The position numbers and the translations under genes were made by a program. Shown piece by piece: positions 1 through 64,000 of a stretch of 64,000 nucleotides of DNA (position 1 is the stretch's first letter; each line of letters starts with the position of its first letter). The notes beneath the pieces were generated by a model that did no database searches, was not told the origin of the DNA, and worked only from the letters and a program-made list of their open reading frames with translations. Origin of the DNA: Solirubrobacter deserti (lineage in GTDB: Bacteria; Actinomycetota; Thermoleophilia; Solirubrobacterales; Solirubrobacteraceae); contig NZ_JAPCID010000014.1 of NCBI RefSeq assembly GCF_027587175.1, positions 62,001 through 126,000 on the forward strand, given 5' to 3'.

Positions 1-1462
1 TCTTCCAGTCGAACATGACGGCGGCGCCGATCCGCGGCGCGGTGTGCCAGTCGCCGCGGGCCTTGAAGTAGTCGATCCACTGCGAGACGGCCGCGTAGCC
101 CTTGCCGTTCGGGCCCACCGGCTTGCCCGCCTGCGCGTAGGTCCAGGAGACGAAGTCCGCGCACCACGGCTCGGCCGGCCGGTTGGCCCAGGCGCTGAAC
201 TTGTTGCCGTTGTTGCCGTACTCGTCGTAGCCCCGCTGGCCGCGCGCGATCTTCACCAGCGAGGCGCCGAAGCCCTTGCCGGCCGCCGGCGCGTCGCCGC
301 TCGGGCGGGTGACCGGCTTGGGCACGGGCTGGCCGAGCAACGCCGCCCACGTCTTCTGCCCGACGACGCCGTCGCTGTCGAGCTTCTTGGCCCGCTGGAA
401 GCGCTGCACCGCGGCCTGGGTGAGCGGGCCGAAGATGCCGTCGACAGCCAGCGGCCCGAACCCGAGCCGGTTCAGCAGCCGCTGGAGCGTCTTGACCGTC
501 GCGCCCGTCGCGCCGCGCGCGAGCACCGGCTTGCGCGCGAGCTTGGCCTTGCCGGCACTGCGCCGTGAAGCGCCCGCGGGCTCGTCGATGCGGTTCGCGC
601 GCTTGCGCAGGTCCTCGGCCTGGTCCTCGGCGCCGTTGCCCAGCGCACGCATCCGGTACTGGATCGCCGCGATCTCGGCGAGCACGTTGGTCCGGACCTG
701 CGGCGGCAGCGTCACCTTGCTGGCCTGCGTCTTGATCAGCTGCGCGTCCCGGTCGAGCTCGTTGCTGGTGCGGGCCAGCAGGCTGGCGGCGGAGCGCATC
801 TTGTCCGGGTCCAGGACGATCATCGGGCCGCGCTTGGCGCCCTCGTTGACGAGGCGCCCCCGGCCGCCGTTCTTGGCGCCCTTCTCGTCGTCGGAGACCG
901 GTCCCGGAAGCTTGCGGTCGCCGTCTTCGCCGGGCGGGTCGAAGCCGATCGCGACGCCGGCGCCGACCGTGATCCCCACCATCGCCGTCGGCAGGAACGA
1001 GACGATCGCCTTGCGCCGGGCGAGGACGTCGGAGGAGTAGTTGTCCCCGGTGGTGCGCGAGTCCACGGCGCCGGAGCGGTAGCCCGCCAGCGCGCCGCCC
1101 ATGCCGGCGTTGTAGCCCGCCACGGCCACGCGCAGCCGGTCCTTCTCCGGGACGCCCTGCTCCTTCGCGTACTTCATGTTGCTCGCGATCAGCGAGGCGG
1201 CGTACATCGCGGAGGCGTCCACCGGCGGTGGCGAGCCGTGCTTGCGCAGGAAGTCCTGGTGGTAGCGGTCGTCGATCTGGAACACGCCGCGGCCGTGCCC
1301 GCCGTCGCCGTTGATGTTGCGCATGTTCGTCTCGCGCGAGGCGATCGCGAGCATCAGCCCGCGGGGCAGGTCGTAGCGCTCCTCGGCCTCCTGACACGCC
1401 CGGCGCAGGCCGATGGCCGCCGCGTTCTCGTACTCGCTGCGCAGCTGCGCTTGCGTCGGCAT
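1..1462 (-). CDS. Lysozyme-like / peptidoglycan-binding / CHAP multidomain hydrolase, C-terminus outside window
   Basis: Predicted exported peptidoglycan hydrolase. From the ATG at 1462 the visible ~487 residues show four parts. Residues ~30-130 are a goose-lysozyme/SLT-like domain (ASRETNMRNINGDGGHGRG, then GVFQIDD and AGYNAGMGG). A hydrophobic stretch follows at ~152-175. Residues ~213-295 form a helical module starting MIVLDPDKMRSAAS. Residues ~318-385 are a PG_binding_1 domain (VKTLQRLLNRLGFG, VDGIFGPLTQAAVQRFQ). From ~400 there is a CHAP domain with the catalytic-type Cys in EPWCADFVSW. The CHAP His and the stop lie left of base 1. The helical module resembles the N-termini of the proteins encoded at 2520 and 10959, so I infer T7SS targeting. 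It lies just downstream of a WXG100-like gene on the same strand. Confidence 0.8.
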   Translation of the reverse strand, partial: MPTQAQLRSEYENAAAIGLRRACQEAEERYDLPRGLMLAIASRETNMRNINGDGGHGRGVFQIDDRYHQDFLRKHGSPPPVDASAMYAASLIASNMKYAKEQGVPEKDRLRVAVAGYNAGMGGALAGYRSGAVDSRTTGDNYSSDVLARRKAIVSFLPTAMVGITVGAGVAIGFDPPGEDGDRKLPGPVSDDEKGAKNGGRGRLVNEGAKRGPMIVLDPDKMRSAASLLARTSNELDRDAQLIKTQASKVTLPPQVRTNVLAEIAAIQYRMRALGNGAEDQAEDLRKRANRIDEPAGASRRSAGKAKLARKPVLARGATGATVKTLQRLLNRLGFGPLAVDGIFGPLTQAAVQRFQRAKKLDSDGVVGQKTWAALLGQPVPKPVTRPSGDAPAAGKGFGASLVKIARGQRGYDEYGNNGNKFSAWANRPAEPWCADFVSWTYAQAGKPVGPNGKGYAAVSQWIDYFKARGDWHTAPRIGAAVMFDWK

Positions 1463-1467
1463 CGAGC

Positions 1468-1737
1468 TCACCGCTTTGCCGGGACGGCGAGCCGCTGTGC
1501 CTCTTCGAGTGCCTGGGCCTCGCGGCGCAGGTAGTGGGCGAGCTCGTCGAGCTTGCCCTTGGTCTGCGCCGCCTGCACCTGCTGATCGTTGGCCCAGTGG
1601 CGCAGCCGCTGCGCGGCCGGCCCTTCGTACGGCAGGTCCGTCACGCGCGTGTTCATCTGGTGGGCGGCCTGCCCGACCTGGCGACCCATCGCCACGAGCT
1701 GGTCAGCGAGCCTCCGCATTCCGTGCACATCGCCCAC
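1468..1737 (-). CDS. WXG100-like small helical protein (YEGPAA motif)
   Basis: 89-residue all-helical protein of the WXG100/ESAT-6 size class, a likely T7SS substrate or partner. A helix-turn-helix is centred on PYEGPAAQRL at ~residue 36, where the canonical W-x-G is replaced by Y-x-G. The second half is a charged amphipathic helix. The GTG at 1737 is chosen because AAAGGG sits 6 nt upstream; GTG at 1755 and ATG at 1719 are alternatives. It is followed after 5 bp by the lysozyme/CHAP gene, so the two are probably co-transcribed. It diverges from the WXG100 gene at 1855. Confidence 0.7.
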   Translation of the reverse strand: MGDVHGMRRLADQLVAMGRQVGQAAHQMNTRVTDLPYEGPAAQRLRHWANDQQVQAAQTKGKLDELAHYLRREAQALEEAQRLAVPAKR

Positions 1738-1854
1738 CGGCACGCCCTTTGCCACGCCCGGACCGTAACACAGACCAATCGGCTTTTGTCGAAGCGATTT
1801 GCCGGTAAGCTGGCCCGCGTACGCATTGGTGAAAGCGGCGAAGGGAGACGGAGC
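1738..1854. promoter_or_regulatory. Divergent promoter region between two WXG100-like genes
   Basis: This 117-bp gap separates two divergently transcribed WXG100-like genes and is less GC-rich than its surroundings around 1763-1810. Promoters for both directions must lie here. I see no clean -35/-10 pair or palindrome, so only the location is supported. Confidence 0.4.
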
Positions 1855-2121
1855 ATGTCGGGCCAAATCGGCGCCGAGATGGGCCAGTTGGACGCACTGC
1901 GCAAGAAGTTCGATCAGGAAGCCGTGAACGTCTCGCAGTTGACGTCGAGCATCGGCAGCCAGATGGGCTCGACGTGGTGGAAGGGCCCGGCGGCTGACCG
2001 CTTCCGAAGCGAGTGGGAGAGCACCTTTCAGCCCACGCTGCGCCAGCTCGAGCAGGCTCTCCGCGAGGCCTCCGGCGAGATCGCGCGCCGCCACACCGCC
2101 CTCACGCAGGCGGGCTCGTAG
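1855..2121 (+). CDS. WXG100 family protein (WWKGPAA motif)
   Basis: 88-residue WXG100/ESAT-6 family protein, expected to form a helical hairpin dimer and leave through the type VII secretion motor encoded at 4710-9062. The diagnostic turn WWKGPAADRF lies at ~residue 41, between helices of ~35 residues each. The ATG at 1855 is preceded by AAGGGAG/GGAG. This is the only family member here with a true tryptophan in the W-x-G position. It is the first gene of a plus-strand run to 4713. Confidence 0.88.
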   Translation: MSGQIGAEMGQLDALRKKFDQEAVNVSQLTSSIGSQMGSTWWKGPAADRFRSEWESTFQPTLRQLEQALREASGEIARRHTALTQAGS

Positions 2122-2175
2122 CGCCCGAGCAAGGAACCGGCGGCCCGCGCCCACGGGCCGCCGCATCACCGCTGG

Positions 2176-2523
2176 ATGCATCCTCTCGCTCCCGTTCCCG
2201 GCGACCCGGCCGCGATTCGCGCCTTCGCCGCCCGCGTCCGGTCCCAGGCGCGCCAGGTCAGCACCGTCGAGGCTGACGTGCGCGGCGCCGTGGACTGCAT
2301 GACCTTCCAAGGCCCCGCGGCCACCGAGTTCCGGGCCGGCGCCGGCTCCTGGCGCGGGAGCGCGCGCTCGGTCGCCGCCGAGCTCGAGTCGATCGCGACC
2401 CGGCTCGAAGGCATCGCACGCAAGGTCGAGCACGACCAGCGCGAGCGGGAGCGCAAGCTCGAGCGGATGCGGCGCATGGACGCGGACGAGCGCCGCCGCG
2501 AGGCGCAACGCAACAAGCTGTGA
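2176..2523 (+). CDS. WXG100-like helical protein with charged C-terminal tail (TFQGPAA)
   Basis: 115 residues. The N-terminal ~90 resemble the WXG100-like proteins at 1468 and 10568: all carry a GD-x(2-3) start, a long helix, an aromatic-x-GPAA turn (TFQGPAATEF at ~44) and a second helix. The last ~30 residues are an extremely charged Arg/Glu helix (KVEHDQRERERKLERMRRMD) that could act as a coiled coil or recognition tail. The stop overlaps the GTG of the next gene (GTGA at 2520-2523), implying translational coupling. Function as a T7SS substrate or partner is inferred. Confidence 0.7.
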   Translation: MHPLAPVPGDPAAIRAFAARVRSQARQVSTVEADVRGAVDCMTFQGPAATEFRAGAGSWRGSARSVAAELESIATRLEGIARKVEHDQRERERKLERMRRMDADERRREAQRNKL

Positions 2524-3590
2524 CGCGCATCGTCATCGATCCCGGCTCCGTCCGCTCCGCCGCGGGCCGCATGCGCACCGCGGCCGGCGAGCTGCAGGCC
2601 CTGAGCAGCCAGGTCTCGTGCGCGGCCATCCCGGAGATGCCGCCGGGCGAGCGCTGGGAGATCGAGCTGCGGCTGCGCACGGCCGGCGACCAGCTGCTGC
2701 GCGGCGCCTCCAGCATCCGCAGCGCGGCCGGAGACCTCGACCGGCGGGCGCACAAGGCCGTGCTCGCCAACCAGGGCAGCTTCATGGGGCCGGTGTTCGG
2801 CGGCCGCTCCTTCTGGCGCAGCACGCGCAAGATCGGCGGCCGCAACTGGCCCGGCTGGCGCCACGGATGGAAGCTCAGCCCGGGGACGTGGGAAGGGCGG
2901 AGCCTCGCGCGCGGCCAGCAGCCGCTGACCAAGAGCCAGCTCCGGGACTTCCGGCGCAACATCAACTCGGGCAACCGGGTGAGCCGCGACCTGGGCATCT
3001 ACGTCGGCGACGGCGGCTCGATCGCGGCCAAGCGCTGGGGCGGCAAGGGCAGCAACCACGAGGTCGCGCTCGGCGAGGTCGCAGGCGAGTACAAGGCCGG
3101 CGCCAAGATCGGCCCAGACGGCGTCCGCGCGGCCGCGGAGGCGTCGGTCGCCGCGAACCTCGTGCGCGCCACCCGCCGCTTCGGCGGCGACGGGCCGCTG
3201 CAGGGGGAGATCGGCGGCTCGATCGGGGCCAACGCCAAGGGCGAGGTCGAGGCCAAGGTCGGCCGGGACGGCGTCGCCGGCCGCGCCGGTGGCCGCGCGT
3301 TCGTCGGCGGCGAGGCGCACGTCTCCGGCAAGGTCCAGCTTCCGGCGGGCGTCCAGAGCAAGGCGCAGGCGGGCGTCAGCTACGGCGCGGGCGTCCAGGC
3401 CGAGGCCGACTTCTCCGTGGGCAAGAAGATGAAGGCCAAGGTGCACATCGGCGCGACGCTCGGTATCGGCGGCAACGTCGCGGTCGAGGTCGAGGTGGAC
3501 GCCGAGAAGGCGGTCAAGGACGTCGCGGGCGTCGCGGACAAGGGCATCGACGCCATCGGCGACGGCTTGGACAAGTTGGGGATCTTCTAG
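2520..3590 (+). CDS. T7SS-locus protein: helical module plus glycine-rich beta-repeat region
   Basis: 356 residues from a GTG overlapping the previous stop. Residues 1-85 (MTRIVIDPGSVRSAAGRM...) match the module in the hydrolases at 10959 and 1-1462, including the central MPP. A basic Trp/Gly linker follows (~90-150). Then from ~160 to 325 come imperfect Gly-Ala-rich repeats of alternating small and charged residues (GEIGGSIGANAKGEVEAKVG, GKVQLPAGVQSKAQAGVSYG), looking like amphipathic beta-strands. It ends in a short helix (VAGVADKGIDAIGDGLDKLG). No signal peptide or lipobox is visible. A secreted effector or a pore or surface structure would fit, but I do not recognise a characterised family for the repeat part. 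Confidence 0.7.
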   Translation: MTRIVIDPGSVRSAAGRMRTAAGELQALSSQVSCAAIPEMPPGERWEIELRLRTAGDQLLRGASSIRSAAGDLDRRAHKAVLANQGSFMGPVFGGRSFWRSTRKIGGRNWPGWRHGWKLSPGTWEGRSLARGQQPLTKSQLRDFRRNINSGNRVSRDLGIYVGDGGSIAAKRWGGKGSNHEVALGEVAGEYKAGAKIGPDGVRAAAEASVAANLVRATRRFGGDGPLQGEIGGSIGANAKGEVEAKVGRDGVAGRAGGRAFVGGEAHVSGKVQLPAGVQSKAQAGVSYGAGVQAEADFSVGKKMKAKVHIGATLGIGGNVAVEVEVDAEKAVKDVAGVADKGIDAIGDGLDKLGIF

Positions 3591-4076
3591 ATGAGTCAGC
3601 GTTTCCGCCACCCGAGTGCTGAGATCCCGCCGTTCGCGGCCTTCGAGCTCGAGCTGCCCGACGGCTGGCGCGCCGACGAGGCACCGGACTGCCTCGCCGT
3701 GTTCTTCGACCCGGCCGCCACCGGCTTTCGCACCAACCTGCTCGTGAGCGCCGACCGCGTCGACGCGTCCGTGGACCTCGAGCAGGCGGCGCAGGACACG
3801 CTCGCGGATGCCGCGGCGTTCGCGGACTTCCGCGTCGAGCGCGAGAAGGTCGACGAGATCGGCGGGCAGCCGGCCTCGCTGCGCTACCAGAGCTTCACGG
3901 TCGAGGGCGTCCCGGACCGGTTGCTGCAGCTGCAGGTCCTGCTCTTCAGCCCGCCCGGCGGGCGCACCAAGACCCGCGACCTGTTCCACATCGACGGCAC
4001 GTGCCTCGGTCGCGACACGGAGACCTATGCGGGCGTTTTCCTCGACATCGCCCGCAGCTTCACCTTCCTCGACTGA
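3591..4076 (+). CDS. LpqN/DUF1795-like (Mog1/PsbP fold) protein
   Basis: 161 residues with the pattern of the Mog1p/PsbP-like fold found in mycobacterial LpqN and DUF1795 proteins. It opens with FELELPDGW, continues with FRTNLLVSADRV, then a helix, and closes with RDLFHIDGTCLGRD...FLDIARSFTF. It has no signal peptide or lipobox, unlike LpqN itself, so it is probably cytoplasmic. The ATG follows the previous stop directly and the gene ends 1 bp before the next GTG. In mycobacteria and other Actinobacteria such proteins occur beside ESX genes; a role with WXG100 clients or the motor is an inference. Confidence 0.62.
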   Translation: MSQRFRHPSAEIPPFAAFELELPDGWRADEAPDCLAVFFDPAATGFRTNLLVSADRVDASVDLEQAAQDTLADAAAFADFRVEREKVDEIGGQPASLRYQSFTVEGVPDRLLQLQVLLFSPPGGRTKTRDLFHIDGTCLGRDTETYAGVFLDIARSFTFLD

Positions 4077-4077
4077 C

Positions 4078-4713
4078 GTGACCGGGGTCCTGCTCACCGC
4101 CGAGGAACTGCACTTTCTGGCCGGAGCGTACGAGCTCGACGTGGTGCCGGGGCTCGAGCCGCTGCCCGTGGACCCTGACGACGCACCGGCGATGCGGCTG
4201 CTGATCGGCACGGCCGCACGCTCGCTGGTGGCGCGTGAGCTCGGCGCCTACGGCGCGGACGACAAGTTCGTGCCCGCGTCCTGGCTGGACCCGCTGCTGG
4301 AGACGCTTCCCGACGCGACATGGAGCATCAGCGCCGAGTTCGCGAGCGCCGAGGAGCTGGGCGCCGCGGCCTGGTGGGGCGGCGACGGGTTCGCCGTCGA
4401 GTTGATCCGCACCTCGTTCTCGGACTACGCGCTGAGCCTCGTCGAGGACGACGTGCGTGAGCGGGTGGGAGCGTTTCTCGGGTTGACCGGGGACGACACG
4501 AGCGTCGGCGCGCCGGAGCCGTTCGACGCGGAGGCGCTGCGCGAGGACCCGTCCCTGATCGCGCGCGCGTCGCGGCTGACGGTGGTCGGCGAAGGCGCCG
4601 AGGGCGTCGAGCTCGAGTGGCTGGACCGCGGTGACGGCCCGGTGCTCGTGATCGAGGACGACGCGCTGACGCCGACGGGTCGCGCGGCGGTCCTGGACGA
4701 GCTGTTCGGCTAA
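4078..4713 (+). CDS. Possible EspG-like T7SS chaperone (copy 1)
   Basis: 211 residues from GTG 4078. The start (LLTAEELHFLAGAYELDVVP) and the acidic mixed alpha/beta composition recall EspG proteins, the cytosolic chaperones of ESX substrates. The resemblance is weak and the protein is shorter than mycobacterial EspG (~280-300). A second protein of the same size and style is encoded at 12263. The stop overlaps that of the convergent EssC gene by 4 nt (CTAA at 4710-4713). Position in the T7SS gene run supports a chaperone or adaptor role; the family assignment is tentative. Confidence 0.5.
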   Translation: MTGVLLTAEELHFLAGAYELDVVPGLEPLPVDPDDAPAMRLLIGTAARSLVARELGAYGADDKFVPASWLDPLLETLPDATWSISAEFASAEELGAAAWWGGDGFAVELIRTSFSDYALSLVEDDVRERVGAFLGLTGDDTSVGAPEPFDAEALREDPSLIARASRLTVVGEGAEGVELEWLDRGDGPVLVIEDDALTPTGRAAVLDELFG

Positions 4714-7700
4714 GTGGCGACCTGGACCAGCTCCAGCGCGCCGCGCCACACGTAGTAGCCGCGGCCGGGCGGGAAGACCGCGTTCGTGCGCCGCGGCAGG
4801 CGGACGCCGAGCAGGTCGCCGTCGACGTCCAGGTCGGGATCGAGCAGCAGCCCGTGCTCGTCCTTGCGCAGCTCGCGCAGCCAGCCGCCGTAGGCGCGCA
4901 GCACGGCCTGGGTCTCCGCGGCGGCGACGATCCGCACCGGCGCGTCCCGCCCGCGCCGCACGAGCGTCTCCAGCGCGGAGGAGCCGAGCGTCTCGGCCAG
5001 CTCGTCGCCGTCGTCGATCACGACCACGAGCGGCCGGTCGCCCTCGTCCATGTCCGCGGCGAGCGCCGCGAGCTCGGCCGCCTTGGCGTCACAGGCCTCG
5101 ACGCCGCGGGCGACCGACGTCCAGCCGACGTCCGCGGTGGGCAGCGGGCTGCGACGCGGGGCGAGCAGATGCACCGCCGTGCCCGGGTCGCCGTCGAGCA
5201 GCGAGCGGGCGATCGTCTCCAGCGTCGTCGAGCGGCCCGAGCGGTACGGGCCGGCGACGAGGAAGTGCGCGTCGGCGAGGTCGACGGCGACGCTGTCGAG
5301 GTCCTCGTCGCCGAGGCCGAGGACCGGCCGCAGATGGGAGGCGGGCGGGAGCTCGTCGCGCGAGACGGACGCCGGCAGCGGCGCGATCGGCGGCACGTGG
5401 CCTTCGCCGTGGCGGTCCCGGAGCGCGCGGGCCGCGCGGTTGATCGCGGCCAGCTGGCCCTCACCGGACGGGTCGTCGCCGACGAGCGCGATCTGGGCCT
5501 CCATCGCGCCGCGCACGAAGCCGCGGCCCGCGGGAAGCGCCACGTCCTTGGTCGCCCGCATGTCCAGCCCGAGCGAGCCGTACTCGTCCGGGTCGGCCAT
5601 CCGCAGCACGACCTTGGTCGGCACGATGCCGCTGAGCTGGCCGGAGATCGTCGCGCGCCGCTCGGCCGTGATCACGAAGTGCACGCCGAGCGGGCGGCTG
5701 TCGGCGACCAGGCGCGGCAGCAGGTCCACCATCTCGCCGAGGTTGATGCGCTCGAAGGCGGCGAAGAAGCCCGCGTAGCCGTCGAACAGGATCACGATCC
5801 GCGGCAGCGTCTCGTGCTCGGGGACGGCGCGGTTGTACTCGCTGAGCGTGAACGCGCCGCGCGCCGCGAAGCGCTCACGGCGGGCGGCGAGCGTCTTGCG
5901 GATCGTGCTGACCAGCCGCGTCACGCGCTCCTCGTCCTCGCCGAGGACGACGCCGCCGCAGTGCGGCAGCGCCTCCAGCGACGTGAGGCCGCGCGTGGCG
6001 AAGTCGAGCCCGTAGAGGTGCAGGCGGTCCGGGCCGGTCTGGCCGGCCAGGGCGAGCGCGATCGTGCGCAGCAGCGCCGTCTTGCCCGCGCCGCTGGCGC
6101 CGTAGACGAGCAGTGAGCCGTCGTTCTCGAAGTCGTGCGTGAGCGGGATGCGGCGCTGTCGCGCGGGCTCGTCGATGACGCCGAACGTCACGACGGGATC
6201 GGCGCTCGGGGGCAGCGACTCCAGCGGGATGATCGGCTCCAGCGCCGGCAGCCACGGAGACCGCTGGCGCGGGATCTCCTCGCGCTCGGCGGCGACGTTG
6301 ACCGCCTTCACGAGCTCCTCGAGGTCGGTGGAGACGGTGCCGAACGCGCTCGAGGGGCGGCTCGGCTGCGCGCCGTCGTCGGCGGCGCGGCCGAAGCCGA
6401 AGTCGCGCAGCTCGATCGCGGGCGCCGAGTCCGCCGCGGCCGTGATGCCGCCGACGTAGGCGGCCTGGAACTCCTGCAGCTCGGCCGCGCCCACGCGGGC
6501 GAGCGCGCGGCCGGGCGTGGTGCGCGGGATGCGGGCCGCGTCGCCGACGCCGACGACGTCCGCGGACTCGGTCGCGGCGGCCATGCGCAGCGCGATCCGC
6601 AGGTTCACGTTGGCGCGGATGTTCTCGGACACGACGCCGCCCGGGCGCTGCGTCGCGAGCACGAGGTGCACGCCGAGCGAGCGGCCGCGCTGAGCCACGT
6701 CGACGACGCCCTCGACGAACTCCGGCACCTCCTTGGCCAGCGTCGCGAACTCGTCGATCACGATCACGAGGCTCGGCGGCGCGTCGCTGGAGCGGCGCTC
6801 CATGTCGATCAGGTCCTTGGCGCCCGCGTCCTTGAGCACGTGCTCGCGGCGCTTGAGCTCGGCGTTCAGGGACGTGAGCGCGCGCTGGGTGAGGTGCGTG
6901 TCCAAGTCGGTGACGAAGCCGACGGTGTGAGGGAGCCCGACGCACTCCTTAAACGCGGCGCCGCCCTTGTAGTCCACGAGCAGGAACGTGAGCCGGTTCG
7001 GCGGGTGCGCGAGCGCGAGCGAGGCGACGAGCGTCTGCAGCAGCTCGGACTTGCCCGCGCCGGTGGTGCCGCCAATCAGCGCGTGCGGGCCGTCCGTTCG
7101 CAGGTCGACCACGAGGTGCTCGTCGCCGGTGGCGCCCAGCGGGGCGGCGAGCTTACGCCTGGCGTCGGCGCGCCAGCGCTCGACGACGTCCTCCGGCGTG
7201 TGCTCGGACTGGCCGAGCAGCTCGAGCAGGGTCACGCGTGACGGGATGCCGCCGCGCACGCCGCTCGTGCTGGTGTCGCGCACGGGCGCGAGCGCGAGCG
7301 CGATCTCGCGCGCGCTGGCGCGGCTGAGGCCGTCGACCGTGACGTCCTCCAGCACGCCGCCGGTGCGGGCGTCGGTGACCACGACGCTCGCGAGCAGCGG
7401 GTCGTGCTCGATGGTGACGCGGCACTCGCCGGGCAGCTCGCGCATCTCGCGGCCGAGCCAGAGCACACCCACGTCGTGCTTGCCCGTGGCGCCGAGCAGC
7501 TCGGCGATCAGGCTGCGCTCGGGCGCGACGCGCTCGTCGAGCACGAGCAGCACGAACAGGCCGCGGCGCGGCGGGCCCGCGCCCATCCGCTCGGCCTCCG
7601 CGCGGCGGCGGCGCTGCAGCGCGATCACCTCTTCCACGAGCCGGCGCGCCTCGACGGGGCCGACCGCGAGCGGCTCGCCCTCGAGCGGGGACCCCTGCGG

Positions 7701-9062
7701 GCGCGTGTGCGGCGTCCACTTGATCCAGCCCAGCTCGGGGACGAGCTCCTCGCGCACGGCGGCGGCGACCATCATCTCGCGCGGGCTGTGCAGCGTCACG
7801 GCCTGGGCCAGCAGCCAGCGCGTGAGCGCGGTGACGCCCGCGGGCGAGCCGCCGAGGCCGACGGCGCCGGCCTCCGGGATCGCGACCAGCACGGGCGCCG
7901 CGGGGATGGTGCGGTGCTGCTCCTCGACGGTCTGCGCCTTGCGGCGCAGCTCCTCCTCGCCGCCCATGTCGACCGCGACCTCGTAGCGGGCGCGCTGGTC
8001 GGCGGTGCCGACGCGCAGGTGCAGGAAGTCGGGATCCGACGGGCGGCGCTCCCACAGGTCGGCGGTGTGGGAGACGGCGCGGTGGATGAGCTCGCCGGCG
8101 TCGGGCGCGGCGGCGTTGCGCTCGTGCTCCTCCTCGGCCGCCGCGGTCGCCAGCTGCTCGGAGAGCTTGGCCAGCTCGCCCTCCCAGCGCGTGCGCTCCT
8201 CCGCGCTGGCCTTCCTGCCGCCGCGGCGGTCCTCGATGTAGGTCCAGATCGCGAGCACCGGCGTGAGCGCCATGAACAGCAGCATCAGCGGGCTCTTGGT
8301 CACCAGGTACATGACCGCGCCCATCAGCAGCGGCGCGAGGCTGGCGGCGAGCGGCAGCCGCGCCTTGGTCGGCTTGCCGGGCGGGGCGGGCAGCTGAAAG
8401 CGCTGCGGCTGCCAGCGGCGCGGGACGCGCGGCGGGCGGTTGAACGCGACGTTGCCGGCGCCGTCGTCGCCGAGCGCGTCCTGACGCGGGCGGCTCGGGC
8501 GGATCGTGATCAGGCTGCGGGCGAGCCGCAGGCGCTCGCCGTTGGTGAGCGTGTAGGGCTCGTGGTGGCGCAGCGGAGTGTCTCTGACGAACGTGCCGTT
8601 GCCCGAGCCGGGGTCGACGACCGTGACCGCGTCGGGCAGGACCTTCACGCGCAGGTGCTGGCGCGACATCGAAGGGTCGGCGAGCGTGACGTCGCAGGCC
8701 TCGTCGCGGCCGACCATGAACGTGCCGGCGGGCAGCGAGACGATCTTGCCGGCGGCCGGGCCGCCGACGACGACCAGGTCGAAGCGCGCGTTGCCGGTGT
8801 CGGGCCGGCGCGCGGGCGCGTGGCCGAGCGTCAGCGTGTCGCCGTTGCGGACGCCGGCCGCGAGCAGACGCTCGTCGGCGCGCAGCGTGGTGCCGGTGCG
8901 CTCGAGCGTGACGGCCTGGGCGAGCGGCGCACCGAGCTTCGTGGCGATGGCGTCCGCGAACGCGCCGACGGTGACGCTGGGCGCGATCTCGGCCACGAGG
9001 TCGTGCGCGCGGTCGGCGCCGAGCCGGGCGCGCACGTGCAGGACGGTGCGGGTGCCGCTCAT
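4710..9062 (-). CDS. eccC: Type VII secretion motor ATPase EssC/EccC with N-terminal ubiquitin-like and FHA domains
   Basis: 1450-residue FtsK/SpoIIIE-family motor, the driving ATPase of type VII secretion. Domains: ubiquitin/YukD-like fold ~5-80; FHA ~95-180 (FMVGRDEACDV, SMSRQHLRV, GSGNGTF); two membrane helices ~236-274; then three ATPase domains. The first has Walker A GTTGAGKSELL (~665) and Walker B LVIVIDEFA (~765). The second has GASGAGKTALL (~988) and IVILFDG. The third has a degenerate P-loop, GPYRSGRSTT, where Arg replaces Lys. The ATG at 9062 overlaps the stop of the upstream kinase gene (ATGA), so kinase and motor are translationally coupled. An FHA domain binding phospho-Thr made by that kinase is a natural hypothesis. 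Confidence 0.92.
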   Translation of the reverse strand: MSGTRTVLHVRARLGADRAHDLVAEIAPSVTVGAFADAIATKLGAPLAQAVTLERTGTTLRADERLLAAGVRNGDTLTLGHAPARRPDTGNARFDLVVVGGPAAGKIVSLPAGTFMVGRDEACDVTLADPSMSRQHLRVKVLPDAVTVVDPGSGNGTFVRDTPLRHHEPYTLTNGERLRLARSLITIRPSRPRQDALGDDGAGNVAFNRPPRVPRRWQPQRFQLPAPPGKPTKARLPLAASLAPLLMGAVMYLVTKSPLMLLFMALTPVLAIWTYIEDRRGGRKASAEERTRWEGELAKLSEQLATAAAEEEHERNAAAPDAGELIHRAVSHTADLWERRPSDPDFLHLRVGTADQRARYEVAVDMGGEEELRRKAQTVEEQHRTIPAAPVLVAIPEAGAVGLGGSPAGVTALTRWLLAQAVTLHSPREMMVAAAVREELVPELGWIKWTPHTRPQGSPLEGEPLAVGPVEARRLVEEVIALQRRRRAEAERMGAGPPRRGLFVLLVLDERVAPERSLIAELLGATGKHDVGVLWLGREMRELPGECRVTIEHDPLLASVVVTDARTGGVLEDVTVDGLSRASAREIALALAPVRDTSTSGVRGGIPSRVTLLELLGQSEHTPEDVVERWRADARRKLAAPLGATGDEHLVVDLRTDGPHALIGGTTGAGKSELLQTLVASLALAHPPNRLTFLLVDYKGGAAFKECVGLPHTVGFVTDLDTHLTQRALTSLNAELKRREHVLKDAGAKDLIDMERRSSDAPPSLVIVIDEFATLAKEVPEFVEGVVDVAQRGRSLGVHLVLATQRPGGVVSENIRANVNLRIALRMAAATESADVVGVGDAARIPRTTPGRALARVGAAELQEFQAAYVGGITAAADSAPAIELRDFGFGRAADDGAQPSRPSSAFGTVSTDLEELVKAVNVAAEREEIPRQRSPWLPALEPIIPLESLPPSADPVVTFGVIDEPARQRRIPLTHDFENDGSLLVYGASGAGKTALLRTIALALAGQTGPDRLHLYGLDFATRGLTSLEALPHCGGVVLGEDEERVTRLVSTIRKTLAARRERFAARGAFTLSEYNRAVPEHETLPRIVILFDGYAGFFAAFERINLGEMVDLLPRLVADSRPLGVHFVITAERRATISGQLSGIVPTKVVLRMADPDEYGSLGLDMRATKDVALPAGRGFVRGAMEAQIALVGDDPSGEGQLAAINRAARALRDRHGEGHVPPIAPLPASVSRDELPPASHLRPVLGLGDEDLDSVAVDLADAHFLVAGPYRSGRSTTLETIARSLLDGDPGTAVHLLAPRRSPLPTADVGWTSVARGVEACDAKAAELAALAADMDEGDRPLVVVIDDGDELAETLGSSALETLVRRGRDAPVRIVAAAETQAVLRAYGGWLRELRKDEHGLLLDPDLDVDGDLLGVRLPRRTNAVFPPGRGYYVWRGALELVQVAT

Positions 9063-10537
9063 TGGATGAGCGCCCCGCGCAGCGCGTCGATCTCCTTCTG
9101 GAGCGCGGCCTCGGAGCGGCCGATGGATTCGGCCGTCCGGTCGTAGATGCCCTTCTTGTTCGTCTCCGCGGCCTGGCGCATCGTGCCGAAGCGGGTGGCG
9201 AGCTGGTCGACGCGCTGGACGAGCCGCCGGTGTCGGGCGGCGTCCGCGGGCGGCGCCTTGATCGCCTCCAGGTCGTCGCTCGCCTGCTCGAACGTTCGCT
9301 CGAGCCGGCCCACCGCGTCGATCTGGTCGGGGACCGTGGCCGCGTCGGCGAGCGCCCGGCGCTCGGCCCGGTAGGTCAGGCCGAGCCGGTCCACGGTGTC
9401 GTCGACGGCCTCGACGTAGCGCACGTGGGCGCGCTCCTGCGTCGACGGCCCGCGATCGGAGAGCGCGAAGCCGGAGCCGGCGGCGGCCGCGGTGATGACC
9501 ACCGCGAGGGTGATCGTGATCGGCTTGCGGTAGGAGCGCCGCTCGGTCGGGCGCGGGCCGACCTGCGATGCCGAAGGCGGCCGGTCGACGAGCGTCTGGC
9601 CCGCCTGCGGCTGGATCAGCCGGCCGCCGAACGTAGTCGACGCGCTGCGCTCCTGCGGGCGCTCGCCCGTCGAGGTCCGGCGCGCGATCTCGGTCGGCGG
9701 TGGCGGGGGCAGGCGGGTTCCCGCGCCGGTCGCGGCTTCCAGCTCGTCCATCACGGCGGTCGCCGAGTCGACGCGTTGCTCCGGGTCCTTGGCCATCGCG
9801 TGGGCCAGGACGTCGTCCACCTGGCGCGGGACGTCGGGGCGGACCTCGCTCGGGCGCGGAGGCGGCTCGGAGACGTGGGCGAACAGGATCGCGGCGTCCG
9901 ACTCGCGCTCGTAGGGGACACGGCCGGTCAGGCACTCGAACAGCACGGCGCCGAACGCGTAGACGTCGCTGCGGCGCGTCGCGGGCCTGCCGTGGATCTG
10001 CTCGGGCGCGATGTAGTCGAGCGTGCCCACGAACTGGCCCGTGCGCGTGAGACCCGGCTGCCCGAGCGCCTGCGTGAGGCCGAAGTCCGCCAGGTAGGCG
10101 TGGTCGCGGCTGCCGATCAGGATGTTCTGCGGCTTGAAGTCGCGGTGGATCATCCCGGCGTCGTGCGCGGCGTCCAGCGCGTCCGCGATCGGCCGCAGGA
10201 TGCGGATGACGCGGTGCAGGTCGAGCTCCCCGCGCGTGATCAGGTCCTTCAGGCTCGGGCCCTTGATCAGCTGCATCGAGATGTACAGCTGGCCGTCGGC
10301 GTCCCCGAAGTCGTGCACGGTCACCACGTGCGGGTGATCGAGCGCGGCCTGGCTGCGCGCCTCGCGCCGGAACCGCTCCTGGAAGCGATCGTTGCGCGAG
10401 AGCTCCGGGGTGATCACCTTCAGCGCGACCCGGCGGTGCAGCGAGAGCTGGATGGCCTCATAGACCACGCCCATGCCTCCCTGGCCCAGCAGCGCTTCGA
10501 TCTGGTAGTTCCCGATCAGGGATCCCGTTTGGAGCAT
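9059..10537 (-). CDS. Membrane Ser/Thr protein kinase (PknB-like) of the T7SS locus
   Basis: 492 residues. The Hanks-type kinase domain is at ~10-270: Gly loop GQGGMGVVYEA, ATP-binding Lys in VALKVI, catalytic HRDFKPQN, DFG, and the APE box (APEQ). A Pro-rich linker (~285-335) leads to one membrane helix (TITLAVVITAAAAGSGFAL, ~345). The ~125-residue outer part is helical and Glu/Arg-rich, with no PASTA repeats. The ATG at 10537 is chosen because residues upstream in frame do not look like protein and the kinase fold starts directly. Coupled by ATGA overlap to the FHA-bearing motor gene. Likely phosphorylates T7SS components; this is inferred. Confidence 0.9.
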   Translation of the reverse strand: MLQTGSLIGNYQIEALLGQGGMGVVYEAIQLSLHRRVALKVITPELSRNDRFQERFRREARSQAALDHPHVVTVHDFGDADGQLYISMQLIKGPSLKDLITRGELDLHRVIRILRPIADALDAAHDAGMIHRDFKPQNILIGSRDHAYLADFGLTQALGQPGLTRTGQFVGTLDYIAPEQIHGRPATRRSDVYAFGAVLFECLTGRVPYERESDAAILFAHVSEPPPRPSEVRPDVPRQVDDVLAHAMAKDPEQRVDSATAVMDELEAATGAGTRLPPPPPTEIARRTSTGERPQERSASTTFGGRLIQPQAGQTLVDRPPSASQVGPRPTERRSYRKPITITLAVVITAAAAGSGFALSDRGPSTQERAHVRYVEAVDDTVDRLGLTYRAERRALADAATVPDQIDAVGRLERTFEQASDDLEAIKAPPADAARHRRLVQRVDQLATRFGTMRQAAETNKKGIYDRTAESIGRSEAALQKEIDALRGALIQ

Positions 10538-10567
10538 CGACCCTGGAAAGGGTACGTTGGAGTGACG

Positions 10568-10906
10568 ATGATCGAGCTTGTCGGCGACCCCGCAGCAATG
10601 CAGGCCCAGGCCGCGGCCTGGCGCGCCATCGCGGGGCGGATCGCCGACGCGGGCGCCCGTGGCGCGGCGGCCGTCACCGGCGCGCACTTCGAGGGTCCCG
10701 CGGCCGCGCGCGCGAAGGCCGAAGCGCGCTCCGCCGCCGCGCGCGCGACGGGCATCGCGGCCGAGCTGCGCGCGTTGGCGGGCGCGCTCTCGCGCGACGC
10801 CGAGGAGCTCGAAGCCGCCCAACGCCGCCAGCGCGCGCTGGAGGAAGCGGAGGCCGCCGAGTCGGCGGCCCGCGCCGCGGCCGCGGGGGCGGCCGGCAAG
10901 TCGTGA
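10568..10906 (+). CDS. WXG100-like helical protein (HFEGPAA motif)
   Basis: 112 residues, Ala-rich and fully helical, resembling the proteins at 1468 and 2176: VGDPAAMQAQAAAW, then HFEGPAAARAK at ~38 as the turn, then a long second helix ending in an Ala/Glu/Arg tail. The ATG at 10568 has GGAG 5 nt upstream; GTG at 10562 is in frame and possible. It diverges from the kinase gene with only 30 bp between starts, so the two promoters must overlap. Probable T7SS substrate or co-secreted partner of the hydrolase that follows 52 bp later. Confidence 0.68.
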   Translation: MIELVGDPAAMQAQAAAWRAIAGRIADAGARGAAAVTGAHFEGPAAARAKAEARSAAARATGIAAELRALAGALSRDAEELEAAQRRQRALEEAEAAESAARAAAAGAAGKS

Positions 10907-10958
10907 GCGGCGCCGCGCCCGCGCGCCTCCCGGCGCCCGCCCATCCCGCGGGACGTCG

Positions 10959-12266
10959 ATGACGCGGATCTCCATCGAACCGTCCAGCGTTCTGCGGGCG
11001 GCGTCGGCGTTGCGCGATGTCGCCGGCGAGCACCGGCGGTCCGCGTCCCGGCTCGCCTCGGACGGGCTGCCGAGCATGCCGCCGGACCTTGTCGGGCGCT
11101 ACGCGGGGCGCATCCGCGCACTCGCGGCCGACCTCGACGCGTTGGCGGGCGAGCTGGTGCGGGCGGGTTCGAACCTGGACAAGCGGGCGCGGCTCGCCGA
11201 GGCCAGCCAGGCCGGCGCGAGCACGACCACCGTCGTGCCGATCCCGATCCCGCCGCCCGAGCCACCGCTGCGCACGCCGCGCATCCCGAGCGTGAGGATG
11301 CCGCAGTCGGGCGGGCGGGCCGCGCACCTCGCCAACGCGCTCGGCGCGTCCGGCGGCGCGCCGCCCTCGCACCCGGCCGGCGCGGCGTCCCAGCAGGACG
11401 CCGCGTGCTGGCTGGCGGCGCAGTCGCGCTCGGCCGGCGCGCCCGGCGAGCTGCTCGTGATGGCGGCGCTGACCGAGTCGGGCGGCCAGAACCTGTCCTA
11501 CGGCGACCGTGACAGCGTCGGGTACTTCCAGATCCGGCCGTCGACGAACTTCGCGCCTGCGGGGTTCGGCGTCCCGCCCGAGACCAAGGTCTCCGGCGAC
11601 TGGTGGGTGCAGAACCCGGACGCGCAGGCGGCGTGGGCGCGCGACAAGATCGCCGAGACCGCGGGCGGCGAGCGCGACGCCGACCTCTCGGACCCGGTCG
11701 CACTCGGCGCGTGGGCGCAGGCGATCGAGCGCTCGGCCTACCCGGACCGCTACGCGCAGCACTACGACCAGGCGCGCGAGCTGGTCAAGCACTGCTCCGC
11801 GCAGGAGCCGAGCCGGGGCGGCGGGGACGCGCTGCGGATCGCGGCGCGCGAACTCGGCGTGCGCGAGTCGGGGGACAACACGGGCGCGCGCGTGTCCGTC
11901 TTCCAGGACGCGACCGGCGCCTACAACGCGCCGTGGTGCGCGAGCTTCGTCACGTGGGCGCTCGAGGAGTCCGGCCGCTCGATGCCCGACGGCAACTGGG
12001 CCGCGGTCGCCAGCTGGGTGGCCGCCGCGCAGGCGGGCACGGCGGGCCTGGAGCTCGTGTCCGCGGCCGAAGCGCGGCCCGGCGACCTCGTCGCCTACGA
12101 CTGGGGCTTCGGTTCCGACTTCGGCCAGGACGGCCACATCGGCATGCTCGCCACCGACGTCTCGGGCGGGACGTTCGAGGCCATCGAAGGCAACTACCAG
12201 GACGCGGTCACGCACACGTCGCGCTCCGTCGACGACGCCAACGTCGTGTTCATCCGCGTCAGTTGA
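10959..12266 (+). CDS. T7SS-tagged peptidoglycan hydrolase: helical module + lysozyme-like + CHAP
   Basis: 435 residues. Residues 1-85 are the helical module MTRISIEPSSVLRAAS...SMPP...LDKRARLAEAS, shared with the proteins at 2520 and 1-1462. A Pro-rich linker follows (VVPIPIPPPEPPL). Residues ~140-275 are a lysozyme/transglycosylase-like domain with the catalytic-type Glu in ALTESGGQN and SVGYFQI. Residues ~290-435 are a CHAP amidase/endopeptidase with Cys in APWCASFVTW, His in DGHIGML and Asn in EGNYQD. No Sec signal is visible, so export by the T7SS with the N-terminal module as tag is likely. It could open the cell wall for the secretion machine or be an antibacterial effector; I see no dedicated immunity gene. 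Confidence 0.8.
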   Translation: MTRISIEPSSVLRAASALRDVAGEHRRSASRLASDGLPSMPPDLVGRYAGRIRALAADLDALAGELVRAGSNLDKRARLAEASQAGASTTTVVPIPIPPPEPPLRTPRIPSVRMPQSGGRAAHLANALGASGGAPPSHPAGAASQQDAACWLAAQSRSAGAPGELLVMAALTESGGQNLSYGDRDSVGYFQIRPSTNFAPAGFGVPPETKVSGDWWVQNPDAQAAWARDKIAETAGGERDADLSDPVALGAWAQAIERSAYPDRYAQHYDQARELVKHCSAQEPSRGGGDALRIAARELGVRESGDNTGARVSVFQDATGAYNAPWCASFVTWALEESGRSMPDGNWAAVASWVAAAQAGTAGLELVSAAEARPGDLVAYDWGFGSDFGQDGHIGMLATDVSGGTFEAIEGNYQDAVTHTSRSVDDANVVFIRVS

Positions 12267-12934
12267 ACGTCCTCGCGCTCACGGTCGACTACGGCGCGGA
12301 GGAGCTGAGCGCGCTCGGGCGCCTGCTCGCGGCCGACGACGCGCCCGGGCTCGCCGCGCCCGAGCCGGCGCCGATGACGCCGGAGACCCGCCGCGCCGTG
12401 CACGCCGCCGCCTGGCGTGGCCTCGTCGCGCGCCGCGCGATCCTGCTGGAGCCGGGCCCGCCGGCGTCGTTCGCGCTCGCCGAGCCGCACGCCTCGCTGC
12501 TCGCGCCCTTGATCGCGCCGGAGCGGACGGTCGTGCTCGACCGCTGGGAGCCCCGCGGCGGCGAGCGCCGGGTCGCGTTCTACCTGCGCGAGAACGTCGC
12601 GGTCGAGCAGGAGGCGTTGCCCGGGCTGATCTACCGGCACACGCTGATCGCACGCGCGGCCGTGCGCGAGCGGCTGCTGGCCGCCGCCGCCATCCCGGAG
12701 GACCGTCCGCCGGCGCAGGGCCAGCCGTTGGAGACGACGCGCAAGGCGCTCACCGCATCGCGCGACGACACCTCGCCGCCGCTGCTCTACGCCGCGCTCG
12801 CGGTCGGCATGGTCGGCGAGGAGGTCTGGGTCGACGGCGGCGAGCTCGGCCTCTGGCGCGGCCGCGGACAGCGCACGGTGACGCTGCGCCCGACCACGCC
12901 GGACGAGCTGCGCGCCGCGCTCAGTCCTCGATGA
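12263..12934 (+). CDS. Possible EspG-like T7SS chaperone (copy 2)
   Basis: 223 residues from a TTG overlapping the previous stop (TTGA at 12263-12266); no better start lies nearby. N-terminal helices (YGAEELSALGRLL) are followed by a strand-rich middle (ERTVVLDRWEPRGGERRVAF) and a closing VGMVGEEVWVDGGELGLW...TVTLRPTTPDEL. The layout resembles the protein at 4078 and EspG-type ESX chaperones, though identity is low. Coupling to the secreted hydrolase suggests it handles that substrate, and the pairing mirrors the 2520-4078 run. The 3' end overlaps the convergent gene by 14 nt. Confidence 0.48.
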   Translation: MNVLALTVDYGAEELSALGRLLAADDAPGLAAPEPAPMTPETRRAVHAAAWRGLVARRAILLEPGPPASFALAEPHASLLAPLIAPERTVVLDRWEPRGGERRVAFYLRENVAVEQEALPGLIYRHTLIARAAVRERLLAAAAIPEDRPPAQGQPLETTRKALTASRDDTSPPLLYAALAVGMVGEEVWVDGGELGLWRGRGQRTVTLRPTTPDELRAALSPR

Positions 12935-13358
12935 TGATCGCCGGCGTGGGCTTCGGCTTGGGCTTGGACGTCTGCGGCCGCGGCGCGGTCGTCTGCCGGC
13001 GCGGCGCGCTGTAGACCGTCGGCACGGCCGTCACCTGCGGGGCGGCCGTCGGCTGCGGCGCCGGCGCCGACTGCGTCCGCTGGACCGTGGTGCGCCGCTT
13101 CGCCCGCGGCTTCTTCTTCTTGGGCTTCGGCTTGGGCGTCGCCGTCGGCGTGGGGGTGGCCGTCGGGGACGGCGTCGGCGTGGGCGTGCGCAGCGCGGGC
13201 ACCGCGCCGCCGACTGCGAGCGTCGGCGCGGCGGAGTCGGCGTCCGCCGCCTGGGCCGCGGGGGCGCGGTCGAGCGCGCCGCCGCCGAGGTACGCGGCCG
13301 CGAACGCGCTCACGGCGAGCGTCGCGATCACGGCGATGGCGGTGACGGTCGAGCGCAT
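12921..13358 (-). CDS. Membrane-anchored Pro/Thr/Lys-rich extracellular protein
   Basis: 145 residues. An N-terminal membrane segment (TAIAVIATLAVSAFAAAYLG) precedes an almost fully low-complexity outside region: TPTPTPSPTATPTPTATPKP, a Lys/Arg patch (KPKPKKKKPRAKRR) and Pro/Thr/Ala/Gln stretches ending IIIED. The composition suits a wall-spanning stalk. It closes the T7SS locus, converging on the gene at 12263 with a 14-nt overlap. No catalytic domain or known family is recognised; a wall-spanning accessory role is a guess from context. Confidence 0.65.
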   Translation of the reverse strand: MRSTVTAIAVIATLAVSAFAAAYLGGGALDRAPAAQAADADSAAPTLAVGGAVPALRTPTPTPSPTATPTPTATPKPKPKKKKPRAKRRTTVQRTQSAPAPQPTAAPQVTAVPTVYSAPRRQTTAPRPQTSKPKPKPTPAIIIED

Positions 13359-13431
13359 CCGAACCGAAGTATGGCTCAGTGGCGAGCAGACCTGATCGAA
13401 CGTCCGGCCAGCACGAGTCTAAGCTTGTCCG

Positions 13432-14667
13432 GTGACCTCGCCCGCCCGCAACGAGGCGGCGCTTCCCGACCTCGGCGCGCTCGGGGCCATGTCCGATGCC
13501 GTCGAGTCGGGCCTCGGCCTCCCGGAGGTCGTCCGCGCCGCGGCTCGCGCCCTCGACGCGTCGCTCGTGCTGATCGACCGCTCGAGCTCCGTGCTCGCGG
13601 TCGCGGCCCGCTCCACAGCGGACGAGCGCCAGCTGATGCGCGACGCCGAAGGGGTCCAGACGCACGAGCTGCGCGTCGGCGACGTCGTCGTCGGCCGCCT
13701 GCGCCTGCGCCCCCGCGGCGGCGGCCCGTCCGCGGCCATCCTGCGCATCGCGACCACGATGATCGCGTCCGAGGTCGAGCGCCTGCGCGCGCCCGACCGC
13801 GCGTCCGAGGCCGCGCAGTCCGCGTTCCTCACCGCGCTGCTGCAGCGCAAGGTCACCGACCGCGGGGACATCATCGCCCGCGGCTCCGAGCTGGGCGCCG
13901 ACCTCTCGGAGGGCGGCGCGGTCGTCGTCGTCCGCGCCCACCACTTCGCGCCCGCCGACGACGACTGGCGCGCCCGTGTGCTCGCCGCCGCCGAGCGCGC
14001 TGCCCGCGCCGGCGCTCCCGGCGCCCTGGCCGCGGTCCACGACGAGCACGTGGTCGTGCTGCTCCCCACGGCGGAGGACAGCGCGCTGCGCCGCGTCGCG
14101 GACGCCATCGCCCGCGAGTTGCACGCCTCCGTCCACGGCTTCACCTTCGCCGTCGGCCACTCGCGTGTCGCCCAGGACCCGGTCGACCTCTACCGCGCCG
14201 GCAACGAGGCGCTGCTCGCCGCCAACGTCGCGACCGGCAACGAGAGCGACGACGACGTCGCCATGCTCGCCTTCGAGGACACCGGCGCCTACCGCCTCCT
14301 GCTGCCCGCCATGAGCGAGGACCCCGCCGAGCTCCAGCGCTTCTACGAGGAGACCGTCGCCCCGCTCGTCGCCTACGACGACCAGTACGAGACCGACCTG
14401 GTCCAGACGCTCGAGACGTTCCTGGACGCCGACGGCAACGTGGCCGGCACGGCCGCGCGGCTGTTCACGCACCGGCACACGGTCCGGTACCGGCTCGAGC
14501 GGGTGAAGGACCTGAGCGGGTTGGACGTCGCCTCGACCGACGGTCGCGAGAAGCTTGGGCTGGGACTGAAGGCGATGCGCGTGCTGGGCATCGCGGCGCC
14601 GCGCGGACCGGCGACGGAGGCCGGGACCGCGGGTGGGCGGGTCCGGCGCGAAGCGAAGGACCGCTAG
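13432..14667 (+). CDS. PucR/CdaR-family transcriptional regulator
   Basis: 411-residue cytoplasmic regulator. N-terminal ~110 residues look like a GAF/sensor-type fold. The middle (~130-290) is the degenerate GGDEF-like domain of the CdaR/PucR group (LLAANVATGN, MLAFEDTGAYRLLLP). The C-terminal PucR helix-turn-helix spans ~325-385: LVQTLETFLDADGNVAGTAA, then LFTHRHTVRYRLERVKDLSG, the family hallmark. GTG at 13432 is the start. Ligand and targets cannot be read from context: neighbours are a T7SS-end membrane protein and, across a 338-bp gap, a convergent glycosidase gene. Confidence 0.9.
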   Translation: MTSPARNEAALPDLGALGAMSDAVESGLGLPEVVRAAARALDASLVLIDRSSSVLAVAARSTADERQLMRDAEGVQTHELRVGDVVVGRLRLRPRGGGPSAAILRIATTMIASEVERLRAPDRASEAAQSAFLTALLQRKVTDRGDIIARGSELGADLSEGGAVVVVRAHHFAPADDDWRARVLAAAERAARAGAPGALAAVHDEHVVVLLPTAEDSALRRVADAIARELHASVHGFTFAVGHSRVAQDPVDLYRAGNEALLAANVATGNESDDDVAMLAFEDTGAYRLLLPAMSEDPAELQRFYEETVAPLVAYDDQYETDLVQTLETFLDADGNVAGTAARLFTHRHTVRYRLERVKDLSGLDVASTDGREKLGLGLKAMRVLGIAAPRGPATEAGTAGGRVRREAKDR

Positions 14668-15005
14668 ACGCCCCGTGGCGCTTAGCTAGTAGCGCGCGAG
14701 GGGCGAGCCGTGTTCAACGGCGGCCACCGAGGGGGGCAGGGAGTGGCGGAGATCACGTGTGGTCGCTTCCTCCTGGTCCGGGCCCGAAACGATCACACTC
14801 GGGTTCGACCGCGCTTCGGACAAAGGGGGTGATGTACAAACGGGTCCTGAGAGGCGACGTTTGTACATCACCCCCCGCAGACCGGTGTTCGTTTCCACGA
14901 GATCCGCACACGGCGGGCGGAGATGGGGCGCCCCTCGATGAGCCGTTCTGCTGTTCGTCACGAGACCGCTGCCGGCGCCCGGCGGGAGCACCCAGCGGCT
15001 CGCCT
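14668..15005. other. 338-bp gene-free interval with a strong inverted repeat
   Basis: Lies between two convergent genes (PucR regulator and glycosidase), so it must hold termination signals for both and no promoter is required. Its main feature is the perfect inverted repeat at 14825-14875, listed separately. Elsewhere I find no convincing gene, no U-tract terminator and no tRNA. Base composition is slightly less GC-rich than the neighbouring genes. Confidence 0.6.
14825..14875. repeat. Perfect 18-bp inverted repeat with 15-nt loop (REP-like palindromic element or hairpin)
   Basis: Left arm GGGGGTGATGTACAAACG at 14825-14842 is perfectly complementary to the right arm at 14858-14875; the loop is 14843-14857. 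As RNA either strand would form a very stable hairpin, but no T-run follows, so it is not a classical intrinsic terminator. The arm core (GATGTACAAACG) is AT-richer than local DNA. This size and intergenic position between convergent genes fit a bidirectional terminator or a dispersed palindromic repeat. No second copy is in this window. Confidence 0.8.
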
Positions 15006-17390
15006 CTAGGTCTCCACCGTCACCAGGTGCCGTCCCTGCACCCGCCCGGGCACGCGCACGACGACCTCGATCCCCTGGTTGGTCCTGCGCACCTGCGGCC
15101 GACGCACCCGCTCGCCGTCCAGCCACACCCGCTTCGGCCGGCGCGGCACCGTCGCGCCGATTCGCAGCATCCGTACGCGCTCGCCTCGGTAGGTGACCCG
15201 CGTCTCGTAGATGCGGTCGTCCTGGAGCGCGCGGACCGCCACGGTGTCGCGCTCTCCCAACCGGATCGAGTTGCCCGCGATGTACTCGTCGGCACCCACG
15301 TTCGCGACGACGTCGAGCCGGCGCTCGCCGACGGACGGCCGAACGCCGAGCTGCTGGGCGATCACGGGCCAGGCCGTGCCGTAGTGACCCCAGGCCTGCA
15401 TGAACATCGACCGGCACGTCCAGCAGCGGTCGATGTTGCGGTTCTGATCGGGTGACGGGAGGATCTCGGGCAACGCGCCGGGCTGCTCGTCGACGACGCC
15501 GGCGGCGTTGGCGTCCGTGTAGCGGCGCTGGGACTCCGCGCGGCCGTACTCGCCATCCGCGACGGCCTTGATGGCGGTGTTGAGGCTGAAGACGGTCCGT
15601 TCGCCCTTGCCCTCGGGCCCGCCGGTGCAGCCGGTGTGGAACATGCCGAGGTTGAAGGGGGCGAAGCCGCTGAAGCAGTCCGACTCGCGCACGTCCAGGG
15701 CGGCGTCGGCGTGGGCGCGCGGGGCGAGGCCGATCTCCATCGGCGTCACGCCGGTCCAGTGCTGCTGCACGATCGGGCGGTTGCCGGCGTCCAACGAGTC
15801 GCCGTACTGGTTCGTCGCCGCGCTCCACCACGTGCGGTCGAACGCGCCGCGCAACCGGTCGGCGAGCCCGGCGGCCCAGCGCAGCGTCGCCCGGTCGCGC
15901 TTGAACTCGGCCATTGCGGCGAGGTCGGTCAGCCCGCGGATGAGGTAGACGGTGTTGTCGAGCTTCTCCTCGCCCATGCCCTCGCGCTCGACGTTGCCGA
16001 GGCCCTCGGGCCAGCCGTCCTTGTCGGCGTCGAGGTTGTCTACGACGTAGCGAGTCGCCCGGCGCGAGAAGTCGTAGAGCCGGTTGAGGAAGCGGTTGTC
16101 GCCGCTCCAGCGCCAGACGAGCGCGACGGCGCTCGGGAACTTCACCGACTCGTCCGTGTTGCCCGGGTCGGTGTTGGCGCCGAAGTACACCGAGCCGTCG
16201 GTGACGATCTCGTGCGCGACCTTGCCCGACTTGGCGTTGAGCCGGTCCGACACCTGCTGCAAGGCGATCAGGTGAGACTTGATCGGCTCGAACTGGCCCA
16301 GCGCGACCGCCGCGAACGCCGTGTACTCGCCGTCGGTGGCGAACAGCCACGGGTAGTCGGGGTAGCCGGCGCCGATGAAGGTGACGCGGTCCAGGGCGCC
16401 GATCGGGCGTGGGTACGCCTTGCCGCGGTCGACGAAGCGCAACTGCAGGTTCTCCGCCGTCTGCGTGAGGTCCGCGAGGTTCTGCTTGCCGTAGTCGACG
16501 GCGTTCTGGAGGGTGCGGTTGCCCGGAAGGCTGACGCGGCTGCGCTGGTGCAGCTTCGTGCGCGCCAGGTACTTGTCGCGCAGCGCCTCGTCGGGGTTCG
16601 CGAGCGCGCGCCGCAGGTCCTCGCGCGTCGCCGCGACCGCGAACCACAGCGTCGTCGGCTGGTCGAGGTTCACCTGATAGCGCAGCTGGCCACCGGTCCC
16701 GCGGCCGACCGGACCGTCGTCGCACCCGGACGGCAGCGACTGGTTCCCGTCCGCGCAGACGATGCCCGTGCGCGGCCCGCGGTGGCCGGGGCCCGTCTCG
16801 ACGCCCACAGCGGCGGTGTCAGAACCGGCGAACGCGGTCAGCGGCCCGTCACTGAAGGTGAGCACGCCGTCACCCGCCGTGACCGCGTCCTGCCCGTTGT
16901 CGGACGCCGTCGGATGGCCCTGGCTCGAGGTCCACGGATACGCGGTCAGCAGCTCGGAGTGGACGTCGACCTTGACGGTGTGCGTGCCGCTGCCCGTGAG
17001 CGTGAGGCCGAACAGCGCGCCACGGACGCCGTCCGGCACGAAGTCGGTCCGCGTCATCTTCACGCCGTTGATCGCCGGCAGTTCGTAACGCACGTAGCCG
17101 CGCCCCGAGGTGAAGCGCGTCGCCGGCCCGACCCACTGGTCGTCGACGCCGAACCAGACGCCGTCGGCGAGCTTGAGCGGCGGCGCCCAGATGCCGCCCA
17201 TCTCGCCCGTGATGTGCCAGCCGTTGGCGTACCAGCCGCCGTCCTGGAACCCGACGGCGTACGCGCGATCTCCCGCGGCGACCTCCCGCCGGTCCTTGAG
17301 CCGGTCGGTGGTGGACACCTCGTCCGCCGCCTGTGCCGCGGTCACCGGAAGCGCCGCGAGCACCATCGCCACGATCAACGCACGCGCCAT
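15006..17390 (-). CDS. Secreted six-hairpin glycosidase (glycogen-debranching / GH15-like)
   Basis: 794 residues with a Sec signal (MARALIVAMVLAALPVTAAQ, cleavage after AQAA). N-terminal ~280 residues are beta-rich. From ~300 to 680 it has the repeated aromatic and acidic patterns of an (alpha/alpha)6 glycosidase: GAGYPDYPWLFATDGEYTAF, DADKDGWPEGLGN, WWSAATNQYGDS and CWTCRSMFMQAWGHYGTAWP. These recall amylo-alpha-1,6-glucosidase/GH15-like clans; exact substrate unknown. The ATG at 17390 has AGGGGAGAGAGAGG upstream. It diverges from a LacI regulator with a 16-bp palindrome between them, so expression is probably LacI-repressed and sugar-induced. Confidence 0.78.
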   Translation of the reverse strand: MARALIVAMVLAALPVTAAQAADEVSTTDRLKDRREVAAGDRAYAVGFQDGGWYANGWHITGEMGGIWAPPLKLADGVWFGVDDQWVGPATRFTSGRGYVRYELPAINGVKMTRTDFVPDGVRGALFGLTLTGSGTHTVKVDVHSELLTAYPWTSSQGHPTASDNGQDAVTAGDGVLTFSDGPLTAFAGSDTAAVGVETGPGHRGPRTGIVCADGNQSLPSGCDDGPVGRGTGGQLRYQVNLDQPTTLWFAVAATREDLRRALANPDEALRDKYLARTKLHQRSRVSLPGNRTLQNAVDYGKQNLADLTQTAENLQLRFVDRGKAYPRPIGALDRVTFIGAGYPDYPWLFATDGEYTAFAAVALGQFEPIKSHLIALQQVSDRLNAKSGKVAHEIVTDGSVYFGANTDPGNTDESVKFPSAVALVWRWSGDNRFLNRLYDFSRRATRYVVDNLDADKDGWPEGLGNVEREGMGEEKLDNTVYLIRGLTDLAAMAEFKRDRATLRWAAGLADRLRGAFDRTWWSAATNQYGDSLDAGNRPIVQQHWTGVTPMEIGLAPRAHADAALDVRESDCFSGFAPFNLGMFHTGCTGGPEGKGERTVFSLNTAIKAVADGEYGRAESQRRYTDANAAGVVDEQPGALPEILPSPDQNRNIDRCWTCRSMFMQAWGHYGTAWPVIAQQLGVRPSVGERRLDVVANVGADEYIAGNSIRLGERDTVAVRALQDDRIYETRVTYRGERVRMLRIGATVPRRPKRVWLDGERVRRPQVRRTNQGIEVVVRVPGRVQGRHLVTVET

Positions 17391-17406
17391 ATCTGCCTCT
17401 CTCTCC

Positions 17407-17422
17407 CCTGAAGCGCTTCAGG
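17407..17422. promoter_or_regulatory. LacI-family operator (16-bp perfect palindrome)
   Basis: CCTGAAGCGCTTCAGG is a perfect palindrome with the central CG typical of LacI/GalR operators. It sits 16 bp upstream of the glycosidase ATG on one side and ~40 bp upstream of the likely LacI-family start (17463) on the other. It probably represses both genes, giving autoregulation. Assignment rests on symmetry and position. Confidence 0.75.
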
Positions 17423-17462
17423 ATTGCTACCCGTGCAGCGTTCGTGGGTAACGACGTGCGGA

Positions 17463-18476
17463 GTGACCCGTCGCCGTCCCACGATCGCCGATGTCGCGCG
17501 CCGCGCCGGCGTGTCGGCGGCCGCGGTGTCGTTCGCGGTCAACGACCGGCCCGGCGTGTCGCCGGAGACCCGCGAGCGCATCCTCGCGGCCGCCCGGGAG
17601 CTGGGCTGGCGACCTTCGGCGAGCGCCCGCGCGCTGACGGAGGCGCGCACGCGGGCGATCGGGCTCGTGCTCGCCCGCGACGCTGCGCAGCTCGACGTCG
17701 ACGCGTTCTTCGTCCGCTTCCTGTCCGGGATCGGACGCGCGCTCAGCGCGGCCGACTACGCCCTGCTGCTCCAGCTCGTGCCGGAGGGCGCCGCGGCCGC
17801 GCTGCCCGCCTACGAACGGCTCGCGGCCGCGGGGCGGGTGGACGGCTTCCTGCTCACCGACGTCGAGGTCGACGACCCGCGGTTCGCGGTGCTGGAAGCG
17901 GCGGGCGTGCCGGTCCTGCTCGCCGGGCGGCCCGTGGGGGAGTGCCCCTTCGCATGGGTCGAGACGCGCCACGAGGAAGGCATGGCCGGGCCCGTCGCGC
18001 ACCTCGCCCGGCTCGGGCACACCCGCGTGTGCTTCTTCGGCGGGCGCGCCGACTTCGAGCACGTGCAGGTGCGGCGCGAGCGCTGGCGCAACGCGGTGGA
18101 CGACGCGGGCGTGGAGGAGGGCGTCGCCGTGCACGCGGCCGACGACGAGATGGCCGAGGCCGCGCGGGTGCTGCTCACGAGCGAGCCGACCGCGGTCGTG
18201 TGCGGCAGCGACGTGCTGGCCGTGGCGCTGGTGCGCGCCGCGCGCGAGCGCGGGCTCGACGTCCCCGGCGACCTCTCCGTCACCGGGTTCGACGACTCAC
18301 CGCTGGCCGCGCTCTCGGGCCTGACCTCGGTGCGGGTGGACTACGCCGAGTTCGGCGAAGCCGCGGCCGGCGCGTTGCTGGCCGAGCTCGGGGTCGCCGA
18401 GGCCCCCGCGTTCGAGCCGTCGGCGCCGGAGCTGGTGCTGCGCGCGTCCACCGCTCCCCCGCCGTCGCGCGGGTAA
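17463..18476 (+). CDS. LacI-family transcriptional regulator
   Basis: 337 residues. The N-terminal HTH (RRRPTIADVARRAGVSAAAV, then SFAVN) and hinge are followed by a periplasmic-binding-protein-like sensor domain: TRAIGLVLAR, VDGFLLTDVEV, PTAVVCGSDVLAVALVRAAR, and the closing DLSVTGFDDSPLAAL...LTSVRVDY typical of the family. GTG 17463 gives the standard N-terminus; in-frame GTG 17433 or TTG 17424 would add 10-13 residues. It likely controls the divergent secreted glycosidase through the palindrome at 17407. It responds presumably to a sugar released by that enzyme. Confidence 0.9.
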   Translation: MTRRRPTIADVARRAGVSAAAVSFAVNDRPGVSPETRERILAAARELGWRPSASARALTEARTRAIGLVLARDAAQLDVDAFFVRFLSGIGRALSAADYALLLQLVPEGAAAALPAYERLAAAGRVDGFLLTDVEVDDPRFAVLEAAGVPVLLAGRPVGECPFAWVETRHEEGMAGPVAHLARLGHTRVCFFGGRADFEHVQVRRERWRNAVDDAGVEEGVAVHAADDEMAEAARVLLTSEPTAVVCGSDVLAVALVRAARERGLDVPGDLSVTGFDDSPLAALSGLTSVRVDYAEFGEAAAGALLAELGVAEAPAFEPSAPELVLRASTAPPPSRG

Positions 18477-18487
18477 GGTCCCGCGCC

Positions 18488-19282
18488 ATGGCGATCGGCA
18501 TCCTCACCGGCTCCGGCACCTACGCCCTCCCGGGCCTGTCCACCTCCGGCTCAGAGCCGGTCCTGACCGAGTGGGGCGAGGCGTTCGTCTCGCACGGCAC
18601 GTGGGGCGGGGTCGACGTGCTGCATATCTCCCGGCACGGGGTCGGGCATCCGCGGCTGTCGAACCACGTCACGCACCGCGCGAACATCGCGGCGCTCAAG
18701 CAGCTCGGCGCGCAGGGCGTGCTGGCCGTGACCGTGTGCGGCGCCGTCGACCCGGACGCCGACCTCGGTTCGGTCGTCTGCTTCGACGACCTGCACTTCG
18801 TCTCCAACCGCCTGCCGGACGGCTCGCTGTGCACGTTCTTCACCGAGCCGGGCGCGAAGGAGCGCGGGCACTGGATCTACGAGTCGCCGTTCTCCGCCGA
18901 CCTGCGGGCGGCGTTGCTCGCGGGCACCGAGGAGGCGGGCGTGCCCGTGCGCGACGGGGGCTGCTACGGCCACGTCGACGGCCCGCGCTTCAACACCCGC
19001 GCCGAGATCCGCGGACTCGCGGCGGCGGGCGTGACCGCCGTGTCCCAGACGGCCGGCCCGGAGACCGTGCTGGCCGGCGAGCTGGAGCTGCCGTACGCGC
19101 TGCTGGGCTTCCTGACCGACTACGCCAACGGCGTCAAGGAGGAGGCGACGCCGGTCGAGACGCTGGTGGAGATGATGGCCGCCTCGACCGAGACGTTCGC
19201 GTCGATCCTGCGGGCCGCGCTGCCGCACGCCGCGGCGGCGACCCCGGCGCCGCCCGGGGTCGTCTACCGCTTCGGGGCCTAG
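18488..19282 (+). CDS. 5'-methylthioadenosine / purine nucleoside phosphorylase family enzyme
   Basis: 264 residues of the PNP/MTAP family, cleaving a purine nucleoside with phosphate in purine and methionine salvage. Visible motifs: GILTGSGTY (phosphate loop), HISRHGVGHPRLSNHVTHRAN, AVTVCGAVDPD, and the base/ribose region DGPRFNTRAEIRGLA...AVSQTAGPETVLAGELELPY. HGxGH plus NHVTHRAN is typical of MTAP-like proteins, but substrate choice cannot be fixed. Starts at ATG 18488, 11 bp after the LacI-family gene. Its TAG overlaps the TAG of the convergent peptidase gene (CTAG at 19279-19282). Confidence 0.85.
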   Translation: MAIGILTGSGTYALPGLSTSGSEPVLTEWGEAFVSHGTWGGVDVLHISRHGVGHPRLSNHVTHRANIAALKQLGAQGVLAVTVCGAVDPDADLGSVVCFDDLHFVSNRLPDGSLCTFFTEPGAKERGHWIYESPFSADLRAALLAGTEEAGVPVRDGGCYGHVDGPRFNTRAEIRGLAAAGVTAVSQTAGPETVLAGELELPYALLGFLTDYANGVKEEATPVETLVEMMAASTETFASILRAALPHAAAATPAPPGVVYRFGA

Positions 19283-21033
19283 CGGACCACGCGGGTCGAC
19301 GCGTCGGCCGTGCCCGAGATGCGGAACTCGTCATCCCGGAACGCCTCCACGCGCGAGCCGCGGCCGGCGCGCACGGTCACGCCGTCGAAGCGCCCGATCG
19401 CCTTGATCTGGGCCTCGAGTTCGCGCAGGCTGCGCGGACCCGGGTCGCCGCCCTCGTCGCGCTCGTCCTCGTCGCCGATGATGATCGTCGTGAAGCCGTC
19501 CTCGCCCTGGTCGGCGTCCTGGCCGACGAAGCGCAGGCGCTGCGTGCCGCGCGCCGCGTCGGACGGGATCCGCATCGTGTAGCTGCGCGTGAGCGTCCCG
19601 CCGCGCACGCGCTGCAGGGAGACGCGGACGCGAACGCGCTGCCCCGGGCGCACCCGCGCGGGCAGCTTGACCGAGCGGATGAACGCCTGGTCGGCGCCCC
19701 GGCGGACCTTCATCAGCACGTTGACGCCGGTGACGTTCGGCGGGGTCCCCGTGTAGGCGTCGATGGCGGAGATGGCGGTCGCGAGGTCGTTCGACGCGCC
19801 GCTCAGCACCGCGTTGAGCGTCGTGCCGTCGTCGGCCTGCGCCGCCGACACCGAGACGTACCGGTTGCAGAAGCGCACGGGCTTGCCGATCTGCTGGATC
19901 GTGATCCGCGCGCACATCTCGCCGGTCAGGCGTGAGGGCACGCTGCCGAGCAGGCCCGCCGCGGCCTGCGAGACCGAGAGCGGCGCGACGAACGACGTCC
20001 ACGACCCGCCGCTGGGCAGGTCCACGGCCGCCTCGTCCGCCGCGGCGGCGTTCACGGCGAGCAGCCCGTTGGTGTCCTGGTCGCGTGCGATCACCTGGAC
20101 CGGCACCGTGTGCGGCAGCGCGCCGGTCCGCCCCGCGACGGCGCTCAGCCCGTCCGAGCTGATCGTCCCGAGATCGTGCCCGGAGGACGCGAGCTTGTAC
20201 GTGCTGCCGATCTGTCCCAGCGCGTTCGGGTTGTTGACGATCCGGAACACGTACGCGTCCTGCAGGATCAGCGCGCGCCGCCCGACGCCCTCGAGCTGGT
20301 GCCCGAACACCCACACGCGGTCGCCGTCGACGTAGGTGACCGTGCCCACCGAGCTCGTCCGCACGTCGCCCGTCGAGTACCCGACCGCGACCGCCGACCC
20401 CGGCTGCAAGGTCTGCGGCGGGAAGAACCCGAGCGGCCCGGGCGGGACCGCGAGCACCGGCCGCCCGGCCTTCGCCGACGCCTTCACGAGCGCGTCCGCG
20501 ACGGTCCCGGTGAGCCCGCTCACGCTCATCGGCGCCGCGATCGGCTTGGCCGACGCGAGCGCCGCCTTCATGCGCGCGGACGTGCCCTTCGTGCTCGCGC
20601 GCGAGGAGGCGGCGTTCGTCCGGCCGGGCACGTCCACGGGGGTGCCGAGGATGGCCTCGATCGGCGTCGCCAGCGCGGCCTTGCCGCCGTACTCGTTGAT
20701 GGACTCGGAGATCGCGCCGATGACCCGGTTGGTGCCGGCGGCGTCCGGGCAGTAGATCGGCGAGCCGGAGAAGCCGGGCCCGATGCCGGTCGCGTCCACG
20801 GCCGGGCCGGACACCTCGACGAGGATGCGGCCGCCGCCCGAGGCCTCGCCGGCCGCCACGTCTTGGACGAGGACGTCGAACGAGCTGATGGTCGTGCCCT
20901 GGATCACCGAGTAGCCGGTGCAGCGCATCCCGCCGTGCACCTGCCACAGGGGCATCGTCGGGTCGCCCGCGAACGCCGGCGCGGCGGGCACAAGAAAAGC
21001 CGCGACCGCGGCGGCAACTCCAAGCAAGCGCAT
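19279..21033 (-). CDS. Secreted SpoIVB-type (peptidase S55) protein
   Basis: 584 residues with a Sec signal (LLGVAAAVAAFLVPAAPAFA). Residues ~25-330 match the peptidase S55 fold: QVHGGMRCTGYSVIQGTTIS, FDVLVQDV, and the serine loop GIGPGFSGSPIYCPDAAGTN with IGAISESI. Later segments include VGTVTYVDGDRVWVFGHQLE. The C-terminal ~250 residues are strand-rich and include an RVRVSLQRVRGG region. SpoIVB in Bacillus is a signalling protease, but S55 domains occur widely in non-sporulating Actinobacteria with unknown targets. The peptidase fold looks intact with its likely Ser; the catalytic His (HGG) is a candidate only. Confidence 0.78.
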   Translation of the reverse strand: MRLLGVAAAVAAFLVPAAPAFAGDPTMPLWQVHGGMRCTGYSVIQGTTISSFDVLVQDVAAGEASGGGRILVEVSGPAVDATGIGPGFSGSPIYCPDAAGTNRVIGAISESINEYGGKAALATPIEAILGTPVDVPGRTNAASSRASTKGTSARMKAALASAKPIAAPMSVSGLTGTVADALVKASAKAGRPVLAVPPGPLGFFPPQTLQPGSAVAVGYSTGDVRTSSVGTVTYVDGDRVWVFGHQLEGVGRRALILQDAYVFRIVNNPNALGQIGSTYKLASSGHDLGTISSDGLSAVAGRTGALPHTVPVQVIARDQDTNGLLAVNAAAADEAAVDLPSGGSWTSFVAPLSVSQAAAGLLGSVPSRLTGEMCARITIQQIGKPVRFCNRYVSVSAAQADDGTTLNAVLSGASNDLATAISAIDAYTGTPPNVTGVNVLMKVRRGADQAFIRSVKLPARVRPGQRVRVRVSLQRVRGGTLTRSYTMRIPSDAARGTQRLRFVGQDADQGEDGFTTIIIGDEDERDEGGDPGPRSLRELEAQIKAIGRFDGVTVRAGRGSRVEAFRDDEFRISGTADASTRVVR

Positions 21034-21126
21034 GAGGTCGCCAGCCTAGGGGGTTGAACGCATTCATCGACCCCTGCCCGACGAAAGGCTGACTCGGGCG
21101 GCGCGTTGGCACTCGCGGGCGTTTCA

Positions 21127-21198
21127 CTGGGGGGCCCGGATTCGAACCGGGGTCGCAAGGCACCAAAAACCTGCGTCTTGCCGCTAGACCACCCCCCA
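21127..21198 (-). tRNA. tRNA-Gln (anticodon TTG)
   Basis: A full cloverleaf folds on the minus strand. The acceptor arm TGGGGGG/CCCCCCA has the weak U1-A72 pair typical of glutamine tRNAs. The D-stem is GTCT/AGAC, the T-arm CCCGG-TTCGAAT-CCGGG, and the variable loop 5 nt. The anticodon loop TTTTGGT reads anticodon TTG for CAA. The discriminator base is G and CCA is not encoded. One oddity is a C-T mismatch at position 27-43 of the anticodon stem plus a wobble pair at 31-39. Confidence 0.93.
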
Positions 21199-21250
21199 TC
21201 GCTCGGTGAACCCCATTGGTCCAGGGGCCGAGCTGCCCTCGGATACTACG

Positions 21251-22621
21251 ATGCGAGCGGTGTCTGCGCCCACCGTCGTGATCATCGCCGCCGGCGAGGG
21301 AACGCGCATGCGTTCCGCCACGCCCAAGGTCCTCCATCCGCTCTGCGGCCGCCCGCTGATCCTGTGGCCGGTGCTCGCGGCCGAGGAGGCCGGAGCCGGG
21401 AAGGTCGTCGTCGTCGACAACCCGAAGCGCCGGCTCGAGGATCGGCTGCCCGAGACGGTCACGCACGCGATCCAGCCCGAGCCGAACGGCACGGGCGGCG
21501 CGGTCCAGGCCGCGACCGAGCACATCGACCCCGACGCCACCGTGGTGATCCTCGCGGGCGACGTCCCGCTGATCACCGCCGAGGCCATCCAGCAGCTCGT
21601 CGAGGCGCACGAGCAGTCCGAGGCCACGGCCACGATGGCGACGATGGAGCTCGACGACCCCGGCCAGTACGGCCGCGTGATCCGCGACATCACCGGCAAC
21701 GTGACCCAGGTCGTCGAGGCCAAGGGCGGCGCGGGCGACGCGACGCCCGAGCAGCTGGAGATCCGCGAGGTCAACACGGGCATCTACGCCTTCGACGGCG
21801 CCGCGCTGATCGACGCCCTCGCCGCGCTCACGCCCGACAACGCGCAGGGCGAGCTCTACCTGCCCGACGTGCTGCCGCGGATGAAGACGATCCAGGCGCA
21901 CCTGATCACGGACCCGACGCTCACGCTCGGCGTCAACGACCGCGTCCAGCTCGCCGAGGTGCGCAAGCTGGCCCAGAAGCGCATCCACGACGAGCTCCAG
22001 CGCGCCGGCGTCAGCATCATCGACCCCGACAGCACGCACATCGACGCGGACGTGCGCATCGGCCAGGACACCGTCATCGAGCCGGGCACGTCGCTGAAGG
22101 GCAACACCACGATCGGCGCCGACTGCAGCGTCGGCCCGCACACGACGCTGATCGACTGCCGGCTCGGCGACGGCGTCAGCATCCCGCACAGCTACGCGGT
22201 GCAGGCGGTCGTCGACGACTTCGGCACGATCGGCCCGTTCGCGTACCTGCGCCCGGACGCGCACCTGCACGCCAAGGCCAAGGCGGGCGCGTTCGTCGAG
22301 ATCAAGAACTCGAACATCGGCAGCGGCACCAAGGTCCCGCACCTGTCCTACATCGGTGACACCGACATCGGCGAGAACTCCAACATCGGCGCCGGCAACA
22401 TCACCGCGAACTACGACGGCCGCAACAAGCACCGCACGACGATCGGCTCCAACGTCCGCACCTCGGTGGACACCGCGTTCGTCGCCCCGGTGACGGTCGG
22501 CGATGGCGCGTACACCGGAGCGGGTAGCGTCATCACCGAAGACGTCCCCGCCAACGCCCTCGGCATAGCCCGCGCCCGGCAGAAGAACATCGCGGATTAT
22601 GCGGAACGACGAAAGCCGTGA
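21251..22621 (+). CDS. glmU: Bifunctional UDP-GlcNAc pyrophosphorylase / glucosamine-1-P acetyltransferase
   Basis: 456 residues; makes UDP-GlcNAc for peptidoglycan. The N-terminal uridylyltransferase domain has AAGEGTRMRSATPKVLHPL (~11-30), QPEPNGTGGAVQAA and AGDVPLI. The C-terminal left-handed beta-helix has hexapeptide repeats from ~255 and the acetyl-CoA/active-site stretch NSNIGSGTKVPHLSYIGD, then GENSNIGAGNITANYDG. ATG 21251 is chosen as the canonical N-terminus (15 in-frame residues upstream do not fit). The 3' end overlaps prs by GTGA, the conserved glmU-prs pair of Actinobacteria and Firmicutes. Confidence 0.97.
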   Translation: MRAVSAPTVVIIAAGEGTRMRSATPKVLHPLCGRPLILWPVLAAEEAGAGKVVVVDNPKRRLEDRLPETVTHAIQPEPNGTGGAVQAATEHIDPDATVVILAGDVPLITAEAIQQLVEAHEQSEATATMATMELDDPGQYGRVIRDITGNVTQVVEAKGGAGDATPEQLEIREVNTGIYAFDGAALIDALAALTPDNAQGELYLPDVLPRMKTIQAHLITDPTLTLGVNDRVQLAEVRKLAQKRIHDELQRAGVSIIDPDSTHIDADVRIGQDTVIEPGTSLKGNTTIGADCSVGPHTTLIDCRLGDGVSIPHSYAVQAVVDDFGTIGPFAYLRPDAHLHAKAKAGAFVEIKNSNIGSGTKVPHLSYIGDTDIGENSNIGAGNITANYDGRNKHRTTIGSNVRTSVDTAFVAPVTVGDGAYTGAGSVITEDVPANALGIARARQKNIADYAERRKP

Positions 22622-23679
22622 CGACCGCTGCCCCTCGTACACTCCGCCATGCCGTGAGTGCCTTGACATCTCGCCCCTCATCGGCCACGTCACTGCCGCT
22701 CAGCGGCTATGACAAGCGGCTGATGCTCTTCTCCGGCCGCTCCAATCCGGAGCTCGCCGCGAAGATCGCCAACAAGCTCGGGCTCGGCCTGGGCGGAGTC
22801 ACGCTGAAGACGTTCTCCAACGGCGAGGTGTACTGCCGTTACGAGGAGTCCATCCGCGGCGCTGACGTGTTCATCGTCCAGCCCACGTGCGGCAACGCGG
22901 CCACCGGGGTCACCGCGAACGACGCCCTGATGGAGCTGCTCGTGATGATCGACGCGGCCGTCGGCGCCTCCGCGCACCGCGTGATCGCCGTCACGCCGTG
23001 GTTCGGCTACAGCCGCCAGGACAAGAAGTCCGCCCCACGCGAGCCGATCTCCTCTCGCCTGGTCGCCCACATGCTGGAGGCGGCGGGCGCCGACCGCGTG
23101 CTCACGATGGACCTCCACGCCGGCCAGGTGCAGGGCTTCTTCTCCAAGCCCGTGGACCACATGACGGCGATGTTCATCCTCACGCAGTACTTCAACGACC
23201 AGCACCTCGAGGACCTGGTCGTCGTCAGCCCGGACGCCGGCCGCGTGAAGCTGGCCAAGAAGTTCGCGGAGAAGGTCGGCGCGGAGCTGGCGATCCTCAA
23301 CAAGGAGCGCCCCGCCCAGCAGGTGGCCGAGATCGCCTACGTGATCGGTGATGTCAAGGACAAGACCGCGGTGATCGTCGACGACATCATCGACACCGCC
23401 GGCACGCTGCGGGCCGCGGGGGAGACGGTCAAGGACGAGGGCGCCAAGCGCGTGTTCGCGGCCGCCACGCACCCTGTGCTCTCCGGCAACGCGTACGAGA
23501 ACCTGAAGGCGAGCCCGTTCGAGCGGATCGTCGTGACGGACACGATCCCGATGCAGAAGGACGCGCCGGACAACATCACGGTCCTGTCGGTGGCCGACCT
23601 GTTGACCGACAGCATCCGCCGCATCTTCACCGACGACTCCGTCGCCGAGGTCTTCGGCGGCGAGAACCAGCTGTTCTGA
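22618..23679 (+). CDS. prs: Ribose-phosphate pyrophosphokinase
   Basis: 353 residues; makes PRPP from ribose-5-P and ATP. Motifs: MLFSGRSNPELA, flexible loop PWFGYSRQDKKSAPREPIS, PRPP-binding VIVDDIIDTAGTL (~251-263), and the MDLHAGQVQGFF region. The GTG at 22618 overlaps the glmU stop, but the enzyme core begins only at ~residue 33. The in-frame GTG at 22654 would give a more usual length, so the exact start is uncertain. Its TGA overlaps a CTG that appears to start the next gene. Confidence 0.96.
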   Translation: MTTAAPRTLRHAVSALTSRPSSATSLPLSGYDKRLMLFSGRSNPELAAKIANKLGLGLGGVTLKTFSNGEVYCRYEESIRGADVFIVQPTCGNAATGVTANDALMELLVMIDAAVGASAHRVIAVTPWFGYSRQDKKSAPREPISSRLVAHMLEAAGADRVLTMDLHAGQVQGFFSKPVDHMTAMFILTQYFNDQHLEDLVVVSPDAGRVKLAKKFAEKVGAELAILNKERPAQQVAEIAYVIGDVKDKTAVIVDDIIDTAGTLRAAGETVKDEGAKRVFAAATHPVLSGNAYENLKASPFERIVVTDTIPMQKDAPDNITVLSVADLLTDSIRRIFTDDSVAEVFGGENQLF

Positions 23680-23951
23680 GCACCCAGCGCCTGCAACTGC
23701 TCCTGGGCCTCTCGGATGAGGAGCTGCTGCAGATCCTGGACTCGGACCCGCTCGCGGTGATCACGGGCGACGAGGACTACCGGCCCGAGGTGCAGATCCT
23801 GCTCGAGCTGATCGGCGACGAGCCGCCGCCGAAGGCCTGGGTCCGCGGCCGCCCGCTGCAACTGCTCTTGCAGCGGGACTTCGCGGGCTTCGAGGACGCG
23901 CTCGCCGAGTACCGCGAGCGCGGTCACATCATCCGCAAGCGCGGAGAGTGA
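23676..23951 (+). CDS. Small hypothetical protein, apparent CTG start coupled to prs
   Basis: 91 residues if translation starts at the CTG overlapping the prs stop (CTGA at 23676-23679). The only canonical in-frame start is GTG 23757. The 27 codons before that GTG read as normal protein (STQRLQLLLGLSDEELLQIL, then DSDPLA) and run straight into ITGDEDYRPEVQILLELIGD. I therefore prefer the upstream start. The N-terminal LSDEELLQILDSDP resembles helix caps in small DNA-binding or antitoxin-like proteins, but no family is assigned. It ends immediately before the convergent DUF4235 gene. Confidence 0.55.
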   Translation: MSTQRLQLLLGLSDEELLQILDSDPLAVITGDEDYRPEVQILLELIGDEPPPKAWVRGRPLQLLLQRDFAGFEDALAEYRERGHIIRKRGE

Positions 23952-24266
23952 TCACTCGTCGGGGTCGGGGCGCTTCTCGCCCGGCCACGAACCCGTGAGG
24001 TAGTTCCAGCCGATCGCTCCGTAGCGATCGACGACCACGCGCGTGACCTTGAAGATCACGCCCTGCAGCGCCGCGGCGCTGAGGATCTTCACCCAGGACG
24101 CCTGCTCGGTCGTGCCCTTCGGCGGATCCTCGTCGTCGATCTTCGTCCAGGCGAAGTTGAAGATCCGCTTGCCGACCAGGGCGGCCACGATGCTCAGGAA
24201 GAGGCCAAACGGCTTGTAGATGAGTCCCACGGTCGCCGACATTACCCATTTCGACGCGCTGGCCAT
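23952..24266 (-). CDS. DUF4235 small membrane protein
   Basis: 104 residues matching the DUF4235 pattern common in Actinobacteria: VGLIYKPFGLFLSIVAALVG (first membrane segment), KRIFNFAWTKIDDEDPPKGT, then a second hydrophobic segment KILSAAALQGVIFKVTRVVV and RYGAIGWNYLTGSWPGE. No biochemical role is known for the family. ATG at 24266 or 24242 are both possible. The stop abuts the stop of the convergent small gene. A perfect 8-bp inverted repeat with a 4-nt loop lies inside the gene at 24011-24030. Confidence 0.82.
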   Translation of the reverse strand: MASASKWVMSATVGLIYKPFGLFLSIVAALVGKRIFNFAWTKIDDEDPPKGTTEQASWVKILSAAALQGVIFKVTRVVVDRYGAIGWNYLTGSWPGEKRPDPDE

Positions 24267-24345
24267 TCGACCATGGCGTATTCCGACCGGCGGGCGGTAA
24301 TGATGTTCGGCACGAAGACCGATACTTCGCTCAAGGACGGACGCG

Positions 24346-25050
24346 ATGAACGAAGATCACTCAGACGACCTGCTCAAGCGAGCGCTGATAGACGCCGAGG
24401 CGGCCGCTTCGGTCGCCCTGCGCGTCACGCCGCTCGCGCTCTCGGAGGCCCTGACGGTGGTGTTCCACGGTCGCAAGGACCTCGGGACCATCCAGACCTA
24501 CGTCGCCCACGGGGGGCGCGGAGCCGGCGACGCCGTCGGCAAGGACGAGCTCTTGCGCGTCCCGTGCGACCTCGACCTCGCGGAGGCGGGCGACCGCGCC
24601 GAGGCTGAACAGCTCTTCCAGGAGCAGGCCGCGGCGCTGCGCGACGCGCTCGTGGGCGCCGACACGGTGCTCGAGATCTGGCGCGAGCCGCTGGAGGACC
24701 TCGCCCACGACCACGTCCGCGTGGACCGGCGCCTGAAGCTCGACGTGCGGCTGCCCGCGCACCGGCTGCTGCCGACCGCGCTGCTGAGCCCGGAGAAGCA
24801 GATCGTGGTCACGCCCGTGTGCAGCGCCCGCTCGCTCAACGAGGGTCGTCCGCCGATGGGGATCGCGGTCGGCCAGCAGGACGTCGTGCGCGTGTACCCG
24901 CTGCCCGACGACCCCGAGCGCTGCCTGAACGACTTCCTGGACGCCGCGGCCGAGCACGCCATGAAGCTCGCCGAGCAGCTGGGCCGCCAGGAGGCGTCCG
25001 TCCAGCGCTTCCTCGAGCTCAACGGGGACGATTTCCCTCAGACTGGATAA
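24346..25050 (+). CDS. Hypothetical cytoplasmic protein
   Basis: 234 residues from ATG 24346. Acidic, no signal or membrane segment. Helical N-terminus (LLKRALIDAEAAASVALRVT), a strand-rich middle (LRVPCDLDLAEA, LEIWREPLEDLAHDHVRVDR), VVTPVCSARSLNEGRPPMGI and a helical C-terminal third (DDPERCLNDFLDAAAEHAMK). I do not recognise the family. It stands alone between convergent DUF4235 and the small membrane protein gene downstream; a GC-only tract (25051-25070) follows its stop. Confidence 0.7.
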   Translation: MNEDHSDDLLKRALIDAEAAASVALRVTPLALSEALTVVFHGRKDLGTIQTYVAHGGRGAGDAVGKDELLRVPCDLDLAEAGDRAEAEQLFQEQAAALRDALVGADTVLEIWREPLEDLAHDHVRVDRRLKLDVRLPAHRLLPTALLSPEKQIVVTPVCSARSLNEGRPPMGIAVGQQDVVRVYPLPDDPERCLNDFLDAAAEHAMKLAEQLGRQEASVQRFLELNGDDFPQTG

Positions 25051-25091
25051 CCCGCCCCCCGCCCCCCGCCTTCCTATAGAACTCACGCCTT

Positions 25092-25538
25092 CTGAGGCGG
25101 ACCCGGGTTCTGATAGTCGTCGGCTTCGCGCTGTTCTTCTTCATCGGGATCAGCGCGATGCTGGCCCGTGCGCTGGCGGCCACGGGCACCGAGCGCAGCC
25201 GCGTGCTCGAGGTCGCGCAGGCAGAGGCCCGCGGGGACGCCCGCGCCGTCCTGCAGGCCACGCCCGCGTGCGCCCGCCAGCCCGCGTGCGTGGCCGCGAC
25301 GACGACGTTCGTGAACACGCTCCGGCGCGGCGGTGAGGTCGAGATCCTGCAGTACAAGCCGAGCGTCCAGCTGCCGCTCACGCGTGTGACCGGGACGGGC
25401 CGCGTCGCCTGGCGCGCCGGGGCCAGCCCGCCCGTCGTCCAGTGCGTGCGCGTGCGCCGCGACGGCCCGCTGTCCGGCGCGAAGGTCGAGCTGCTGGCCA
25501 TCTCGGCGCCGATCGGCAACGACGACGCCTGTCCCTAG
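25092..25538 (+). CDS. Small membrane-anchored protein, apparent non-canonical (CTG) start
   Basis: 148 residues if started at CTG 25092. The first ATG in frame (25158) would begin in the middle of a clear membrane segment: RVLIVVGFALFFFIGISAML is encoded at 25101-25160. The frame is open only from 25080 and contains no ATG, GTG or TTG before 25158. The outside part has two Cys pairs (TPACARQPACVAATTTF, VVQCV) and a strand-rich body, resembling a TadE-like or pseudopilin-type anchored protein, without firm family match. CTG 25110 is a second option. Confidence 0.55.
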   Translation: MRRTRVLIVVGFALFFFIGISAMLARALAATGTERSRVLEVAQAEARGDARAVLQATPACARQPACVAATTTFVNTLRRGGEVEILQYKPSVQLPLTRVTGTGRVAWRAGASPPVVQCVRVRRDGPLSGAKVELLAISAPIGNDDACP

Positions 25539-25613
25539 CTGCACCGAAAGGCGCAACGACGTACCTCGTTCGATCGAGGACGGCGACCCGGGGCCGGCCG
25601 TACGGTCGGCCGC

Positions 25614-27035
25614 ATGTTCCGAGCAACGATCCTGACGGTGACGCTGACCCTGTCGATCCACGCGGCGGCGGCGCGCGCGAGCACGATCGGCCACGATGCC
25701 GGCGGCTGGACCTTCGCGGGCGCGCCCGGGGAGCGCAACGCGCTGACGCTCAGCGAACAGGCCGACGGCGCCCTGCGCTTCTCCGACGACGGCGCGAGCA
25801 TCACCGTCCACCCGCCCGGTTGCACGCGCGTCGACGTGCGCGCCGTCAGCTGCCCGCCCGCGCCGGTCCGCGTCGCGCTCGCCGACGGCAACGACACGTT
25901 CGGCCTCCACCGGGTGGGCGCGGCCTTCCCGCTCACGGTCGACGGCGGCGACGGCGACGACCAGCTCACCGGCGACATCCTGGCCAAGGACAAGACGTTC
26001 CTGGGCGGTCCCGGCAACGACCTGCTCGACGGCGCCTCCGGAAACGACGTCCTGCGCGGCGGTGCCGGCAACGACATCCTGTGGGGCGACGCGGGCGCCG
26101 ACCAGCTGCACGGCGAGGACGGCGACGACCAGCTCAAGCCCGACAACGGCAAGGCGCCTGCCCCCGACTTCGTCGACGGCGGCCCCGGGATCGACAAGAT
26201 CGACGACTGGGTCGAGCTGGCCGCGTCCACCTACCCGCGGCTCAACGTCACGCTGGACGGCGTCGCGGACGACGGCCGGCCGGGCGAGGGGGACAACATC
26301 GTCAACGTCGAGAAGGCCGAACCCAAGGTCTCCGGGCACTTCGTGCTCACCGACGGCCCGGACGACTGGTACGTGATGGCCAACCTCGACAGCGGCGCCT
26401 CGACGATCCTCGCCGGTGGCGGGAACGACCGGATCGTCGGCGAGGACGCCGCCGAGACGATCGACGGCGGCGCCGGCGACGACTACCTGGAGGGCGGCCG
26501 CCGCTCCGACGTGCTGCGCGGCGGGCCCGGCCGGGACCTGATCGTCGCCGACGAGTCCGAGATCACGTGCGTGTGGGGTCCCGACAGCTGCCTGATCTTC
26601 GGCGACGACGTGATCGACGCCCGCGACGGCGAGCGCGACGAGATCAACTGCGGGCCGGGCACCGACCGGCTGACCGCCGACCCGGTCGACGCCCATCTCG
26701 GCTGCGAGAGCGTCGACACGGGTGGCGCCGCCCCGGGGCCGGTGCCGACCGGCGACGGCAGCACGCCGACGCTCGGCCTGAAAATCACGCGGGTGAAGCT
26801 CGGCAAGGCGCTGCGCGACGGGCTGCGCGTGAAGCTGACCGGCACCGCGACGGGCACGATCACGGTCCGCGCGCGGCGCGGGAAGACCGTCGTGGCCAAG
26901 GGCAGCGGCCGGGCCGGCACGACGGTCCGCGTCAAGTTCACGAAGGCGGCGAAGACCAAGCTGCGCCGCGTGAAGACGGTCACGCTGACGGTGTCCGCGG
27001 GCGCCGCGAGCACGACGCTCAAGCTTCGTCGCTGA
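25614..27035 (+). CDS. Secreted RTX (haemolysin-type calcium-binding) repeat protein
   Basis: 473 residues. A Sec signal (ILTVTLTLSIHAAAARAS) is followed by ~60 strand-rich residues. Two blocks of GGxGxDxLxG nonapeptides come next: VDGGDGDDQLTGD...GGPGNDLLDGASGNDVLRGG and ILAGGGNDRIVGEDAAETID...GGAGDDYLEGG. These bind Ca2+ and fold as parallel beta-rolls outside the cell. Four Cys in the middle may form disulfides (TCVWGPDSC). The C-terminal ~110 residues (from LGLKITRVKLGKALRDGLRV) form a basic Ig-like beta domain common in Solirubrobacter-type secreted proteins. No enzymatic domain is visible. Confidence 0.85.
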   Translation: MFRATILTVTLTLSIHAAAARASTIGHDAGGWTFAGAPGERNALTLSEQADGALRFSDDGASITVHPPGCTRVDVRAVSCPPAPVRVALADGNDTFGLHRVGAAFPLTVDGGDGDDQLTGDILAKDKTFLGGPGNDLLDGASGNDVLRGGAGNDILWGDAGADQLHGEDGDDQLKPDNGKAPAPDFVDGGPGIDKIDDWVELAASTYPRLNVTLDGVADDGRPGEGDNIVNVEKAEPKVSGHFVLTDGPDDWYVMANLDSGASTILAGGGNDRIVGEDAAETIDGGAGDDYLEGGRRSDVLRGGPGRDLIVADESEITCVWGPDSCLIFGDDVIDARDGERDEINCGPGTDRLTADPVDAHLGCESVDTGGAAPGPVPTGDGSTPTLGLKITRVKLGKALRDGLRVKLTGTATGTITVRARRGKTVVAKGSGRAGTTVRVKFTKAAKTKLRRVKTVTLTVSAGAASTTLKLRR

Positions 27036-27079
27036 ATCTGCGGAACTTCCCGCCGGACGGCGTGTTGAGATTCGCCGTG

Positions 27080-28960
27080 ATGGCCCGCCTCCGTTTCCTC
27101 CTGCCGATTTTCGCGCTCTTGGCCCTGTTCCCGGCCGCCGCGCACGCCGAGAAGCCGAACGAGCAAGCGCTCTACCAGGACGGTCCGGAGGGCCGCTACC
27201 TGCTCGACGGGGACTGGCTGTTCCGGCTGGACCCGACCGACCAGGGCATCAAGCAGCGCTGGATGCGGAGCACGTCGAAGTCGGGCTGGAACACGGTCGA
27301 GGTGCCGAACGTCTGGAACCTGGGCGATCCCTCGAACGAGTCGATGGCGGGCGGCGTCGGCTGGTACCGCAAGGACTTCGAGCTGCCGAACGCCGACTCC
27401 GCGCTGGAGTGGGCGTTCCGCTTCGAGTCGGTCAACTACCGCACGCGCGTGTGGCTGAACGGCAAGCCGATCGGCGAGAACACGGGCGCGTACATCCCCT
27501 TCGAGATCGAGGCGGCGGACGCGGTCAAGCGGCGCGGCACGAACCGGCTGGTGGTGCGCGTGGACTCCAAGCGCCTGGACCGCGACTTCCCGCCCGCGCG
27601 CACGAACGCGGACGGCGTGCCGTCCGGCGGCTGGTGGAACTACTCCGGCATCCAGCGCGAGGTGTACCTCAAGAAGCTGGACACGGTCGACTTCCAGACG
27701 GTCACGGTCCGGCCGGAGCTCTCGTGCGGCACCTGCGACGCGACCGTGCGCATGGACCTCGACCTGCGCAACGTCACCCGCGACGGCCAGCGCGTCACGG
27801 TCACCGGCAAGTTCGGGGACCGTAACGTCCGCCTGGGCACCAAGACGCTCGGCCCGGACGGGATCGCGAGCTTCACGGACTCGATCCGGGTCGCCGACCC
27901 GCGTCTGTGGTCGCCGCAGACGCCGAACCTCTACGACGTCTCCTTCACCGTGCGCGTGGACGGCGAGAAGGTCGCCGGCTACCAGCTGCACAGCGGCATC
28001 CGCTCGATCAAGGTCTCCCAGGGCCGGCTGTTCCTGAACGGCGCGCCCCTGAACGTGCGCGGCTTCGGCCTGCACGAGGAGTCCAAGGCCGACGGCTTCG
28101 CGATCACCAACGAGCGTCGCGAGGAGCTCGTGAACCTCACGCGCGAGGCGGGCGGCACGGTGTTGCGCACGCACTACCCGTTCCACCCGTACACGCACGA
28201 GCTCGCGGACCGGCTGGGCCTGCTCATCTGGTCCGAGATCCCGGTCTACAGCGTCTCTACGGCGGTCCTGAAGGAGCCGTCCGTGCGCCGCCTGGCGGTC
28301 GCGGAGCTCGAGCGCATGATCGGCGCGCACCAGAACCACCCGTCGGTGATGGTGTGGTCGATCGGCAACGAGCTGTCCTCGCAGCCCGGCCCGGTGCAGG
28401 TGGCCTACATCAACGCGGCGGCCAAGTTCGCCAAGGAGATGGACCCGACGCGGCCCGTCGGCATCGCGGTCGCCGCCTACCCGAGCTCGCTCTGCCAGGC
28501 GCAGGAGTACAAGGCGCTCGACGTGCTGGGCTTCAACAACTACTTCGGCTGGTACCCGGGGCCGAGCGGCCAGATCTTCGACCGCACCAAGCTCTCCGGG
28601 TACCTGGACGCGGTCCGCGCCTGCTACCCGAACCAGGCCCTGATGGTCACGGAGTTCGGCGCGGAGGCCAACCGCGAGGGCCCGATCGAGGAGAAGGGCA
28701 CCTGGGCCTTCCAGCAGGAGTGGATCAACTACCAGATGACGGTCATGAACTCCAAGCCGTGGCTGAGCGGCGTCCTCTACTGGACACTCAACGAGTTCTG
28801 GGTCCGCCCGGGCTGGGAGGGCGGCAACCCGCGGCCGGCCGCCCCGGTCCACCAGAAGGGCCTCGTCAGCTACGACGGCGTGAAGAAGCCCGCGTTCTTC
28901 GACATCCAGCGCTGGTTCAAGGCGACGCCCCAGTTCGGGCCGCCGCCTCCTGCCGCCTAG
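27080..28960 (+). CDS. Secreted glycoside hydrolase family 2 (beta-glucuronidase-like)
   Basis: 626 residues with a Sec signal (FLLPIFALLALFPAAAHA). GH2 layout: sugar-binding jelly roll ~30-195 (YLLDGDWLFRLDP, GVGWYRKDFELP, TRVWLNGKPIGENTGAYIPF), Ig-like domain ~200-300 ending RLWSPQTPNLYDVSF, then a TIM barrel. Catalytic acid/base Glu is in MVWSIGNELS (~430) and the nucleophile Glu in LMVTEFGAEA (~526). Most similar in style to beta-glucuronidases; substrate not fixed. ATG 27080 is chosen; GTG 27077 is directly before it. Stop overlaps the convergent gene by 4 nt (CTAG). Confidence 0.9.
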   Translation: MARLRFLLPIFALLALFPAAAHAEKPNEQALYQDGPEGRYLLDGDWLFRLDPTDQGIKQRWMRSTSKSGWNTVEVPNVWNLGDPSNESMAGGVGWYRKDFELPNADSALEWAFRFESVNYRTRVWLNGKPIGENTGAYIPFEIEAADAVKRRGTNRLVVRVDSKRLDRDFPPARTNADGVPSGGWWNYSGIQREVYLKKLDTVDFQTVTVRPELSCGTCDATVRMDLDLRNVTRDGQRVTVTGKFGDRNVRLGTKTLGPDGIASFTDSIRVADPRLWSPQTPNLYDVSFTVRVDGEKVAGYQLHSGIRSIKVSQGRLFLNGAPLNVRGFGLHEESKADGFAITNERREELVNLTREAGGTVLRTHYPFHPYTHELADRLGLLIWSEIPVYSVSTAVLKEPSVRRLAVAELERMIGAHQNHPSVMVWSIGNELSSQPGPVQVAYINAAAKFAKEMDPTRPVGIAVAAYPSSLCQAQEYKALDVLGFNNYFGWYPGPSGQIFDRTKLSGYLDAVRACYPNQALMVTEFGAEANREGPIEEKGTWAFQQEWINYQMTVMNSKPWLSGVLYWTLNEFWVRPGWEGGNPRPAAPVHQKGLVSYDGVKKPAFFDIQRWFKATPQFGPPPPAA

Positions 28961-29292
28961 CGGTTCACTCGGCGCCTCGCCGGGCGCGCGGGCTCCATCG
29001 GCTTGCGCGTCCGGACACGGCGCCGACCCGGGTCGGCGAGCTTGTCGTGCGATCCCCGTAGGCGCTTGTCGGACTGCACGGCGAAGGGCAGCGGGATGCC
29101 GCCGTTGGGCGACGTCTTCGGCTTGTCCGAGATGCGGTCGTTGCCGCCGCCCCCGGAGTCGTCCTCGTCCTCGCCGGACCAAGTAGACGCATTGTCGGAG
29201 CGCAAGAACATCAGGAACAGCGCGCCGCCGAGGACAAGGGCCACAAGATGGAGGACTCCGAAGATCACGAGCAGCTCCGCGTCGGGGGACAT
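28957..29292 (-). CDS. Small single-pass membrane protein
   Basis: 111 residues from ATG 29292 (AGAG upstream). One N-terminal membrane helix (LLVIFGVLHLVALVLGGALF), then an acidic Gly/Ser-rich stretch (GEDEDDSGGGGNDRISD) and a basic Arg/Pro-rich C-terminus (RRRVRTRKPMEPARPARRRV). Charge polarity suggests an outside acidic linker or cytoplasmic basic tail contacting nucleic acid or membrane. No family recognised. It diverges from the ribosomal L25 gene. Confidence 0.6.
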   Translation of the reverse strand: MSPDAELLVIFGVLHLVALVLGGALFLMFLRSDNASTWSGEDEDDSGGGGNDRISDKPKTSPNGGIPLPFAVQSDKRLRGSHDKLADPGRRRVRTRKPMEPARPARRRVNR

Positions 29293-29395
29293 TGCTCTCT
29301 GGTTACCCGTCGTACGTGGGCGCCATAACACATTCGCTACCATCCTCGGCCGCTCATCGCGCCGAGTTTCCCTGCCCGCGATGTCCCCAAAGATC

Positions 29396-30088
29396 ATGGC
29401 CGAAGATACGACTCTCTCACTGACTGCGCGCGACCCCGAGGGCTCGCGCGCCACCCGCCGTCTGCGTCGCGCGGGCAACGTCCCCGGCGTCATCTACGGC
29501 GGTGACGGTGAGCCGTCGCACTTCGCCGTCGACGCGCGCATCCTGCGCAACACGCTCGCCCACTCCGGCGCGATCCTCGACGTCGCGCTCGACGGCGGCA
29601 AGAAGGCTCCCGTCCTGGTCAAGGACGTCCAGCGCCACCCGGTGCGCGGCGACATCATGCACGTGGACTTCCTGCGCGTGAACATGAACGAGACGATCCA
29701 GACCACGGTCGTCATCGACCTGGTCGGCGCCGAGACGGCGCCGGGCGTCGTCGAGGGCGGCGTGCTCAGCCAGGAAACGCGCGAGGTCACCATCGAGGCG
29801 CTCCCGGGCGACCTGCCGGAGACCATCCAGCACGACGTGTCGGGCCTGGAGATGAACGCCACGCTCACGCTCGGCGCGATCACCGCGCCGGAGGGCGTCA
29901 CGTTCGTCGACGATCTCGAGGAGACCGTCATCGCGTCGATCACGCCGCCGACCGCCGAGCCGGTCGAGGACGAGATCGAGACCGAGACGGCGCTCGTGGG
30001 CGACGACGCGGTCGCCGAGGGCCAGGCCGAGGGCGACACCGCCGAGGAGGCCGCGCAGTCGGCCGAAGACTCCTCGGACGCGTCCTGA
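29396..30088 (+). CDS. rplY: 50S ribosomal protein L25/Ctc (TL5 type)
   Basis: 230 residues. The N-terminal 5S-rRNA-binding domain (TLSLTARDPEGSRATRRLRR, then AGNVPGVIYGG) is followed by the TL5/CTC beta domain (LRVNMNETIQTTVVIDLVGA, PGVVEGGVLSQETREVTIEA, LPGDLPETIQHDVSGLEM). The long acidic tail (EDEIETETALVGDDAVAEGQ) is typical of actinobacterial Ctc. ATG 29396 gives the canonical MAEDTTLSL start; ATG 29381 is an in-frame alternative. It is followed by pth, the usual partner, with a 4-nt CTGA overlap. Confidence 0.95.
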   Translation: MAEDTTLSLTARDPEGSRATRRLRRAGNVPGVIYGGDGEPSHFAVDARILRNTLAHSGAILDVALDGGKKAPVLVKDVQRHPVRGDIMHVDFLRVNMNETIQTTVVIDLVGAETAPGVVEGGVLSQETREVTIEALPGDLPETIQHDVSGLEMNATLTLGAITAPEGVTFVDDLEETVIASITPPTAEPVEDEIETETALVGDDAVAEGQAEGDTAEEAAQSAEDSSDAS

Positions 30089-30648
30089 AGGTTTTCGGCT
30101 CCACACCCGTCGATTGGCTGATCGTCGGGCTCGGCAACCCCGGGCCCGGCTACGCCGACACCCCGCACAACGTCGGCTTCAAGGTCGCCGACGAGCTGGC
30201 GCGCCGCTGGGACCTCCCGCGCGCCAAGAAGAAGTTCGCGGGCGAGCTGGCCGAGGGCCGGACTCGCCCCGGGGGCCCGCGCGTCGCGCTGCTCAAGCCG
30301 CAGACGTACATGAACGAGGCCGGCCGCTCCGCCGGCCCCGCGCGCGGCTCGTTCAAGCTCGAGCTCGACCAGGTGCTCGTGCTGCACGACGAGATCGACC
30401 TACCGTTCGGTGAGATCCGCACCCGCCTCGGCGGCGGCCTCGCGGGGCACAACGGCCTCAAGTCGCTCAAGCGCGAGATGGGCGCGGCGGAGTTCCACCG
30501 CGTGCGCATCGGCGTCGGCCGCCCGGACTCCACGGACCCGGAGCTCGTCGCCGCTTACGTGCTCGGCAAGTGGCGCCAGCCGGCGGCCGAGGTGGCGGAC
30601 CTGATCGGCCGCGCCGCGGACGAGGCCGAGCGCTTAGTGAACGTTTAG
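30085..30648 (+). CDS. pth: Peptidyl-tRNA hydrolase, apparent CTG start
   Basis: 187 residues; recycles tRNA from peptidyl-tRNA. Active-site residues are present: Asn in GLGNPGPGY, catalytic His in DTPHNVGF, Asn in QTYMNEAG, Asp in LHDEIDLPFGEIRTRLGGGL and the GHNGLKS loop. No ATG, GTG or TTG lies in frame upstream of the Met within QTYMNEAG (30310), which would delete the active site. The reading frame opens well before, and the CTG at 30085 overlaps the rplY stop as CTGA, giving KVFGSTPVDWLIVGLGNPG. CTG 30118 is the other option. Either way the start is non-canonical for a normally essential gene. Confidence 0.85.
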   Translation: MKVFGSTPVDWLIVGLGNPGPGYADTPHNVGFKVADELARRWDLPRAKKKFAGELAEGRTRPGGPRVALLKPQTYMNEAGRSAGPARGSFKLELDQVLVLHDEIDLPFGEIRTRLGGGLAGHNGLKSLKREMGAAEFHRVRIGVGRPDSTDPELVAAYVLGKWRQPAAEVADLIGRAADEAERLVNV

Positions 30649-30686
30649 GTCACACGCCGTCGTCGAGCGACTAAGTCCATCTCAGA

Positions 30687-31244
30687 ATGGACGCGCGCAC
30701 CGACGACGAGCTCCTCGCGGCGACGAAGACCGAGCCTGAGGCGTTCGCGCTCTTCTACCGCCGCCACGTCGCCGGCGTGCTCGCGTACTTCGCGCGCCGG
30801 TCGCGCTGCGCTGAGACCGCCGCCGACCTCGCGGCGGAGACGTTCGCGGCCGCGCTCGACGGCGCGCACCGCCACCGCCCGGACAAGGGCCCGGCGGTCG
30901 CGTGGCTGTACGGGATCGCGCGCCGCCAGCTCATCCACGCCGCTCAGAAGGGCGCGGTCGAGGACCGGGCCCGCACGCGGCTGGGCATGCAGCCCATCCC
31001 GCTCGGCGACGAAGGGCTCGAGCGCGTGGAGGCGCTGGCGGTCGCCGACGCCGCTTCGCCGCTGCTGCGCGAGGGCCTGCGCGCGCTTCCGCCCGACCAG
31101 CGCGAGGCCGTGCTCGCCCGCGTGCTCGACGAGGACGAGTACGCGGACATCGCGCGCCGCGCGCGCACGTCGGAGTCCGTCATCCGCAAGCGCGTCAGCC
31201 GCGGGCTCACCGGGCTGCGCCAACGCCTGGAGTCGAGCGCATGA
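30687..31244 (+). CDS. ECF-type RNA polymerase sigma factor
   Basis: 185 residues. Region 2 spans ~10-75 (FALFYRRHVAGVLAYFARRS, AADLAAETFAAAL, AVAWLYGIARRQLIH). Region 4 spans ~125-180 (LREGLRALPPDQREAVLARV, DEYADIARRARTSESVIRKR, VSRGL). Length and two-domain layout are standard ECF. The stop overlaps the next ATG (ATGA). The following gene is a short single-pass protein that could be its anti-sigma partner although it lacks a zinc motif. Confidence 0.9.
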   Translation: MDARTDDELLAATKTEPEAFALFYRRHVAGVLAYFARRSRCAETAADLAAETFAAALDGAHRHRPDKGPAVAWLYGIARRQLIHAAQKGAVEDRARTRLGMQPIPLGDEGLERVEALAVADAASPLLREGLRALPPDQREAVLARVLDEDEYADIARRARTSESVIRKRVSRGLTGLRQRLESSA

Positions 31245-31504
31245 ACGACTTTGAGCGCGCCCTCGAGCGCGAACTGCTGGCCGCCGCGCGGCGCCGCACC
31301 GCCGCCCGCCGACGGCGCACCCCCACGCTGTTTCTCGCCACCGCCCTTGCGACGGGCGTCGCCGCGTTCGCCGGCGCGCCCGCCCTGGTGGCCACCGACA
31401 CCTCGTCCTCAGGCGCCATCACGGCCCCGCCGTGCTCGGCCCAGGAATCGCTCCTGGGCGCCGGCGCCTGCACCTCCAACCCCTTCTCCTCCCTCACTCA
31501 ATGA
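31241..31504 (+). CDS. Short single-pass membrane protein, possible anti-sigma partner
   Basis: 87 residues. A basic cytoplasmic N-terminus (FERALERELLAAARRRTAAR) is followed by one membrane segment (TPTLFLATALATGVAAFAGA) and a short outside tail with two Cys (PPCSAQESLLGAGACTSNPF). Position directly after an ECF sigma gene, with ATGA overlaps on both sides, suggests a minimal anti-sigma or membrane tether. The N-terminal helix is too short for a standard anti-sigma domain and there is no HxxxCxxC zinc motif. Confidence 0.65.
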   Translation: MNDFERALERELLAAARRRTAARRRRTPTLFLATALATGVAAFAGAPALVATDTSSSGAITAPPCSAQESLLGAGACTSNPFSSLTQ

Positions 31505-32463
31505 AGAAGCTGCTCCCCTTTGCCGCGGCCGGCCTCGTGCTCGCCGCGTGCGGCGGCGTGCCCGGGAACTCGGTCGCGACCGTCGACGGCGACCCGATCG
31601 AGAAGACCGATTACGACCACTGGACCAAGGTCGTCAAGAAGCTCTCGCCCGGGATCAAGAACGACGAGGTGCGCAATCAGGTCGTCAGCCTGATCGTGTC
31701 CTTCCGCTGGCTCGACGGCGAGGCCGAGCGCCAGGGCGTGACGGTCTCCGACGCCGAGGTGAAGAAGTCCTTCGACGCCCAGAAGCGGCAGGCGTTCCCC
31801 AAGGACGCCGACTACGTGAAGTTCATCCGCGAGTCCGGGCAGACCGAGGAGGACATCCGCGCCCGCGTGCGGGTCGAGCTGCTCGGCCAGAAGCTCCAGG
31901 CCAAAGTGGTGAAGGGCAAGGACCAGGTCTCCGACAAGGCGATCGCGGATTTCTACGCGAAGAACAAGACGCGCTTCGCCCAGCCCGAGAAGCGCGACCT
32001 GCGCGTGGTGCTGACCAAGGGCAGGCGGGACGCCGAGCGCGCCCACGCCGCGCTCGACGACGGTGGCTCGTGGACCGCGGTGACCAAGAAGTACTCGATC
32101 GACGACACGTCGAAGGCGTCCGGCGGCAAGCTGCCGGCTCAGGCCAAGGGCACGCTCGACGCCGCGCTCGACAAGGCGGTCTTCGGCGCCGAGCAGGGCG
32201 AGCTCGTCGGCCCGGTCAAGACCCAGTACGGCTACTACGTCTTCACGGTGACGAACGTCGTCGCGCCGTCGCAGCAGTCGCTCGCGGAGGCGAAGGAGAC
32301 GATCAAGCAGACGCTCGCGTCGCAGAACCAGCAGAAAGCGCTGACGGCGTTCATGGCGGACTTCACCCGGCGCTGGCGCGAGAAGACCCAGTGCGCTGAG
32401 GGCTACAAGACGCCCGACTGCGCGAACGGACCCAAGCCGACTCCAACGCCGCGTATGCAATAA
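31501..32463 (+). CDS. SurA/PrsA-like peptidyl-prolyl isomerase lipoprotein (copy 1)
   Basis: 320 residues. Lipoprotein signal with lipobox LVLAAC (Cys at 17). The SurA_N-like helical region is ~25-165 (DGDPIEKTDYDHWTKVVKKL; SDAEVKKSFDAQKRQAFPKD). The parvulin rotamase domain is ~175-265 (RDLRVVLTKGRRDAERAHAA, KYSIDDTSKASGGKLPAQAK, GELVGPVKTQYGYYVFTVTN). A helical return and a Pro/Thr tail close it. A paralogue is encoded at 39741, sharing 57 identical bases. Likely an outside-membrane foldase for secreted proteins, co-expressed with the ECF sigma factor. Confidence 0.88.
   Translation: MKKLLPFAAAGLVLAACGGVPGNSVATVDGDPIEKTDYDHWTKVVKKLSPGIKNDEVRNQVVSLIVSFRWLDGEAERQGVTVSDAEVKKSFDAQKRQAFPKDADYVKFIRESGQTEEDIRARVRVELLGQKLQAKVVKGKDQVSDKAIADFYAKNKTRFAQPEKRDLRVVLTKGRRDAERAHAALDDGGSWTAVTKKYSIDDTSKASGGKLPAQAKGTLDAALDKAVFGAEQGELVGPVKTQYGYYVFTVTNVVAPSQQSLAEAKETIKQTLASQNQQKALTAFMADFTRRWREKTQCAEGYKTPDCANGPKPTPTPRMQ
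32196..32252 (+). repeat. 57-bp exact match to 40586-40642 (foldase paralogue copy A)
   Basis: Read by eye, these 57 bases inside the first foldase gene are identical to those at 40586-40642 in the second. The shared block covers GELVGPVKTQYGYYVFTV and includes all silent positions, though flanking DNA has many silent differences. This suggests gene conversion or strong local constraint. Confidence 0.85.
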
Positions 32464-32474
32464 CATACGGATGT

Positions 32475-33209
32475 ATGCCGCCACGTGAATGGGACGCCGC
32501 CTCGTACGACCGCATGTCCGACCCGCAGCTCGCGATGGGCCGCGACGTCATCGACCGGCTCGATCTCCGTGGCGACGAGCGCGTCCTCGACGTGGGCTGC
32601 GGCTCCGGCCGCGTCACCGAGGAGCTGCTCGCGCGCGTCCCGAACGGCACGGTCGTGGGCGTGGACGGCAGCGAGGCGATGGTCGAGCAGGCCCGTGCGC
32701 GCCTGGGCGACCGCGTCGAGCTGTTCACCGCCGACGCGGCCGAGCTGGAGGTCACGCAGCCGTTCGACGCGATCCTCTCGACGGCGACGTTCCACTGGAT
32801 CGGCGACCACGAGCGGCTGTTCGCCCGCCTGCACGCGGCGCTGCGGCCGGGCGGGCGCCTGTCCGCCCAGTGCGGGGGATACGGGAACATCGCCAACGTG
32901 CAGGTCGCGATCGACGCCGTCGACCACCCGGCGCTGCGCGGGTGGGCGGGCCCGTGGAACTTCGCGACGCCGGACGAGACGACCGCGCGGCTGACCGCCG
33001 CCGGCTTCAAGGACGTCTGGACGTGGCTGCAGCCGTGGCGCGTCGAGCCGCCGGACCCGCGCGAGTACTTCGCCACCGTCATCCTCGGCACCCACCTCGA
33101 GCGGCTGCCGGACGAGGACCAGGACGCGTTCGTGGCCGACGTGCTCGCGCAGCTGCCGGAACCCGCGCACGCGGACTACGTTCGGCTCAACATCCTGGCC
33201 CGAACCTAG
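32475..33209 (+). CDS. SAM-dependent methyltransferase (trans-aconitate methyltransferase-like)
   Basis: 244-residue class I methyltransferase. SAM motif I is RVLDVGCGSGRVTEELL (~41-57). The acidic ribose-binding stretch is VVGVDGSEAM. Motif IV-V is FDAILSTATFHWIGDHERLF, followed by LRPGGRLSAQCGG. The FHWI signature and overall length match trans-aconitate methyltransferase-like proteins, but substrate is not proved. The ATG at 32475 lies within CATAC-GGAT-GTATG, a 5-bp inverted repeat (32464-32477) that could mask the start. Confidence 0.83.
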   Translation: MPPREWDAASYDRMSDPQLAMGRDVIDRLDLRGDERVLDVGCGSGRVTEELLARVPNGTVVGVDGSEAMVEQARARLGDRVELFTADAAELEVTQPFDAILSTATFHWIGDHERLFARLHAALRPGGRLSAQCGGYGNIANVQVAIDAVDHPALRGWAGPWNFATPDETTARLTAAGFKDVWTWLQPWRVEPPDPREYFATVILGTHLERLPDEDQDAFVADVLAQLPEPAHADYVRLNILART

Positions 33210-33242
33210 ATCTTCACCTGCAAAGCCCGGCATCCGCGTTGG

Positions 33243-34751
33243 ATGCCGCGCATGAAGACCAGACTCGCTCTGGCGGTCGCGGCGACCCTGTTCGTCGCCC
33301 CGGCCGCCCAGGCGCAGACGACTCCGCCCGATGACCCGCGCGTGGTCGCCATGCGCGCCCAGATCGACGCGCTCGACGACCTCGTCCAGCGCCCGGCCTG
33401 CGATCAGGCCGCCGAGCCGGACCGCTGGCTCAGCGTCGGCACGCCGGACGCCGGTCGTGCCCGCCCGCTGATCTCCGCCCATCGCGGCGCGCTCACGCTG
33501 GCGCCGGAGAACACGATCCAGTCCTACGAGTACGCGTTCGCGTTCGGGGTGGAGCTGGTCGAGGTCGACATCCAACAGACCAAGGACGGCAGGTTCGTCG
33601 CGCTGCACGACTCCACGGTGGACCGCACGACCAACGGCACGGGCGACATCTCCACGCTGACCTTCGACGAGGTCCGCGCGCTCAACGCCGCCGACTACGA
33701 GCCGTGGAAGGGCGGCGCGTACGACCCCGCGCAGGTCGCCTCGCTCGAGGAGGTGCTGGCGCTGGCCAAGCGCGTCGGCGGCGGGCTCGAGCTCGACATC
33801 AAGGGCTCCGTCACCGAGGAGGGCAAGCTCACCGAGCTGGTCAAGGAGTACGGGCTGATCGAGCAGTCGATCTTCAACTCGGGTGACATCCGCGTCCTGC
33901 AGGCGGCCCCAAACGCGCGCATCATCTACAACCGCGACCGCTGGGAGCCGCCGTACCTGATGTACGAGATCGCGAAGGTCGCGCCGGTGTTCGGCTCGCG
34001 GCGCGACGAGTACAACGCGGAGGCGATCGCGGCCATCCACGACAACTGTGGCCTGGTCATGCCGCACGCCTACGACGCCGGCGAGGCGCACGAGGTCGAG
34101 GAGTTCCGGCTCGCGCGCGCCATGGGCGCCGACGGCGTCCAGACCAACCAGCCGGAGGCGATCGTCGCCGCGGCCGGCATCCCCGCGCCGTCGACGATCG
34201 TGCGCCACGACGACGAGGTCTGCCTCGTCAACCGCGACAACGGCCTCGGCTTCCCGGGCAAGACGCTGATCGTCGACGGCGTGGCCCGCACGGCCGGCCG
34301 CGGCGGCTGCGTCGCGGCGCCGGGCGCGAGGGACATCACGTTCGCCGGCACGGGCGCGGTCACGCCGTCGACGGCGACGGTCACCGCGATCACGGGCGGC
34401 GTCGGCGGCTCGGTCGGGCCGGCGCTTTCGCTCACGCTCGGCCCCGCGCCGGCCTTCGACCCGTTCGTCCCGGGCGTCGAGCAGGACTACACGGCGAGCA
34501 CGGAGGCGACCGTGCTCTCGACGGCCGGCAATGCGACGCTCAGCGTCTCCGGGCCCGGCCATCTGACCAACGGCGCGTTTACGCTCGCGCAGCCGCTGCG
34601 GGTGGAGATCTCCCCGAACCACTGGCCCGGCCCGGTCACCGCGGCCAAGTCGACGATCACGTTCAAGCAGTCGATCGGGGCCCACGACCCGTTGCGCACC
34701 GGCACCTACAGCAAGACGCTCACGTTCACGCTGTCGACGACAGCGCCGTGA
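33243..34751 (+). CDS. Secreted glycerophosphodiester phosphodiesterase with C-terminal accessory module
   Basis: 502 residues. Sec signal (RLALAVAATLFVAPAAQAQ). The GDPD TIM barrel is ~75-320 with SAHRGALTLAPENT, VELVEVDIQQTKDGRFVALH, DSTVDRTTNGTG and ELDIKGS; the HRG/PENT His, Glu and Asp set is present, so it should hydrolyse glycerophosphodiesters using a metal ion. A linker leads to a ~110-residue beta module (from ~395, PALSLTLGPAPAFDPFVPGV to TLTFTLSTT). It is closely related to the C-terminus of the protein at 53045. The last 26 nt also encode the end of nadR on the other strand. Confidence 0.9.
   Translation: MPRMKTRLALAVAATLFVAPAAQAQTTPPDDPRVVAMRAQIDALDDLVQRPACDQAAEPDRWLSVGTPDAGRARPLISAHRGALTLAPENTIQSYEYAFAFGVELVEVDIQQTKDGRFVALHDSTVDRTTNGTGDISTLTFDEVRALNAADYEPWKGGAYDPAQVASLEEVLALAKRVGGGLELDIKGSVTEEGKLTELVKEYGLIEQSIFNSGDIRVLQAAPNARIIYNRDRWEPPYLMYEIAKVAPVFGSRRDEYNAEAIAAIHDNCGLVMPHAYDAGEAHEVEEFRLARAMGADGVQTNQPEAIVAAAGIPAPSTIVRHDDEVCLVNRDNGLGFPGKTLIVDGVARTAGRGGCVAAPGARDITFAGTGAVTPSTATVTAITGGVGGSVGPALSLTLGPAPAFDPFVPGVEQDYTASTEATVLSTAGNATLSVSGPGHLTNGAFTLAQPLRVEISPNHWPGPVTAAKSTITFKQSIGAHDPLRTGTYSKTLTFTLSTTAP
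34401..34748 (+). repeat. C-terminal secretory module, copy A (on GDPD)
   Basis: Encodes ~115 residues with DYTASTEATVLSTAGNATLS, VSGPGHLTNGAFTLAQPLRV, TFKQSIGAHDPLRTGTYSKT and final LTFTLSTT. Copy B at 55521-55873 matches closely at both protein and DNA level although the enzymes are unrelated. Likely an Ig-like or jelly-roll wall-interaction domain; no characterised family is recalled with certainty. Confidence 0.85.
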
Positions 34752-35679
34752 GCACCGCCTCGACGCGTTCGTCCACCGTCCCGCGAACCTCGATCCAGGG
34801 TTGGCGCAACCGCTCCCGGAAGCGCTGAGTCATCCACCCGCGGATGTGCTCGCCGTCGCGGTACCCGTCCTGCACGAACGGGATGTCGTCGGCGGTGAGC
34901 ACCGTGAGGTGGTAGCGCCGTGACGCCGCGATGGCCTCGACGTCCGCCGTTGACCGGCCCCTGTATCGCTCCTGCCAGATGCACGTCGCCAGGGCGTCGG
35001 TATCGCACACGAGGATCGGGCCCGCGACCCGCGCGGCGTGGTCCTCGTCGCGCTGCTGGCGGCGGGCGATCATCGCGAAGTCCGCGTCGCTCCACGGATG
35101 GTCCAGGCCGCGCTGCTCGGTGACGGCGCGGCCGACCTCCGGCACCCAGACGGTGTTCAGCCGGGCGGCGAGGGCTTGAGCGAGCGTCGTCGTGCCCGTC
35201 GACTCCGCGCCGGTGATGACGACCCGGCGCGTGAGGTAAGCGCGTACGGACGGCGTCAGCTCGCCCCAGAACGCGGCCGGGTCCGCGCGCACGGCCGTGC
35301 CGCTGATGTGGCCGTCGCGCTGGAGCCGCACGTGCTCGACGCCCCAGCGCTCCGCGAGCAGGTCGCCGTAGGCCTCGCCGGTGAACACGGCGTCGATCGG
35401 CTCGTTGAGCAGCCGCTCCATCAGCGCGATGTGCAGGTCGTGGACGTGGGGATCGTCGAAGTCGACCGGGATCTCGTCCCAGCCGGCGACCACGCGCGCG
35501 GCCGGGTGGCGCTCCTTCATCCACTCCCGCCGCAGGGGCAGTGGGATCGGCTCAGTCACCGACCCCAGCACGAGCACCGTCACGCGCTCGCACCGCTCGA
35601 CCGCGAAGTCGACGAGCTCGTGATGACCGCCGTGCGGCGGGAGGAACTTGCCGAGGACTAGTCCGTGACGGTACGCCAC
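34726..35679 (-). CDS. nadR: NadR-like NMN adenylyltransferase / ribosylnicotinamide kinase
   Basis: 317-residue bifunctional NAD salvage enzyme. The nucleotidyltransferase domain (~1-145) has GKFLPPHGGHHELVDFAVER with the HxGH motif and the ISGTAVRADP closing motif. The kinase-like domain (~150-317) has the P-loop VITGAESTGTTTLAQALAAR, where the usual GKS/T Lys is Thr, then WVPEVGRAVTE and LVCDTDALATCIWQERYRGR. The ATG at 35679 lies inside the pnuC 3' end (22-nt overlap), so the transporter and enzyme are coupled. No NadR repressor HTH is present. The last residues (LSSTA) come from DNA of the neighbouring module. Confidence 0.88.
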   Translation of the reverse strand: MAYRHGLVLGKFLPPHGGHHELVDFAVERCERVTVLVLGSVTEPIPLPLRREWMKERHPAARVVAGWDEIPVDFDDPHVHDLHIALMERLLNEPIDAVFTGEAYGDLLAERWGVEHVRLQRDGHISGTAVRADPAAFWGELTPSVRAYLTRRVVITGAESTGTTTLAQALAARLNTVWVPEVGRAVTEQRGLDHPWSDADFAMIARRQQRDEDHAARVAGPILVCDTDALATCIWQERYRGRSTADVEAIAASRRYHLTVLTADDIPFVQDGYRDGEHIRGWMTQRFRERLRQPWIEVRGTVDERVEAVLTALSSTA

Positions 35680-36242
35680 TGGCGGTAGCCCTGGATGCAG
35701 AGCGCGAGAAAGACGATGTAGACGAGCGCGGTCAGGTTCAGGTCACGGCTGAAGTACAGCGGGACGTAGATGATGTCGACGGTGATCCACACGAACCACG
35801 TCTCCAGCCGCTTGAGGTTGAGCAGCAGCTGCGCGCCGAGGGACATCGAGGTCGTCAGCGCGTCCCAGCCGGGCGCCGCGCCGTGCGCCGCGCGCAGGAT
35901 CGGGATCAGGATGAGCGTCGCCGCGCCGACCGCGAGGGTCGTGCCGGCCAGGAGCCGGTACCCGGCGCGGGAGACCGCGAGCGGTGAGCGCGCGCGGGTG
36001 GCCCACACCCACCAGCCCATCACGCCGAGGGCGATGTAGACGACCTGCAGGCCGGCGTCGGCGTACAACCGCGCGTCGGCGAACAGGATCACGAAGAACA
36101 CGTTGTTGGCGATGCCGACAGGGAAGGTCTCGATCCGCTGGGCGACCGCGAGCGCGACGCACGCGATGCCCGTGATGAACCCGAACAGCTCGGCCCACGA
36201 GACCGGCTCCCCGAAGAGCTCGAACACAGTTTTGGTCAACAC
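35658..36242 (-). CDS. pnuC: Nicotinamide riboside transporter PnuC
   Basis: 194 residues, multi-pass membrane protein of the PnuC family: ELFGFITGIACVALAVAQRI, ETFPVGIANNVFFVILFADA, LYADAGLQVVYIALGVMGWW, VW, then three more helices including LETWFVWITVDIIYVPLYFS. NR binding residues of the family (WPVGIANN; here FPVGIANN) and the GWWVW segment are conserved. GTG 36242 is preferred; a TATAGT at 36250-36255 sits 7 nt upstream, suggesting a leaderless mRNA. Coupled to nadR. Only 33 bp separate it from the divergent mfd start. Confidence 0.9.
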   Translation of the reverse strand: MLTKTVFELFGEPVSWAELFGFITGIACVALAVAQRIETFPVGIANNVFFVILFADARLYADAGLQVVYIALGVMGWWVWATRARSPLAVSRAGYRLLAGTTLAVGAATLILIPILRAAHGAAPGWDALTTSMSLGAQLLLNLKRLETWFVWITVDIIYVPLYFSRDLNLTALVYIVFLALCIQGYRQWRTVTD

Positions 36243-36275
36243 GACCAGAACTATAGCCCTTCTAACCTGAAGTGG
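36243..36275. promoter_or_regulatory. 33-bp divergent promoter gap, pnuC / mfd
   Basis: The gap contains CTATAG, so a -10-like TATAGT (36250-36255) can be read toward pnuC. Promoter elements for each direction must extend into the other gene. No repressor palindrome is visible. Confidence 0.45.
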
Positions 36276-39599
<3,324 letters not shown>

Positions 39600-39740
39600 A
39601 GGTCGAGTCAAAAGATGTCGGGGTACCCGGAACCCGCCGCTACCATGCGCAGCCGGGAGAAGGTCAATTTCCTCGCTTGCGCCGGGCGGTTCTGCCTCGG
39701 CATCAACCGTACGTCCATCGATCCCCTTCTCAGGCACTAA

Positions 39741-40910
39741 ATGATCAAGGCTGCTCGCATCGCTCTGAGCCTCACCGCCGTAGCCGGCGTTGGCGCTACC
39801 TTCGCCGCCTGTGGTGGCGTCCCCGGAAACGCCGTCGCGACGGTGGACGGTGAGGCCATCGAGAAGTCGGACTTCACGCACTGGATGAACGTCGCTGCCA
39901 AGTCGACGGGTCAGGCCAACGCGGCTGTTCCGGACCCCGAGGCCGGCTACAAGAAGTGCATCGCCGCCAAGCGCAAGGCGACGCCGGCTCCGGCCAAGGG
40001 TCAGCCCAAGGTCACCGACTCCCAGCTCAAGACGCAGTGCGAGCAGGAGTACGAGCAGCTGCGCAACCAGGTGCTCCAGCTGCTGATCTCGTTCCAGTGG
40101 ATCCAGGGCGAGGCCGACGCGATGGACGTCAAGGTGACGGACGCCGAGGTCAAGAAGTCCTTCAACGAGCAGAAGAAGCAGTCCTTCCCCAAGGAGGAGG
40201 ACTACAAGAAGTTCATCAAGACCTCGGGCCAGACCGAGGAGGACATCCTCCAGCGCGTCAGGCTCGACCTGCTCTCGAACAAGATCCGCGACAAGGTCGT
40301 CAAGGGCAAGGACGGCGTCTCCGACAAGGCGATCGCCGACTTCTACAACAAGAACAAGGCCCGCTTCGCGCAGCCCGAGAAGCGTGACCTGCGCGTCGTG
40401 CTGACCAAGGGCAAGGGCGAGGCGGACGACGCCAAGGCCGCCCTGGACAACGGCGACTCCTGGAACACCGTCGCCAAGAAGTACTCGATCGACGACACCT
40501 CCAAGGCCTCCGGCGGCAAGCTGCCCGCGCAGGCCAAGGGCACGCTCGACAAGGAGCTCGACGACGCCGTCTTCGGCGCCAAGAAGGGCGAGCTCGTCGG
40601 CCCGGTCAAGACCCAGTACGGCTACTACGTCTTCACGGTGACCAACGTCACCGCCGCCTCCCAGCAGACGCTGCAGGAGGCCAAGGAGACCATCAAGCAG
40701 ACGCTCCAGTCGCAGAACCAGCAGAAGGCCCTCGACTCCTTCGTCAAGGACTTCACCAACCGCTGGAAGGAAAAGACGGAGTGCTCCGAGGGCTACAAGA
40801 CCACGGACTGCAAGAACGGCCCGAAGGCCACGCCGACCCCGACCGCTCCGGCCGGCACGGTGCCGGAGGGCGCGGCTCCGCCGCAGGGCACGGTCCCCGA
40901 GGGCTCGTAG
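39741..40910 (+). CDS. SurA/PrsA-like peptidyl-prolyl isomerase lipoprotein (copy 2)
   Basis: 389 residues; lipoprotein signal with lipobox TFAAC (Cys at 23). Same order as the protein at 31501: SurA_N-like helices, parvulin domain (RDLRVVLTKGKGEADDAKAA, GGKLPAQAKGTLDKELDDAV, YGYYVFTVTN), helical return. It differs by a Lys-rich insertion at ~50-100 with two Cys (KKCIAAKRKATPAPAKGQ, LKTQCEQEYEQL) and a longer Pro/Thr tail. Sits between mfd and mazG, where other Actinobacteria keep a foldase or lipoprotein gene. A perfect hairpin terminator follows. Probably the housekeeping extracellular foldase. Confidence 0.9.
   Translation: MIKAARIALSLTAVAGVGATFAACGGVPGNAVATVDGEAIEKSDFTHWMNVAAKSTGQANAAVPDPEAGYKKCIAAKRKATPAPAKGQPKVTDSQLKTQCEQEYEQLRNQVLQLLISFQWIQGEADAMDVKVTDAEVKKSFNEQKKQSFPKEEDYKKFIKTSGQTEEDILQRVRLDLLSNKIRDKVVKGKDGVSDKAIADFYNKNKARFAQPEKRDLRVVLTKGKGEADDAKAALDNGDSWNTVAKKYSIDDTSKASGGKLPAQAKGTLDKELDDAVFGAKKGELVGPVKTQYGYYVFTVTNVTAASQQTLQEAKETIKQTLQSQNQQKALDSFVKDFTNRWKEKTECSEGYKTTDCKNGPKATPTPTAPAGTVPEGAAPPQGTVPEGS
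40586..40642 (+). repeat. 57-bp exact match to 32196-32252 (foldase paralogue copy B)
   Basis: Second copy of the 57-base identical block within the rotamase domain of the two foldase lipoproteins; see 32196. Confidence 0.85.
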
Positions 40911-40932
40911 TCCCCAGCGTCATCTGATTTCG

Positions 40933-40962
40933 CGAAGCGCCGCCATATCGAGCGGCGCTTCG
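40933..40962 (+). terminator. Hairpin terminator after the second foldase gene
   Basis: Perfect 11-bp stem CGAAGCGCCGC / GCGGCGCTTCG with an 8-nt loop (CATATCGA), 22 nt after the foldase stop and 22 nt before mazG. The T-run is weak (TCGTT). It likely lowers read-through into mazG or protects the foldase mRNA end. Confidence 0.75.
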
Positions 40963-40984
40963 TCGTTAACTAGCCTCTTCGCGT

Positions 40985-43020
<2,036 letters not shown>

Positions 43021-43055
43021 GAGAGATCCGGGCGGTCCATTGCAGAGGAAGGGAG

Positions 43056-43082
43056 CCTGCCGCGTGGAAAGAACGCGGCAGG
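43056..43082 (+). promoter_or_regulatory. Perfect hairpin directly before the ftsB-like start
   Basis: 10-bp stem CCTGCCGCGT / ACGCGGCAGG with loop GGAAAGA, ending 1 nt before the ATG at 43084. No T-run. The loop holds a purine-rich GGAAAGA resembling a Shine-Dalgarno. It may be an eno terminator or processing site, or a structure tuning translation of the FtsB-like protein. Confidence 0.6.
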
Positions 43083-43083
43083 T

Positions 43084-43377
43084 ATGGACCGCCGCCGTTC
43101 CCTCGGGATTCGCTGGGACCGACTCGGGCGCTGGGCGCTCATCGGTGTCTTCGCGCTCGTGCTCTACCTGTACATCGGGCCTGCCCTGACGTGGATCTCC
43201 ACCTATAAGGAGGCCGCGCGCCAGCGCGAGGCCGTCGCCAAGCTCAAGGAAGAGAACGAGCGCCTGCTGGAGCGCAAGGCCGAGCTGAGCGCCCCCGGCG
43301 CCATCGAGCGCGAGGCGCGCCGGCTCGGCATGGTCAAGGCCGGTGAGCGCGCCTACATCGTTGAAGGGCTCGATTAA
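43084..43377 (+). CDS. FtsB/DivIC-family septum protein
   Basis: 97 residues. Short basic cytoplasmic start, one membrane helix (WALIGVFALVLYLYIGPALT), a coiled coil (EAARQREAVAKLKEENERLL, ERKAELSAPGAIEREARRLG) and a closing MVKAGERAYIVEG. This is the FtsB/DivIC layout of a divisome bridge with FtsL/FtsQ. The gene order eno-ftsB-like matches other Actinobacteria, for example the DivIC-like gene after eno in mycobacteria. Confidence 0.87.
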   Translation: MDRRRSLGIRWDRLGRWALIGVFALVLYLYIGPALTWISTYKEAARQREAVAKLKEENERLLERKAELSAPGAIEREARRLGMVKAGERAYIVEGLD

Positions 43378-43398
43378 CGCGTTCGTAGACTGAGACGC

Positions 43399-43719
43399 GT
43401 GTCGTCCTACGAGACCGCACGCGAGCAGTGGGAGCAGGGGGTCAAGCGTCTCGACGACGCCTACCCCGAGCAGGTGCCGACGCTCGAGCGCGTCACGCGC
43501 GCGATCCAGAACGAGCTGCGCCGCCGCCTCGGCGGCGCGTTCACCCTCGACGAGCTCGTCGACCTCTACGACGAGGGCACGGGCTGGTGCACCGACCTCG
43601 CGGTCGAGGAGGCGCCGGACGAGCCGTTCGCGTGGGACGCCCGGGTCGTCGCCGACGCCGCGTTCGGCCGCTACGCCCGCGCAGCACGCGACTTCGCCGG
43701 CGGCCGCCGGATCAGCTAG
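43399..43719 (+). CDS. Conserved hypothetical small protein
   Basis: 106 residues from GTG 43399. Helical, acidic and soluble: YETAREQWEQGVKRLDDAYP, LERVTRAIQNELRRRLGGAF, TLDELVDLYDEGTGWCTDLA. In many actinobacterial eno-ftsB blocks the next gene is DUF501, but this sequence lacks that pattern. I do not recognise the family. Last gene of the mfd-eno block, followed by a bidirectional hairpin. Confidence 0.7.
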   Translation: MSSYETAREQWEQGVKRLDDAYPEQVPTLERVTRAIQNELRRRLGGAFTLDELVDLYDEGTGWCTDLAVEEAPDEPFAWDARVVADAAFGRYARAARDFAGGRRIS

Positions 43720-43744
43720 CCGCACCGGCCGGTGCGTCGAGCGC

Positions 43745-43766
43745 CGAGCCGTGATTTCACGGCTCG
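43745..43766. terminator. Bidirectional hairpin terminator between convergent genes
   Basis: Perfect 10-bp stem CGAGCCGTGA / TCACGGCTCG with a 2-nt spacer, effectively a tight palindrome, placed between stops at 43719 (+) and 43779 (-). T-runs are short in both directions. Confidence 0.7.
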
Positions 43767-43778
43767 ACGCTGTCCGCT

Positions 43779-44366
43779 TCAGTCGTCGTCGGAGTCTTCA
43801 CTCGCGCCGGCACGGCGGATCACGATCTGGTCTTCCTCGATCGAGATCTCGACGGGACGGTGGCCCGCCCAGTGCTCGGCGTAGATGGGGTCGTCCTGGA
43901 TCGCGGGGTCCAGCCACAGGCCGTATCCCTCTTCACCATGGTCGAACGTACCCTCGAGCGGGCCCGCGGGCCCGGAGCGGCGGCGTGACCGGCCACCGCG
44001 GCGACGCGAACCCCGCTTGGGCTTCTCGTCTTCTTCGTCGACCTCGGCCGCGGCTGCGGCACGGGCCTCTTCTTCAGCGGCCTTACGTGCGGCCTCTTCG
44101 GCGGCACGGGCCTCTTCTTCAGCCTTGCGCTTGGCTTCCGCCTCGAGCTCGGCGGCGATCTGCGCGTCGTCTTCCGCGCGCAGGTCCACCTCCTCGACGG
44201 CGGCGCCGTTGTCTTCGGCGTCGGGCTCGAGGCCCTGCTCGCGCTTGAAGGCTTGGATCTGCTGGACGGTCACTTCCAGCTGGTGTGCGATCCACGCATC
44301 GGTACGACCCTGTCGCACCCACCCGCGGATCTGGTTAAGCTGAGGACGCAGGGACCGGCGGCTCAT
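43779..44366 (-). CDS. Coiled-coil Glu/Ala-rich protein with N-terminal helix-turn-helix-like part
   Basis: 195 residues from ATG 44366. The N-terminus (LRPQLNQIRGWVRQGRTDAW, IAHQLEVTVQQIQAFKREQG) reads like a short HTH that could bind DNA. Then comes a long Glu/Ala/Lys helix (KRKAEEEARAAEEAARKAAE), a basic Arg/Gly patch (KRGSRRRGGRSRRRSG) and a compact end (EGTFDHGEEGYGLWLDPAIQ, DDPIYAEHWAGHRP). No known family; the Arg-rich patch suggests nucleic-acid contact. Divergent from csrA, 169 bp away. Confidence 0.72.
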   Translation of the reverse strand: MSRRSLRPQLNQIRGWVRQGRTDAWIAHQLEVTVQQIQAFKREQGLEPDAEDNGAAVEEVDLRAEDDAQIAAELEAEAKRKAEEEARAAEEAARKAAEEEARAAAAAEVDEEDEKPKRGSRRRGGRSRRRSGPAGPLEGTFDHGEEGYGLWLDPAIQDDPIYAEHWAGHRPVEISIEEDQIVIRRAGASEDSDDD

Positions 44367-44535
44367 AAGAGGCCCGGAGACTAGCGCATAGGGTCCAACC
44401 ATCATCTAGGGGCTCATCGGGTGCAAGCCCCATACCGGATACATCAATCACAACTAGCCTCACCAGTGCTCACCACGCGGGCAGAAGCGGGTCTGCTCAG
44501 TGGGCCGAGTCGGAAATCGCCAGGGAGGCGGCGGC

Positions 44536-44775
44536 ATGCTGGTACTGACACGTAAGTCCAACCAGTCGATCATGATCGGCGACGACATCGAGGTCTCCGT
44601 GCTGTCGATCATGGGCGAGAAGGTCCGTATCGGCATCCAGGCCCCACGGGACATCCCCGTGTTCCGCAAAGAGGTCTATCTGGAGATCCAGCAGGAGAAC
44701 GTGGCCGCCGGGGCGTCCGCGCGGGCCGAGGTCGACGACGCGCTCAAGCGCCTCGCTCGCACCAATGAGCCCTAG
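44536..44775 (+). CDS. csrA: Carbon storage regulator CsrA
   Basis: 79-residue RNA-binding translational regulator. Start [20 protein letters not shown] is canonical, with IRIGI-type strand [20 protein letters not shown] carrying the key Arg and the Val-His-Arg-type patch (here VFRKEVY). The C-terminal extension is slightly longer than E. coli CsrA. A strong GGGAGG lies 9 nt before the ATG. Two GGA motifs (44512-44514 and 44524-44526), the second inside the ribosome site, fit autoregulation. No fliW is next to it. Confidence 0.95.
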
Positions 44776-45017
44776 GACGGGCTGAGGACGTAGTAGAGCG
44801 TGGCGAACATGGCGTAGGTCACGATCGCCGCGGTCGCCACGAGCACCAGGACGAGCACCACGAAGCGCATGGAGCCGTGGCGGTGCGTGCGCTTGGCCTG
44901 CCGCTCGGCGGCCCGCCGCTCCGCTCGCTTGCGGAGCTTCTCGCGCCGCTCGCGGTCCTCCTCGATCTCCTCGAAGAAGGCGTCTTCGATATCGGCGATG
45001 CTCTGGCGCATGCGCAT
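44772..45017 (-). CDS. Small coiled-coil membrane protein
   Basis: 81 residues: a charged helix ([39 protein letters not shown]) followed by one C-terminal membrane segment ([20 protein letters not shown]). Tail-anchored layout. Start ATG 45017 or 45011. Its TAG overlaps the csrA TAG (CTAG at 44772-44775), convergent. No family assigned. Confidence 0.65.
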
Positions 45018-45059
45018 GGCGGAGTAACCATAACGCTCGGCGTGACACCATCCGAGGTC

Positions 45060-46541
45060 ATGTCCAGCCTGCAGGCGCCGGCGGGGCTCCAGCCCTCGGC
45101 CTCGTACTCGTTCACCATGCGCATCGAGCTGCGCCAGCTGCCGGGGGCCTTCGCGGCCGTCGCGCACGCGGTCGGCGCCGAGGGGGCCATCCTCGGCGCG
45201 ATCGATCTCGTCCGCGTCGACCAGCGGGGCGTCGTGCGCGACGTGACGGTCGCGTGCGTCGACGCTGCCCACGGTGAGCGCGTCGTCGCCGCCGTGCGCG
45301 CGCTGGAGGGCATCAAGGTCGCCAGCGTCTCCGACCGCACGTTCCTGATGCACAAGGGCGGCAAGATCGAGGTCCGCCCGAAGGTCCCGATCAAGACCCG
45401 CGACGACCTCTCGATGGCCTACACGCCGGGCGTGGCGCGCGTGTGCCGGGCGATCGCCGACGACCGCGAGTCCGCCTGGACGCTGACGATCAAGGGCCAC
45501 ACGGTCGCCGTCGTGTCCGACGGCACGGCCGTCCTCGGCCTCGGCGACATCGGGCCCGAGGCCGCCATGCCCGTGATGGAGGGCAAGGCGATGCTGTTCA
45601 AGGAGCTGGGCGGCGTCGACGCCTTCCCGCTGTGCGTGAACACGACCGACGTGGACGAGATCGTCCGGCTCGTCGAGCAGGTCGCGCCCACGTTCGGCGG
45701 CATCAACCTCGAGGACATCTCCGCGCCGCGCTGCTTCGAGATCGAGCGGCGCCTGAAGGAGTCGCTGGACATCCCGGTCTTCCACGACGACCAGCACGGC
45801 ACGGCGGTGGTCGTGCTCGCGGCGCTGCTCAACGCGCTGCGCGTGGTGGGCAAGCGCGCCTCCGACGTGCGCGTGGTGGTCGTCGGCGCGGGCGCCGCGG
45901 GCCTGGCGTGCGCGAAAATCATCCTCGAGCACGGCGTGCAGGACCTCGTCGTGTGCGACATCGGCGGCATCCTGCACCCCGAGCGCACGGACCTCGAGGG
46001 GGAGCTGGCCGCGATGGCGGCGCGCACGAACCCGCGCGGGCTGCGCGGCACGGCCAACGACGCGCTGGAGGGCGCCGACGTAGTGGTGGGGGTGAGCGCG
46101 CCGGGCGCGTTCACGGCCGACGCGGTCAAGACGATGGCCAAGGACGCGATCGTGTTCGCGATGGCCAACCCGACGCCCGAGGTGCAGCCCGAGGACTGCT
46201 GGGACCACGTCGCGATCATGGCCACCGGCCGCAGCGACTATCCGAACCAGATCAACAACGTGCTGGCCTTCCCGGGGATCTTCCGCGGGGCGCTGGACGT
46301 GCGCGCGCGGGGCATCGACGAGGCGATGAAGCTTGCCGCGGCGCGGGCGCTCGCGAGCGTGATCCCGGACGAGGAGCTCGGGCCGGAGTACATCGTGCCG
46401 AGCGTGTTCAACCGCAACGTGGCGCCGGCGGTCGCGCAGGCGGTGGCCGCGGCGGCGATCGAGTCGGGCATCGCCCGCCGTGAGCGGCTCCCGGTGCAGG
46501 GAGCGCCGCCCACGGAGGAGATGAAGCTGCCTGGCTTCTGA
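45060..46541 (+). CDS. NAD(P)-dependent malic enzyme with N-terminal ACT domain
   Basis: 493 residues; oxidative decarboxylation of malate to pyruvate. ACT domain ~15-95 (TMRIELRQLPGAFAAVAHAV...) may sense an amino acid. Malic N-domain: YTPGVARVCRAIADD, catalytic Lys in MEGKAMLFKELGG, metal ligands in INLEDISAPRCFEIE and IPVFHDDQHGTAVVVLAALL. NAD-binding loop VVVGAGAAGLACAKIILEHG (~275). ATG 45060 is chosen; GTG 45042 adds six residues. Starts divergently from the small membrane gene. Confidence 0.93.
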   Translation: MSSLQAPAGLQPSASYSFTMRIELRQLPGAFAAVAHAVGAEGAILGAIDLVRVDQRGVVRDVTVACVDAAHGERVVAAVRALEGIKVASVSDRTFLMHKGGKIEVRPKVPIKTRDDLSMAYTPGVARVCRAIADDRESAWTLTIKGHTVAVVSDGTAVLGLGDIGPEAAMPVMEGKAMLFKELGGVDAFPLCVNTTDVDEIVRLVEQVAPTFGGINLEDISAPRCFEIERRLKESLDIPVFHDDQHGTAVVVLAALLNALRVVGKRASDVRVVVVGAGAAGLACAKIILEHGVQDLVVCDIGGILHPERTDLEGELAAMAARTNPRGLRGTANDALEGADVVVGVSAPGAFTADAVKTMAKDAIVFAMANPTPEVQPEDCWDHVAIMATGRSDYPNQINNVLAFPGIFRGALDVRARGIDEAMKLAAARALASVIPDEELGPEYIVPSVFNRNVAPAVAQAVAAAAIESGIARRERLPVQGAPPTEEMKLPGF

Positions 46542-46544
46542 GCC

Positions 46545-47468
46545 CTAGGCCGAGACGGAGGACTCGGCCTCGTCGTAGACCTTGATGAAGCGCAGGTAGT
46601 TGTCGGCGATCTTCTCGGCCTGCTCGGCGCGGTCGCCGCCGTCGAGGTAGGCCTTGAGCGGGTCCCACCAGATCGAGCGGCCGATGGCGAAGCCGATGAA
46701 GCCCTCGACGGGCGCGGCGGCCTGCAGCCACTGGTCGACCTTCTCGTTGGACGCGCCGCGGCCCAGGAGCACGGTCTTGACGTTCTCGCGGCCCTCGCCC
46801 TTGCGGGTCTGCTCGGCGAGCATCTCCGCGTCCTCGCGGGTGTCGACGCCCTCGATCTTCCAGATGTCGACCTCGACGCCCTCGTTCTGGAAGTGCTCGA
46901 TCGCGCGGCGCATCAGCTCGGGCCGCAGCTCGGCGTCGTAGCGGTCGGCGTCGCCGCCGACGGACTCCAGCTGGGCCGGCTCGGCCGGGACCAGCAGCTC
47001 GAACAGGAACAGACGGTCGTTCTCGTGCAGCCAGTCGGCGAGCTGCTTCAGACGCTTGGTCTGGCGCTCGTTCATCTCCTTGTCGCCGTCCGGGTTGAAG
47101 CGGACGAGCACCTTGGTGGCGAGCAGGTCGTACTTCTCGATGTGGGCACCGAATTCGTCGCCGTACTCGAACTGGAACTCGTCCACGCCCGACTTTTCGG
47201 CCGGCATCGTCAGCGACAGGCCGTGCTTCTTGGCCAGCTCGGGGATGTCACCACCGAACTGCTCGTCGACGAGCACGCCCGCGGACTTGCCGTCCAGGCC
47301 ACGCTCGACGGCCTTCTCCATGCCCTCGTAGATGAGCTTCTTCGCGTCGGTGATCGTCGCGGTCTCTTCGGGCGTCGGGTCACCCTCGATCCCGAACATC
47401 TTCTTCTGGAAGGACCCTCGGTGATCGAAGGCCAAGATGTACAGCTTCCCGTCGTAACCGAGGGCCAT
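46545..47468 (-). CDS. DUF2090 / IolC C-terminal-like aldolase-fold protein
   Basis: 307-residue TIM-barrel protein: LYILAFDHRGSFQKKMFG, GVLVDEQFGGDIPELAKKHG, LATKVLVRFNPDGDKEMNER, LFLFELLVPAEPAQL, DIWKIEGVDTREDAEMLAEQ, then GFAIGRSIWWDPLKAYLDGG. These are DUF2090 features, the domain attached to IolC kinases and proposed to be a 2-deoxy-5-keto-gluconate-6-P aldolase-like enzyme in inositol breakdown. No other iol genes are here, so the substrate remains open. The ATG at 47468 has AAGAGGAG upstream. Confidence 0.82.
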   Translation of the reverse strand: MALGYDGKLYILAFDHRGSFQKKMFGIEGDPTPEETATITDAKKLIYEGMEKAVERGLDGKSAGVLVDEQFGGDIPELAKKHGLSLTMPAEKSGVDEFQFEYGDEFGAHIEKYDLLATKVLVRFNPDGDKEMNERQTKRLKQLADWLHENDRLFLFELLVPAEPAQLESVGGDADRYDAELRPELMRRAIEHFQNEGVEVDIWKIEGVDTREDAEMLAEQTRKGEGRENVKTVLLGRGASNEKVDQWLQAAAPVEGFIGFAIGRSIWWDPLKAYLDGGDRAEQAEKIADNYLRFIKVYDEAESSVSA

Positions 47469-47544
47469 CTGTGTCAACTCCTCTTTGGCGGTTGCAAACC
47501 CTCGACAGTATGAAGGCTCCGGGGTTCGTACTCTTCCCGGCCAC

Positions 47545-48645
47545 ATGGAGCCGAAGTTCAGCGGCCCCGCGTACACGGTCGGCATCGAGGAAGAGCTGAT
47601 GATCCTCGACCCCGACTCCTACGCGCTGGTCAACGCGATCGACGATCTGCTGGAAGACTCGCCGGACGGCGCGATCAAGCCCGAGCTCATGGAGTCCGTG
47701 CTCGAGATCTCGACCAACCCGTGCGCGGACGTGCGCGAGGCCGGTGTCGCGCTGCGTTCACTGCGGCGTCAGGTTCGAGACACCGCGGACAAGAAGGGCC
47801 TCGTGATCGGCTCGGCGGGCACGCACCCGCTCGCGCGCTGGGAGGACCAGCGGATCACGGCCGCGCCGCGCTACCGCGACCTCGTCCAGGAGCTGCGCTT
47901 CGTCGCGCGCCAGGAGATCATCTTCGGCCTGCACGTGCACATCGGGCTCGACGATCCCGACAAGGCCATCCACGTCGCCAACGGCATGCGCGTGCACGTG
48001 CCGATCCTCCTCGCCCTGAGCGCCAACTCGCCCTACTGGCGTGGCGACGACACGGGCCTGGCCTCCACGCGGATGCCGATCTTTCGCGCGTTCCCGCGCG
48101 TCGGCATCCCGCCCCACTACGAGGGCTGGCAGGACTATCAGGAGCGGATCGGCTTCATGGTCGACACCGGGGTCATGGAGGACTACACCTGGCTCTGGTA
48201 CGACGTGCGGCCGCATCCGAACTTCGGCACGGTCGAGATCCGCGCGATGGACGCGCAGACGCACGTCGAGCACACGGTGGGGCTCGCAGCGCTGATCCAG
48301 GCGATGGTCAAGGAGCTGGCCGAGCACTTCGAAGCCGGCAAGGAGCTGGCCCGGTACCCGTACGAGATGCTCGACGAGAACAAGTGGCTCGCGAGCCGGC
48401 ACGGGATGGAGGGCGAGCTCGTCGACCTCCCGGAGCGCTCGACGGTGCCGGCCAAGGCGCTCGCGCGGCGGCTGCTGGACCGGCTGCGCGAGCACGCCCA
48501 GGACCTCGGCGCGGCGGACGAGCTGGAGGCGATCGAGGATCTGCTCGAGCATGGCAACGGGGCCTTCCGCCAGCGCAAGGTGTTCGAGGCCAACCGCGAC
48601 TTCACCGAGCTCCTGCAGGACATCGTCGAGGCCTCGGGTCCCTAG
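47545..48645 (+). CDS. Carboxylate-amine ligase, glutamate-cysteine ligase type 2 (YbdK) family
   Basis: 366 residues of the ATP-dependent GCS2 family. Motifs: YTVGIEEELMILDPDSYALV, EISTNPCADVREA, FGLHVHIGLDDPDKAIHVAN, ANSPYWRGDDTGLASTRMPI, WYDVRPHPNFGTVEIRAMDA. Known members attach cysteine to glutamate weakly; true substrates in Actinobacteria are mostly undefined. Divergent from the DUF2090 gene, with 76 bp between starts. Confidence 0.88.
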   Translation: MEPKFSGPAYTVGIEEELMILDPDSYALVNAIDDLLEDSPDGAIKPELMESVLEISTNPCADVREAGVALRSLRRQVRDTADKKGLVIGSAGTHPLARWEDQRITAAPRYRDLVQELRFVARQEIIFGLHVHIGLDDPDKAIHVANGMRVHVPILLALSANSPYWRGDDTGLASTRMPIFRAFPRVGIPPHYEGWQDYQERIGFMVDTGVMEDYTWLWYDVRPHPNFGTVEIRAMDAQTHVEHTVGLAALIQAMVKELAEHFEAGKELARYPYEMLDENKWLASRHGMEGELVDLPERSTVPAKALARRLLDRLREHAQDLGAADELEAIEDLLEHGNGAFRQRKVFEANRDFTELLQDIVEASGP

Positions 48646-48699
48646 CCGCCAACTCCGGTCGAGGCGGGCGCGCGGGCGGCGTAGACTTGATGAGCCCTC

Positions 48700-49455
48700 A
48701 TGAGCAGCGGTCCGGACCTCTATCTGGTGTGCAAGAGCTGTGGTGCGGAAGTCTCTCCGTACATCACGGAGTGCCCGTACTGCGGTACGCGCATCCAGAA
48801 GCGCGCGCCCAAGCTGGATCGCGGCGGCGTGCCCAAGGCCTCCAAGAAGGCCAAGCGCTCCCGCCCGCAGCTTCCGCGCCTGCGTCCGGGGGAGATCCCC
48901 GGCATTCGCGCCGACCGCCGCGCCTGGGCCGTCTGGCTGCTGGTCCTGGTGCCGATCATCGCCACGCTGACGCTGCAGGTGCGGCCCGTCTGGCTGGCCG
49001 AGTTCACCTACGGCGCCGGCCTCGACGATCCGTGGCGCGCCTTCACCTCGGTCTTCGCCTACACCTCGTCCGGCTACGAGGCCGTGACCCTGGCCGCGAT
49101 CGCCCTCTTCGGCTGGCTGATGGAGAAGCGCCACGGCTGGTGGGCGCCGCTGTTCATCTTCCTCGTCTGCGGCGTCGGCGGCGCCTACTTCGCGGTCGAG
49201 GTCCTCGGTGAGGGCATCGTGCGCGGCGCGAACGGCGCCGCCCTGGGCATGCTCGCGGCGTGGACGATGCGCGACGTGCTGGGCCGCCGCGCCGGCCGTG
49301 AGGACGACAGCGACCTGCTGGGCGTGCTCGCGATCGCGGCGGTGCTCGTGCTGCTGCCGCTCGCCTCGACCGAGGCGAGCGGGATCGCGGGGATCTTCGG
49401 CGGCGTGGCCGGGCTCGTGTTGGGCGTGCTGTTCGCGCGGTTGCGCGAGCGGTAG
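48700..49455 (+). CDS. Zinc-ribbon plus rhomboid-like membrane protein lacking catalytic Ser/His
   Basis: 251 residues. N-terminal zinc ribbon (CKSCGAEVSPYITECPYCGT, four Cys), a basic linker, then six hydrophobic segments arranged as in rhomboid proteases (AWAVWLLVLVPIIATLTLQV; WWAPLFIFLVCGVGGAYFAV; LGVLAIAAVLVLLPLA). The GxSG serine motif reads RGANGAALGM, with Asn for Ser, and the last helix (GIAGIFGGVAGLVLGVLF) has no His. It is therefore probably a pseudoprotease or a non-proteolytic scaffold. ATG 48700 follows the ligase gene by 54 bp. Confidence 0.78.
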   Translation: MSSGPDLYLVCKSCGAEVSPYITECPYCGTRIQKRAPKLDRGGVPKASKKAKRSRPQLPRLRPGEIPGIRADRRAWAVWLLVLVPIIATLTLQVRPVWLAEFTYGAGLDDPWRAFTSVFAYTSSGYEAVTLAAIALFGWLMEKRHGWWAPLFIFLVCGVGGAYFAVEVLGEGIVRGANGAALGMLAAWTMRDVLGRRAGREDDSDLLGVLAIAAVLVLLPLASTEASGIAGIFGGVAGLVLGVLFARLRER

Positions 49456-49458
49456 CCG

Positions 49459-51720
49459 TCACTCGGCGCGCAGCACCGCCGCCGCCGGGACCCGCACGGC
49501 CGCGCGGCCCGGCCACGAGCTCGCCAGCGCCGTCACGGCGAGCACGAACGGGACGGTCAGCAGCAGGGCGAACGGGCCCGGCGTGCCGACGATGTCGGTG
49601 CCCTCGCTCGGGCTCATGGCGGCCATGATCGCCCGGTAGGTCACCAATCCGAGCGGGATGCCGATGGCGAGGGCGATCAAGCCCAGCGCCGCCCCGCCCG
49701 CGTTGACGACGCCCAGCACGCCCCGCGGGGTCAGGCCGACGGCCTTGAAGATCGCGAAGTCCCGCGCGCGTTCGCGGGTCACGAGCAGCAGCGTGGCGAG
49801 CAGGTTCACCAGCCCGACGGCGACCAGCAGCAGGCTCGAGCCGAGCACGATCGGGCGGATGTCGGCGCGCTCGCCGCGGACCTCCTCCTCCGGGAGCTCG
49901 GCGTCGACGCCCGCGGCGGCTTCGAGGCGGCGGGCGGCGGCCGCCTGGTCGGTGTCCGGGGCGAAGTTCGCGATCACGGCGCTCGGCTCGGGGACCTCCG
50001 GGAGCGTGGCGGCGGGGAAGATCACGACCTCGCCGTCGTCGTCGGGCTCGACGTGGCGCCCGACGAGCCGCAGCGTGACCGGCTGGCCTTCGACGCGCAC
50101 CGTGACCTGATCGCCGACCTGCAGGCCGAGCGTCTCGTAGAGGCCGCGGCCCGCGATCGCCTCGCCGGGGCGGGCGAACATGCGCCCGTCGGGGACGGCG
50201 TAGGGGAACGCGGCGAAGCCGTCTCCGACGGCGCGGGCGTGCAGCTCGCCGCGGGGGCCGGCGACCTGGAAGCCGGAGATCGTCGTGGCGTCGGCGACGG
50301 CGGGGTCGCCCTGGGTGGCGGCGAGCGCGGAGGGCTCCTCCAGGCGCACGTCCCACGGCTTGGCGCGCAGCGCGGGGTCGTCGATCACGCGGTGGAACGT
50401 CGCCTCGACCGAGAGCGCGGCGACGAGCGTCACGACCATGAAGGTCAGCGCCGCGATCGTCAGGCTCGCGCGGGAGCGGCTCGTGAACGCGTCCTTGACG
50501 CCGAGCCGCGCGATCGCGGGCAGGCGCAGCGCGGCGGCGATCCGGGCGGCTCGCGAGGCGCGGCCGGTGCCGGCGCCGCGGCCGAGCGCGAGCGCGTCGA
50601 TCGTCTTCACCCGCCCGGCGCGCAGCGCGGGCACGGCCGTGAACACCGCGACGGCCGCCAGGATCAGCACGAGCGCGAGCAGCAGCGGGAGCGGCGCGAG
50701 CGCGCTCGGCGTCGGCGTGGCGAGCAGGCTCGACATCGGCTCCAGCAGCAGCGGCGCGATCGCGGCGCCCGCGACGAGGCCGAGCAGCGCCGCGACGAAC
50801 CCGACTGCGAGGTACTCGCCCACGAGCAGCGCGACGATCCCGCGCGGCGTCCAGCCGACGGCCTTGAGCAGCCCGATCTCCCGCCGCTGGGCGAGCACGC
50901 GGCCGCCGATCACCGTCGCGACCGTGAAGCCGACCGCGAACAGCGCGAGCAGCGTGTTGATCGAGATCACGAGGGCGTTGGTGCGCGTCTGGTCGGTGAT
51001 CGTGTCCCGCACGTGGTGCCAGTCGGTGAACGCGAGCCGCGTGCCCGGCAACGCGCGGCGGGCCGCCGCGGCGAAGGCCTCGGTCCCCTCCGGGTCGGCG
51101 AGCCGCACGGCGACCCGGCGCTCGGGCCCCGCCACGTCGGTCGCCCAGATCAGGCCGGGGTCCCAGCGGGGGTAGGTCGCCTGCTGGGTCGTCACCGCGA
51201 GACCGGTGATCGTGCCGCCGGCGACCCGGTCGCCGGGCCGCAGCCCGGCCTCGCGCGCGAAGCTGCGCTCCACGAGCAACTCGCCGGCCGCGCTCGGGCG
51301 GCGCCCGTCGGTGAGGCGCGGCCGGTCGACCGCCGCGTCGGCCGCGGGCAGCGCCTCCAGCCCGACCTCGACCGTGCGGCCGGCAACCGTCGCCTGCCGG
51401 TTCGCGCGCGCCCGCACGTCCGACGCGACGACCCCGGGCAGCGACCTGAGCCGCGCGACGTCGGCGTCCGTGAGCCCGGCGTGGACCGCCATGTGTGCGC
51501 CGCGGGTCGCGGTCATCGCGTCCTCGAACGGGTCCTCGAGGCCGGCCCGCAACGCGAGCGTGACGACGAGCGCGGTGGCGGCGGCGAAGATCGCCACCGC
51601 GGTGAGGATCGTCTGCCCGGGACGGGCGAAGAGGTCCGCGCGGGCGAGCCGCGCGGCGGCGCGCAGCGCCCCGACGCGATCGCGCGCGGCGGTGGGCGGC
51701 GTGTCGCTGCGGCGCGCCAT
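49459..51720 (-). CDS. ABC transporter permease, FtsX/MacB-like, two-module
   Basis: 753 residues. Two FtsX-like modules each with four membrane segments: N-terminal anchor (TILTAVAIFAAATALVVTLA) and large outside domain, a core block (NTLLALFAVGFTVATVIGG, GVVAGAAIAPLLLEPMS-like region, PLLLALVLILAAVAVFTAVP), then the second module ending GLIALAIGIPLGLVTYRAIM and LTVPFVLAVTALASSWPGRA. Works with the ATPase at 51722, one bp apart, likely exporting lipids, peptides or drugs. Part of a padR-ATPase-permease operon. Confidence 0.9.
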   Translation of the reverse strand: MARRSDTPPTAARDRVGALRAAARLARADLFARPGQTILTAVAIFAAATALVVTLALRAGLEDPFEDAMTATRGAHMAVHAGLTDADVARLRSLPGVVASDVRARANRQATVAGRTVEVGLEALPAADAAVDRPRLTDGRRPSAAGELLVERSFAREAGLRPGDRVAGGTITGLAVTTQQATYPRWDPGLIWATDVAGPERRVAVRLADPEGTEAFAAAARRALPGTRLAFTDWHHVRDTITDQTRTNALVISINTLLALFAVGFTVATVIGGRVLAQRREIGLLKAVGWTPRGIVALLVGEYLAVGFVAALLGLVAGAAIAPLLLEPMSSLLATPTPSALAPLPLLLALVLILAAVAVFTAVPALRAGRVKTIDALALGRGAGTGRASRAARIAAALRLPAIARLGVKDAFTSRSRASLTIAALTFMVVTLVAALSVEATFHRVIDDPALRAKPWDVRLEEPSALAATQGDPAVADATTISGFQVAGPRGELHARAVGDGFAAFPYAVPDGRMFARPGEAIAGRGLYETLGLQVGDQVTVRVEGQPVTLRLVGRHVEPDDDGEVVIFPAATLPEVPEPSAVIANFAPDTDQAAAARRLEAAAGVDAELPEEEVRGERADIRPIVLGSSLLLVAVGLVNLLATLLLVTRERARDFAIFKAVGLTPRGVLGVVNAGGAALGLIALAIGIPLGLVTYRAIMAAMSPSEGTDIVGTPGPFALLLTVPFVLAVTALASSWPGRAAVRVPAAAVLRAE

Positions 51721-51721
51721 C

Positions 51722-52447
51722 TCACACCTCCAGCTGCATCAGGCGGGCGACGGCCGTCTTGTCGCCGCGCTCGAGGCGGGTCTCGGACGCGACGGCGCCG
51801 TCACGCATCGCGAGGACGCGATCGGCGCGGGCGGCGACCCGGGCGTCGTGGGTGACGAGCACGATCGTCTGGCCGCGCTCGTCGTGGGCCTCCCGCAGCA
51901 GCGCCATCACCTCGCGGGCGCTGGCGGAGTCCAGCGCGCCGGTCGGCTCGTCGGCGAGCAGCACGCGCGGGCGGTTGATCAGCGCGCGGGCGATCGCGAC
52001 GCGCTGCTGCTGGCCGCCGCTCAGCCGTGTGGGCGACTGGTCGGCGAACTCGCCGATCCCGAGCGACTCGAGCAGCTCCGCCCGCCGTGCCCGGACCTCG
52101 CGCGGCGAGAGGCCCGCCAGCAGCCCGGGCAGCTCGACGTTGTCGGCGACGCTCAGGTTCCCGATCAAGTTGAAGAACTGGAAGACGAAGCCGATCTCGT
52201 CGCGCCGGACGTGCGCCCAGCGCGCCTCGCTCAGCGCCTCCACGCGGCGCCCACCGATCTCGACCTCGCCGGACGTCGGCCGGTCGAGCCCGCCGAGTAG
52301 GTTCAGCAGCGTCGACTTGCCGCAGCCCGACGGCCCCGTGACGGCGACGAACTCGCCCTCGTCCACCGACACGTCGACGCCGCGCAGAGCGCGCACGCCG
52401 CCTTCGTACTCCCGCGTCAGGCCGCGCGTGACGATCACGGGCTCCAT
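51722..52447 (-). CDS. ABC transporter ATP-binding protein (LolD/MacB type)
   Basis: 241 residues. Walker A GPSGCGKSTLLNLLGGLD (~38), Q-loop VFQFFNLIGNLSV, signature LSGGQQQRVAIARAL (~141), Walker B RVLLADEPTGALD, switch His in VLVTHDARVAARAD. The GALD D-loop and FQFFNLI are typical of the LolD/MacB/FtsE subfamily that powers mechanotransmission-type exporters, matching the FtsX-like partner. Confidence 0.94.
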   Translation of the reverse strand: MEPVIVTRGLTREYEGGVRALRGVDVSVDEGEFVAVTGPSGCGKSTLLNLLGGLDRPTSGEVEIGGRRVEALSEARWAHVRRDEIGFVFQFFNLIGNLSVADNVELPGLLAGLSPREVRARRAELLESLGIGEFADQSPTRLSGGQQQRVAIARALINRPRVLLADEPTGALDSASAREVMALLREAHDERGQTIVLVTHDARVAARADRVLAMRDGAVASETRLERGDKTAVARLMQLEV

Positions 52448-52450
52448 GGG

Positions 52451-52948
52451 TCAGCTCCCCATTCGTTGTTCGCAGAGATCGAGCCACTTGAGGTCGGCCT
52501 CGAGGTGCAGCGCCGCGCCCTCGACCAGCAGCGCGCTCACCTCGTCAGCGACCGTGACGTCGTCCAGTTCCCGCAGCGCCTGCAGGTACGCGGCGCGCTG
52601 CCGGTCGATCAGCTCGAGCGGGTCCGCGATCCCCGCGGCCCGGGCGAGCACCAGCTTCATGAAGAAGTCGTCCTTCATCCGCGCGGCGGGCGTGGCGTCC
52701 GCCACCCAGCCGCGCAGCTCCATCCGCCCGGCGTCCGTCAGCCGGTAGACGCGCTTGTTCGGCCGCCCGTTCTGAGCCACCGCGTCGTCGTCCACCAGCC
52801 CGTCGCGCTCCAGGCGCGAGAGCGTCGTGTAGATCTGGCCGGTGTTGAGCGGCGGCAGGACCGAGCCGAACCGCTGCTCTATCGCCTGCTTGAGCTCATA
52901 CCCGTGCGCCGGACCTTCGGCGAGCAGTGCGAGGAGCGGAAAACGCAT
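52451..52948 (-). CDS. PadR-family transcriptional repressor
   Basis: 165 residues. Winged HTH PadR domain: FPLLALLAEGPAHGYELKQA, LPPLNTGQIYTTLSRLERDG, LVDDDAVAQNGRPNKRVYRL, then the Vir_C-type helical dimerisation half (RMKDDFFMKLVLARAAGIAD). It precedes the ABC exporter genes by 3 bp, so it likely represses its own operon and is relieved by the exported compound. The promoter has a perfect operator at 52950-52979. Confidence 0.92.
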   Translation of the reverse strand: MRFPLLALLAEGPAHGYELKQAIEQRFGSVLPPLNTGQIYTTLSRLERDGLVDDDAVAQNGRPNKRVYRLTDAGRMELRGWVADATPAARMKDDFFMKLVLARAAGIADPLELIDRQRAAYLQALRELDDVTVADEVSALLVEGAALHLEADLKWLDLCEQRMGS

Positions 52949-52949
52949 C

Positions 52950-52979
52950 TAGATACTCGTTATACATATCGAGTATCTA
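52950..52979. promoter_or_regulatory. PadR operator overlapping a leaderless promoter
   Basis: Perfect 10-bp inverted repeat TAGATACTCG / CGAGTATCTA around a 10-nt AT-rich spacer, starting 1 nt from the padR ATG. On the minus strand TATAAC (52959-52964) sits as a -10 ten bases before the ATG, implying a leaderless transcript. A repressor bound here would block it. The ATAC-x-GTAT half-sites are typical of PadR operators. Confidence 0.82.
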
Positions 52980-52988
52980 CCTTGTCAA

Positions 52989-53006
52989 ACCGAGTGATCA
53001 CTCGGT
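52989..53006. promoter_or_regulatory. 18-bp perfect palindrome in the dehydrogenase promoter (TetR-type operator candidate)
   Basis: ACCGAGTGATCACTCGGT is a perfect palindrome 38 bp before the GTG of the secreted dehydrogenase gene. TTGTCA (52982-52987) and TACTTT (53006-53011) flank it as a plausible -35/-10 pair with 18-bp spacing, so a bound repressor would cover the promoter. A TetR gene lies at the far end of the same gene, making it the first candidate regulator. Confidence 0.7.
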
Positions 53007-53044
53007 ACTTTGGTCCGGCACCAACGCAAAAGGGGGAGAGGAAA

Positions 53045-55876
53045 GTGGGACGAACACTGGCCGGGCTGCTCGCGGCGACGGCGCTCGTCGCCGTGCCGGA
53101 CGCCGCGGAGGCCCAACCGCCGCCCGCGGACGATCGCTTCGAGGTCACGCTGCTCGAGCGCAACATCACGCAGGGGATCCGGATCGAGACGCTGCCCGAC
53201 GGGCGCGTCCTGCTCGCCGAGCGCGACGGCCGCCTCAAGGTCTTCAAGCCGGACACGGGCTCGACGGTCGTCGCGGGCCAGATCCCGACGGGCACCAACG
53301 GCGAGCTCGGCTTCGTCGGCCTCGCGGCCGCGCCCGACTTCGCGACGACCCGCCACCTCTATGCGCACTACGTGCCGACCGCACCCGCGTACACGATCAG
53401 CCGCATCAGCCGCGTGTCCCGCTTCACGCTCGCGGGCGACACGCTCGACCTGAGCTCCGAGACGCCGATCTACAACGTCCAGCACCCGGTCTACGCCGGG
53501 GGCGGGCACAGCGCCGGCGACCTCGAGTTCGCGCCCAACGGCGACCTGTACATCGCCACCGGCGACAACACCGGCTGCTGCGCGTCGTTCGGCTACCCGC
53601 CGATGGACGAGCGCCCGAACCAGATCGCCAACGACGCCCAGGCCACCTCGGCCAACACGAACAACCCGAACGGCAAGATCCTGCGCATCCGCCCGCTCGC
53701 GAACCCCGGGACGACCGTGGGCGAGGGCTCGACGTACGAGATCCCGCCCGGCAACCTGTTCACCGGCGCCGAGGACGGCGGCGGCAAGACGCTGCGCGAG
53801 ATCTACGCCATGGGCCTGCGCAACCCGTTCACGATCGGCCACGTCAGCAACGAGGGCGAGCTGTGGTTCGCCGACTACGGCCCCGACGCGACGCTCGCCG
53901 ACGCCACCCGCGGTCCCGCCGGCCACGTCAGCATGATCCGCACGACCAAGCCCGCCAACTTCGGCTGGCCTTACTGCTACGTGCCGGGCCAGCCGTACGG
54001 CGACTGGGACTACGTGGCCGGCGCCTCACGCGGGTTCTACGACTGCGACAACCTCGTCAACGACTCGCCGAACAACCTCACGCCGCCGGCCAACTCGTTC
54101 GTGAACGCCGGGCTGCGCGACATCCCGGACAACACGCCGCGCACCATGTGGTGGACCTACAGCGCCGGCTCGCCCACGACCCCGTTCGAGACGCTGTTCG
54201 GCGGCGGCGCGATGGCCGGTCCGAAGTACACCTACGACGCGAGCAACCCGTCGCCGTCCAAGTTCCCGCAGTGGTTCGACGGCCGCTACTTCTTCTTCGA
54301 CTGGACCACCGACTGGGTTGCGACCGCGGCCTTCAACAGCGACGGCAGCGTCAAGGACAACCAGTTCTTCCTGCCGCTGCACACGTTCGTCAAGCCGATG
54401 GACATGCAGTTCGGCGCCGACGGCGCGTTGTACGTGCTGGCGTACGGCAACGGCTGGGGCGCGAACAACGACGACACGGGCCTGTACCGCGTCACCTACG
54501 CCGCCGGCAACCGGCGCCCCTCGGTCAAGGCGACCGCCGACAAGGACTCGGGCGCCACGCCGCTGACCGTCAACTTCGACGCCACGGGCTCGAGCGACCC
54601 GGACGGTGACGCGATCACCTACAGCTGGGACTGGACCAACGACGGCACGGCCGACGCCACCGGCGCGAAGGTCAGCCACACCTACAGCACGGCCGGCTCC
54701 TACGTCGCCCGCCTGACCGTCACGGACGCGCAAGGCGCCTCGTCGATCCAGAACTTCCCGGTCACGGTGGGCAACACCCGCCCGGTCGTGAAGATCGTGG
54801 CGCCGCCCGACGGGACGCCACACGCGCTCGGGCAGCCGCTCACGTTCCGCGTGTCGGTCTCCGACGTCGAGGATGGCGCCGCGGCCGACTGCACGAAGGT
54901 CGCCGTGACCTTCTCCCTGGGGCACAACTCGCACGCGCACCCCGAGACCACGCTCAACCCGGGGCCGGATTGCACCGCCACGGTCACGCCGGACCGCAAC
55001 TCGACCCACACCGGCAACCTCTACCTGTTCACGGTGCTCGAGGCCGTCTACACCGACAGCGGCGGCCTGACCGGCACCGCCGCGGCCGAGTACGCCCCGC
55101 CCACACAGAACACGAACGTCTATCCGCTCGGCGAGGGCGCGGGCCTGTACACCGGCCGCACGTTCATGCAGGGCCCCGGGCACTGGTTCATGTTCCGCAA
55201 CTACGACCTGGCGACGATCGGCGCGATCCGCATGAGCATCAGCTCGCGCGGCTCCGGCGGGACGATGGAGGTCCGCGCGGACTCGCCGACCGGCCCGCTG
55301 ATCACGAGCGTCGAGATGCCGGACACCAAACCACCGGCGTCGTTGCAGCGCAACTACGTCACGCTGTCCGCGCCGATCCGGCACAAGCCGGTGGGCGCGC
55401 ACGATCTGTACTTCGTGACCAAGTGGACCGACCCGGCTGAGCACGGGCCCGACGACGCGTTCCCGGAAATCTTCTTCGAGACGTTCACGCTCGTGCCGAT
55501 CGCGGCCTCCACCGACGCGCCCGGAACCGTCGGCGGCACCGTGCCGGCCACGCTGTCGCTGAGCGTCGGCGTCTCGAGCTTCAGCCCGTTCACCCCCGGC
55601 GTGGCGCGCGAGTACACGGCGTCCACCGAGGCGACGGTGACCTCCACGGCCGGCGACGCGACGCTGTCGGTCTCCGACCCCGGCCACCTGACCAACGGCG
55701 CGTTCAGCCTCCCGCAGCCGCTGCGGGTGGAGCTGGGCACGACGCAATGGAGCGGTCCGGTGTCGAACGCGAAAGTCCCGGTCACGTTCAAGCAGACGAT
55801 CGGGGCGACGGACGCGCTGCGGACCGGCACCTACAGCCGGACGCTGACGTTCACGCTGTCGACGACGCGCCCGTAA
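53045..55876 (+). CDS. Secreted PQQ-dependent sugar dehydrogenase-like protein with PKD and C-terminal modules
   Basis: 943 residues from GTG 53045 (GGGGGAGAGG upstream). Sec signal (TLAGLLAATALVAVPDAAEA). The six-bladed GSDH/sorbosone dehydrogenase-type propeller is ~25-485: QGIRIETLPDGRVLLAERDG, GGHSAGDLEFAPNGDLYIAT, NPNGKILRIRP, IYAMGLRNPFTIG, NFGWPYCY. A PKD domain lies at ~490-575 (SGATPLTVNFDATGSSDPDG). A CBM6-like region follows at ~690-800 (GRTFMQGPGHWFMFRNYDLA). The C-terminal module at ~825-943 is shared with the GDPD at 33243. Probably a wall-associated sugar-oxidising or sugar-binding protein. Confidence 0.88.
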   Translation: MGRTLAGLLAATALVAVPDAAEAQPPPADDRFEVTLLERNITQGIRIETLPDGRVLLAERDGRLKVFKPDTGSTVVAGQIPTGTNGELGFVGLAAAPDFATTRHLYAHYVPTAPAYTISRISRVSRFTLAGDTLDLSSETPIYNVQHPVYAGGGHSAGDLEFAPNGDLYIATGDNTGCCASFGYPPMDERPNQIANDAQATSANTNNPNGKILRIRPLANPGTTVGEGSTYEIPPGNLFTGAEDGGGKTLREIYAMGLRNPFTIGHVSNEGELWFADYGPDATLADATRGPAGHVSMIRTTKPANFGWPYCYVPGQPYGDWDYVAGASRGFYDCDNLVNDSPNNLTPPANSFVNAGLRDIPDNTPRTMWWTYSAGSPTTPFETLFGGGAMAGPKYTYDASNPSPSKFPQWFDGRYFFFDWTTDWVATAAFNSDGSVKDNQFFLPLHTFVKPMDMQFGADGALYVLAYGNGWGANNDDTGLYRVTYAAGNRRPSVKATADKDSGATPLTVNFDATGSSDPDGDAITYSWDWTNDGTADATGAKVSHTYSTAGSYVARLTVTDAQGASSIQNFPVTVGNTRPVVKIVAPPDGTPHALGQPLTFRVSVSDVEDGAAADCTKVAVTFSLGHNSHAHPETTLNPGPDCTATVTPDRNSTHTGNLYLFTVLEAVYTDSGGLTGTAAAEYAPPTQNTNVYPLGEGAGLYTGRTFMQGPGHWFMFRNYDLATIGAIRMSISSRGSGGTMEVRADSPTGPLITSVEMPDTKPPASLQRNYVTLSAPIRHKPVGAHDLYFVTKWTDPAEHGPDDAFPEIFFETFTLVPIAASTDAPGTVGGTVPATLSLSVGVSSFSPFTPGVAREYTASTEATVTSTAGDATLSVSDPGHLTNGAFSLPQPLRVELGTTQWSGPVSNAKVPVTFKQTIGATDALRTGTYSRTLTFTLSTTRP
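55521..55873 (+). repeat. C-terminal secretory module, copy B (on dehydrogenase)
   Basis: Encodes EYTASTEATVTSTAGDATLS, VSDPGHLTNGAFSLPQPLRV, TFKQTIGATDALRTGTYSRT, LTFTLSTT. Matches copy A at 34401-34748 closely in protein and in long stretches of DNA. The end of the module also encodes the last codons and stop of the convergent tetR gene. Confidence 0.85.
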
Positions 55877-56438
55877 ACGAGCGCAGCAGCTCGCGGAGCG
55901 GGGCGACGAGGTCGAGCGCCCCGCCCGCGAGCAGGTACTGAAGCTGGATCCCGTCGAACATCGCCACGAGCTGGCGGGCGCACAGGTCGGGGTCCAGCTC
56001 AAGCCGGACGTCACCGGCCTGTTGCGCGGCGGCGAACATCTGGGCGATGCCGGTCCGGACGCGCTCGTAGCGCTCGACGAACCAGTCGTGCGCGGGATGG
56101 TCGGGCGCGACGCTCTCCGCCGCCAGCACGGTGAAGAAGCGGATGAACGTCGGGTCCGCCTCGTGCGCGGCGGCCAGCGCCAGCCACGCGCCGCCGTACT
56201 CGCCGCCGGAACGCTCCCACGCGGTCGCCATCAACTCGCGGTTGCCGGCCTCGTAGTGGTCGAGCACCGCGAGCAGCAACTCGGCCTTCGTCGGGTAGTG
56301 GTGGATCAGCCCGGGCTCCGAGATCCCCGCCTCCTGCGCGATCGTCGCCAGCGAGACGCCGCGGAAGCCGTGCGCCGCGAACAGCCGCAGCGCGACGTCG
56401 ATGACCTGCGCCCGCCGCGCCTCGCCGCGCTTGCTCAT
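55851..56438 (-). CDS. TetR-family transcriptional regulator
   Basis: 195 residues. HTH ~10-55: GEARRAQVIDVALRLFAAHG, FRGVSLATIAQEAGISEPGL, IHHYPTKAELLLAVLDHYE. The C-terminal ligand-binding half is helical (VRLELDPDLCARQLVAMFDG, IQLQYLLAGGALDL). The ATG overlaps the selD stop (ATGA), so it is co-transcribed with selD. Its 3' end overlaps the convergent dehydrogenase gene by 26 nt and the last residues (ASSTA) come from that module's DNA. Candidate regulator of the palindrome at 52989. Confidence 0.9.
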   Translation of the reverse strand: MSKRGEARRAQVIDVALRLFAAHGFRGVSLATIAQEAGISEPGLIHHYPTKAELLLAVLDHYEAGNRELMATAWERSGGEYGGAWLALAAAHEADPTFIRFFTVLAAESVAPDHPAHDWFVERYERVRTGIAQMFAAAQQAGDVRLELDPDLCARQLVAMFDGIQLQYLLAGGALDLVAPLRELLRSFTGASSTA

Positions 56439-57436
56439 CGGACGGTGATGGTCCCCGGCGTGCCCGCCGCCAGGCGGCCGATCCGCCAGCCGTCGATCGA
56501 CGCGCCCGGCGGAAGGGCGGCGAGCAGGCCGCCGGAGGTCATCGCGTCGCAGACGAGCCGGGCGCGCGCGGGGTCGACCGCGCCCCACGTCGTCCACGTG
56601 TCCGCGTCCCGGCGGTTGCGCTTGGAGCCGCCGGCCAGCGCGCGCTCGTCGCTCAGCAGCTCCAGCACGCCCTCGATCGCCGGGGCGGCATCCGCGTCGA
56701 TCTCGGCGCTCAACCCGGACGCGGCGGCGAGCTCGTGGGCGTGGCCGAGCAGGCCGAAGCCGGTGACGTCCGTGAGCGCGTGCGCGCCCGCTTTGCGCGC
56801 CTGAGCCGCCGCGCGGGCGTTCAGGGTCGTCATCACGTCGATGCCGCGCGCCACCAGCTCCGCAGACGCCAGCCCGCGCTTGATCGCGGTCGCGATCGTG
56901 CCGGCGCCGAGCGGCTTGGACAGCCACAGCTCATCCCCCGCGACGCCGCCCGCGTTGGTGAGCACCTCGTCCGGATGCACCACGCCCGTGACCGCGAGCC
57001 CGTACTTGGGCTCCGGGTCGTCGATCGAGTGCCCGCCGACCACCGAGGCGCCCGCCTCGGCCACCGCGTCGGCGCCGCCGCGCAGGATCTCGCGCAGCAC
57101 ATCGCCCCCGAGCGTCTCCAGGGGGAAGGCGACCAGGTTCAGGGCCGAGACCGGCGTCCCGCCCATCGCGTAGACGTCCGAGAGCGCGTTCGTGGCCGCG
57201 ATCCGCCCGAACGCGTACGGGTCGTCGACGATCGGCGTGAAGAAGTCCGCGGTCTGCACCAGAGCGATCTCCGGCGTCAGTTGCACGACGCCGGCGTCGT
57301 CGGACGTGTCGGTCGCCACCAGCACCCGCGGGTCGCTCACGGGCGGCAAGGAGGCGACGATCGGACGCAGGTCGGCGGCCGAGAGCTTGCAGCCACAGCC
57401 CGCGCCGTGGCTGAGTGAGGTGAGGGGAACGGCCAT
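56435..57436 (-). CDS. selD: Selenide, water dikinase (selenophosphate synthase), Cys form
   Basis: 333 residues; makes selenophosphate from selenide and ATP for selenocysteine or selenouridine. The active-site region LSHGAGCGCKLSAADL has Cys where some homologues carry Sec, plus the catalytic Lys. ATP and metal residues: VATDTSDDAGVVQ, DFFTPIVDDPYAFGRIAATN, ALSDVYAMGG, VVGGHSIDDPEPKYGLAVTG, LTDVTGFGLLGHAHE. No selA, selB, tRNA-Sec or ybbB is in this window. ATG 57436 gives the family-length start. Confidence 0.93.
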   Translation of the reverse strand: MAVPLTSLSHGAGCGCKLSAADLRPIVASLPPVSDPRVLVATDTSDDAGVVQLTPEIALVQTADFFTPIVDDPYAFGRIAATNALSDVYAMGGTPVSALNLVAFPLETLGGDVLREILRGGADAVAEAGASVVGGHSIDDPEPKYGLAVTGVVHPDEVLTNAGGVAGDELWLSKPLGAGTIATAIKRGLASAELVARGIDVMTTLNARAAAQARKAGAHALTDVTGFGLLGHAHELAAASGLSAEIDADAAPAIEGVLELLSDERALAGGSKRNRRDADTWTTWGAVDPARARLVCDAMTSGGLLAALPPGASIDGWRIGRLAAGTPGTITVR

Positions 57437-57458
57437 CGCGTTCGTATGATGGCCGTCA

Positions 57459-57788
57459 GTGGCCGGACGCCGTGCGTATACCGACGCCGAGGTCGAAGCT
57501 GCCGTCCAGGCGCTCACCGACCCGCAGCAGCTCCAGGAAGCCCAGCGCATCGTCGCGGAGAACGCCCCGACGCTGCAGCGCATCCTGAACATCGCGCTCA
57601 ACGAGGCCGAGTGGTTCGGCTCGGCCCACCACGCGCAGGTGCTCGAGGCAGCAGGCAAGGCGGACATCGAGGAGCGCCTGCAGGCGGTGCAGACGCTGCT
57701 CGCCGAGGAGATCCGCGTGACCATGATGATCGGGGCGGCGGTGGGGTTCGAGCTCGCCCACCAGCTGATCGACAAGGAGGACAGCTAG
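57459..57788 (+). CDS. Conserved hypothetical helical protein
   Basis: 109 residues from GTG 57459, 22 bp from the divergent selD start. Entirely helical and soluble: YTDAEVEAAVQALTDPQQLQ, NAPTLQRILNIALNEAEWFG, EERLQAVQTLLAEEIRVTMM, ending in a mildly hydrophobic helix (MIGAAVGFELAHQLI). No family recognised. It directly precedes the metal-dependent hydrolase gene with no gap, so it is likely co-expressed. Confidence 0.7.
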   Translation: MAGRRAYTDAEVEAAVQALTDPQQLQEAQRIVAENAPTLQRILNIALNEAEWFGSAHHAQVLEAAGKADIEERLQAVQTLLAEEIRVTMMIGAAVGFELAHQLIDKEDS

Positions 57789-58478
57789 ATGGCAGCAGAC
57801 GTGCGGTGGCTGGGTCATTCCGCCTTCCATCTCTCCGGCGGCGGGGCCGACGTCCTCGTCGACCCCTTCCTGACCGGCAACCCGAAGGCCGCGGCCAGCG
57901 CCGACGAGGTGCCCGCCGACGTGATCCTCCTGACCCACGGCCACGGCGACCACCTCGGCGACACGGTGGACATCGCCAAGCGCACGGGCGCCACGGTCGT
58001 CGCGATCGTCGAGCTCGCCGCGGAGATCGAGGGCAACGGCGTCGAGAACGTCATCAATCCGAACTACGGCGGGACCGTGCAGTTCGACTGGGGCTGGGTG
58101 AAGCTCGTGCCGGCGTGGCACACCGCGGTGTCCCCGTCCGGCACCGCGCACATGCCCGCGGGCCTGCTCATCCACTACGGCGGCAAGCTGATCTACCACC
58201 TGGGCGACACGGCGCTGTTCAGCGACATGCAGCTGATCGCCCGTCGCGGCGACCGCGTCGACCTCGCGCTGGTGCCGATCGGCGGCCACTTCACGATGGA
58301 CCGCTTCGACGCCGTCACCGCGTGCGAGTTCATCCGGGCCGACCAGGTCATCCCGATCCACTACAACACGATGCCGCAGGTGGAGACGGACGCCGAGGCG
58401 TTCAAGCAGGACGTCCAGAACGCGGGCTTCGGCCAGGTGTACGTGCTCAACCCCGGCGACACCCACCATCTGAAATGA
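57789..58478 (+). CDS. UPF0173-type metal-dependent hydrolase (metallo-beta-lactamase fold)
   Basis: 229 residues. The HxHxDH signature is seen as ILLTHGHGDHLGD (~54-66), preceded by WLGHSAFHL and VLVDPFLTGNP. Further metal ligands are in VPAWHTAVS, IYHLGDTALFSDM and VIPIHYNTMP. Matches the widespread UPF0173 hydrolases (E. coli YcbX-unrelated, B. subtilis YtkL-like); substrate unknown. The stop overlaps the next ATG (ATGA). Confidence 0.9.
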   Translation: MAADVRWLGHSAFHLSGGGADVLVDPFLTGNPKAAASADEVPADVILLTHGHGDHLGDTVDIAKRTGATVVAIVELAAEIEGNGVENVINPNYGGTVQFDWGWVKLVPAWHTAVSPSGTAHMPAGLLIHYGGKLIYHLGDTALFSDMQLIARRGDRVDLALVPIGGHFTMDRFDAVTACEFIRADQVIPIHYNTMPQVETDAEAFKQDVQNAGFGQVYVLNPGDTHHLK

Positions 58479-58750
58479 CCCACGCCGTCGTGTTGATCAA
58501 CGCCGAGCGTGAGGCGATCGCGTCGCTCGGCGGGCAGCTCGCCGACGTCGAGGGCGTCGCCGAGGCCTACTCCGTCACGGGCGAGTGGGACTTCGTCGCG
58601 ATCCTGCGGGTGCGCAACCCGGAGGAGGTCGCGCAGGTGGTCACGCACAAGTTCGCCGAGCTGTCCGGCATCAAGAACACGCACACGATGGTGGCGTTCG
58701 AGGTCTTCTCCCAGCACGATCTCGAAGCGCTGTTCTCCATCGGAAATTGA
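58475..58750 (+). CDS. Stand-alone Lrp/AsnC ligand-binding (RAM) domain protein
   Basis: 91 residues: AVVLINAEREAIASLGGQLA, DVEGVAEAYSVTGEWDFVAI, LRVRNPEEVAQVVTHKFAEL, SGIKNTHTMVAFEVFSQ. This is the alpha/beta sandwich effector domain of Lrp/AsnC regulators without the DNA-binding HTH. Such SARD proteins bind amino acids and may modify Lrp oligomers. Coupled on both sides by stop-start overlaps (ATGA before, TTGA after). Confidence 0.88.
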   Translation: MTHAVVLINAEREAIASLGGQLADVEGVAEAYSVTGEWDFVAILRVRNPEEVAQVVTHKFAELSGIKNTHTMVAFEVFSQHDLEALFSIGN

Positions 58751-59376
58751 GCTTGCTGGTCGCCCCCGAACACCGTCCCACGCTGCGCGAGGAGCTCGCG
58801 GGGCTGCCGAATCGGTCCCGCGGCGTGGCGATCGCCGTGCTGGCGCTCCTCGCGCTGGCGGCGGTCGTCCTGCTCGCCCGCGGGACGAGCGAGGAGGGGA
58901 CGCGGGTGGTGGTCGAGGAGCCGATCGCGTTCAACCTGCGCTACCCGGACTCGATGAAGCGGATCGAGGACGACACGCTGTTCCACCTCGAGCGCAAGGG
59001 CGTGGACGAGTTCATCGTCGAGCCGCTGGAGCTCCCGGCCTACCGGGGCGACGTCGGCGGCGTCCTGCCGGTGGAGGCCTCGCGCGAGATCGAGCGCCTA
59101 CGGGAGCGGTTCCCGCAGCTCGAGCTGGTGGAGGAGGGAAAGGTGCGCATCAACCGCGTGGCGGGCTACTCGCTGGCGTTCCGGGCGAGCCGCAGCCCGC
59201 GGCTGTACGGCCGGCTCGTGCTGCTGCCCGAGCCGGTGCCCGGCGCCCGCTCCGGCGTGAAGCTGCTGATGCTGGCCACGCCGAAGGGCGGTGCCGGCAA
59301 GGCGCGCGACGTGGGCACGAACGGCCTACTCAAGACGCCCTACCGCTCGTTGCGCTTCGGCACGGAGGGTCCGTGA
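58747..59376 (+). CDS. Membrane-anchored hypothetical protein
   Basis: 209 residues from TTG 58747, overlapping the previous stop (TTGA). Cytoplasmic start, one membrane segment (GVAIAVLALLALAAVVLLAR), then an outside alpha/beta domain: EEPIAFNLRYPDSMKRIEDD, LEVASREIERLRERF-like helix, VEEGKVRINRVAGYSLAFRA, LYGRLVLLPEPVPGARSGVK, LLMLATPKGG. The second part has a Mog1/PsbP-like feel (peptide, then RxAGYSLAF strand), but I do not assign it. Followed by a coupled CsaA-like gene. Confidence 0.7.
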   Translation: MSLLVAPEHRPTLREELAGLPNRSRGVAIAVLALLALAAVVLLARGTSEEGTRVVVEEPIAFNLRYPDSMKRIEDDTLFHLERKGVDEFIVEPLELPAYRGDVGGVLPVEASREIERLRERFPQLELVEEGKVRINRVAGYSLAFRASRSPRLYGRLVLLPEPVPGARSGVKLLMLATPKGGAGKARDVGTNGLLKTPYRSLRFGTEGP

Positions 59377-59705
59377 CCATCGACTACGACCACTTCGCCG
59401 CCGTCGACATGCGCGTCGGCCGGATCATCGCGGTGGAGGACTTCCCCGAGGCCCGCAAGCCGGCGTGGAAGCTGACGATCGACTTCGGCGACGAGATCGG
59501 CGAGAAGCGCTCCAGCGCGCAGATCACCAACTATGCGCGCGAGGAGCTCGTCGGCCGCCGGATCGTCGCGGTCGTCAACTTCCCGCCGCGCCAGATCGGA
59601 CCCGTGCGCTCCGAGGTGCTGGTGCTCGGCGCGTCGGACGAGGAGGGCCGCGTGATCCTGCTCGCGCCGGACACCGACGTGCCGCTCGGCGCGCGGATTC
59701 ACTGA
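59373..59705 (+). CDS. csaA: CsaA-like tRNA-binding-domain protein
   Basis: 110 residues forming one OB-fold tRNA_bind domain: FAAVDMRVGRIIAVEDFPEA, RKPAWKLTIDFGDEIGEKRS, SAQITNYAREELVGRRIVAV, VNFPPRQIGPVRSEVLVLGA. Length and motifs match CsaA, a proposed secretion-related chaperone and homodimer in Bacillus. GTG 59373 overlaps the upstream stop (GTGA). Confidence 0.87.
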   Translation: MTIDYDHFAAVDMRVGRIIAVEDFPEARKPAWKLTIDFGDEIGEKRSSAQITNYAREELVGRRIVAVVNFPPRQIGPVRSEVLVLGASDEEGRVILLAPDTDVPLGARIH

Positions 59706-59732
59706 CCGCAAAGCGGGGAATCTCAGTACTCC

Positions 59733-61520
59733 GTGGCCCCCACGGAGCTCCAATCCACCCAGGTCGACCTGGCCGGTCTGATGACCGTGCTGGGCGGCCA
59801 TCTCTACTCGACGCCCGCGGTCGCCGTCCGCGAGCTGGTGCAGAACGCGCACGACTCGATCACGCGCCGCAGGCTGGAGGACGACGGCTTCACCGGCGGA
59901 CGCATCGACGTCACGTCGGACCCGGCGAGCGGCACGCTGACCGTCCGCGACGACGGCGCGGGCATGACCCGCGAGGAGATCGATCGCTTCCTGGCGACGG
60001 TCGGCGTCGGCTACACGCGCGGGCTGCGTGAGCGGTCCGACGAGCTGATCGGCCAGTTCGGCCTCGGCTTCCTGTCCGCGTTCATCGTCGGCGAGCGCAC
60101 GGTCGTGCGGACCGCGTCCTACCAGGCGCCGGACAGCGCGTACGAGTACACGAGCACCACCGGCGAGCGCTACAGCGTCGAGCCGTGCGCGCCGCGCGAG
60201 GTGGGCACGGAGGTCGAGCTCACGCTCGGCGCCGACCATCGCGAGCTGGCCGACCGGGCGGTGCTCGCCGGCGTCGTGGGCCGCTACTGCGCGCTGCTCG
60301 GGCTGCCGGTGTTCGTCAACGGCGAGCAGGTGAACGCCGATGCGCCGCCGTGGCGCGCGGCGTCCGAGGACGTCGTCGTCCATCCCATCCAGGCGCGCAA
60401 GCAGGCGCTCGCGTTCGCCGAGCGGATGGACCCGTCGTTCCGGCCGCTGTGCACGCTGGAGGTCGACGGCGGCGGCGTGCGCGGGCTCCTGTGGATCCAG
60501 GACGTGCTCACCTACGGCTCCTGGGACAACCGCCGGCTCGCGGTCTACGTGCGCGGGATGCTGCTCGACGACGACGCCCGCGACCTGCTGCCGCGCTGGG
60601 CCGGCTTCGTCTCCGGCGCGGTCGAGTCGGACGTGCTGACGCCCACCGCCAGCCGCGAGGACCTGCAACGCGACGACGCGTGGGAAGCGGCGCGGACCGC
60701 GCTGCACGAGGCGCTGGTCGCCGGGCTGGCCAAGGTCGCAGCCGAGCAGCCGGAGGCGTGGGCGCGCGTGCTCACCCGCCACAACGAGGGCCTGCTCGGC
60801 GCGGCGCTGGCCGACGAGCAGCTCGAGGCGCTGCTCGCCGACCAGCTGAAGGTGCCGACCAGCGAAGGCGACATGACGGTGCGCGAGCTCGTCGACGGTG
60901 GCGACGGCCGCGCGCACGTCGGGCTCGGCACGGGCGGGTTCGAGGAGATGCGCTTCCGCGCGCTCAAACGGCCGATCGCGACCGGGACGCGCTACGCGGT
61001 CGTCCCGTTCGTGCGCCAGTGGTGCGGTGCGCGGGGGATCGACGTCGTCGAGCTCGGCACCTCCAGCGGCGACCGGGCGCTGTTCGAGCGGGTGCAGCTG
61101 GAGGAGGCGGCGTGGCTCGCCGAGCAGTTGACGCGCGAGCGGCAGGAGCTCGTGCCGGCGCGCTTCGAGCCGGCCGAGATGCCGTTCGTGCTCGTCCCCG
61201 ACCGCGAGGCGGAGCTCAAAGCCCGGCTGGAGGCGGACGAGGCGCGCGAGCGGATCGCCTCGGCCGCGTTGCACCTCGCGCGCGAGCACACGGCGACGAT
61301 CGACGGCACGTACGACGCGCGGCTGTACGTGAACGTGGACTCGCCCGTGATCGCCGCGCTGCTGGAGGCCCACCGGGCCGGCCAGGACGTCGAGGTGGCG
61401 CTGGACCTGGTGCGCGCCGTGCTCGCGCTGATGGCGGCGGGCGAGCGGGAGACGCGGGCCGAGGTGGATCTGCTGGGAGCGTTGAGCGGTGTCGGCGAAG
61501 CGGTGCGGAGGCTCTTGTGA
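59733..61520 (+). CDS. Hsp90-like molecular chaperone ATPase (HtpG-related)
   Basis: 595 residues. GHKL ATPase domain at the N-terminus: AVRELVQNAHDSITRRR (~32-48, Mg/ATP Asn and catalytic-type Glu), DDGAGMTREEIDRFL (~74), GQFGLGFLSAFIVGER (~107). The middle domain (~230-400) contains RGLLWIQDVLTYGSWDNRRL and VRGMLLDDDARDLLPRWAGF, then VVESDVLTPTASREDLQRDD-like sequence, matching HtpG order. The C-terminal third (ALKRPIATGTRYAVVPFVRQ...) diverges and lacks a clear HtpG dimer motif. Translationally coupled to a large TPR-like gene. Confidence 0.86.
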   Translation: MAPTELQSTQVDLAGLMTVLGGHLYSTPAVAVRELVQNAHDSITRRRLEDDGFTGGRIDVTSDPASGTLTVRDDGAGMTREEIDRFLATVGVGYTRGLRERSDELIGQFGLGFLSAFIVGERTVVRTASYQAPDSAYEYTSTTGERYSVEPCAPREVGTEVELTLGADHRELADRAVLAGVVGRYCALLGLPVFVNGEQVNADAPPWRAASEDVVVHPIQARKQALAFAERMDPSFRPLCTLEVDGGGVRGLLWIQDVLTYGSWDNRRLAVYVRGMLLDDDARDLLPRWAGFVSGAVESDVLTPTASREDLQRDDAWEAARTALHEALVAGLAKVAAEQPEAWARVLTRHNEGLLGAALADEQLEALLADQLKVPTSEGDMTVRELVDGGDGRAHVGLGTGGFEEMRFRALKRPIATGTRYAVVPFVRQWCGARGIDVVELGTSSGDRALFERVQLEEAAWLAEQLTRERQELVPARFEPAEMPFVLVPDREAELKARLEADEARERIASAALHLAREHTATIDGTYDARLYVNVDSPVIAALLEAHRAGQDVEVALDLVRAVLALMAAGERETRAEVDLLGALSGVGEAVRRLL

Positions 61521-63763
61521 ACATCTGGTCGTGGGTGCATGACGTCGAGCGCGAGCTGCGTGAGAGCGGCAACGAGCGGCTCGCGGAGCTGATCGACCGG
61601 CTGCCGGACGCGGCGCTCGACGACCAGAACGCCGAGGTCGAGGCGATCGTCCCCGAGGCGCTCGCCCTCGCGCGCTCGGCCGAGCTGCCGTGGGTGGAGA
61701 TCTTCATTCGCCACTGGCACCTGCAAGCCACCGGCGACGGGTTCGAGAAGGTGCCGTACGCGGTCGAGACGCTCGAGTTCAGCCACCGCGAGGAGCACCG
61801 CGCGTGCCCGCAGTCCGTGTGCACCGTCCAGGACCTCGCGCACGCCTACAGCGGCGCGGACGGCCCGGGCTACGCCGAGGAGCGGCTCGCGGTCGTCGAG
61901 GAGGCGCTGGAGCGCATCGACCCGTCGTGGGACTGCTTTCACTGCATGGTCGTGGAGAAGGTCAACGCGCTGTCGGATCTGGAGCGATACGAGGAGGCGC
62001 TGGAGGTCGCGCGTGAAGGGAGGGCTCGGGCGGCGGCCGCGGGCCGCGATTACGGCAACGCCGAGGACGACGTGACCACGCCGCTGCTGCGGTTGCGCCG
62101 CTTCCAGGAGGCGCTGGAGTCGGCGGCGCCGCGCCGCGACGAGCGCGACGACACGTTCGCACGCTGGCGGCAGATGGCGCGGACGGAGGCGCTGATCGGG
62201 CTCGGCCGGATCGACGACGCGCTCGCCGAGCTGGCCGATCCGGAGCCGGTGCTGCGCGAGCCGCGTTACCACCTCGGGTGGGCCCAGGACGTCGAGCGGC
62301 TCGTCCGGCGCGGGCGACTGACCAACGACTGGCGGCTCGGCGGGCTGCTGGAGCGGATGGTGGCAGCGCAGGTCGAGCGCGGTCGCGCGTGGGACGGCGT
62401 CCAGCTCGCGGCCATCCACGGGCGGCTGGCACTGTGGCGCGGGGCGACCGTCACGGCGCGGAAAGCGCTGGACGATATGCGCGCCCTGGCCGCGCGCCTG
62501 CGGTCCCCGGAGCGGGCCCACGCGTTCGTGCGCGCGCTGGAGGCCGGGCTGGAGCGCATGCGGGAGCGCGAGCCCGTGCTGCCCGAGTCGGCCGAGGCGT
62601 TTCTCGACGCGTGGCGCGCGGAGGAGCGCAGCGACCCGGAGCTCGACCTCGAGCGGCTGCACGCGGCGCGCCGGCGCTGGCCGGACGAGCTGCAGGTGGC
62701 CTGGGGGCTGCACTCGGCACTGGAGGCCGTGGGCCGGGAGGAGGACTCGCTCACGGTGCTGCGCGAGTTCGCGGACGCGCACGTGGAGGACGCCGACGCG
62801 CAGGCGATGCTCGCCCACACGCTGATCGACGCGGGCATGGTCGGCGAGGAGGTCGAGCGGCTCGCGGAGCGCCTGCGACCGCTGGACGAGCTGCACGCGG
62901 TGTGGCTGGAGGCGCGCGCGGCGTACCGGGAAGGTGAGATGGAGCGGGCGCGCGAGCGCGCGGAATGGATCGTGGAGCGCGATCAGGAGGCGCTCAACGC
63001 GCGCCGGATCGCCGCGCTGGCGTGCGAGCACCTGAAGGACTTCGAGGCGGCGCTCGTGCACTGCAACGGCGTCCTCGGGCACGCCGGCGAGGACCGCCTG
63101 GCGAGCGCCCACTGGGATCGGCTCGTCCCGGCGACCATCGTCGGCGACTGGGAGGCCGTGCGCGCCTCCGCCGCCGCGCTCGAGATCGACGTGCCCGGCG
63201 ACTCGGGGCCGATCGACGTCGACGCCGGCCTGATCCGCCTGCGGTTCGCGGCCGACGACTTCGTGATCGCGCTTCGCACCGGGCCCGTGAGCGCGCGGGT
63301 GCTCAACGTCGGCCTGCGCGACGAGCCCCAGCACGCGGGCGATCTCGTCGTCTTCGACGCCGAGCCGGTCGGCACGGCCGCCGAAGGCGAGCTCATCACG
63401 TTCCCGGTCGTCCACGTGGTCGCCGAGGGCCCGCGCCGCGCGTACCCGTTCGACGGCGTCGACCCGGGCGACGACGCCTGGAACGCCTTCGTCGACACGC
63501 TCCGCGAGGAGGGCTGGGTGATCGACGTCCGCTACCGCGAGCCCGAGTACCAGCTCGAGGTCGACGGCGAGCAGCGTCCGGGCATCTACGGCCACCTCGC
63601 GGTGCCCGACGACGTCGACGACGCCGCCGCCCACGCGCGGCTCGGCGAGCTCACGGCCGAGTGGGAAGGCCCGTTCACCTGGCTCCCGCTGGCCGAGGCG
63701 GCGGGTGACGACTCCGCGTCGGCACAGCAACGCGAGCACGCCGAGGCGCTGGCGCTGTACTGA
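61517..63763 (+). CDS. Large TPR-like helical repeat protein, partner of the Hsp90-like ATPase
   Basis: 748 residues from GTG 61517, overlapping the Hsp90-like stop (GTGA). Almost wholly helical pairs: LSDLERYEEALEVAREGRAR, LRLRRFQEALESAAPRRDER, ALIGLGRIDDALAELADPEP, WLEARAAYREGEMERARERA, HLKDFEAALVHCNGVLGHAG. From ~570 a different alpha/beta domain appears (DAGLIRLRFAADDFVIALRT, DLVVFDAEPVGTAAEGELIT). TPR domains bind Hsp90 tails in eukaryotes; here coupling suggests a dedicated co-chaperone. The C-terminal domain is of unknown type. Confidence 0.8.
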   Translation: MNIWSWVHDVERELRESGNERLAELIDRLPDAALDDQNAEVEAIVPEALALARSAELPWVEIFIRHWHLQATGDGFEKVPYAVETLEFSHREEHRACPQSVCTVQDLAHAYSGADGPGYAEERLAVVEEALERIDPSWDCFHCMVVEKVNALSDLERYEEALEVAREGRARAAAAGRDYGNAEDDVTTPLLRLRRFQEALESAAPRRDERDDTFARWRQMARTEALIGLGRIDDALAELADPEPVLREPRYHLGWAQDVERLVRRGRLTNDWRLGGLLERMVAAQVERGRAWDGVQLAAIHGRLALWRGATVTARKALDDMRALAARLRSPERAHAFVRALEAGLERMREREPVLPESAEAFLDAWRAEERSDPELDLERLHAARRRWPDELQVAWGLHSALEAVGREEDSLTVLREFADAHVEDADAQAMLAHTLIDAGMVGEEVERLAERLRPLDELHAVWLEARAAYREGEMERARERAEWIVERDQEALNARRIAALACEHLKDFEAALVHCNGVLGHAGEDRLASAHWDRLVPATIVGDWEAVRASAAALEIDVPGDSGPIDVDAGLIRLRFAADDFVIALRTGPVSARVLNVGLRDEPQHAGDLVVFDAEPVGTAAEGELITFPVVHVVAEGPRRAYPFDGVDPGDDAWNAFVDTLREEGWVIDVRYREPEYQLEVDGEQRPGIYGHLAVPDDVDDAAAHARLGELTAEWEGPFTWLPLAEAAGDDSASAQQREHAEALALY

Positions 63764-63771
63764 GAACGTTC

Positions 63772-63810
63772 GTGGAGGGTTTTGCACCGCAGCGGTGCGA
63801 AACCCTCCAC
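63772..63810. repeat. 39-bp near-perfect palindrome (terminator or dispersed element)
   Basis: Left arm GTGGAGGGTTTTGCACCGC (63772-63790) and right arm 63792-63810 are complementary at all but one position, which still pairs as G-U in RNA. It begins 9 nt after the TPR gene stop and lies between convergent genes. No T-run, so it may work as a bidirectional stem terminator or be a palindromic repeat element like that at 14825. Confidence 0.78.
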
Positions 63811-63850
63811 GCGCCGCGAAGAGGCGGCGGGCGGCGACGCGTGGGCGGCG

Positions 63851-64000
63851 CTACTCGTCTTCGCCGGCGGCCGGCGAGGCGGCGGCGGGCGCGTCCTGCG
63901 TCGCCGGCGGCGTGGCGGCCGGCGCTTCGATCTGGACCTCGGGCGTCGGCGTCGGGGCCGGCGGGGCCTCCGGGGCCGCGACCTGCTCGGGCGTCTCGAC
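63851..64000 (-). CDS. C-terminal end of a Pro/Ala/Glu-rich protein, continues beyond window
   Basis: The last 49 codons before TAG (63851-63853) read VETPEQVAAPEAPPAPTPTP, then EVQIEAPAATPPATQDAPAA and ASPAAGEDE. An acidic Pro/Ala tail of this sort often ends ribosomal or membrane proteins in high-GC organisms. Nothing upstream is visible, so function is unknown. Confidence 0.6.
   Translation of the reverse strand, partial: VETPEQVAAPEAPPAPTPTPEVQIEAPAATPPATQDAPAAASPAAGEDE

Follow-up and report, generated by a model that had tools for sequence, protein, structure and literature searches.

The window analysed here, a stretch of 64,000 nucleotides from Solirubrobacter deserti, carries two overlapping genes on the same strand, which encode a short Hsp90 homologue and a large TPR protein and display the following features:

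59733..61520, + strand: Hsp90 gene of the T1 clade, with a GTG start and 595 aa, recognised by profile and fold matches
61517..61520, + strand: GTGA in which the stop of the Hsp90 and the start of the partner overlap, 4 nt common to both ORFs
61517..63763, + strand: partner gene, with a GTG start, encoding the 748-aa TPR protein
61517..62581, + strand: partner core, residues 1-355, helical repeats, which in distant pairs forms a separate protein of 350-370 aa
61805..61945, + strand: four core cysteines, C97 and C102 (CPQSxC) and C140 and C143 (CFxC), invariant in 21 homologues
62627..63181, + strand: canonical TPR array, about residues 371-555, with Pfam and fold matches
63209..63760, + strand: C-terminal alpha/beta domain, about residues 565-748, outside the known families
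Domains of the Hsp90 protein: GHKL ATPase at about residues 1-200, middle domain at about 210-440 and predicted C-terminal dimerisation-type domain at about 445-595

It had been predicted from the DNA letters that the Hsp90 stop overlaps the start of the following gene, and the two ORFs indeed meet at GTGA. This -4 nt overlap recurs in several homologous pairs, the intergenic gap in close homologous pairs varies from -20 to +122 nt, and the spacing is short or overlapping in most pairs. The gene overlap suggests translational coupling of the Hsp90 and its partner. The upstream neighbour is a tRNA_bind (CsaA-like) gene, which another species of the genus has retained as well.

The window Hsp90 was matched by NF010683 (PRK14083, HSP90 family protein) at E 3e-83 and 280.1 bits, below the 455-bit cut-off, and by the HtpG model NF003555 at E 6e-54 and 183.5 bits, below the 371-bit cut-off; therefore, it is a divergent Hsp90 that belongs to neither curated family. 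The Pfam families PF13589 (GHKL ATPase) and PF00183 (HSP90) were both found above their cut-offs, the latter with 37.5 bits against 24.4, and Hsp90 entries of the PDB were matched down to E 2e-32. On these profile and structure-database matches, the assignment of the product of 59733-61520 to the Hsp90 family is secure. It represents the sole Pfam HSP90 match in the source genome, and no relatives at E 1e-20 were found in the other sampled genomes of its class. An AlphaFold2 model built from a 29-row alignment (pLDDT 84) could be superimposed through residues 10-595 on full-length HtpG (9a6t_B, 7-625), with Z 34.5 over 534 residues and an rmsd of 5.8, and on TRAP1 with Z 35. The original prediction held that the C-terminal end of HtpG was missing, which is contradicted by this alignment: the model indicates that a C-terminal dimerisation-type domain is present and that the protein is complete, merely shorter, so that a truncated Hsp90 was ruled out. 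Among the 29 Hsp90 rows of these lineages, almost all of which derive from paired loci, the residues E34, N38, D73, G75, G77, G107, G110, G112 and R308 are invariant, and the ATPase residues align with those of canonical HtpG. No EEVD motif was present in the Hsp90 tails listed, the window protein ending in GEAVRRLL.

In the case of the partner, the AlphaFold2 model (21 rows, pLDDT 90.9) consists of helices at residues 3-554 and, from about 565 to 748, of an alpha/beta domain. The window partner alone matches Pfam TPR weakly (E 3e-4), TPR_2 matches were obtained in 16 of the 21 partner homologues, and the model resembles TPR structures with Z values of up to 21.3 (MalT superhelix). A PDB fold search with the whole partner, which barely covered the C-terminal domain, returned TPR and superhelix folds only. 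The partner is thus a TPR/helical-repeat protein, as indicated by the TPR_2 matches of its homologues and the fold of its model. The C-terminal alpha/beta domain had been described from the outset as lacking an assignment, in agreement with the absence of any Pfam match to it; a colinear hhalign match to DUF4265 was weak (probability 5, E 0.007), and kinship with this family, judged by eye and from the weak colinearity, is possible. Two partner types could be distinguished, that of the window (T1) and a second one (T2), and no curated family was found for the core of either type in Pfam, NCBIfam or the PDB, nor in PADLOC, which was searched with the window type only. A profile comparison of T1 and T2 cores gave a probability of 84 and E 7e-6, versus a probability of 4.5 for the control with the ordinary TPR part of the window type, and the alignment placed the CxxC of the window-type core in register with the invariant DCxxC of the T2 core. 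Although the profile match is moderate, the two cores are probably homologous, which makes a single origin of the Hsp90-partner pairing likely.

The original prediction also stated that the Hsp90 is coupled to its TPR partner and proposed a co-occurrence check. When GTDB genomes were scanned with the Hsp90 sequence alone, at least 80 relatives were obtained, and in all 32 of the closest loci among the best 80 listed a window-type partner follows on the same strand. These 32 Hsp90s are mostly 45-55% identical to that of the window, with one at 40%, and the close pairs occur in Stenotrophomonas, Xanthomonas, Pseudomonas, Escherichia, Budvicia, Phytobacter and Superficieibacter, as well as in Azoarcus, Parabeggiatoa, Pleionea, Kitasatospora, Streptomyces and Acidimicrobiales. 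Two of the 32 loci present only a core-length partner (350-364 aa), and in Parabeggiatoa a core-only copy is followed by a full-length one. Among the 48 more distant loci of the best 80, belonging to Actinomycetota, Myxococcota, Bacteroidota, Bacillota, Planctomycetota and Chloroflexota, 41 are followed by a related or TPR-type gene (36 with the second-type CxxC core, three with a T1b core and two with another TPR gene), while seven have no partner. In all but one of the 41, this gene follows directly, the exception being L105, where the CxxC core begins 772 nt downstream, past a small gene. With Pseudomonadota included, the pair is therefore present in at least seven phyla, a count that weighs more than the number of loci, since those listed include many close kin. 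On the other hand, the partner profile matched at none of 23 canonical HtpG loci, all from actinomycetes, used as a control.

A reciprocal test was performed on 296 actinomycete genomes with NF010683 at its cut-off and a partner core derived from alignment A4. NF010683 was exceeded at 11 loci in nine genomes, and the partner-core search returned 13 loci, 11 of which adjoin these 11 Hsp90s, the other two being orphans with no Hsp90 nearby. Counted over genomes, nine had both genes, none the Hsp90 only, two the partner only and 285 neither (Fisher p 1.3e-15, phylogeny ignored). The pairing thus stands far above chance, and the zero count at canonical HtpG loci, together with the reciprocal test, rules out chance adjacency. 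Nevertheless, the link between Hsp90 and partner is not absolute, considering the two orphan cores and the seven distant Hsp90s without partner. Within the window's own genus, three of seven genomes, including two from a single species, carry both genes together, and the remaining ones lack the partner. No third conserved gene was found around 18 T1 loci beyond close kin, only the two genes being shared; a larger operon was rejected because no third family recurs over these loci.

Additionally, the distances among Hsp90s and among their partners were strongly correlated, with a Mantel r of 0.955 in T1 and 0.956 in T2 and none of 5000 permutations as high, which shows co-inheritance and is not proof of contact. 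The mean distance in T1 was 0.61 for the partner versus 0.44 for the Hsp90. In an Hsp90 tree obtained with a quick method and with its root left open, the T1 Hsp90s and the T1b rows shared one branch, which also took in a single unpaired planctomycete (SH-aLRT 97), the T2 Hsp90s formed a second with two unpaired planctomycetes (SH-aLRT 100), and canonical HtpG formed a third, separate branch (SH-aLRT 100). The window and the Kitasatospora-type rows, all Actinomycetota, cluster in this tree with Xanthomonadaceae and Enterobacterales, suggesting transfer between phyla.

The pair is also present in well-studied species. In E. coli, the T1 pair was detected in 245 of 5426 complete genomes, about 4.5%, and is located at fdhD-yiiG, a position taken from one genome. 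On a megaplasmid stretch of P. aeruginosa, the T1 pair lies beside branched-chain amino acid transporter genes and is also flanked by Na+/H+ antiporter genes; we take the T1 pair of this species, from gene order and the literature, to be PA1068-PA1069. In Listeria, the T2 Hsp90 lies beside fri, its partner locus presents two cores in tandem, scoring 255 and 245 bits, and the set presumably corresponds to lmo0942-lmo0941-lmo0940. PA1068-PA1069 and the Listeria set would thus represent the T1 and T2 pair types, respectively, and are annotated just as ATP-binding or HSP90 family protein and hypothetical protein. PA1069 was described as operonic with Hsp90 and as induced by calcium and in biofilms, with nothing further on the pair (PMC4053335). 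Under heat shock in PAO1, PA1069 mRNA decreased (log2 -2.0) while htpG increased (2.8) (PMC4957987), which makes a general heat-shock role unlikely in P. aeruginosa.

Since the two genes stay adjacent in at least seven phyla amid changing surroundings, their products very probably work together, and we consider it rather probable that they constitute a dedicated bacterial module of an Hsp90 and its co-chaperone or client adaptor, although no helper protein devoted to Hsp90 is known from bacteria. The Hsp90 is complete and belongs to a paralogous lineage apart from canonical HtpG; it would act as an ATPase-competent homodimer, and both proteins would probably be made from one mRNA through overlapping or closely spaced genes. 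The partner would bind the Hsp90 dimer via its cysteine-bearing core; such an Hsp90-facing role of the core is in line with the fact that a 350-370-aa core alone appears to suffice in many pairs. Binding through a MEEVD tail and a carboxylate clamp is impossible here, because the Hsp90 has no such tail. The remaining TPRs and the C-terminal domain may hold a client or effector or control the ATPase cycle, a metal or redox site is the probable role of the invariant cysteines, and the pair would move between phyla as a unit, as suggested by the tree and the variable neighbours. The fuller picture of an ancient, obligate and MEEVD-independent bacterial Hsp90-TPR machine, whose cysteine core senses metal or redox state and which is exchanged among at least seven phyla as a two-gene unit, is plausible and is put forward tentatively.

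Adjacency and correlated divergence, as read from the sequences, are compatible with a co-chaperone, with an obligate client and with a shared pathway. The main rival casts the function-carrying TPR protein as the obligate client of an Hsp90 that exists chiefly for the folding or activation of this single repeat protein, which would account for the one-to-one pairing, for the faster divergence of the partner in T1 and for the gain or loss of its C-terminal parts, as could be expected for a client or effector. However, the core alone, which bears the conserved cysteines, is kept in many pairs, as would rather be expected of a binding module, orphan cores occur, and TPRs are a classical fold of Hsp90 co-chaperones, so that we regard the client explanation as unlikely. 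It is quite improbable that the two proteins merely share a pathway, such as a stress or envelope programme, and stay together through operon selection and transfer with no direct contact: adjacency cannot separate contact from pathway and the calcium- and biofilm-induced PA1069 is operonic with the Hsp90 gene (PMC4053335), but exactly two genes and no third are kept over at least seven phyla, and most pairs are closely spaced or overlap. A role in anti-phage defence or another conflict would suit the patchy distribution (three of seven genomes of the genus, 245 of 5426 in E. coli) and is highly implausible, since PADLOC returned nothing for the partners and, for the Hsp90, only weak matches confined to the shared ATPase domain, which leaves a defence island unsupported, and since the flanks inspected in E. 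coli and P. aeruginosa look like housekeeping or transport genes. A phage origin was likewise rejected, as just three weak viral contig matches were found, all in the ATPase domain, and the BFVD matches were generic TPR proteins.

With regard to previous work, bacterial Hsp90 paralogue groups were already described by Chen 2006, including divergent second copies such as HTPG2 of S. coelicolor (615 aa) and of B. fragilis (588 aa) (PMC1525184). Press 2013 used the groups hsp90A, B and C, left the divergent paralogues out of the analysis, stated that no obligate Hsp90 co-chaperone had been identified in bacteria and made no mention of TPR proteins or an operon (PMC3708813). In the open-access literature, no account treating the pair as a module was found; subscription papers lay outside the scope, and a description there may have been missed. 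What was already known are thus the Hsp90 paralogues and, in passing, the P. aeruginosa pair, and what appears to be new is the pair as a module. These findings indicate that a divergent Hsp90 lineage of the kind set aside in the 2013 survey comes with a co-inherited and apparently dedicated TPR partner, which gives the little-studied second Hsp90s of bacteria a concrete partner in the tractable Streptomyces, P. aeruginosa PAO1 and E. coli.

Among the known systems, NF010683/PRK14083, found in Streptomyces, Corynebacterium and others, is the sister family, in which a short Hsp90 of similar length also directly precedes a large helical protein whose core contains CxxC; the window Hsp90 differs by its score below the cut-off and its other clade, and the partner cores are only distantly alike. 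Canonical HtpG (hsp90A) shares the three-domain Hsp90 fold and the ATPase residues, whereas it occupies a separate branch and is paired with no TPR gene at the 23 control loci. The window Hsp90 agrees with the hsp90B and hsp90C paralogues in length and divergence, the two features compared. In eukaryotes, TPR co-chaperones such as Hop/Sti1, FKBP51 and PP5 bind the C-terminal MEEVD of Hsp90. The partner described here resembles them as a TPR protein proposed to act with Hsp90 and differs in that MEEVD is absent from its Hsp90; if the proposal is true, the arrangement of an Hsp90 with a TPR partner is not restricted to eukaryotes.

In two genomes of one genus in the actinomycete sample (G220 and G346), two loci per genome were found for NF010683, the curated HSP90 family protein model, and a separate partner core lay next to each of these loci, which suggests that the pair was duplicated or acquired as a unit. 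Tandem partner genes downstream of a single Hsp90 gene were observed in Parabeggiatoa (L080) and in an Anaerolineae bacterium (L092). A tandem arrangement also occurs in a plasmid-labelled record of Listeria monocytogenes (L162), where fri and a SMI1/KNR4 gene adjoin the HSP90 family gene and its cores:

6794-8762, two tandem partner cores of the second type (T2), after the HSP90 family gene

Orphan partner cores, scoring about 227-255 bits, were found in two actinomycete genomes (L171 and L172), with no Hsp90 detectable nearby. In a planctomycete of the genus Fimbriiglobus (L105), the core lies 772 nt downstream of Hsp90, and the small gene between them looks PIN-like when its sequence is judged by eye.

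In the window, another gene lies upstream of the Hsp90 gene, with 27 nt between its end and the start of Hsp90:

59373-59705, tRNA_bind (CsaA-like) protein gene

CsaA proteins are described as chaperone-like. This gene is conserved at 91% identity in another species of the same genus, and it is not part of the Hsp90-TPR pair at other loci.

The pair was also located in E. coli FDAARGOS_144 (L160):

10001-14144, Hsp90-TPR pair, between fdhD and yiiG

Since a pair match was obtained in 245 of the 5426 complete E. coli genomes, its presence and absence can be compared inside one species.
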